Origin: Rikenellaceae bacterium DTU001
GTDB taxonomy: Bacteria; Bacteroidota; Bacteroidia; Bacteroidales; DTU049
Direction: 5' to 3'
DNA: 33,136 bases
Assembly (NCBI GenBank): GCA_001512885.1
Contig: LFSZ01000003.1
Location: 1-33,136 of the forward strand
Shown here: positions 1 to 33,136 of the stretch, in pieces
How positions within the stretch are numbered: the first letter of the stretch is position 1
Layout of the letters: every line of letters starts with the position of its first letter
The notes under the pieces: generated by a model
The model's database searches: none
What the model saw: only the letters and a program-made list of their open reading frames with translations
Told to the model about the DNA's origin: nothing
Made by a program: the position numbers and the translations under genes

Positions 1-196
1 GTTCTTTGTGCATTCTTTGAGAACTTTGTGGTTAATATTTGATTATCCTATAACAAATAAACCAATATTAACAAATTTTTTATAAAATCACTCTTTTTTA
101 ATTTTTACCTATACAAAACGTTATAGAACTTTTTCTATAATCTCTATTCCAATTTAAATAAATAGATCCAGGAAATTTAGCTTTGTAAAAATTGCG

Positions 197-538
197 CTTC
201 GTAAACGCGATTTGTGAACGGAGCTACATAAAAATATCCTTTGTTTTACTTTACGTATTTTATAGCATAATTAAATAATTAGACGCGGTGTATATAGTGT
301 ACAAGTAGTCAAACGATTTCAAGGTTTGGTTGCGACGATTTAGAGGAGTGGTTACCAAATACCTCCAGAGCTATTTGATGTGGTTTGTAATCACACATAA
401 ATACTTGACAAGTGAGATAGAATCTGACATTGGTCGGCTTTTAAACCTCGCATCCTCGGACAGATGGGCGTGGGATGAGTATTGGCGGTTGGTGAATACG
501 AAATATAGATAAACTACTTCAAGTAAAACAATGATTAA
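197..538 (+). pseudogene. Decayed C-terminal fragment of a DDE transposase, probably IS1595-like (copy 1)
   Basis: Frame around 315-512 reads ...DFKVWLRRFRGVVTKYLQSYLMWFVITHKYLTSEIESDIGRL..NTKYR*. The RFRGVxTKYLxxYLxWF signature resembles IS1595-family transposase C-termini (from memory). A diverged second copy lies at ~14530-14840. No intact upstream catalytic domain. Confidence 0.6.
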
Positions 539-679
539 ATCTTTTATAGCCTCTAGCCTCTATTTACCTTCACCATACAAGAGAATCTTTGCTAAATTAA
601 AAAATCATAGCTTTTTTAATTGTTTGAATTGAAAATAATATTTTTTATCTCATAAAAAATTTCGAATTTTGCATAAAAA

Positions 680-1033
680 ATGTTTATAGAGATTTTAAAA
701 AGTAAAATTCACAGAGCTTTTGTAACTGAAGTAAATATTAATTATCAAGGAAGCATCACTATCGATGAGGATCTAATGGATGCCGCTAATATTATAGAAA
801 ATGAAAAAGTACAAGTTTTAAATTATAACAATGGTGTACGAATAGATACTTATGTGATAAAAGGCAAAAGAGGTAGTGGTGAGATATGTATTAATGGGCC
901 TGCAGCACGTAATTTTATAATAGAAGACCCTATCATAGTGCTCAGTTTCGCAACTATTGACTGCGAAGAAGCTAAAAAAATCACTCCCAAGATTATATAT
1001 GTGGATCAAAGTAATAAAATTATATCCAAGTGA
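680..1033 (+). CDS. panD: Aspartate 1-decarboxylase
   Basis: 117 aa, [31 protein letters not shown] self-cleavage site and typical length. Confidence 0.95.
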
Positions 1034-2031
1034 AGCCAAAGGTAAAAACCTATTTGCAAACATTTATATTTCTTGCAATAGGTATTTTTCTTATATTTTG
1101 GTTTTTAAATAAGCTATCGCCAGCAGAAAAACAAGAAATATGGCATTATTTCTTACAAGCTAATCCTTTATGGATGATAATAGCAATGTTTATTGGTATT
1201 ATATCCCACATTTTTAGGGCATTACGATGGAATTTGCTAATAGAATCAGTTACTAAAAAGCCTAAAATTAAAAATACTTTCTGGGCCGTAATGTCTGGAT
1301 ATTTAGTTAATTATGCTGTACCCAGACTAGGTGAAATCACTCGCTGTGCTTTGCTCGGAAAAAAAGAAAAAATAGCTGTAGACACAGTATTGGGCACTAT
1401 GATATCTGAACGACTTTTTGATGTGATTTGTTATGTTATTATTTTTATATTGGCTTTTGTGGCTCTTACTGCTAAAGTAATAGCCTTCTTAGATAATTAT
1501 AATAAGCCAACTTTTATCTCTTGGCAATTTGCTCTCATTTTGTTACTAGCTGCGATATTAATAGTAGTGGCTTATAAACTATGGCGCAAATATAAACCTA
1601 ATTCTAAACTTGGTCAAAAAATTTCTGATTCTATTCACAGATTTATCGATGGTGGCAAATCTATTATTAATCTCAAGAAAAAAGGACTTTTCATAGTTTA
1701 CTCTATCTTGATCTGGGTATGTTATCTTTTAATGACTTATTTTGCTTTTTTAACGATAGATGCCACATATCATTTACCTATTGATGCAGCTTTTGCAGTA
1801 TTAGCACTTGGGACTATAGGTATGATAGTTATACAGGGCGGTATTGGGGTGTATCCTATTATTGTTTCACAAGTATTGATCCTTTATGGAGTCGATAAAG
1901 TAGGTGGATATGCATTAGGATGGATATCATGGATTATACAAACTGTGATCGTTTTGATTTTAGGCTTAATAGGTTTTATTATTTTATCTAAAAAAAATAA
2001 ATATGAACAAATACCAGATTTTAATAAATAA
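1030..2031 (+). CDS. Lysylphosphatidylglycerol synthase transmembrane region / UPF0104 flippase-like integral membrane protein
   Basis: 333 aa, many TM segments, [10 protein letters not shown] and [18 protein letters not shown] motifs of the family. GTG start overlaps the panD stop. Confidence 0.85.
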
Positions 2032-2506
2032 GATTCTTACACTCAATGATTTACTTTTAAAAATTAAAAATTGGCGAGATAATGGAGATATCATTGTATT
2101 TACTAATGGTTGCTTCGATCTAATACACGTAGGACACATAGAATATCTAACAAAAGCCGCTGATATGGGCGATAGACTGATAATAGGTTTGAATACTGAT
2201 GAATCCGTTAAAAGATTAAAAGGACCTGACAGACCTATTTTAGATGAAAATGCTCGTGCCAAAACTCTTTCAGCTTTGTTTTTTGTAGATGTTGTTACAT
2301 TGTTTAACGAGGATACTCCTTATGAATTGATAGATGCTATTAAACCTGATATCTTAGTAAAAGGCGGAGATTATGAAATAGATGAGATAATAGGTGCTGA
2401 TATAGTAAAAAGTTATGATGGCAAAGTAGAAATTATCCCATTAGTCCCAGGCTATAGTACAACTAATATTATAAACAAAATAAATAAATTATATGATAAC
2501 AATTAA
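2003..2506 (+). CDS. rfaE2: D-glycero-beta-D-manno-heptose 1-phosphate adenylyltransferase
   Basis: 167 aa, nucleotidyltransferase motif FTNGCFDLIHVGHIEYL; LVKGGDYEIDEIIGADIV. Confidence 0.92.
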   Translation: MNKYQILINKILTLNDLLLKIKNWRDNGDIIVFTNGCFDLIHVGHIEYLTKAADMGDRLIIGLNTDESVKRLKGPDRPILDENARAKTLSALFFVDVVTLFNEDTPYELIDAIKPDILVKGGDYEIDEIIGADIVKSYDGKVEIIPLVPGYSTTNIINKINKLYDNN

Positions 2507-2546
2507 ATAATTCAGAAGTATTAATTTTAAATAATTTTTTTAAATA

Positions 2547-3509
2547 ATGAATATGATAAATCAAACTATTTTATTTCTAGATTCTACGCACGAATATTTG
2601 CCCCAACAATTTATAAATAATGGCTATGAAGTAATAATGCATTATGATTTACCCGAAAAATTGAATTTTGATATTAGAAAAAAAGTATATGGCATCATCA
2701 TACGTAGTAGATTAATTTTAGATAAGGATAAAATTGATTTATTTCCAAATTTACATTTTATAGCTCGTGCTGGATCAGGAATGGAAAACATTAATATAGA
2801 ATACGCTAAAAGTAAAAATATTTATTGTATAAATTCTCCTGAGGGAAATAGAATAGCCGTAGCAGAGCATGCTATAGGGATGTTATTATCATTAATGAAT
2901 AATATAATAAAAGCTAATTTAGAAATTAAAAATGGACTATGGCGTAGAGAAGCTAATAGAGGCTATGAATTAGATGGTAAAACCTTTGGGATTATAGGAT
3001 ATGGAAATGTAGGTACGGCTATTGCAGAAAGATTGCAAGGCTTTAATATGAACATTATAGCCTATGACAAATACAAGCACGATTTTAGTGATCAAACTGT
3101 CACAGAAGTTTCATTGGATGAGCTACTTGAGTCTTCCGATTTTATCAGTATGCATGTGCCTCTGACTAGAGAAACTATTTATATGGTAAATGATGATTTT
3201 TTTTCTAAATTATCTAAATCTATTTGGTTTATAAATACAAGCAGAGGGCAGATAGTGAATACCAAATCTCTTTTAAACGCCATCGATAGTGGTATAGTTT
3301 TAGGTGCTTGTTTAGATGTATTAGAATGGGAAAACCACTCTTTTGAAAATATCGAAAACATGCTATCTCATCCTGATGATATTCTAAAAAGAGTAATAAA
3401 TCATCCCCAAATATTACTAACCCCTCATGTAGCCGGATGGACTTTTGAATCTAATAAAAAACATGCTGAAATTTTGTGGAAAAAATTAAAGAATTTAAAA
3501 TTAGTTTAG
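2547..3509 (+). CDS. D-isomer-specific 2-hydroxyacid dehydrogenase (phosphoglycerate dehydrogenase-like)
   Basis: 320 aa, Rossmann GIIGYGNVGTAIAERL, catalytic INTSRGQIV and LTPHVAGWT. Confidence 0.85.
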   Translation: MNMINQTILFLDSTHEYLPQQFINNGYEVIMHYDLPEKLNFDIRKKVYGIIIRSRLILDKDKIDLFPNLHFIARAGSGMENINIEYAKSKNIYCINSPEGNRIAVAEHAIGMLLSLMNNIIKANLEIKNGLWRREANRGYELDGKTFGIIGYGNVGTAIAERLQGFNMNIIAYDKYKHDFSDQTVTEVSLDELLESSDFISMHVPLTRETIYMVNDDFFSKLSKSIWFINTSRGQIVNTKSLLNAIDSGIVLGACLDVLEWENHSFENIENMLSHPDDILKRVINHPQILLTPHVAGWTFESNKKHAEILWKKLKNLKLV

Positions 3510-3588
3510 AGTCACAGTTCCTTCTATAATAAAATTTATTATTTTGATAAAAAATTGTTTAATTATATTTACACTGCTTTGTCTTCAT

Positions 3589-4182
3589 TTAGATTTGCAT
3601 TTTTTGTAATAAAATTTTATCTATGTGCAAGCAAATATCATTAAATACTATATCTACATCTCGATGGCCACATATACTTACAATATTTTTGTTAGTTTGT
3701 TTATAATAATCTAAAACTGGTAAAGTATCCCTATAATAATACTTTAATCTTTTTGAAATGATAGCTTCATTATCGTCAGTTCTGCCTTCTTTTTGCGCTC
3801 TGTATAATAAACGGGATTTTATTATTTCTTCTGGTACATCTAATTTTATTATTAGATCCAATAGTAAATTATATTTTTCTAGCTCTTCATCTAGCATTTT
3901 TGCTTGACGCAATGTACGAGGGAATCCATCAAATATGATACCTTTTGTATTGCAATTTTCTTTTAAAAAATTTTCAACAATTTCTTCCATTATATCATCT
4001 GGTACAAGTGCACCAGAGTTTACAATAGATTTTATTTTTTTGCCAATTTTAGTTTGCTTTCTTATCTCTTCCCTTAATAATTCACCTGTAGAGAAATGGA
4101 TAAATCCATATTTATCTGCTATCTTTTTTGCTTGTGTACCCTTACCACTACCTAATGGACCAAATAAAACTATATTTATCAT
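3589..4182 (-). CDS. adk: Adenylate kinase
   Basis: 197 aa, P-loop GPLGSGKGTQA, DGFPRTLRQA; start overlaps the hpt stop (ATGA). Confidence 0.95.
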   Translation of the reverse strand: MINIVLFGPLGSGKGTQAKKIADKYGFIHFSTGELLREEIRKQTKIGKKIKSIVNSGALVPDDIMEEIVENFLKENCNTKGIIFDGFPRTLRQAKMLDEELEKYNLLLDLIIKLDVPEEIIKSRLLYRAQKEGRTDDNEAIISKRLKYYYRDTLPVLDYYKQTNKNIVSICGHRDVDIVFNDICLHIDKILLQKMQI

Positions 4183-4727
4183 ATTTCTTTTAATTTGTAA
4201 ATATCTAAATAATTTCTTCCTAGTCCATTATAATCCAAACCATATCCTACTACAAATTCATTCTTAATATTAAAGCCAATGTAATCTATCTTTATTTCAT
4301 CATTAAATTTAAAAACTTCTGGTTTGAAAAGTAACGTGGCTATTGATATTTTTTTTGGTGAATATTTTGATAAATCATTTAATAAATTTTTTATAGTCAA
4401 ACCTGTATCTATGATATCTTCTAAAATTATAATATATCTATTATTTAAATCTGCTTTTATACTATTGGCTATTAGACTTACATTACCAGAACTACTTATT
4501 CCAACATAAGAACTTACTTTTATAAAATCTACTTCACAATTATATGGGAAACGTTTTACGATTTCGGTTGTAAATATAAAAGACCCATTTAATACTGAAA
4601 TAAACACGGGCATTTTGTCTGCGTAATCTTTTATTATTTGAATGCTTAATTCTGTTATTCTTTTATTTATTTGTTCCTCAGTAATAAATAACTCAAACAA
4701 CCTGTCATGTATTCTCATCGTTTTCAT
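4179..4727 (-). CDS. hpt: Hypoxanthine phosphoribosyltransferase
   Basis: PRTase motif YIIILEDIIDTGLTI, VLNGSFIFTTEIV. The ORF extends to 4817, but homology begins near MRIHDRLFELFI, so the internal ATG at 4727 is favoured. Confidence 0.92.
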   Translation of the reverse strand: MKTMRIHDRLFELFITEEQINKRITELSIQIIKDYADKMPVFISVLNGSFIFTTEIVKRFPYNCEVDFIKVSSYVGISSSGNVSLIANSIKADLNNRYIIILEDIIDTGLTIKNLLNDLSKYSPKKISIATLLFKPEVFKFNDEIKIDYIGFNIKNEFVVGYGLDYNGLGRNYLDIYKLKEI

Positions 4728-4813
4728 AGCAATAATTTTATTACAAAAATTTTTGATAAAATTAATAAATTTATTGGTTAAAAAATTTTTTTTAGATACT
4801 TTTCGGAGTGAAC

Positions 4814-5239
4814 TCAATTATAAATATATAAATATCTGCCGTCAAAATTATTTTTATATAATAAAGCAGGTTTAGTAGCAGGTCCATTAATTATACTACC
4901 ATCTATTATTAAAAATTTAGATCCACAGCATTCATCTTTTACAAATAATACTGTGCTGTCATCTACATCTAATCTTTCGCAATCTAATAAAGGCTTATAA
5001 GGGCATGCTCGCTCCATAGTAACGAATTCATCTTGTGATTTTCTGTATATGATAATTCCTTTGTAACCTCCAGTAATATACATATAACCACCTACTACAT
5101 TAATATCGCTATATAAAGCATCATACACATCAATTCTAATATTTACAGGCACATAAGGAATATAATTATCATCATCTTTACAAGCATAAATCAAAAAAGT
5201 TAAAAAAATCAAAAAAAATAATCTATGTTTTTTAAACAT
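4814..5239 (-). CDS. Rieske-fold-like lipoprotein with substituted cluster ligands
   Basis: 141 aa, N-terminal signal/lipobox (LTFLIYAC), ACPYKPLLDC...KDECCGSKFLIIDGSIINGPATKP layout similar to a Rieske domain but lacking the His ligands. Confidence 0.6.
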   Translation of the reverse strand: MFKKHRLFFLIFLTFLIYACKDDDNYIPYVPVNIRIDVYDALYSDINVVGGYMYITGGYKGIIIYRKSQDEFVTMERACPYKPLLDCERLDVDDSTVLFVKDECCGSKFLIIDGSIINGPATKPALLYKNNFDGRYLYIYN

Positions 5240-5242
5240 TTA

Positions 5243-5590
5243 TTATCCTTTAGTTTTAGGTGGTTTATGTTGCTGTTTATATTGCCAATTTTTTATCCAA
5301 CGTTTAATAAAAAATTCTTTTTTATTTTCACGATTTCTTTTGGCTTGTTTTTGAGCATCTTTCATGGCTTCTCTTGTTTCGGGAGTCTGATTATTCATCT
5401 GTTGTTTTACAGCTTTTTGATACAAAATGGTATCATCTTTTTGACGTTTCTTTTTTTCTTTTTCTATTTTTTTCTCTTGACTATTGATACTAGTAGATTG
5501 ACTCTTACAAGAATAACAAGTCATTGATAAGCCTGAAAAAAGTATAATTATTAAGAATATTATTGTTTTTTGATTGGATATTTGTATCAT
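5243..5590 (-). CDS. Small lysine-rich putative lipoprotein, function unknown
   Basis: 115 aa, hydrophobic N-terminus followed by Cys (SMTCYSCKSQ), highly charged basic C-terminus; precedes the Rieske-like lipoprotein on the same strand. Confidence 0.6.
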   Translation of the reverse strand: MIQISNQKTIIFLIIILFSGLSMTCYSCKSQSTSINSQEKKIEKEKKKRQKDDTILYQKAVKQQMNNQTPETREAMKDAQKQAKRNRENKKEFFIKRWIKNWQYKQQHKPPKTKG

Positions 5591-5622
5591 TAAATATAAA
5601 TTTTTTTTTTAAATCTTTGTTG

Positions 5623-5630
5623 CAAAGATA
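5623..5630 (-). promoter_or_regulatory. Bacteroidetes-type -7 element (TATCTTTG on minus strand)
   Basis: caaagata on plus strand = TATCTTTG, 33 nt upstream of the start at 5590; matches TAnnTTTG. Confidence 0.45.
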
Positions 5631-5690
5631 TAAATTTATTTTTTTTATAAAACTTTCTTATTTATGCGAAAAAATAATTAAATTTTATAA

Positions 5691-7733
5691 TCACTTCACT
5701 TTGTCCCCTGGTTTAGCATTATCATCTGCACACACAAGCATCAGATCTCCATTTTTGTTTTCTACAAATAGTACCATACCCTCAGATTCTACACCTCTAA
5801 TTTTCTTTTTTTCTAAATTGGCAACTAATATTACTTTTTTATTAATTATTTGATCTGGGCTTATATGTTGAGCTATACCAGAAACTATAGTACGTATTTG
5901 ACCACCTATATTTATTTGCAATTTTAAAAGTTTATCAGCATTAGATATATACTCTGCAGAGATTACTTGGCCAACTCTCAGGTCTATTTTTTCAAAATCT
6001 TCCCACGAGATTATAGGTTTCAAATCATCAAGTCGATTTACTACTTCTACTGCATCAGATTTATGAAGTTTATTTAATTGATTTTCTATAACCTCATCAC
6101 TTATCTGTTCGAAAAGAATGATAGGTTGTTCTATACGTGCACCAGTTTTTAATAAAGGAGTCCCTATTTTATCCCAGTCTAATAGATTTATGTGTAAAAT
6201 ATTCCTTAGTTTTTGAGCTGTGAAAGGAAGGAATGGTTCGCTTAATAGCGATAAATTAGCCACAAGTTGTAAAATATTATAAATAATACCTTTGGTGATA
6301 TTAGGACTTGTTTTAGCAAGTTTCCAAGGTTCTTTTTCAGTCAAATATTTATTACCAAACCTAGCTACATCCATCATAGAGTTTAGAGCTTCACGAAATT
6401 TGAATTGTTCTAAATAGTTAGTTACCTCATCCCGTTTTTTTGTAATGAAAGAATAAATCATTTCTTCATCTTCTATTAAAAAGTTTTCGGGTACTAAACC
6501 ACTATAGTATTTATGCGTCAATACGAGAGCACGATTTACCAAATTACCATAGATAGCTGCTAATTCATTATTATTATGTTGTTGAAAGTTTTTCCAAGTG
6601 AAATCACTATCTTTGGTTTCGGGCATATTGATAGTGAGCACATACCTCAATACATCTTGTTTATTAGGAAAATCGACTAAATATTCATCTAGCCAAACCG
6701 CCCAATTACGGGAAGTAGAGATTTTTTTGCCTTCTAAATTCATAAATTCATTAGCTGGTACATTTTCTGGTAATATATAAGAGCCCTCCATTTTGAGCAT
6801 AACTGGAAATATGATACAATGAAAAACGATATTATCCTTGCCGATGAAATGTATCAGTTTGGTATCTTGATTTTTCCAATAAGGTTGCCAATCTTTACCA
6901 GTTTTTTTTGACCAATCTATAGAAGCTGATATATAACCTAAAGGAGCTTCGAACCACACATAAAGTACTTTGCCTTCGGCGTCAGGTAGGGGTACAGGTA
7001 CTCCCCAGTCCAGATCTCTAGTAACAGCCCTGGGTTGCAGTCCTTGATCTAACCAACTTTTACATTGACCATAAACATTAGGTTTCCATTCTTTGTGTCC
7101 TTCCAAAATCCATTCTCTAAGCCAACCTTCATATTTGTCTAATGGCAAATACCAATGTAAAGTTTCTTTTAATACCGGTGCAGAACCTGATAAGGTAGAA
7201 CGTGGATTTATGAGTTCCTGCGGACTTAGTGATGATCCACATTTCTCACATTGATCTCCATAAGCTTCGGTATAACCACAATGAGGGCAAGTACCTATTA
7301 TATATCTGTCCGCCAAAAATTGACCTGCTTCTTCATCATAATATTGTAGAATATTTTGTGTAAAAAGTTCCCCTTTGTTTAATAATTTTAGAAAAAAATC
7401 CTGACTTAGTTGATAATGTATGGGGTTGGAGGTACGGGAATAAATATCGAAACTAATACCAAAATCTTCGAAAGATTTTTTTATTTTATTATGATAATGA
7501 TCTACTATCTGCTGTGGCGATATATTCTCTTGTCTAGCTCTTATGGTTATCGGTACACCATGTTCATCGCTACCTCCTACAAATAATACATCTCTACCTC
7601 TCATTCGCAAATACCTAACATATATATCAGCTGGCACATATACACCTGCCAAATGTCCTATATGAATCGGACCATTAGCATAGGGAAGTGCTGTTGTGAC
7701 AGTATATTTTTTATAATTTCTTGATTCAGCCAT
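5691..7733 (-). CDS. metG: Methionyl-tRNA synthetase with C-terminal tRNA-binding (EMAP/OB) domain
   Basis: [18 protein letters not shown], zinc knuckle [28 protein letters not shown]-terminal [12 protein letters not shown]. The track start is 7760, but a TAnnTTTG element overlaps it, so the start at 7733 ([10 protein letters not shown]) is favoured. Confidence 0.96.
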
Positions 7734-7757
7734 ACAATTATTTTTATTGTGAAAATG

Positions 7758-7765
7758 CAAAAATA
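7758..7765 (-). promoter_or_regulatory. Bacteroidetes-type -7 element (TATTTTTG) upstream of metG
   Basis: caaaaata on plus strand = TATTTTTG on minus, 25 nt upstream of the 7733 start. Confidence 0.4.
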
Positions 7766-7893
7766 ATAAAAATTATTTGTGAAATAAAGTAAAAAATAAT
7801 TTTGTAATTATGCATTTTATTAATAATAGGGTATCTATTTACACTGAAAGTATCATTAACATTCTTGTTGTCTTATAAATCTCAAATAAAAGT

Positions 7894-8215
7894 ATGAATG
7901 CACTAAATCCAAATTATCATCGCAGTTCACTACATTTGCCTTGTTATGATTATTTACAAGAGATCGCATATTATATTACAATATGCACCTAATAATAGGC
8001 AAAATATATTTGGCGATATCAAAAATAATGAAATGGTTTTTTTTAAATGAGTCTGATAAAATTGCAAATAAATATTGGGAATAAATTTCAACACATTATC
8101 CAAATACACACATGGGTAAATATGTAATAATGCCAAATCATATTCATTAAATAATAATTATTGGTTAAATGCCTAATTCATAGTATTTAGAGTTGTAGGC
8201 TGATTTTTGTATTAA
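7894..8215 (+). pseudogene. Decayed RAYT / Y1 (IS200-like, HUH) transposase
   Basis: Readable with stops/frameshifts: MNALNPNYHRSSLHLPCYDYLQEIAYYITICT (7894 on), then (c)QNIFGDIKNNEMVFFK, then W E * ..YVIMPNHIH (GTAATAATGCCAAATCATATTCAT 8124-8147) followed by IIIIG. Order and spacing match RAYT proteins (RRSxRLxxYDY..YFVTICT..FGxI..VxMPNHxHGIIII). Confidence 0.85.
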
Positions 8216-8429
8216 TTATTTTCGATATCCATATGATAATAACTTTATGATAATAACTTTAGAAATTTTAAATACTCTACGTTATTATATGAGAATAAAA
8301 AAATTCTAAAACAAAATTTCATTCCATTGGTAAACAAATTATAACTACTAAAATTAAAAATCAAAAATATATTTTGTTAAATATTTAATAATCATTTACT
8401 TTGCAAAAAGATTCAAAAAATAAAAATTC

Positions 8430-9239
8430 ATGAATTGGGAACATATTAATGAAGATATAGATAAAATTATTAAAAATGCATCTATAACTCAAAAAATTGC
8501 AAAGGAATTGATCAGTTTTATAGACTTAACTACTCTCGAAGGTACAGATAATAATTTAGTGGTTAAGGAACTAATAGCCCAAGCTAAGGAGAGTTATCAA
8601 AAAACTAATGGCAAGGGTGTAGCTGCAGTATGTGTATATCCAGTATTTGCGGATTTCGCTGCCAATGAGTTAGCTAATACAAATATTCATTTAGCATGCG
8701 TGGCAGGTAGTTTTCCTAGTGGCCAATCGCCATTACACGTTAGAATAGCTGAAGTGGAGCATGCCGTAGCACATGGAGCTCAAGAGATAGATATGGTTAT
8801 ATCCAGAGGAGCCGCTTTAGCTGGCGATTTTGATTTTGTAAAATACGAAATAGCTCTGCATAAAAAAGCTTGTGGTAGTGCCCATTTAAAAGTAATACTC
8901 GAAACCGGAGAATTAAAAGATCCTGATTTAATATACAATATTAGTATGTTAGCAATGGAAAATGGAGCAGATTTTATCAAAACTTCTACTGGCAAAACCT
9001 CACCAGCAGCCACATTAGATGCGGCTTTTGTTATGTGTTGTGCTATAAAAGAATATTATGCTCTTACTAACAAAAAAATTGGTTTTAAACCTGCAGGTGG
9101 TATTAGAGAACCTCAAGAAGCATTTAATTATTACTTAATTGTAAAAAATATTTTGGGAATAGATTGGTTGACTCCTAATCTTTTTCGTATCGGTGCTAGT
9201 AAATTATTGTTAAATCTTTATAAATTTTCAGAATTATGA
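8430..9239 (+). CDS. deoC: Deoxyribose-phosphate aldolase
   Basis: 269 aa, FIDLTTLEGTD, KVILETGEL, ADFIKTSTGK, VGFKPAGGIR-type motif (IGFKPAGGIR). Confidence 0.95.
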   Translation: MNWEHINEDIDKIIKNASITQKIAKELISFIDLTTLEGTDNNLVVKELIAQAKESYQKTNGKGVAAVCVYPVFADFAANELANTNIHLACVAGSFPSGQSPLHVRIAEVEHAVAHGAQEIDMVISRGAALAGDFDFVKYEIALHKKACGSAHLKVILETGELKDPDLIYNISMLAMENGADFIKTSTGKTSPAATLDAAFVMCCAIKEYYALTNKKIGFKPAGGIREPQEAFNYYLIVKNILGIDWLTPNLFRIGASKLLLNLYKFSEL

Positions 9240-10861
9240 ATTCAGATAAGTTATTTAATGACCTCATTGATTTGGGTATAAAAACAAGTAAAGTACACTA
9301 CAATTTGTCTTATGAAGAATTATTTGAGCATGAGACCCGTCCAGATTTAAAAGATTATGCTAAAGGTTTTGTGACTAAATGTGGTGCTGTAGCTGTAGAT
9401 ACCGGTATATTCACTGGTCGTTCACCTAAGGATAAATATGTAGTATATGATGATACTACAAAAGATGTAGTATGGTGGAAAAATGAAATAAATAAAACAA
9501 GTGATAATAAGCCTATGTCCCCCACAGTTTGGACAGAGCTGAAACAACTTGTAGTTAATTATTTTTGTGATAAAGAACTTTACGTTATGGATGCTTTCGT
9601 AGGGGCATCTGAGAAGCATCGATTACCAATTCGTGTAATCACAGATATAGCATGGGCTGCTCATTTTGTAAAAAATATGTTTATTGTTCCTACTGAAGAA
9701 GAATTGAAAAATTTCGAACCTCAATTTATAATGCTGCATGCACCTCGTGTGACAAATCCTAATTGGCTAGAACATAAGTTAAATAGTGAAGTTTTTGTAA
9801 CCTTTAATTTTACTGATAAAATGGCTCTCGTAGGTGGTACTTGGTATGGTGGAGAGATAAAAAAAGGCTTCTTTTCTGTTATGAATTATTATCTACCCCT
9901 AAAAAATGTAGCTTCTATGCACTGCTCAGCTAATATGGGAAAAGATGGGGATACAGCTATATTTTTTGGGCTATCAGGTACAGGTAAAACAACCCTATCT
10001 GCAGATCCTAAAAGATTTTTGATAGGTGATGATGAGCATGGATGGAACGAAGAAGGTATATTTAATTTCGAAGGTGGATGCTATGCTAAATGTATAAATT
10101 TAGATCCTAAAAAAGAGCCCCAAATATATCAAGCTATTCGCAGAAATACTATATTAGAAAATGTAGTTTATAATCCTGAAACTGGAGAAATAGACTTCTC
10201 TGACGCTTCTAAAACCGAAAATACTCGAGCTTCATATCCATTATCTCATATTCCTAATGCTATCATACCATCTATCGGGCCACATCCTAAAAATATAATT
10301 TTTTTAACTGCTGATGCTTTCGGTATTTTACCACCAGTAGCAGTTTTGAGTCCAGAGGAAGCAATGTATTATTTCATAAGTGGATATACTGCTAAATTAG
10401 CCGGTACTGAACGCGGCATAATAGAACCTATACCTACTTTTTCTGCTGCATTCGGAGCTGCTTTTCTTACATTACCACCTATTATTTATGCTAGATTATT
10501 AGCTGATAAAATGCAAAAACATAATGCTCACGCTTATTTAGTAAATACAGGTTGGATAGGGGGACCTTATGGGATCGGAAATAGAATAGATATCGATGTT
10601 TCTAGAAAGATTATTCATGCTATATTAGATGGTTCTATTTTGCAAACAAATTATGATATTATGCCATTTTTTAATCTCAAAATACCTAAACACATTGAAG
10701 GAATAGATGATAATATATTAAATCCTCGTTATACTTGGGAAGATAAAGAAGCTTACGATAAACAAGCTCAAACCCTGGCTAAAGCTTTTGTTGATAATTT
10801 TCAAAGTTTCACTACTGATGATGAAACTAAAGAATTAATTGATTTCGGGCCAAAAATTTAA
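9236..10861 (+). CDS. pckA: Phosphoenolpyruvate carboxykinase (ATP)
   Basis: 541 aa, FTGRSPKDKYVV, FFGLSGTGKTTLSADP, IGDDEHGW; ATGA overlap with deoC. Confidence 0.97.
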   Translation: MNSDKLFNDLIDLGIKTSKVHYNLSYEELFEHETRPDLKDYAKGFVTKCGAVAVDTGIFTGRSPKDKYVVYDDTTKDVVWWKNEINKTSDNKPMSPTVWTELKQLVVNYFCDKELYVMDAFVGASEKHRLPIRVITDIAWAAHFVKNMFIVPTEEELKNFEPQFIMLHAPRVTNPNWLEHKLNSEVFVTFNFTDKMALVGGTWYGGEIKKGFFSVMNYYLPLKNVASMHCSANMGKDGDTAIFFGLSGTGKTTLSADPKRFLIGDDEHGWNEEGIFNFEGGCYAKCINLDPKKEPQIYQAIRRNTILENVVYNPETGEIDFSDASKTENTRASYPLSHIPNAIIPSIGPHPKNIIFLTADAFGILPPVAVLSPEEAMYYFISGYTAKLAGTERGIIEPIPTFSAAFGAAFLTLPPIIYARLLADKMQKHNAHAYLVNTGWIGGPYGIGNRIDIDVSRKIIHAILDGSILQTNYDIMPFFNLKIPKHIEGIDDNILNPRYTWEDKEAYDKQAQTLAKAFVDNFQSFTTDDETKELIDFGPKI

Positions 10862-11010
10862 TATTAATGTGGATGCTGCTTTTTGAAATATAATTAAATT
10901 TAATGCTTTATTTAAATTTATAAAAGATAAAAAAAGTTTTTTGGATAATTAATCTGATTGATTATTGCTAATTGAGCGGAAAGTTAGAGTTTTACTAATT
11001 TTACAAACAA

Positions 11011-11029
11011 GTTTTTTTTTTAAAAAAAC
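11011..11029. terminator. Possible bidirectional terminator between convergent pckA and capA-like genes
   Basis: GTTTTTTT-TTT-AAAAAAAC 8-bp stem; AT-only so weak support. Confidence 0.25.
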
Positions 11030-11188
11030 CAACAAAATTCCTGTTGTCAAATAAAACTGTGAAAGTAAAGAAGTTTTAGAAATTTTTACAAATAATATTG
11101 ACAAATAAATACGCTTTGGTCCTAATAAAAACTGAAATTTAGATACATAATATTATGAAGTTTATCAAATTATTTTTTAACAAAAAAG

Positions 11189-12322
11189 TCATTTCATATT
11201 TATCGATTTTATCACATTTTGCACTTCATCGAAGTATAATTCCTGTATTCCTACATTGTACTTATTTAAATGAACTCTAGTACTATCTAAAAAAAACTTC
11301 ATCGCCGACATGTCCTCTGGATATAAATTAGCCAATTTATCATATTTCCAAGCAGGTAAATTTATGTATTTGTATCTATTATTTTCTAGTTTTTTCCATG
11401 TCCATGATAATAAATATCCTGCTTGTGATAATTGAAGCCCATCTTTGTTTTTTGTAAATTCCAAGTATGCTATAGCACCACCATCAGTGTGTATCCACCT
11501 TTGATTTGATATGAAATTGCCCAGTGAATAATAGACTATAGATTCGAGATTTTTAACAGTATCTATTATACTTTTTATCATAGGTTGAATAACGTGTGGA
11601 TGCGAACCAATGATATAATGGGCACCATTTTTTATGCAAAATTCAGCTAATGTTTTTTGATAATTATTAGGTAAACGTTGATATTCTTCGCCCCAATGAA
11701 AATAAATAATTATACCATCAGGATTATAAGATTTAGCCAGCAATAGATCATCTTTTATTTCATTAGTATCTATTAGATTGATTATTATTGACGATGTTGG
11801 TAATAAAGCATTAGTGCCATAGGTATAATTGAGTATAGCTAAGCGAATGTCGTCTTTTTGAATAATTAAAGGATGATTTTTTTGAAAATCAATTTTGTTT
11901 TTAAAAGTACCTGTATGATTGATATACAAACTATCTAAAACGTTTATTGTGCGTATCAGACCATTTATACCTTTATCTAAGCTATGATTATTAGCTGTTA
12001 CTAAAATGTCTACAGAGGCTCTTTTTAATGCCCCTGCTAGGTCGTCAGGAGCACTGAAAGCAGGATAGCCTGTATATGGAGCTCCATTAAAAGTGGTTTC
12101 TAGATTACCAATTACGAAGTCTGCGTAATTAAATAAAGGTAATAAATATTTGAAATTTTCTGAATAGTCATAATTTTTTCCATTCCACGCTGAATTTATC
12201 TGTGGTGTATGCTGCATTATATCGCCTATAAAGATTAATTTGATATTTTCACTTTTATCATCTTGACAATATAAAATCGAAAAACTAAATAATGCTAAGA
12301 ATAAAACTAAAATTTTTTTCAT
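11189..12322 (-). CDS. CapA-family (poly-gamma-glutamate synthesis-type) metallophosphatase-like protein
   Basis: 377 aa, signal peptide, IFIGDIMQHTPQI, GNLETTFNG, TANNHSLDKG, HWGEEYQ, GSHPHVIQP. Confidence 0.88.
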   Translation of the reverse strand: MKKILVLFLALFSFSILYCQDDKSENIKLIFIGDIMQHTPQINSAWNGKNYDYSENFKYLLPLFNYADFVIGNLETTFNGAPYTGYPAFSAPDDLAGALKRASVDILVTANNHSLDKGINGLIRTINVLDSLYINHTGTFKNKIDFQKNHPLIIQKDDIRLAILNYTYGTNALLPTSSIIINLIDTNEIKDDLLLAKSYNPDGIIIYFHWGEEYQRLPNNYQKTLAEFCIKNGAHYIIGSHPHVIQPMIKSIIDTVKNLESIVYYSLGNFISNQRWIHTDGGAIAYLEFTKNKDGLQLSQAGYLLSWTWKKLENNRYKYINLPAWKYDKLANLYPEDMSAMKFFLDSTRVHLNKYNVGIQELYFDEVQNVIKSINMK

Positions 12323-12332
12323 TTTTTTTAAA

Positions 12333-13676
12333 TTAATAAAAATTTTTTTTCAGTAATTTTTCAAATTTTTCAGGTAAAAAATGAATATCATTCCAAGATT
12401 TTTCTAAATCATCCAAATTAGCAGCTGGCATCGGTTTTAAATCACTAAACAGTGGTAAGCAATTATAATTTTTATCCATTAATAAATGATTTACTACAGC
12501 TCTCACTTCATAGATAGTGCCCACACACTCAAAAGGTTTAGTTTCTTTCAATCCTAATAATTCATCCATAATTGGTTTTAATTTTAAATTAGAAAAAATA
12601 TCTACTCCCAATATTTTTTTTATCTCCTGAGGATCTAAATAAACAGATAGCATCAGAGCTACGAATAAACATTTAGCACAGTTAGCACACCAACTGTCAT
12701 TTTTACTGCCAATATTACAACTTCTGAAAGCATAAAAATATTGAGGGTAATTTGTAAATAATTTCACTACTTGCAGCTCGTGTAATGGACGTAGAAAGCT
12801 AAAATATTCAATTTCATCATTCAAATATTTTTTTACATAATCTCTAAAATCATTCTCAAATTTTAAACTTTTAGAATATTGATGATTTACATAGCTATCT
12901 CTCACGGTACTCTCATTAGCACTGAATTCATTACTCAGAGCTATATATTTAGCACCTATCATATAAGCACTAAAGATACTATAAAAAGCTAGCATAGCAC
13001 TAAAAGGAGTGTGCCCATTAAAAAAACCCTTTTTATTTAATTCTAATAAGGTGGGATCTATCATACGATGTATTTCTATAATGTCTGATCTGGGTATATG
13101 AGCTATATCTAAAATACGTAATGTTGCTTCATTAGGATTAATAATCAAAGGTATTATTTCAAAATCAGATCGTCTCAGCAATTCTAAAGTTACAATAGAG
13201 TCTTTGCCGCCTCCTATTGGTACTATTACTTTATTATCATCCAAGTATTTCAAATTTGGCTTTTTATAAGTTTTAAAATTATTAATATAAAAATGAATAA
13301 ATTCGTCTATTTTAATTTCTATATTATTTTTATAAAAAAACTCCCCCATTCCATAATAATAAAGATTTTTCCACCACATTGTTTGATAATCACTCAGAAA
13401 GGAAAGATTAATATTTACTATTGGTGAGCAAGTAGCCTTCCAATAACTGATCAATTCAATCATTCCAATATTAAAAACAAAAGCTTCTATTTCATTAAAA
13501 TTTAACTTTTTAGCATTCAAAGTTTTATTAAATCGCCAATAAGAACTTGGGTGAAATGAAAATTTACCATTATCAAAGTCGAAAGAAATCTTTAATTTGT
13601 CTGATAATAATTGGATGTTATATGTATTATAATTGAAATATGGATAATTTATTTGAAATTCTAAATACTTATTCAT
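12333..13676 (-). CDS. PP-loop ATP-binding protein, MurL-like (UDP-MurNAc-L-Ala-L-Glu epimerase candidate)
   Basis: VIVPIGGGKDSIVTLELL PP-loop, NEFSANESTVRDSYVNHQYSKSLKFE, FRSCNIGSKNDSWCANCAKCLF. Start at 13676 (MNKYLEF) favoured over 13721. MurL assignment is by motif recall only. Confidence 0.6.
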   Translation of the reverse strand: MNKYLEFQINYPYFNYNTYNIQLLSDKLKISFDFDNGKFSFHPSSYWRFNKTLNAKKLNFNEIEAFVFNIGMIELISYWKATCSPIVNINLSFLSDYQTMWWKNLYYYGMGEFFYKNNIEIKIDEFIHFYINNFKTYKKPNLKYLDDNKVIVPIGGGKDSIVTLELLRRSDFEIIPLIINPNEATLRILDIAHIPRSDIIEIHRMIDPTLLELNKKGFFNGHTPFSAMLAFYSIFSAYMIGAKYIALSNEFSANESTVRDSYVNHQYSKSLKFENDFRDYVKKYLNDEIEYFSFLRPLHELQVVKLFTNYPQYFYAFRSCNIGSKNDSWCANCAKCLFVALMLSVYLDPQEIKKILGVDIFSNLKLKPIMDELLGLKETKPFECVGTIYEVRAVVNHLLMDKNYNCLPLFSDLKPMPAANLDDLEKSWNDIHFLPEKFEKLLKKNFY

Positions 13677-13718
13677 TATTTTTTTATTAATTTGTAAACT
13701 TTTCGGCACAATTTTTGT

Positions 13719-13726
13719 CAAAATTA
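13719..13726 (-). promoter_or_regulatory. Bacteroidetes-type -7 element (TAATTTTG) upstream of the PP-loop gene
   Basis: caaaatta on plus = TAATTTTG on minus, ~43 nt upstream of 13676; lies in the divergent intergenic region. Confidence 0.4.
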
Positions 13727-13741
13727 ATAAGAAATCATATT

Positions 13742-14338
13742 ATGATGAATAAAGAGTATAAATTAAAAATTAAACGAAATGATATAGAGCCTACAATAGG
13801 CAGAGTTTTAGTAGCAGAACCCACTACATACGATTTTTTCTTTAGCCGCTCAATTGTACTATTATTAGAACACGAAGATAGGGAAGGATCTGCAGGAGTG
13901 ATTTTAAATAAAAAAATTAGTGATAATTTTAAAGATATTTATAATAAATCTAAAATAAAAGCAGATTTTCCATTATATTTAGGAGGCCCAGTAGATACGA
14001 ATAAACTTTTTGTTTTACACCGTCTAGGAGATATAATACCCAAAAGTTTCGAAGTGATACCAGGTCTATGGTGGGGAGGCGATGTGAAAACTATATATAC
14101 ACTAGTAAATAATAAAATAGCTAATAATAATAATTTGAAAGTCTTTCAAGGTTATAGCGGATGGGCACCTATGCAGCTAAGAGAAGAAATGAAAAAAAAT
14201 TATTGGGCTGTTACAGAGCTTAGTATAGACGAAATATTCGAAATGCCTGTAGAAACTATGTGGAAAAAATGCATAGAAAATCTCGGTCCTGAATATGAAT
14301 TTTGGCAACATATACCAGAAAATCCAACTTTTAATTAA
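13742..14338 (+). CDS. YqgE/AlgH family protein
   Basis: PTIGRVLVAEPTTYDFFFSRSIVLLLEHEDREGSAGVILNKKI, FPLYLGGPVD, FQGYSGWAPMQLREEM. Track start 13715 is TTG; ATG 13742/13745 more likely. Confidence 0.93.
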   Translation: MMNKEYKLKIKRNDIEPTIGRVLVAEPTTYDFFFSRSIVLLLEHEDREGSAGVILNKKISDNFKDIYNKSKIKADFPLYLGGPVDTNKLFVLHRLGDIIPKSFEVIPGLWWGGDVKTIYTLVNNKIANNNNLKVFQGYSGWAPMQLREEMKKNYWAVTELSIDEIFEMPVETMWKKCIENLGPEYEFWQHIPENPTFN

Positions 14339-14387
14339 CCTGACAATTTTACAAATCAACTACTGAAAACGAATAATTACTTGATTA

Positions 14388-14412
14388 TAACTTAATAAAA
14401 ATAATTAAGTTA
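14388..14412. terminator. Stem-loop downstream of yqgE/algH
   Basis: TAACTTAAT-aaaaata-ATTAAGTTA, 9-bp perfect stem ~50 nt after the stop. Confidence 0.35.
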
Positions 14413-14451
14413 ACATTCATTTTATTAATTTAGGTTGTTCCTATTCTAAAT

Positions 14452-14475
14452 AAATATTATTATATAATAATATTT
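14452..14475. repeat. Perfect 24-bp palindrome AAATATTATTATATAATAATATTT
   Basis: Direct inspection; AT-only. Confidence 0.7.
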
Positions 14476-14529
14476 GTACTGTAATATAAAAATATTAAAA
14501 GTTTGAATATATTTGAATATATATTAGAC

Positions 14530-14840
14530 TTCGTATGAAGCAGTTTGCTAAGGGTAGGGAGGTTGAAAACAATCTTTGTTGTACTTTACGTATTTTATAC
14601 TATCTTTTAGAAAAATAGAAATATCTTTGGATTGCAGCGATTTAGAGATGTGGCTACCAAATACCTCCAGAGCTAATCATACATAAATACTCGACAAGTG
14701 ACATTGAATCAGATATTGGTAGACTTTTAAAATTAAAATCTAGAATCTTCGGACAAATCGGATAAATGAGCGTAGGATAAGTATTGGCGGCTGGTGAATA
14801 CGAAATATAGATAAACTACTTCAAGTAAAACGATGATTTA
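14530..14840 (+). pseudogene. Decayed IS1595-like transposase fragment (copy 2 of the 197-538 repeat)
   Basis: Shares CTTTGTtgTACTTTACGTATTTTATA, GCGATTTAGAGaTGTGGCTACCAAATACCTCCAGAGC, CATACATAAATACTcGACAAGTGA, and GGTGAATACGAAATATAGATAAACTACTTCAAGTAAAACgATGATT with copy 1. A ~16-bp deletion removes ATTTGATGTGGTTTGT; multiple stops. Confidence 0.75.
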
Positions 14841-15081
14841 TTTTCATTCATACACTACTATCTATATCACTATTAATAACCAAATAGTTAAATCTATATA
14901 AAAATTTACATTTATTTACTAGAGATTCTCATTTTGATAGCTTATATGCAAATTTTGACATGAATATTATGTTAAAAATATTAAAAAATTCTTTATTAAG
15001 CGTAACAAGTGAGAATTTTTATTATTTATTTTTAGTTTTGCTTTGATAATTATTAATTTTTTATTATCTAAGAAAAATTAT

Positions 15082-15089
15082 TATATTTG
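15082..15089 (+). promoter_or_regulatory. Bacteroidetes-type -7 element TATATTTG upstream of sirtuin gene
   Basis: Exact TAnnTTTG match 20 nt before the ATG at 15110. Confidence 0.45.
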
Positions 15090-15109
15090 CATGTAAACAA
15101 AATAATATT

Positions 15110-15862
15110 ATGATTGAAAAAAATATTGAGAAAGCTGTAGATGTTTTAGCTAAAAAAGATAATATTGTTGCTATGACAGGTAGTGGTATTAGCGCAGCAA
15201 GCGGTCTAAAAACATTTAGAGGTAAAGATGGATTGTGGGAAGAGTATAATCCGCAAGCTTTAGAAATTTCTTATTTTTATGAACATAGAGCTGAATCATG
15301 GGAGTGGATATATAAATTATTTTTCGAACCTTTGCAATATGCCAAACCTAATCCAGCTCATTATGCATTAGCGGAACTAGAAAAAATGAATAAATTAAAT
15401 GCCATCATTACTCAAAATATAGATGGGTTACACCAAGCAGCAGGCAGCAAAAACGTTATCGAATTTCATGGTACTACTAGAAACTTGATATGTACCAAAT
15501 GTGGAGCAGAATATAGTAGAGAACAAATTGATTTTTCTAATTTACCTCCAAAATGTAATAATTGTGGTGAAATATTAAAACCCGATTTCGTATTTTTCGG
15601 AGAAATGATACCTCATAAAGCAGCTGAATATGCATACCATCATGCTATGCATTGTGATGCTATGATGATTATAGGCACTTCTGGTATTGTTATGCCTGCA
15701 GCAGATTTGCCTCGAGTGGCTAAACAAAATAATGCTGTACTTATTGAAATAAATTTAGAACAAAATAATAGTAAAATATTTATTCCTGACATTTTTATTC
15801 AAGGTGATGCTACCGTAATATTACCTAAAATAGTAGATAAATTGAAACAAAAATTATTATAA
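15110..15862 (+). CDS. cobB: Sir2-family NAD-dependent protein deacylase
   Basis: 250 aa, TGSGISAASGLKTFRGKDGLWEEY, TQNIDGLHQAAGS, FHGTTRNLICTKCG...CNNCG zinc site, PDFVFFGEMIP. Confidence 0.93.
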   Translation: MIEKNIEKAVDVLAKKDNIVAMTGSGISAASGLKTFRGKDGLWEEYNPQALEISYFYEHRAESWEWIYKLFFEPLQYAKPNPAHYALAELEKMNKLNAIITQNIDGLHQAAGSKNVIEFHGTTRNLICTKCGAEYSREQIDFSNLPPKCNNCGEILKPDFVFFGEMIPHKAAEYAYHHAMHCDAMMIIGTSGIVMPAADLPRVAKQNNAVLIEINLEQNNSKIFIPDIFIQGDATVILPKIVDKLKQKLL

Positions 15863-16053
15863 AAAATTTTAAATGCAATTCCCTTGTCTAATTATAAAAT
15901 TTAACTAATTACCTACATCTGATAACTAGAAACTTATTAATACTCCATGCTAATACTCGATGTCTCTAAATATTAATTTTTCTCTTCTTGTGTCTCCCAG
16001 TATCTTCTAATTCCTTGATATTGTATTTGATTAATGTAATCAATATGTATATA

Positions 16054-16293
16054 TTAATCAATAATTACTCTGATTTTATTATCTTTGACCTCTACTACTC
16101 CACTTTCTATTTCAAACATTTTAAATTCATCATTTATTTTTAATTTAATAGTACCCTTTTCAAGTATAGATAATAAAGGTGCATGATTTGGTAAAACCTG
16201 GAAAGGACTTACATAACCTGGTAACCATATCGTATCTACTACACCTTCAAAAATGACCTCTTTTGGATTTATTAATTTAACATATAGCGACAT
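16054..16293 (-). CDS. atpC: ATP synthase epsilon subunit (short form, beta-barrel domain only)
   Basis: 79 aa, EVIFEGVVDTIWLPGYVSPFQVLPNHAPLLSILEKG. Confidence 0.92.
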   Translation of the reverse strand: MSLYVKLINPKEVIFEGVVDTIWLPGYVSPFQVLPNHAPLLSILEKGTIKLKINDEFKMFEIESGVVEVKDNKIRVIID

Positions 16294-16332
16294 AATACAT
16301 CATTTAAAATTTTATTAGCAAAAAAAAAATTA

Positions 16333-17841
<1,509 letters not shown>

Positions 17842-17857
17842 CTATTTTTTATAAAGG

Positions 17858-17865
17858 CAAAGATA
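17858..17865 (-). promoter_or_regulatory. Bacteroidetes-type -7 element (TATCTTTG) upstream of atpD
   Basis: caaagata on plus = TATCTTTG on minus, 23 nt upstream of the atpD start. Confidence 0.45.
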
Positions 17866-18111
17866 TTATATTTTTGCTATATCACAAAATTATAATATAA
17901 AAAAATAAATAAATACAATCTATTTAATTTGAAAGAATATTTGTGTATTTGTTTTATTAATAAAATAATATTGGCCCTTTTATCTAAAATATGCTTAACA
18001 AAATTATTTATGAAATAAAATTATTTTATTACTCAAGATTAATTAAAAAATTTTTAATTTTCAAAAATTATTTAACTTCGCAGAAATTTTTAATAATAAA
18101 AATTATTAATA

Positions 18112-21100
18112 ATGAAAAAGTATACACTATGGAATAATGTAATTGGGTGGATAATATTTGGCATAGCAGCCTTTGTTTATTTATCTACAATAGAACCTAC
18201 TACTAGTTTTTGGGATTGTGGAGAATATATTGCCACATCATACAAATTACAAGTAGGTCACCCACCTGGGGCACCAACATTTCAATTATTAGCACGTTTT
18301 TTTACTTTGTTTACAAATGATGTTACTAAAGTAGCCATGTGTGTTAATTGTATGAGCGCCCTTATGAGTGCTTTTACAATCTTATTTTTATTTTGGACTA
18401 TTACTTATTTTGCTTCTAAGATATTAATTAAAAATGAGGAGAGTTACTCGCTATATAATATTATAGCTATATTGGGGGCAGGAGTGGTTGGAGCATTAGC
18501 TTTTGCTTTTACTGATTCTTTTTGGTTCAATGCCGTAGAAGGTGAGGTTTATGCCACCTCATCATTTTTCACAGCTATTACTTTTTGGGCAGCTACTAAG
18601 TGGGAAAGAAATGCTGATGATCCACATTCTTTTAAATGGTTGATATTTATTGTTTTTCTTATTGGTCTAGCTATTGGAGTGCATTTATTAAATATATTAG
18701 CTATACCCGCCATAGTGCTTATTTTTTATTATAGAAAATATAAACCTACAACTAAAAAAACTATTTGGGCTCTAATAATAGGCATAGTTATATTAGGTTT
18801 ATTGTTTATGGTTATAATACCTGGGGTAGTGTGGTTAGCTGGCAAAATTGAAATCTTTTTTGTAAATACATTGGGGTTACCATTCAATTCAGGCACAATA
18901 TTTTTCTTTATATTTGTCATTGGCGGAATAGCTTTTGCTATATGGTATACTCAGAAGCATAAATTGTTATTGGCCAATTCTATATGGTTAGCATTGGCTT
19001 TCCTTTTAATAGGTTATTCTACATTTTTGATACTTCCTATTAGATCTAATGCTGACACTCCTATTAATGAAAATGCACCAAAGACTGCTCCTGCTCTATT
19101 AGCATATCTCAATAGAGAACAATATGGTACGACCCCCTTATTATTTGGTCCATACTTCAATGCACCTTATGCACCTCGTAGTGAATGGAAAAATCGTAGT
19201 CCTGTTTACGAAAAAGATGAACAAGCAAAAAAATATATAATCATAGATAAACGAGAAAAATCTATGCCTGCCTATGATAAACGTTTTACAACATTTTTCC
19301 CTCGCATGTGGAGTAATCAAGAATCCTATCACGAAAATGCATATAGAGATTGGGGCAAGGTAAAAGGTGTCCCTATACGTGTAAATGTAGATGGAGAAAC
19401 TAAAGTAATTTATAAGCCTACTTTCATAGAAAATCTTAGATTTTTCTTTACTTATCAGGTAGGGCATATGTATGTTAGGTATTTCTTTTGGAATTTTGTA
19501 GGTCGTCAAAATGATATTCAGGGACATGGGGACCCTATGAATGGTAATTGGGAATCTGGCATTACTTTTATAGACAACATACATCTAGGTAATACAACTG
19601 AATATCCTACATATATGAAAGAAAATAGAGCGAGAAATCATTATTATTTTTTGCCTCTCATATTAGGGTTAGTAGGTCTATTTTATCAACTAAATAAAAA
19701 TAGTAAAAATACACTTGTAATATTTATGCTATTTTTTATGACAGGTCTAGCTATAGTTATTTATCTAAATCAAACTCCATATCAACCACGAGAGCGTGAT
19801 TATTCATATGTGGGTTCTACCTATGCATATGCTATGTGGATAGGATTAGGTGTATTAGCCGTTAGTGACGGTATTAAAAAATTGATTAAAAAAGAAAATA
19901 TAGCTGCTCCTATCATAGCTACTATTATTACTTTAGGATTAGTACCGTGTATAATGGCTAGCGAAAATTGGGATGATCATAATAGATCTAATCGATATAC
20001 AGCTAGGGATATTGCAAAAATGTATTTAGACTCCTGTGAACCAAACGCCATATTATTCACAGTTGGGGATAATGATACATTTCCCCTATGGTATGCTCAA
20101 GAAGTAGAAAATCATCGCACAGATATTAGGGTAGCTAATTTATCACTATTGCAAACTGATTGGTATGGCGATCAAATGAAAAGAAAAGTTTACCTTTCTG
20201 ATCCATTACCTATTTCTATGGATCATATTGCTTATAGATCTGGCACAAGAGATATAATCTACATCTTTGATCAGATCAAAGAATCAATTAATTTAATAGA
20301 ATATTTTGATATAATAAATAACAATAATGATGCATTTGCATTAAATGATCCAGTTTTTGGTAGATTAGATTATTTACCTGGTAAAGTATTTTATGTGCCA
20401 GTAGATAAAGAAAAAGTATTGAGCCTAGGCATAGTACCTGAAAAATATAAAGACAGTATAGTAGATAGTGTATTCATTAATATAAATCGAACAGCTATCA
20501 CTAAAGCTCAACTTTTTTTATTAGATATTCTCGCTCATAGTGATTGGGAACGTCCCATATATTTCTCCACTACAAGTGGACAAGAATCATATATGGGTTT
20601 AGAAAAATATTTCTTTCAAGAAGGTATAACTTATCATTTATTACCTGTTAAAGCAAATTCTATTGATATGTATGCTGGTGTGGTCAATACAGAGGTAATG
20701 TATGATAATTTTATGAAATTTAAATGGGGTAATATAAAAGATCCCAAGGTATATCTAGATGAAACTAATTTAAGAATGGCTAAAACTCTTCGCAGTATAG
20801 TTTCTGGTAGATTAGCTACTTATCTTATAAATGAAAATAAAAGAGATTCTGCCTTGAAGGTGCTAAATATAGCTATGGAAGAATTGCCAGAAAATAAAGT
20901 ACCATATGACTTATACATTTTACCAATTATAGAAAGTTATTTAAATGTAGGTGCTCTAGATCTAGCCAAACCTATAATGCAACGAACAGCTGACATATCA
21001 ATAGAATATCTCAAATATATCTACTCCTTGCCTGCTAAAAAACATAGATTATTGGATTTAGATAAACAGCAATATTTGTTTCTATTACATTCTGTGCTAA

Positions 21101-21192
21101 GATATGCTGATCAGTATAAGATGAAGGATATAATGGATACATATATGAATCAGTTTGAACATTACTATCATTTATATACTACTAAAGGGTAA
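18112..21192 (+). CDS. DUF2723 family membrane protein (glycosyltransferase-like)
   Basis: 1026 aa, multi-TM N-terminus, [70 protein letters not shown]. Confidence 0.92.
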   Translation: [1026 protein letters not shown]

Positions 21193-21419
21193 AAACAATA
21201 TTTTGATCTATATTTTTTTTGAAATTTGATTTAAGATGTTTGATTAATAATATTTTATCCGATTTATTATTTAGTAATATGAACTTTAGACTCTAATTTT
21301 ATCTAATTTTACTTTTATTAAAAGAATAATTAATTTTATTACTTTATAAATAATTCTTTTATATTTATTAAAAAAAAATATATTTATTGTAATATTTTTT
21401 GAAATGATCAGTTTAAAAT

Positions 21420-22172
21420 TTAATAAATCACTCTAAATTGATGGTGGTAAAATTTATTTATCATATTATTATTAAAGTTTTTTACTATTATCGCACCATC
21501 TTCTAAAATATCCATTATTTGCACTCTTAGTTTTTCTCTGCTTTCTAATAGTAAACCGTCTACTATATTTATTTTTAATGCCATTTTTTTATATTCTTGA
21601 TGAATAGTTTCTCCATCATAAAAAATAAAATTAGTTGTATCTATCAATGAGTTAAAAATAGACATCACTATTTCATAAACATCATAATCTTTATTAGTTA
21701 ATAATTTTAATGAAGTTGCATTAGGTATATCATCAGGAAAATTTATTTGATTTATATTGATGCCGAAGCCTGCTACCAAAGCGTGTATTTCATTACCCAT
21801 TATTACATTTTCTATAAGTATCCCACATATTTTTTTATTATTTATTACTATATCATTAGGCCACTTGATAGTAAATTTATCTTCATTTAAAATTTTATTT
21901 AATTCTTTGCAAATATTCACAGCTACCCATTCACTAAACAAAAATAATGGAATATCTTTAACATTTATAGGATCTTTAAATCTCCACAAAATCGTTGCGG
22001 CTATATTATTATTAGCTTCGCTGTACCATTTTTTTTTACCCTGTCCTTTACCATTAGTCTGATATAAAGCATTAAATAAAACAAAAGAATCTAAAGAATA
22101 ATTTTGCCAATTTTTAATAGCTTCTACATTAGTAGATTCGATTATTTTAAAGTTTTTTATTTCTATGTTCAT
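21420..22172 (-). CDS. birA: Biotin--[acetyl-CoA-carboxylase] ligase
   Basis: 250 aa, TNGKGQGKKKWYSEANNNIAATIL, FTIKWPNDIVINNKKICGILIEN, VAGFGININQ. Confidence 0.93.
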   Translation of the reverse strand: MNIEIKNFKIIESTNVEAIKNWQNYSLDSFVLFNALYQTNGKGQGKKKWYSEANNNIAATILWRFKDPINVKDIPLFLFSEWVAVNICKELNKILNEDKFTIKWPNDIVINNKKICGILIENVIMGNEIHALVAGFGININQINFPDDIPNATSLKLLTNKDYDVYEIVMSIFNSLIDTTNFIFYDGETIHQEYKKMALKINIVDGLLLESREKLRVQIMDILEDGAIIVKNFNNNMINKFYHHQFRVIY

Positions 22173-22187
22173 TACAATATTCTTTAG

Positions 22188-22195
22188 TAATTTTG
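22188..22195 (+). promoter_or_regulatory. -7 element TAATTTTG for rsfS
   Basis: Exact TAnnTTTG match between divergent birA and rsfS. Confidence 0.45.
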
Positions 22196-22203
22196 CAAAA
22201 ATA
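22196..22203 (-). promoter_or_regulatory. -7 element TATTTTTG for birA
   Basis: caaaaata on plus; directly abuts the rsfS -7 element; 23 nt upstream of the birA start. Confidence 0.45.
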
Positions 22204-22243
22204 TTATAAATAAAAATAAAAATGAATAAAAAAGGGAAAGTGA

Positions 22244-22630
22244 ATGCAAAATAAAAACTTTATAAAAGACGTAAATAATGATATAATTTCTAAAGAAAAC
22301 ATTTTAAAAACCTTATATTTACTAAAGGCCCAAGAAATTGTAAGTATGAATATGGGGCAATTACCAAACTCGATTTGTGATTTTTTTATAATAGCTCATG
22401 GTACTTCATCTCTGCAAGTACGTAGTATAGCAGAAAATTTGATTTACGAGTTACGAAACCACTTTTGCTATCGTCCACACCATGTCGAAGGTTTACAAAA
22501 TGCAGAATGGATACTTATAGACTATGGCGATATAGTGATTCATCTTTTTTTAGAATCATCTCGTAGATTTTATGATTTAGAAAGTTTATGGGCAGACACT
22601 ACTATAGAAAAATTTGATGAACTATTATAA
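22244..22630 (+). CDS. rsfS: Ribosome silencing factor
   Basis: 128 aa, CDFFIIAHGTSSLQVRSIAENL, HVEGLQNAEWILIDYGDIVIHLF. Confidence 0.95.
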   Translation: MQNKNFIKDVNNDIISKENILKTLYLLKAQEIVSMNMGQLPNSICDFFIIAHGTSSLQVRSIAENLIYELRNHFCYRPHHVEGLQNAEWILIDYGDIVIHLFLESSRRFYDLESLWADTTIEKFDELL

Positions 22631-22766
22631 TATTAAAATAGTAATAAATAGTATTAATTGATTATAAATTTAATTAGTAATTTTGATTTTCAATTTTTAA
22701 AATAATAATTTGATAATTATTGCTAAAAAATTAAATAGTATATTTTTTGAACAGAAATAAGTAATT

Positions 22767-24758
22767 ATGGCACAAAAAACAAAAAGCAATAAATCTTTTT
22801 ATTGGGTATATATAATTATAATTGCAATATTTGCAATATTATTTTTCTATACTCCAGATAAAACACAGACAGAAGAGATTAGTTGGTTTAAATTAGAAGA
22901 GCTGATAAAAGAAAAAAATATTGAAAAAATAGAAGTTGTTAATAATGAATATGCTATTGTATATCCAAAGAAAAAAACAGAGACTAAGTCTAAAAAGGAT
23001 AATATATTTTCTTCGCCAGTAGAGCCACAGATAATGTATAAATATCCATTTATTAGTGCTGAAAATTTTGAGAAGCAACTATACGAAACTATATATACTG
23101 CTATAAAAAATGATACTATTGGCAAAGAACCCGCAGAGCAAAAAAAAGTAATAGAATCTTATCAAATACCAATAACTGCCAAAAAAGTAAAAAATTATTG
23201 GGGAGACATTTTTGGTTGGATTATCACATTTGCACTCATTATACTTTTATGGTTTTTTATTGCTAGATCATTAACAAAAAGTGCCCCTGGTGGTGGTGTT
23301 TTCAATGTAGGAAAGTCTAAACCCAAAGTAGTAGAAGGCGATAAGAAAATAGATGTTTCTTTCAAAGATGTGGCAGGCTTAGAGGAAGCTAAAATAGAAG
23401 TGCAGGAAATCATAGAATTTCTAAAAAATCCAACAAAATACACTAGATTAGGTGGTAAAATACCAAAAGGTGTTTTATTAATCGGGCCTCCTGGTACAGG
23501 AAAAACTTTGCTAGCCAAAGCTGTAGCTGGAGAAGCAGGGGTGCCATTTTTGTCTATGAGTGGTAGTGAATTTGTTGAGATGTTTGTAGGTGTAGGTGCT
23601 GCCAGGGTTAGAGATTTATTTGAACAAGCTAAAGCTAAAGCTCCATGTATTATTTTTATCGATGAGATAGATGCTATAGGTCGTGCGAGGGGTAGAACGC
23701 TCATTACTAGTGCTAATGATGAGCGCGAGAGCACACTTAATCAATTATTAGCTGAGATGGATGGCTTTAGCCCTAATGTAGGTCTCATAGTAATGGCTGC
23801 TACTAATAGAGCAGATGTTTTAGATAAAGCACTTTTACGTGCAGGTCGATTTGATAGATTGATTTATGTCGATTTGCCTGAACTAAAAGAAAGGGAAGAA
23901 ATCTTTAAAGTACACTTGCGTCCTTTAAAGTTAGCTGATGATGTAGATGTGAAATTATTAGCTCGCCAAACACCAGGCTTCTCAGGTGCAGATATAGCAA
24001 ATGTATGTAATGAAGCAGCTCTGATAGCTGCGAGAAAAAATAAAAATGCTGTTGATATGTCAGACTTTAATGATGCCATAGATCGCATTATCGGTGGATT
24101 AGAAAAACGTAGTAAGATAATAACACCAGAAGAGAAAAAAATTATTGCTTATCACGAATCTGGTCACGCTACAGTAAGTTGGTTTCTGCAATATGCCCAT
24201 CCACTCGTCAAAGTATCTATTGTCCCTCGAGGCAAAGCACTTGGGGCCGCTTGGTATCTGCCAACTGAAAGAAATATTATTACAAAAGAACAACTACTTC
24301 ATCAGATGGCTTCGGCTCTTGGTGGAAGAGTTTCTGAACAAGTATTTTTCGGAGATGTAAGTAGTGGAGCTATGAATGATCTCGAAATTGTTACTAAACA
24401 AGCTTATGCGGCAGTTACTTATTATGGATTCTCCGATGAAATCGGTACTTTGAGCTTTTATAATTCAAATCCTGATGAATTTTTCGGTTATCAAAAACCT
24501 TATAGTGAAAAAACTGCTGAAAAAATAGATAAAGAAGCTAAAAAACTTATAGAAGATGCTTATAATATTGCTTATAATATTATTAATGAGCATAAAGATC
24601 AGTTAAGTCAAATAGCACAGCAGTTACTGAAAAAAGAAGTTATTTTTAGAGAAGATGTAGAAGCAGTACTTGGAGCTCGCCCATGGCCTGATCCTGATGC
24701 AGAATTATTTTCTGATCAAGAAACAAATTATAACGAGGCTAATACTAATGAAAATTAG
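22767..24758 (+). CDS. ftsH: ATP-dependent zinc metalloprotease FtsH
   Basis: 663 aa, [48 protein letters not shown] zinc site. Confidence 0.98.
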
Positions 24759-24784
24759 TATTAATAAATATTTTTTATAAATTA

Positions 24785-25669
24785 ATGATGGCGGTAGAAG
24801 TAGATAATAAAAAAAAGTTTTCGGATTTACCTAAAAGGTCTTTAACTGCAATTATTTATGGTGTATTATGGTTAATAGGTATTTATTTTGGTGGATGGGT
24901 ATTAGCACTAGTAACTTATTTATTTTTCTCAATCGCTACTTTTGAACTAATAAAATTAATAAGTACATCTAAAAGTGAAAAAAATTATTTTTATACTATC
25001 TCTATAAGTGCAATCATTTTATTGATTATATCTCAGATTATCTTGTTTTTTAACTATAAAAAATTCTCATTTTTAAAAACTTTTTTTATTAATATACCAT
25101 CATTCAAATATTTAATTTTATTATCTATAATTATAATTTTTATCATACTAATATTAGAAATCATATATATTGTATTTTATAATAAACAATCAATAACAAA
25201 CTATTTCAAATTTTTAGCTTTTTTTATCTTTTGGATTATTATACCTATAATATCTATACAATTTTTAAATACATTTAATCATTTATTGATAAGTATTGTA
25301 TCTATATGGGTATTTGATACAATGGCATATATAATGGGAGTACTGGCTGGCAAACGTCCATTAGCCAAAGACATCTCTCCTAAAAAAAGTATAGAAGGAT
25401 TATTATATGGAGCTTTTCTCACTTATATAATTTTTGTAATTTATTTTAGTTTTATTGAGAAAAGAACAGACCTATACTGGATAGTAGCTATTTCTCCTTT
25501 TTTAGCAACTATAGGAGACTTATTAGAATCTAAGTTTAAAAGGGAAATAGGCGTAAAAGATACTGGAAATATATTGCCAGGTCATGGTGGTATGTTAGAT
25601 AGACTAGATAGTATTATATTTGCCATTCCTTTTATTGTTATATTAAATATTATAGTAATTATATTTTAA
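24785..25669 (+). CDS. cdsA: Phosphatidate cytidylyltransferase
   Basis: 294 aa, TM-rich, DTMAYIMGVLAGKRPLAKDISPKKSIEG, VKDTGNILPGHGGMLDRLDSI. Confidence 0.95.
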   Translation: MMAVEVDNKKKFSDLPKRSLTAIIYGVLWLIGIYFGGWVLALVTYLFFSIATFELIKLISTSKSEKNYFYTISISAIILLIISQIILFFNYKKFSFLKTFFINIPSFKYLILLSIIIIFIILILEIIYIVFYNKQSITNYFKFLAFFIFWIIIPIISIQFLNTFNHLLISIVSIWVFDTMAYIMGVLAGKRPLAKDISPKKSIEGLLYGAFLTYIIFVIYFSFIEKRTDLYWIVAISPFLATIGDLLESKFKREIGVKDTGNILPGHGGMLDRLDSIIFAIPFIVILNIIVIIF

Positions 25670-25675
25670 AAATAT

Positions 25676-26341
25676 ATGGGCAAAGGATTACATCCAAGTG
25701 GTTATAATAACATTATCATAGGCTCAGTAATTATCATATTGATAGCTATTGGATTAATATTATTTCCTTTTCATTTATTGATAAAAGTATTGATTTTGAT
25801 CACAGCTATTATTTTGATAATTTGGATAGCATTATTTTTCAGAAAACCTAAAAAAACTGTTAATAATGCTGCTGATAATGAAATTTATTCACCAGCTTTT
25901 GGCAAAGTAGTAGTTTTAGAAAAAATATATGAAGATAGATACTTCAATGAGGAGCGTATTCAGCTATCTATTTTTATGAGCATGTCTAATATACACCTGA
26001 ATTTTATGCCTTGTAATGGCAAATTACTAAATAAAGAATATCAAAAAGGACACAACTATCATGCTCGAAAAGCAAAAGCCTCTATGCTAAACGAGATGTC
26101 TACACTTTTAATAGAATCAAATACTGGAAAACAAATATTAATGAGACAAATAGCAGGAGCTGCCGCGCGCAGAGTAGTTACTTTCATAGACAAAAATGAA
26201 TCTGCTAATGCTGGAGATACAATTGGCGTGATTCGTTTCGGTAGTCGCGTGGACCTTATTTTACCTGTTGATACAGAATTATACATTAAAGTAGGTGACA
26301 AAGTAAAAGGTGGATGGACATTAATAGGTAGATTTAAATAA
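25676..26341 (+). CDS. psd: Phosphatidylserine decarboxylase
   Basis: 221 aa, SIFMSMSNIHLNFMPCNG, IRFGSRVDLILP (GS cleavage site). Confidence 0.95.
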   Translation: MGKGLHPSGYNNIIIGSVIIILIAIGLILFPFHLLIKVLILITAIILIIWIALFFRKPKKTVNNAADNEIYSPAFGKVVVLEKIYEDRYFNEERIQLSIFMSMSNIHLNFMPCNGKLLNKEYQKGHNYHARKAKASMLNEMSTLLIESNTGKQILMRQIAGAAARRVVTFIDKNESANAGDTIGVIRFGSRVDLILPVDTELYIKVGDKVKGGWTLIGRFK

Positions 26342-26428
26342 AATTTAATAATGGATAATATTAATTGATTTTCTTTTTTTTGATAAAATTAGTTATTTAT
26401 AATTTTGAATTTATAAAAAAAATTTTAA

Positions 26429-27178
26429 ATGATATTAAAAGCTGAGAATTTAGTAAAAATATATGGCAAAAGGACAGTAGTAAAAGGAGTAACATTTGAT
26501 GTGAAACAAGGTGAAATAGTAGGTCTATTAGGTCCTAATGGTGCTGGGAAAACTACTTCATTTTACATGATAGTGGGCATTATAAAACCCAATGAAGGAA
26601 AAGTATTTTTAGATGATTTAGATATTACTAGTTATCCTATGTACAAAAGAGCTCAACTAGGAATAGGCTATTTAGCTCAAGAACCAAGTATATTTAGAAA
26701 TTTATCAGTTGAAAATAATATTAGAGTAGCATTAGAATTTACCAATCTATCACAAAAGCAACAAGATGAGAAGCTGGAGCAATTATTAAATGAATTTGGT
26801 CTACAACACATCAGAAAAAGCAAAGGCATACAACTCAGTGGTGGCGAGAGACGAAGAACCGAAATTGCGCGTTCGCTAGCTATAGATCCAAAATTTATGC
26901 TTTTAGATGAGCCCTTTGCAGGCATAGACCCAATAGCAGTAGAGGATATACAATCTATTATTTATAATCTAAAAACAAAAGGTATTGGTATTTTGATAAC
27001 TGATCATAATGTACACGAAACTCTATCTATCACAGACAGAGCTTACCTATTGATAGATGGTTCAATTCTAAAAAGTGGATCTGCTGAGGAACTGGCAAAT
27101 GATGAAGAAGTTAGAAGATTATATCTGGGAACTAATTTTGAACTACGCAAATATTTTGAATGTAATAATAATGAATAA
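26429..27178 (+). CDS. lptB: LPS export ABC transporter ATP-binding protein
   Basis: 249 aa, [51 protein letters not shown]. Confidence 0.95.
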
Positions 27179-27199
27179 TAGATTTTTAAATTTTACTAT

Positions 27200-28474
27200 A
27201 TGAAAGCATTAGTATTAGGCTCTGGAGGTCGTGAACATGCAATATTATCAAAATTACAGAATGAATTAGGACAAAATAATACTTTTATAATGCCTGGCAA
27301 TGGCGGTACAAAGCCATTTTCGATTAATGGTGATTTGAAAAATTTTGAACATATCAAAAAAATAGTTTTAGATAATAAAATCAATCTTGTCATTTGTGGC
27401 CCAGAGCAACCACTAGCTGATGGCATAGCTGATTTTTTTGACTCTGATATACAATTAAATAAAATATTTTTTGTCGGTCCAATACAAAGAGCCGCTAGAT
27501 TAGAATCATGTAAATCTTTTGCCAAACAATTTATGCAAAAATACCATATACCTACTGCTAATTTTGCTAGTTTTAATTATAATCAATATGAAGATGCTAT
27601 TGACTTTTTGAGTACTATATCTTCTCCATTTGTGATCAAAGCATCAGGACTCGCCGCAGGCAAAGGTGTTATCATAGAAAACAATATCAATGATGCTAAA
27701 CAAACTATCGAAAAACTTTTTTTTAAAAATTACCTAGGCGAAGCTGGTAAAGAAATTGTAATTGAAGAGTTCATCAATGGAATAGAAATGAGTGTGTTTA
27801 TAGTTACAGATGGTGATAATTATATTTTACTGCCAGAAGCAAAAGATTATAAAAAAATAGGCGAAGGCGATACTGGCGCTAATACTGGTGGTATGGGAGC
27901 CGCATCTCCTACTGGTTTTTTTAATGGAAATTTAAAAAATAAAATAATAAATAATATTATTGAACCCACTTTGATTGGTTTGAAAGATTCGAATATTGAC
28001 TATAAGGGTTTTTTGTTTTTTGGTTTAATGATAAATGCTGATGATCCATACCTACTCGAATATAATGTGAGACTTGGAGACCCTGAAACACAAGTTGTAA
28101 TGCCAAAAATAAAATCTTCATTTTCAGATCTTTGTATATCTATTAATGAAAAAAAATTGAATAATTATAAAATATTAACTGACGATTTACATTATTGTTG
28201 TATCACTTTAGCTGCTAAGGGTTATCCATTTGATTATGAGAAAAATAAATTAATATTTTTAGATAAAGAAAATATAAATTCTATTATCTTTCATGGTGGT
28301 ACAAAAATAAATGAACAGGGACAATTAGTTACGTCCGGTGGCAGGGTATTATACGTAGTTGGGTATGGAGATACTATTGATTCGGCTCGTGATATGGCTT
28401 ATAAAGACATCGAAAGGATTGATTTTGATGGTATTTATTATCGTAGAGACATAGGTATAGATCTATTAAAGTAG
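27200..28474 (+). CDS. purD: Phosphoribosylamine--glycine ligase
   Basis: 424 aa, MKALVLGSGGREHAI, GPEQPLADGIADFF, NVRLGDPETQVVMP. Confidence 0.97.
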   Translation: MKALVLGSGGREHAILSKLQNELGQNNTFIMPGNGGTKPFSINGDLKNFEHIKKIVLDNKINLVICGPEQPLADGIADFFDSDIQLNKIFFVGPIQRAARLESCKSFAKQFMQKYHIPTANFASFNYNQYEDAIDFLSTISSPFVIKASGLAAGKGVIIENNINDAKQTIEKLFFKNYLGEAGKEIVIEEFINGIEMSVFIVTDGDNYILLPEAKDYKKIGEGDTGANTGGMGAASPTGFFNGNLKNKIINNIIEPTLIGLKDSNIDYKGFLFFGLMINADDPYLLEYNVRLGDPETQVVMPKIKSSFSDLCISINEKKLNNYKILTDDLHYCCITLAAKGYPFDYEKNKLIFLDKENINSIIFHGGTKINEQGQLVTSGGRVLYVVGYGDTIDSARDMAYKDIERIDFDGIYYRRDIGIDLLK

Positions 28475-28729
28475 AAAATAATCCTTTATATTACTATAAT
28501 TAAACTATTTTTTTCATTTATGACAGATTATATTTACTAATTTATTTTCAATAATTTTTTTTGAAATAATACTAATAACACTAATAAATCCAAATATATT
28601 ATAATTTCATCTTAATTTTTACAATAATTAAGTTTATTTATTATAAAATTTCATTATTTAGTAAGCTGTATAACAAATTTTTAAAAGTTGTAATTTAATG
28701 TTATCTTTATATGATAGGGGGTTTAATAT

Positions 28730-28767
28730 AATTATATATTTTTTTAATTCAAAAAAAATATATAATT
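28730..28767. repeat. 16-bp perfect inverted repeat upstream of serC
   Basis: AATTATATATTTTTTT-aattca-AAAAAAATATATAATT; right arm overlaps the serC -7 element. Confidence 0.6.
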
Positions 28768-28770
28768 TTG
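28763..28770 (+). promoter_or_regulatory. -7 element TAATTTTG for serC
   Basis: Exact TAnnTTTG match 24 nt before the ATG at 28795. Confidence 0.45.
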
Positions 28771-28794
28771 CATAAAACATAAAATAATTGTATT

Positions 28795-29880
28795 ATGAGA
28801 AAGCACATTTTTAACGCAGGTCCAGCAGTTTTACCAGTACCAGTATTAGAAAAGGTATCAAAATCAGTTCAAGATTTAGATGGTATAGGTATGTCAATAC
28901 TTGAAATTTCGCACAGGTCAAAGGAATTCGAGGCTATTATCAATGACGCTATTAATTTAATGAAAGAAATCATGCAAATACCTGAGGGGTATCATATTAT
29001 TTTTGTAGGTGGAGGGGCATCTACTCAGTTTGGTATGGTAGCTATGAATTTTTTGAATAAAAAAGCAGCATACCTAGAGACAGGTAATTGGGCAAAAAAA
29101 GCTATTAAAGAAGCTAAATTATTCGGTGAAGTACAAATAGTAGCTACATCAGCTGATAAAAATTTCACTTATCTACCAAAAAACTTTATTATTCCTACAG
29201 ATGTAGATTATTTCCATATTACTACTAATAATACTATTTATGGTACTGAATTAAAGACTGATTTAAATTCACCAGTTCCATTAGTAGCAGACATGTCATC
29301 AGATATTTGCAGTCGTCCTATAGACATTTCTAAATATTCTCTAATTTATGCTGGAGCTCAAAAAAACATAGGTCCAGCTGGAGTAACTATTGCAATAATT
29401 AAAGATGAGTTCCTAAATCATCAAGTTACTGATAGGATAATTCCTACGATGCTCAACTACAAAACTCATACAGAAAATAATAGTTTATACAATACTCCGC
29501 CAGTCTATGCTATTTATGTAGTCAAAGAAGTAATGAATTGGTTAAAAAATGAAATTGGTGGGTTAGAAAACATGAAGAAAATTAATGAAGAAAAAGCAAA
29601 AATTTTAAATGATTACTTAGATAATAGTAAAATGTTTGTTCCTACCGTACCTGATAAAGAAGATCGTTCTCTAATGAATATTACCTTTGTAATGCAAGAA
29701 CCCTATAAGGAACTAGAAGCTACATTCATAGATTATGCTAAAACCCATGGTATAGTAGGTATTAAAGGTCATAGAAGTGTAGGTGGCTTTAGAGCATCTA
29801 TGTATAATGCATTACCTGTAGACAGTGTTAAAGCACTTGTACAAGCTATGGAAGACTTCGAAAAAACTAATTTGAAATAA
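28795..29880 (+). CDS. serC: 3-phosphoserine/phosphohydroxythreonine transaminase
   Basis: 361 aa, FNAGPAVLPVPVLEK, GGGASTQFGMVAMNFL, YAGAQKNIGPAGVTI. Confidence 0.97.
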   Translation: MRKHIFNAGPAVLPVPVLEKVSKSVQDLDGIGMSILEISHRSKEFEAIINDAINLMKEIMQIPEGYHIIFVGGGASTQFGMVAMNFLNKKAAYLETGNWAKKAIKEAKLFGEVQIVATSADKNFTYLPKNFIIPTDVDYFHITTNNTIYGTELKTDLNSPVPLVADMSSDICSRPIDISKYSLIYAGAQKNIGPAGVTIAIIKDEFLNHQVTDRIIPTMLNYKTHTENNSLYNTPPVYAIYVVKEVMNWLKNEIGGLENMKKINEEKAKILNDYLDNSKMFVPTVPDKEDRSLMNITFVMQEPYKELEATFIDYAKTHGIVGIKGHRSVGGFRASMYNALPVDSVKALVQAMEDFEKTNLK

Positions 29881-29931
29881 TTTTTCATTAGTTTATAATA
29901 AAATGTTTAATTTTTTAAAAAAATTATAATT

Positions 29932-30855
29932 ATGAATAAAATAGTAGTTTTAACAGAAAAGCCTTTTGCAGCTGACGCAGTCAACAAGATGACCGAAATT
30001 GCAAAAGCTGAAAATTTTGAGATTAAATTTATAGAAAAATATACAAGTAAAGAAGAAGCTTATAAAGGTGTAAAAGAAGCAAATGCTCTTATAGTACGTA
30101 GCGATATAGTAGATAAAGATCTAATCTCGCATGCTCCAAATCTAAAAATAGTAGTAAGAGCTGGAGCTGGCTATGATAATATAGATCTAAATGCTTGCAC
30201 TGAAAGAAATATAGTAGCTATGAATACACCTGGACAAAATTCTAATGCTGTGGCAGAACTAGCATTAGCATTAATGCTTTATATTTCACGAAATCAATTT
30301 GATGGTTCTGTAGGTACTGAACTAAAAGGAAAGACCTTAGGATTACATGGTTTTGGCTATACAGCTAAAGCACTTGCTACCCTTGTTAAAGGCTTTGATA
30401 TGAAAATTTATGGTCATAGAAGATCTAAAAGAGATGACGAATACATTGCTTATAATGTTACAAAAGCTGAGTCAGTAGAGGATTTATATAAAAATTCTCA
30501 ATATGTTTCTTTACATATTCCTGCTAATGATGCTACCATTAAATCTATCAATTATAACTTATTATCATTAATGCCTAAAAATGCTGTCTTAGTAAATACA
30601 GCTAGAAAAGAACTTATTAATGAAGATGATTTATTAAAAGTTTTGGAAGAAAGACCAGATTTTCGCTATGTTTCTGATGTTGCACCTGATTGTAAAAATA
30701 TTATTGCAGAGAAATATCCTGGACGATGTTATTTCACTCCTAAAAAATTAGGTGCTCAAACTAAAGAAGCTAATAATAATGCAGGATTAGCAGCTATAAG
30801 ACAAATAATTGCATTTTTTAAAACAGGAGATACTACTTTTCAGATAAATAAATAA
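29932..30855 (+). CDS. serA: Phosphoglycerate dehydrogenase, Bacteroidetes type
   Basis: 307 aa, VVRAGAGYDNIDLNACTERNIVAMNTPGQNSNAVAELAL, VNTARKELIN, FTPKKLGAQTKEANNNAG; directly downstream of serC. Confidence 0.9.
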   Translation: MNKIVVLTEKPFAADAVNKMTEIAKAENFEIKFIEKYTSKEEAYKGVKEANALIVRSDIVDKDLISHAPNLKIVVRAGAGYDNIDLNACTERNIVAMNTPGQNSNAVAELALALMLYISRNQFDGSVGTELKGKTLGLHGFGYTAKALATLVKGFDMKIYGHRRSKRDDEYIAYNVTKAESVEDLYKNSQYVSLHIPANDATIKSINYNLLSLMPKNAVLVNTARKELINEDDLLKVLEERPDFRYVSDVAPDCKNIIAEKYPGRCYFTPKKLGAQTKEANNNAGLAAIRQIIAFFKTGDTTFQINK

Positions 30856-30898
30856 AAATTTAAAAAAAAATAATCACATAACCAAAAAACATACAACT

Positions 30899-31360
30899 AT
30901 GGAAGAAAATAGACCTATGAACTTCTTCAGATTTGAAGATCTACGCATTTATCACAAAACTTTAGATTTTGTATCTTGGGTTTATAATGCTACAAAACCA
31001 TTTCCAGACTATGCATCCATTCTTAGAAATGACATGGTGGAGGCTGCTCAAGAGATCACTATAAACATAGCAGAAGGATCAGGTAGAAATAAAAATCAAT
31101 TCATTTACTACCTAAAAATGGCGCGTAGTTCTATTAGAAAAAGTGTGGTACTTATTACTATCGCTCAAAAAGAAGGCTTTATTACTGATGATCAACATGA
31201 AGAAGCAAAAAACTTATTAATTGAGATATCTAAAATGCTTGGAGCTCTCATTTCTTCATTACAGCGTAACAAAAAAACTGATAGAAGTGCCTCTGAAGAA
31301 GTAGAAGAAGAAGAGGAGGAGGAGGATTTTGATGAAAATACTGGCAACGAACTAATATAA
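30899..31360 (+). CDS. Four helix bundle protein (S23/23S-rRNA-IVP-type family) with acidic C-terminal tail
   Basis: 153 aa, FRFEDLRIYHKTLDFVSWVY, ITINIAEGSGRNKNQFIYYLKMARSS; tail EEVEEEEEEEDFDEN. Confidence 0.88.
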   Translation: MEENRPMNFFRFEDLRIYHKTLDFVSWVYNATKPFPDYASILRNDMVEAAQEITINIAEGSGRNKNQFIYYLKMARSSIRKSVVLITIAQKEGFITDDQHEEAKNLLIEISKMLGALISSLQRNKKTDRSASEEVEEEEEEEDFDENTGNELI

Positions 31361-31379
31361 TCTTGTAGAATACTCGTTA

Positions 31380-31413
31380 TTTATCCTATTTTTATACAAA
31401 AAAATAAGATAAA
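31380..31413 (+). terminator. Probable hairpin terminator after the four-helix-bundle gene
   Basis: TTTATCCTATTTTT-atacaa-AAAAATAAGATAAA, 14-bp stem with one mismatch; T-run downstream (gatttttttaag). Confidence 0.45.
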
Positions 31414-31507
31414 AGTGAGTTGATTTTTTTAAGTTAGCTAAACTAAATTTTACTTTGGTTTGGTTATAGTTTAATATTTATTTTAATTTATAAAAAAAAT
31501 TATAATT

Positions 31508-32755
31508 ATGGCAATTTTTAGACCTTTCAAGGCATTACGCCCACCAAAAGAATTAGCACCAAAAGTAGCTGCTAAACCTTATGATGTTATTAATACTGAA
31601 GAAGCAAGAAAGGAAGCAGAAGGGAATCCATATTCTTTACTTCATATAACTAGAGCAGAAATAGATTTACCCGTTGGTACTGATGAACACGATCCTAGAG
31701 TTTATGAAAAAGCAAAAGAAAATTTTCAAAAATTTATAGAAAATAAATGGTTAATACCCGATGATGATGCATATTTTTATATTTATGCTCAAACTATGTG
31801 GAACAAAACTCAATATGGCATAGTAGGCTGTGCTAGTATAGATGACTATTTTAATAATGTTATAAAAAAGCATGAACTCACTCGTAGAGATAAAGAAGAG
31901 GATAGGATGAAACATGTGAGAGTTACCAATGCTAATGTAGAACCCGTATTTTTTGCTTATAAATCTGTAGCAGAACTTGATAGCTTGATAATGAATTATG
32001 CTAATGAGCACAAACCCGAATATGATTTCATAGCTAATGATGGTGTTGGACATCAATTTTGGGTAATAAAAGAAAAAGAATTAATAGATAAAATACAAAA
32101 ATTATTTGCAGAAATGCCAGCTTTATACGTGGCTGATGGACATCACCGTACAGCAGCAGCAGCATTAGTAGGTAAAGAAAAAAGAGAACAGCATCCTAAC
32201 TATACAGGCGAAGAAGACTTTAACTATTTTATGGCTGTCGTTTTTCCAGATAATCAACTTACAATAATTGATTATAACAGAGTAGTAAAAGATTTGAATG
32301 GTTTGACACCACAAGAATTTTTAGATAAATTATCTGAATATTTTGATATAGAAAATAAGGGCAAAAATGAATACAAACCAAATAAACTTCACAATTTTTC
32401 TATGTATCTAGATGGGAATTGGTATTCATTGACAGCTAAGAAAGGCACTTATAACGATAATGATCCTATTGGAGTACTAGACGTAACTATCTTATCAGAT
32501 TTAGTTTTAAATAATATATTAGGAATAAAGGATCTGAGAACTGATAAAAGAATTGACTTTGTAGGTGGTATTAGGGGGTTAGGAGAGTTAAAACGTAGAG
32601 TTGACAGCGGCGAGATGGCTGTAGCTTTTGCCTTATATCCAGTTTCTATGAAACAACTCATGGATATAGCTGATAGTGGTAATATAATGCCTCCTAAAAC
32701 TACATGGTTTGAACCTAAACTTAGAAGTGGACTTTCTATACATTTATTAGATTAA
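31508..32755 (+). CDS. DUF1015 domain-containing protein
   Basis: 415 aa, RPFKALRPPKELAPKVAAKPYDVINTEEARKEAEGNPYSLLHITRAEIDLP, LYVADGHHRTAAAALV, FAEMPA. Confidence 0.93.
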   Translation: MAIFRPFKALRPPKELAPKVAAKPYDVINTEEARKEAEGNPYSLLHITRAEIDLPVGTDEHDPRVYEKAKENFQKFIENKWLIPDDDAYFYIYAQTMWNKTQYGIVGCASIDDYFNNVIKKHELTRRDKEEDRMKHVRVTNANVEPVFFAYKSVAELDSLIMNYANEHKPEYDFIANDGVGHQFWVIKEKELIDKIQKLFAEMPALYVADGHHRTAAAALVGKEKREQHPNYTGEEDFNYFMAVVFPDNQLTIIDYNRVVKDLNGLTPQEFLDKLSEYFDIENKGKNEYKPNKLHNFSMYLDGNWYSLTAKKGTYNDNDPIGVLDVTILSDLVLNNILGIKDLRTDKRIDFVGGIRGLGELKRRVDSGEMAVAFALYPVSMKQLMDIADSGNIMPPKTTWFEPKLRSGLSIHLLD

Positions 32756-32932
32756 TAAATTAAGTTCAATTATTTTATTATAAATACTGTATTTCAGTTA
32801 AATTTAGGTGGTTATAATTTTTTGAAATATAATTTTATTTCACTTTTGAATAGGTATATTAATATATATTTTACGAACTATATAAGTTAATTGCTTTTAA
32901 ATAAAGATTTGTTTTAGTAATTAATAAAGTGT

Positions 32933-32979
32933 ATACAATACCATTATTATGCATAAAATATATAATAATGGTATTGTAT
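32933..32979. repeat. 18-bp perfect inverted repeat / strong hairpin
   Basis: ATACAATACCATTATTAT-gcataaaatat-ATAATAATGGTATTGTAT, verified arm by arm. Confidence 0.8.
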
Positions 32980-33136
32980 TTGGCTTCTATTAAAATTATT
33001 TTTTATAGTGACAAAAACGTATGATTATAATATCTTTTCATTATTTTTAATTATCGAATCTGATCTGAAAAAAAAATGTGTATATGAAAATTTTAGGAGA
33101 GTGGGGTGAATTAATAAATCTAATATATGTTTCAAT

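Follow-up and report, generated by a model that had tools for sequence, protein, structure and literature searches.

The window, the whole 33,136-nucleotide stretch of contig LFSZ01000003.1 from Rikenellaceae bacterium DTU001 analysed here, carries two genes of serine synthesis followed by a small gene and a gene for a DUF1015 protein:

28795–29880, + strand: serC, phosphoserine aminotransferase (NF003764, 471 bits, above cut-off, 1.5e-141)
29932–30855, + strand: serA, short 3-phosphoglycerate dehydrogenase of 307 aa (PF02826/PF00389; TIGR01327 at 6e-50, below cut-off)
30899–31360, + strand: four-helix-bundle / 23S rRNA IVP gene (PF05635, 6.8e-19; TIGR02436, 4.8e-18)
31508–32755, + strand: DUF1015 / COG4198 protein of 415 aa with an ATG start (PF06245)

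Open reading frames and profile matches bear out the collinear, one-strand arrangement given in a preliminary description of this DNA, and the full-length DUF1015 frame lies at exactly the coordinates claimed there, beginning 147 bases past the IVP gene. The 307-aa serA product has no ACT domain. The small gene at 30899–31360 is not a serine gene: its product is a TIGR02436/23S_rRNA_IVP four-helix bundle without a known serine link. Of 80 related loci, eight likewise have a member of this family ahead of DUF1015, in most cases lodged behind serA.

The DUF1015 protein matches PF06245 over residues 5–327 (profile positions 2–325 of 325; 402 bits against a cut-off of 25.8; 1.6e-120), a domain profile search found no other domain in it, and an NCBIfam search returned no match. 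It is encoded by the single DUF1015 gene of its genome (117 contigs, 1.9 Mb, 97.8% complete), and its database relatives are mainly from Bacteroidales, with identities of up to 72%. Pfam still assigns no function to PF06245, and we found none for DUF1015, PF06245 or COG4198 in the literature searched, which had subscription journals and preprints outside its scope. A 2025 survey names 'DU1015' among the ParB-CTPase-fold representatives chosen for binding assays (PMC12704722), and the accessible part of its text reports neither nucleotide binding nor a function for the family. The traits of a canonical ParB (helix–turn–helix, C-terminal dimerisation domain, neighbouring parA) are absent from our protein, which has PF06245 alone and serC and serA for neighbours.

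The arrangement recurs well beyond this contig. Among 80 named loci, serC and/or serA lies within ~6 kb of DUF1015 in 53 and the order serC>serA>(IVP)>DUF1015 is kept in 48, with several of the loci that lack serA/serC ending at contig breaks. A panel of 158 genomes from the phylum includes 84 that carry serC as well as DUF1015; in 67 of them no more than 6 kb separates the two genes, which share a strand in 65 cases. The three genes also run head to tail in Listeria monocytogenes and Enterococcus raffinosus, and in Enterococcus serA and DUF1015 share one overlapping base. DUF1015 is a conserved member of this operon, and no phosphatase is conserved there.

COG4198 genes have been reported behind glycine riboswitches in metagenome fragments assigned to Firmicutes (PMC2211319). 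Our Rfam scans found no riboswitch in the window and, among 12 related loci, only one near DUF1015: the Thiodictyon locus has a cobalamin riboswitch, which lies on the opposite strand. With no glycine riboswitch in these scans, the published link was not reproduced. The Thiodictyon gene (L125, 4977–6266) lies near cobD, bluB and that cobalamin riboswitch, a context that suggests a cobamide-linked kinase branch. In Monoglobus, a member 27% identical to ours (L126, 3107–4429) precedes genes for homoserine dehydrogenase, homoserine kinase (thrB) and aspartate kinase. DUF1015 is present as well in four phage-named records (MT837575, MT837563, OR848132 and OR846716), which probably represent bacterial DNA in phage preparations.

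Predicted fold and active-site motifs

An AF2 model built from 25 family members reached a mean pLDDT of 95.1 and a pTM of 0.90, with all residues at 70 or above. When it was compared with 350,542 PDB chains by Foldseek, nine matches were returned at E<=1e-3, and every one was a free serine kinase, namely TkSerK in several complexes, the Pyrococcus furiosus orthologue 1vk1 and SbnI, with TM scores of 0.54–0.64 by target length. The next-best match had an E of 0.03 and a Foldseek probability of 0.09, and neither ParB nor Srx structures were among the significant matches. The preliminary description had linked the DGHHR motif of the protein to ParB/Srx-type nucleotide-binding proteins, including SerK. 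The SerK part of that link is upheld, as the predicted fold matches SerK and SbnI and nothing else significantly; ParB/Srx alone is too broad, because the match is specific to free serine kinases.

The resemblance is faint in sequence. Neither the protein itself (phmmer) nor a 25-sequence profile (hmmsearch) matched any PDB chain at E<=10, and by hhalign the DUF1015 alignment scored 42.4 against two SerK sequences (TkSerK and the P. furiosus protein, letter-for-letter identical to 1vk1) versus 15.3 +/- 2.6 (maximum 25.3) for 300 column-shuffled alignments and 16.0 for the reversed alignment. At sequence level the kinship shows by profile–profile comparison only, and we regard DUF1015 as a remote relative of SerK rather than its orthologue. 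The authors of the 2016 SerK study stated that clear-cut SerK homologues are absent from bacteria (PMC5120207). The hhalign alignment runs from DGHHR to PKTT, two of three motifs that DUF1015 has in common with SerK:

31871–31876, + strand: H122-E123, counterpart of SerK H29-E30 (alignment, spacing, invariance)
32135–32149, + strand: DGHHR, residues 210–214, identical to SerK 69–73 (alignment, motif positions)
32690–32725, + strand: PPKTTWFEPKLR, residues 395–406, in which PKTT aligns with SerK 220–223 (hhalign, motif positions)

The central motif had been singled out earlier within LYVADGHHRTAAAALV; that peptide is present, and only the DNA span quoted for it (32129–32168) was slightly off. 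DGHHR is invariant in 25 family members collected by HMM, a set gathered independently of the motif, so a chance match can be set aside. The other two SerK motifs, HE and PKTT, are kept across the family as well. HE is invariant in 105 DUF1015 members and in six distant ones, the distance from its glutamate to the next conserved proline is identical in DUF1015 and SerK (E+23, gap-free), and the HE motifs of the two families superpose in hhalign once a DUF1015-specific insert is removed, a step that presupposes where the insert lies. When six members drawn from Bacteroidota, Bacillota, Pseudomonadota and Actinomycetota (~23–57% identity) are aligned, only 40 positions stay invariant, and H122, E123, A209-DGHHR-214, P395, K397 and T399 are invariant across these four phyla. 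With the SerK-like residues among so few invariant positions, they appear to be ones that DUF1015 cannot lose. Conservation of ADGHHR and TWFEPKLR in loci L033–L112 is partly a product of selection, because both peptides served as search patterns; the HMM- and tblastn-collected sets are free of this bias.

SerK E30 is the residue mutated in several SerK crystal structures with bound substrates, as their titles indicate, and E123 would be its catalytic equivalent, with DGHHR and the C-terminal PKTT as putative phosphate- or nucleotide-binding elements. One residue counts against a SerK-like reading: SerK H225 is replaced by F401, though the neighbouring PKTT is kept. On balance we consider it quite probable that DUF1015 belongs to the SerK-fold class of serine/phosphoserine enzymes, as a divergent and larger relative of archaeal SerK and of SbnI that would bind free serine or O-phospho-L-serine and transfer phosphate.

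In some or all members, the same fold could act on an amino acid close to serine, for instance threonine or homoserine. The surroundings of the Monoglobus gene (homoserine and aspartate kinase genes, homoserine dehydrogenase) and of the Thiodictyon gene (cobD, bluB, cobalamin riboswitch) would fit such a substrate; these members are only 27–38% identical to the window protein, and the branch found in Bacteroidota, Listeria and Enterococcus has serC and serA as its neighbours, which makes another substrate very improbable in our view.

SerB distribution and the phosphoserine-to-serine step

The absence of serB from the window, remarked on in the preliminary description, extends to the whole 97.8%-complete genome, where TIGR00338 finds nothing over its cut-off. 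Two weak TIGR00338 matches were rejected as SerB, being fragments of a P-type ATPase and of KdsC, and PF12710 gave nothing at E<=1 in this genome, whereas it was matched in 14 of 14 control genomes. The search for phosphatases in the genome proceeded family by family, with PF00702 and PF08282 outside its scope. It returned a phosphoglycerate mutase-like and a SixA-like protein under PF00300 and YihX-like and GmhB-like proteins under PF13419, identities read from sequence. The open reading frame of the SixA-like histidine phosphatase shares 11 bases with the end of glyA (contig C88; L114, 1285–1782 and 1772–3049), and the protein is a possible alternative phosphoserine phosphatase. The YihX-like HAD, GmhB, KdsC and IMPase-like proteins of this genome, as identified from their sequences, could likewise act on phosphoserine.

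These candidates give some footing to the idea that DUF1015 is a regulator that binds a nucleotide or phosphoserine, with serine made by an unrecognised phosphatase such as the SixA-like protein by glyA or the YihX-like HAD; the 2025 survey also describes other ParB-fold proteins that bind nucleotides as switches (PMC12704722). We judge a purely regulatory role improbable, as the closest structures are enzymes rather than switches, the catalytic glutamate of SerK is invariant in DUF1015, and it is DUF1015, not any phosphatase, that is the conserved operon member.

The SerB gap is common in the order. Among 198 Bacteroidales genomes, DUF1015 is present in 192 and SerC in 194, and only 44 encode a SerB that passes its cut-off; a canonical SerB is missing from 146 of the 189 genomes with both serC and DUF1015, about three quarters, and kept in 43. 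A canonical serB in most genomes with the cluster, which the preliminary description would have counted against its proposal, is not what these genomes show. One complete L. monocytogenes chromosome also has no SerB over the cut-off. Serine is generally left out of the defined media in which this species is grown. Our observations in Bacteroidales and L. monocytogenes agree with a gap found in many genomes and published for 450 gut genomes, described as diverse Firmicutes, that encode SerA and SerC yet lack any recognised phosphoserine phosphatase (PMC9026213).

In the phylum panel, SerB occurs in 0 of 67 genomes with serC-linked DUF1015 versus 8 of 25 other serC+ genomes; seven of these eight belong to one family (f5). 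The SerB+ cases are not independent, and for this reason we discount the Fisher test across the phylum (p of 1.2e-5). Within Bacteroidales the two genes do not exclude each other, and the idea that a serB gene disrupts the DUF1015–serC linkage was rejected there: linkage is kept in 21 of 31 genomes with SerB and 69 of 93 without (p=0.49; genomes whose coordinates were listed). Families f11, f14, f16 and f29 of the panel include many genomes with DUF1015 and SerB and without an NF003764-type SerC, and these may use another aminotransferase.

A location in a serine gene cluster, together with the fold and active-site signature of a free serine kinase, leads us to think that DUF1015 probably swaps phosphate between serine and phosphoserine. 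From the computed fold, shared motifs, serC–serA operon in two phyla and SerB absence we infer the substrate, the residue roles and the direction. In the pathway that we favour for this genome, DUF1015 would follow SerA and SerC and stand in for the missing SerB, carrying out the third step from phosphoserine to serine, with a nucleotide (AMP/ADP), phosphate (yielding PPi) or water as candidate phosphate acceptor. That DUF1015 is a SerK-fold serine/phosphoserine phosphotransferase likely to perform the last step of serine synthesis where SerB is missing strikes us as about evenly balanced. The broader proposal, that among Bacteroidales, Listeria, Enterococcus and many others it is mainly DUF1015 that turns phosphoserine into serine and hands the phosphate to an acceptor, is tentative, and we hold it well short of even confidence.

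The operon, the missing SerB and the near-universality of the gene favour the biosynthetic direction, of which we are less sure than of the enzyme class. The preliminary description had suggested a role in the last step or in regulation of serine synthesis, assuming that SerK is reversible. The suggestion itself is supported; the main text of the SerK paper makes no statement of reversibility, so the last step stays something that we infer. For TkSerK, only the kinase direction has been reported, using ADP and not ATP or PPi, and its authors favour a role in serine assimilation, with a further tie to cysteine synthesis. By general bioenergetics, Sep + AMP -> Ser + ADP is uphill, and an acceptor other than AMP, such as Pi or water, would lift much of this objection. 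The 43 of 189 Bacteroidales genomes that hold SerB as well as serC and DUF1015, with linkage unchanged among those whose coordinates were listed, count against the biosynthetic direction.

Several of these points suit a serine kinase, which would phosphorylate serine and either feed SerC and SerA run backwards to 3-phosphoglycerate or supply phosphoserine. Serine phosphorylation is the demonstrated direction of SerK, in Desulfurococcales the SerK genes have serA and aminotransferase genes as neighbours, a SerB homologue is also present in T. kodakarensis itself, many Bacteroidota carry both DUF1015 and SerB, and COG4198 has been placed behind glycine riboswitches in the Firmicutes-assigned fragments mentioned above (PMC2211319). 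However, a kinase would leave the phosphoserine-to-serine step unfilled in roughly three quarters of serC+ DUF1015+ Bacteroidales and in the L. monocytogenes chromosome, a gap of the kind seen in the 450 gut genomes (PMC9026213); we regard this role as possible, on the unlikely side.

A gene that nearly every Bacteroidales genome carries, and that had no assigned function, gains a specific and testable enzyme hypothesis, and bacteria would possess a large SerK-like family, remote in sequence and matching in fold and active-site motifs. If DUF1015 does convert phosphoserine to serine and passes the phosphate on, it would define a widespread variant of serine synthesis that keeps the phosphate on an acceptor rather than losing it to hydrolysis. 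The literature searched held no description of the specific SerK link, of the catalytic motifs that the two families have in common or of the Bacteroidales SerB gap.

Relation to known systems

The best Foldseek matches are SerK, the ADP-dependent enzyme TK0378 of Thermococcus kodakarensis (PDB 5x0b/5x0e), and P. furiosus 1vk1. SerK and DUF1015 have in common HE with its catalytic glutamate, DGHHR and a C-terminal PKTT, and in some archaea SerK likewise lies among serA and aminotransferase genes. DUF1015 is longer (415 aa versus 242), with ~85 residues added at the N-terminus and a longer insert separating HE from DGHHR; it keeps the PKTT of the SerK C-terminal SPKTTRH but not H225. Unlike SerK of T. 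kodakarensis, which coexists with a SerB homologue, DUF1015 in Bacteroidales usually occurs in genomes without SerB.

SbnI, the free serine kinase of Staphylococcus (PDB 5uje/5ujd/6nr6), has the same fold (Foldseek 2.8e-6 to 8.7e-6), and the 2025 survey describes it as binding ATP through a ParB-fold module (PMC12704722); it works in staphyloferrin B siderophore synthesis rather than from a serA–serC operon. ParB-CTPase-fold proteins and sulfiredoxin are distant members of the same fold class. SerB, the HAD-type phosphoserine phosphatase, has an unrelated fold and performs the step that we propose for DUF1015.
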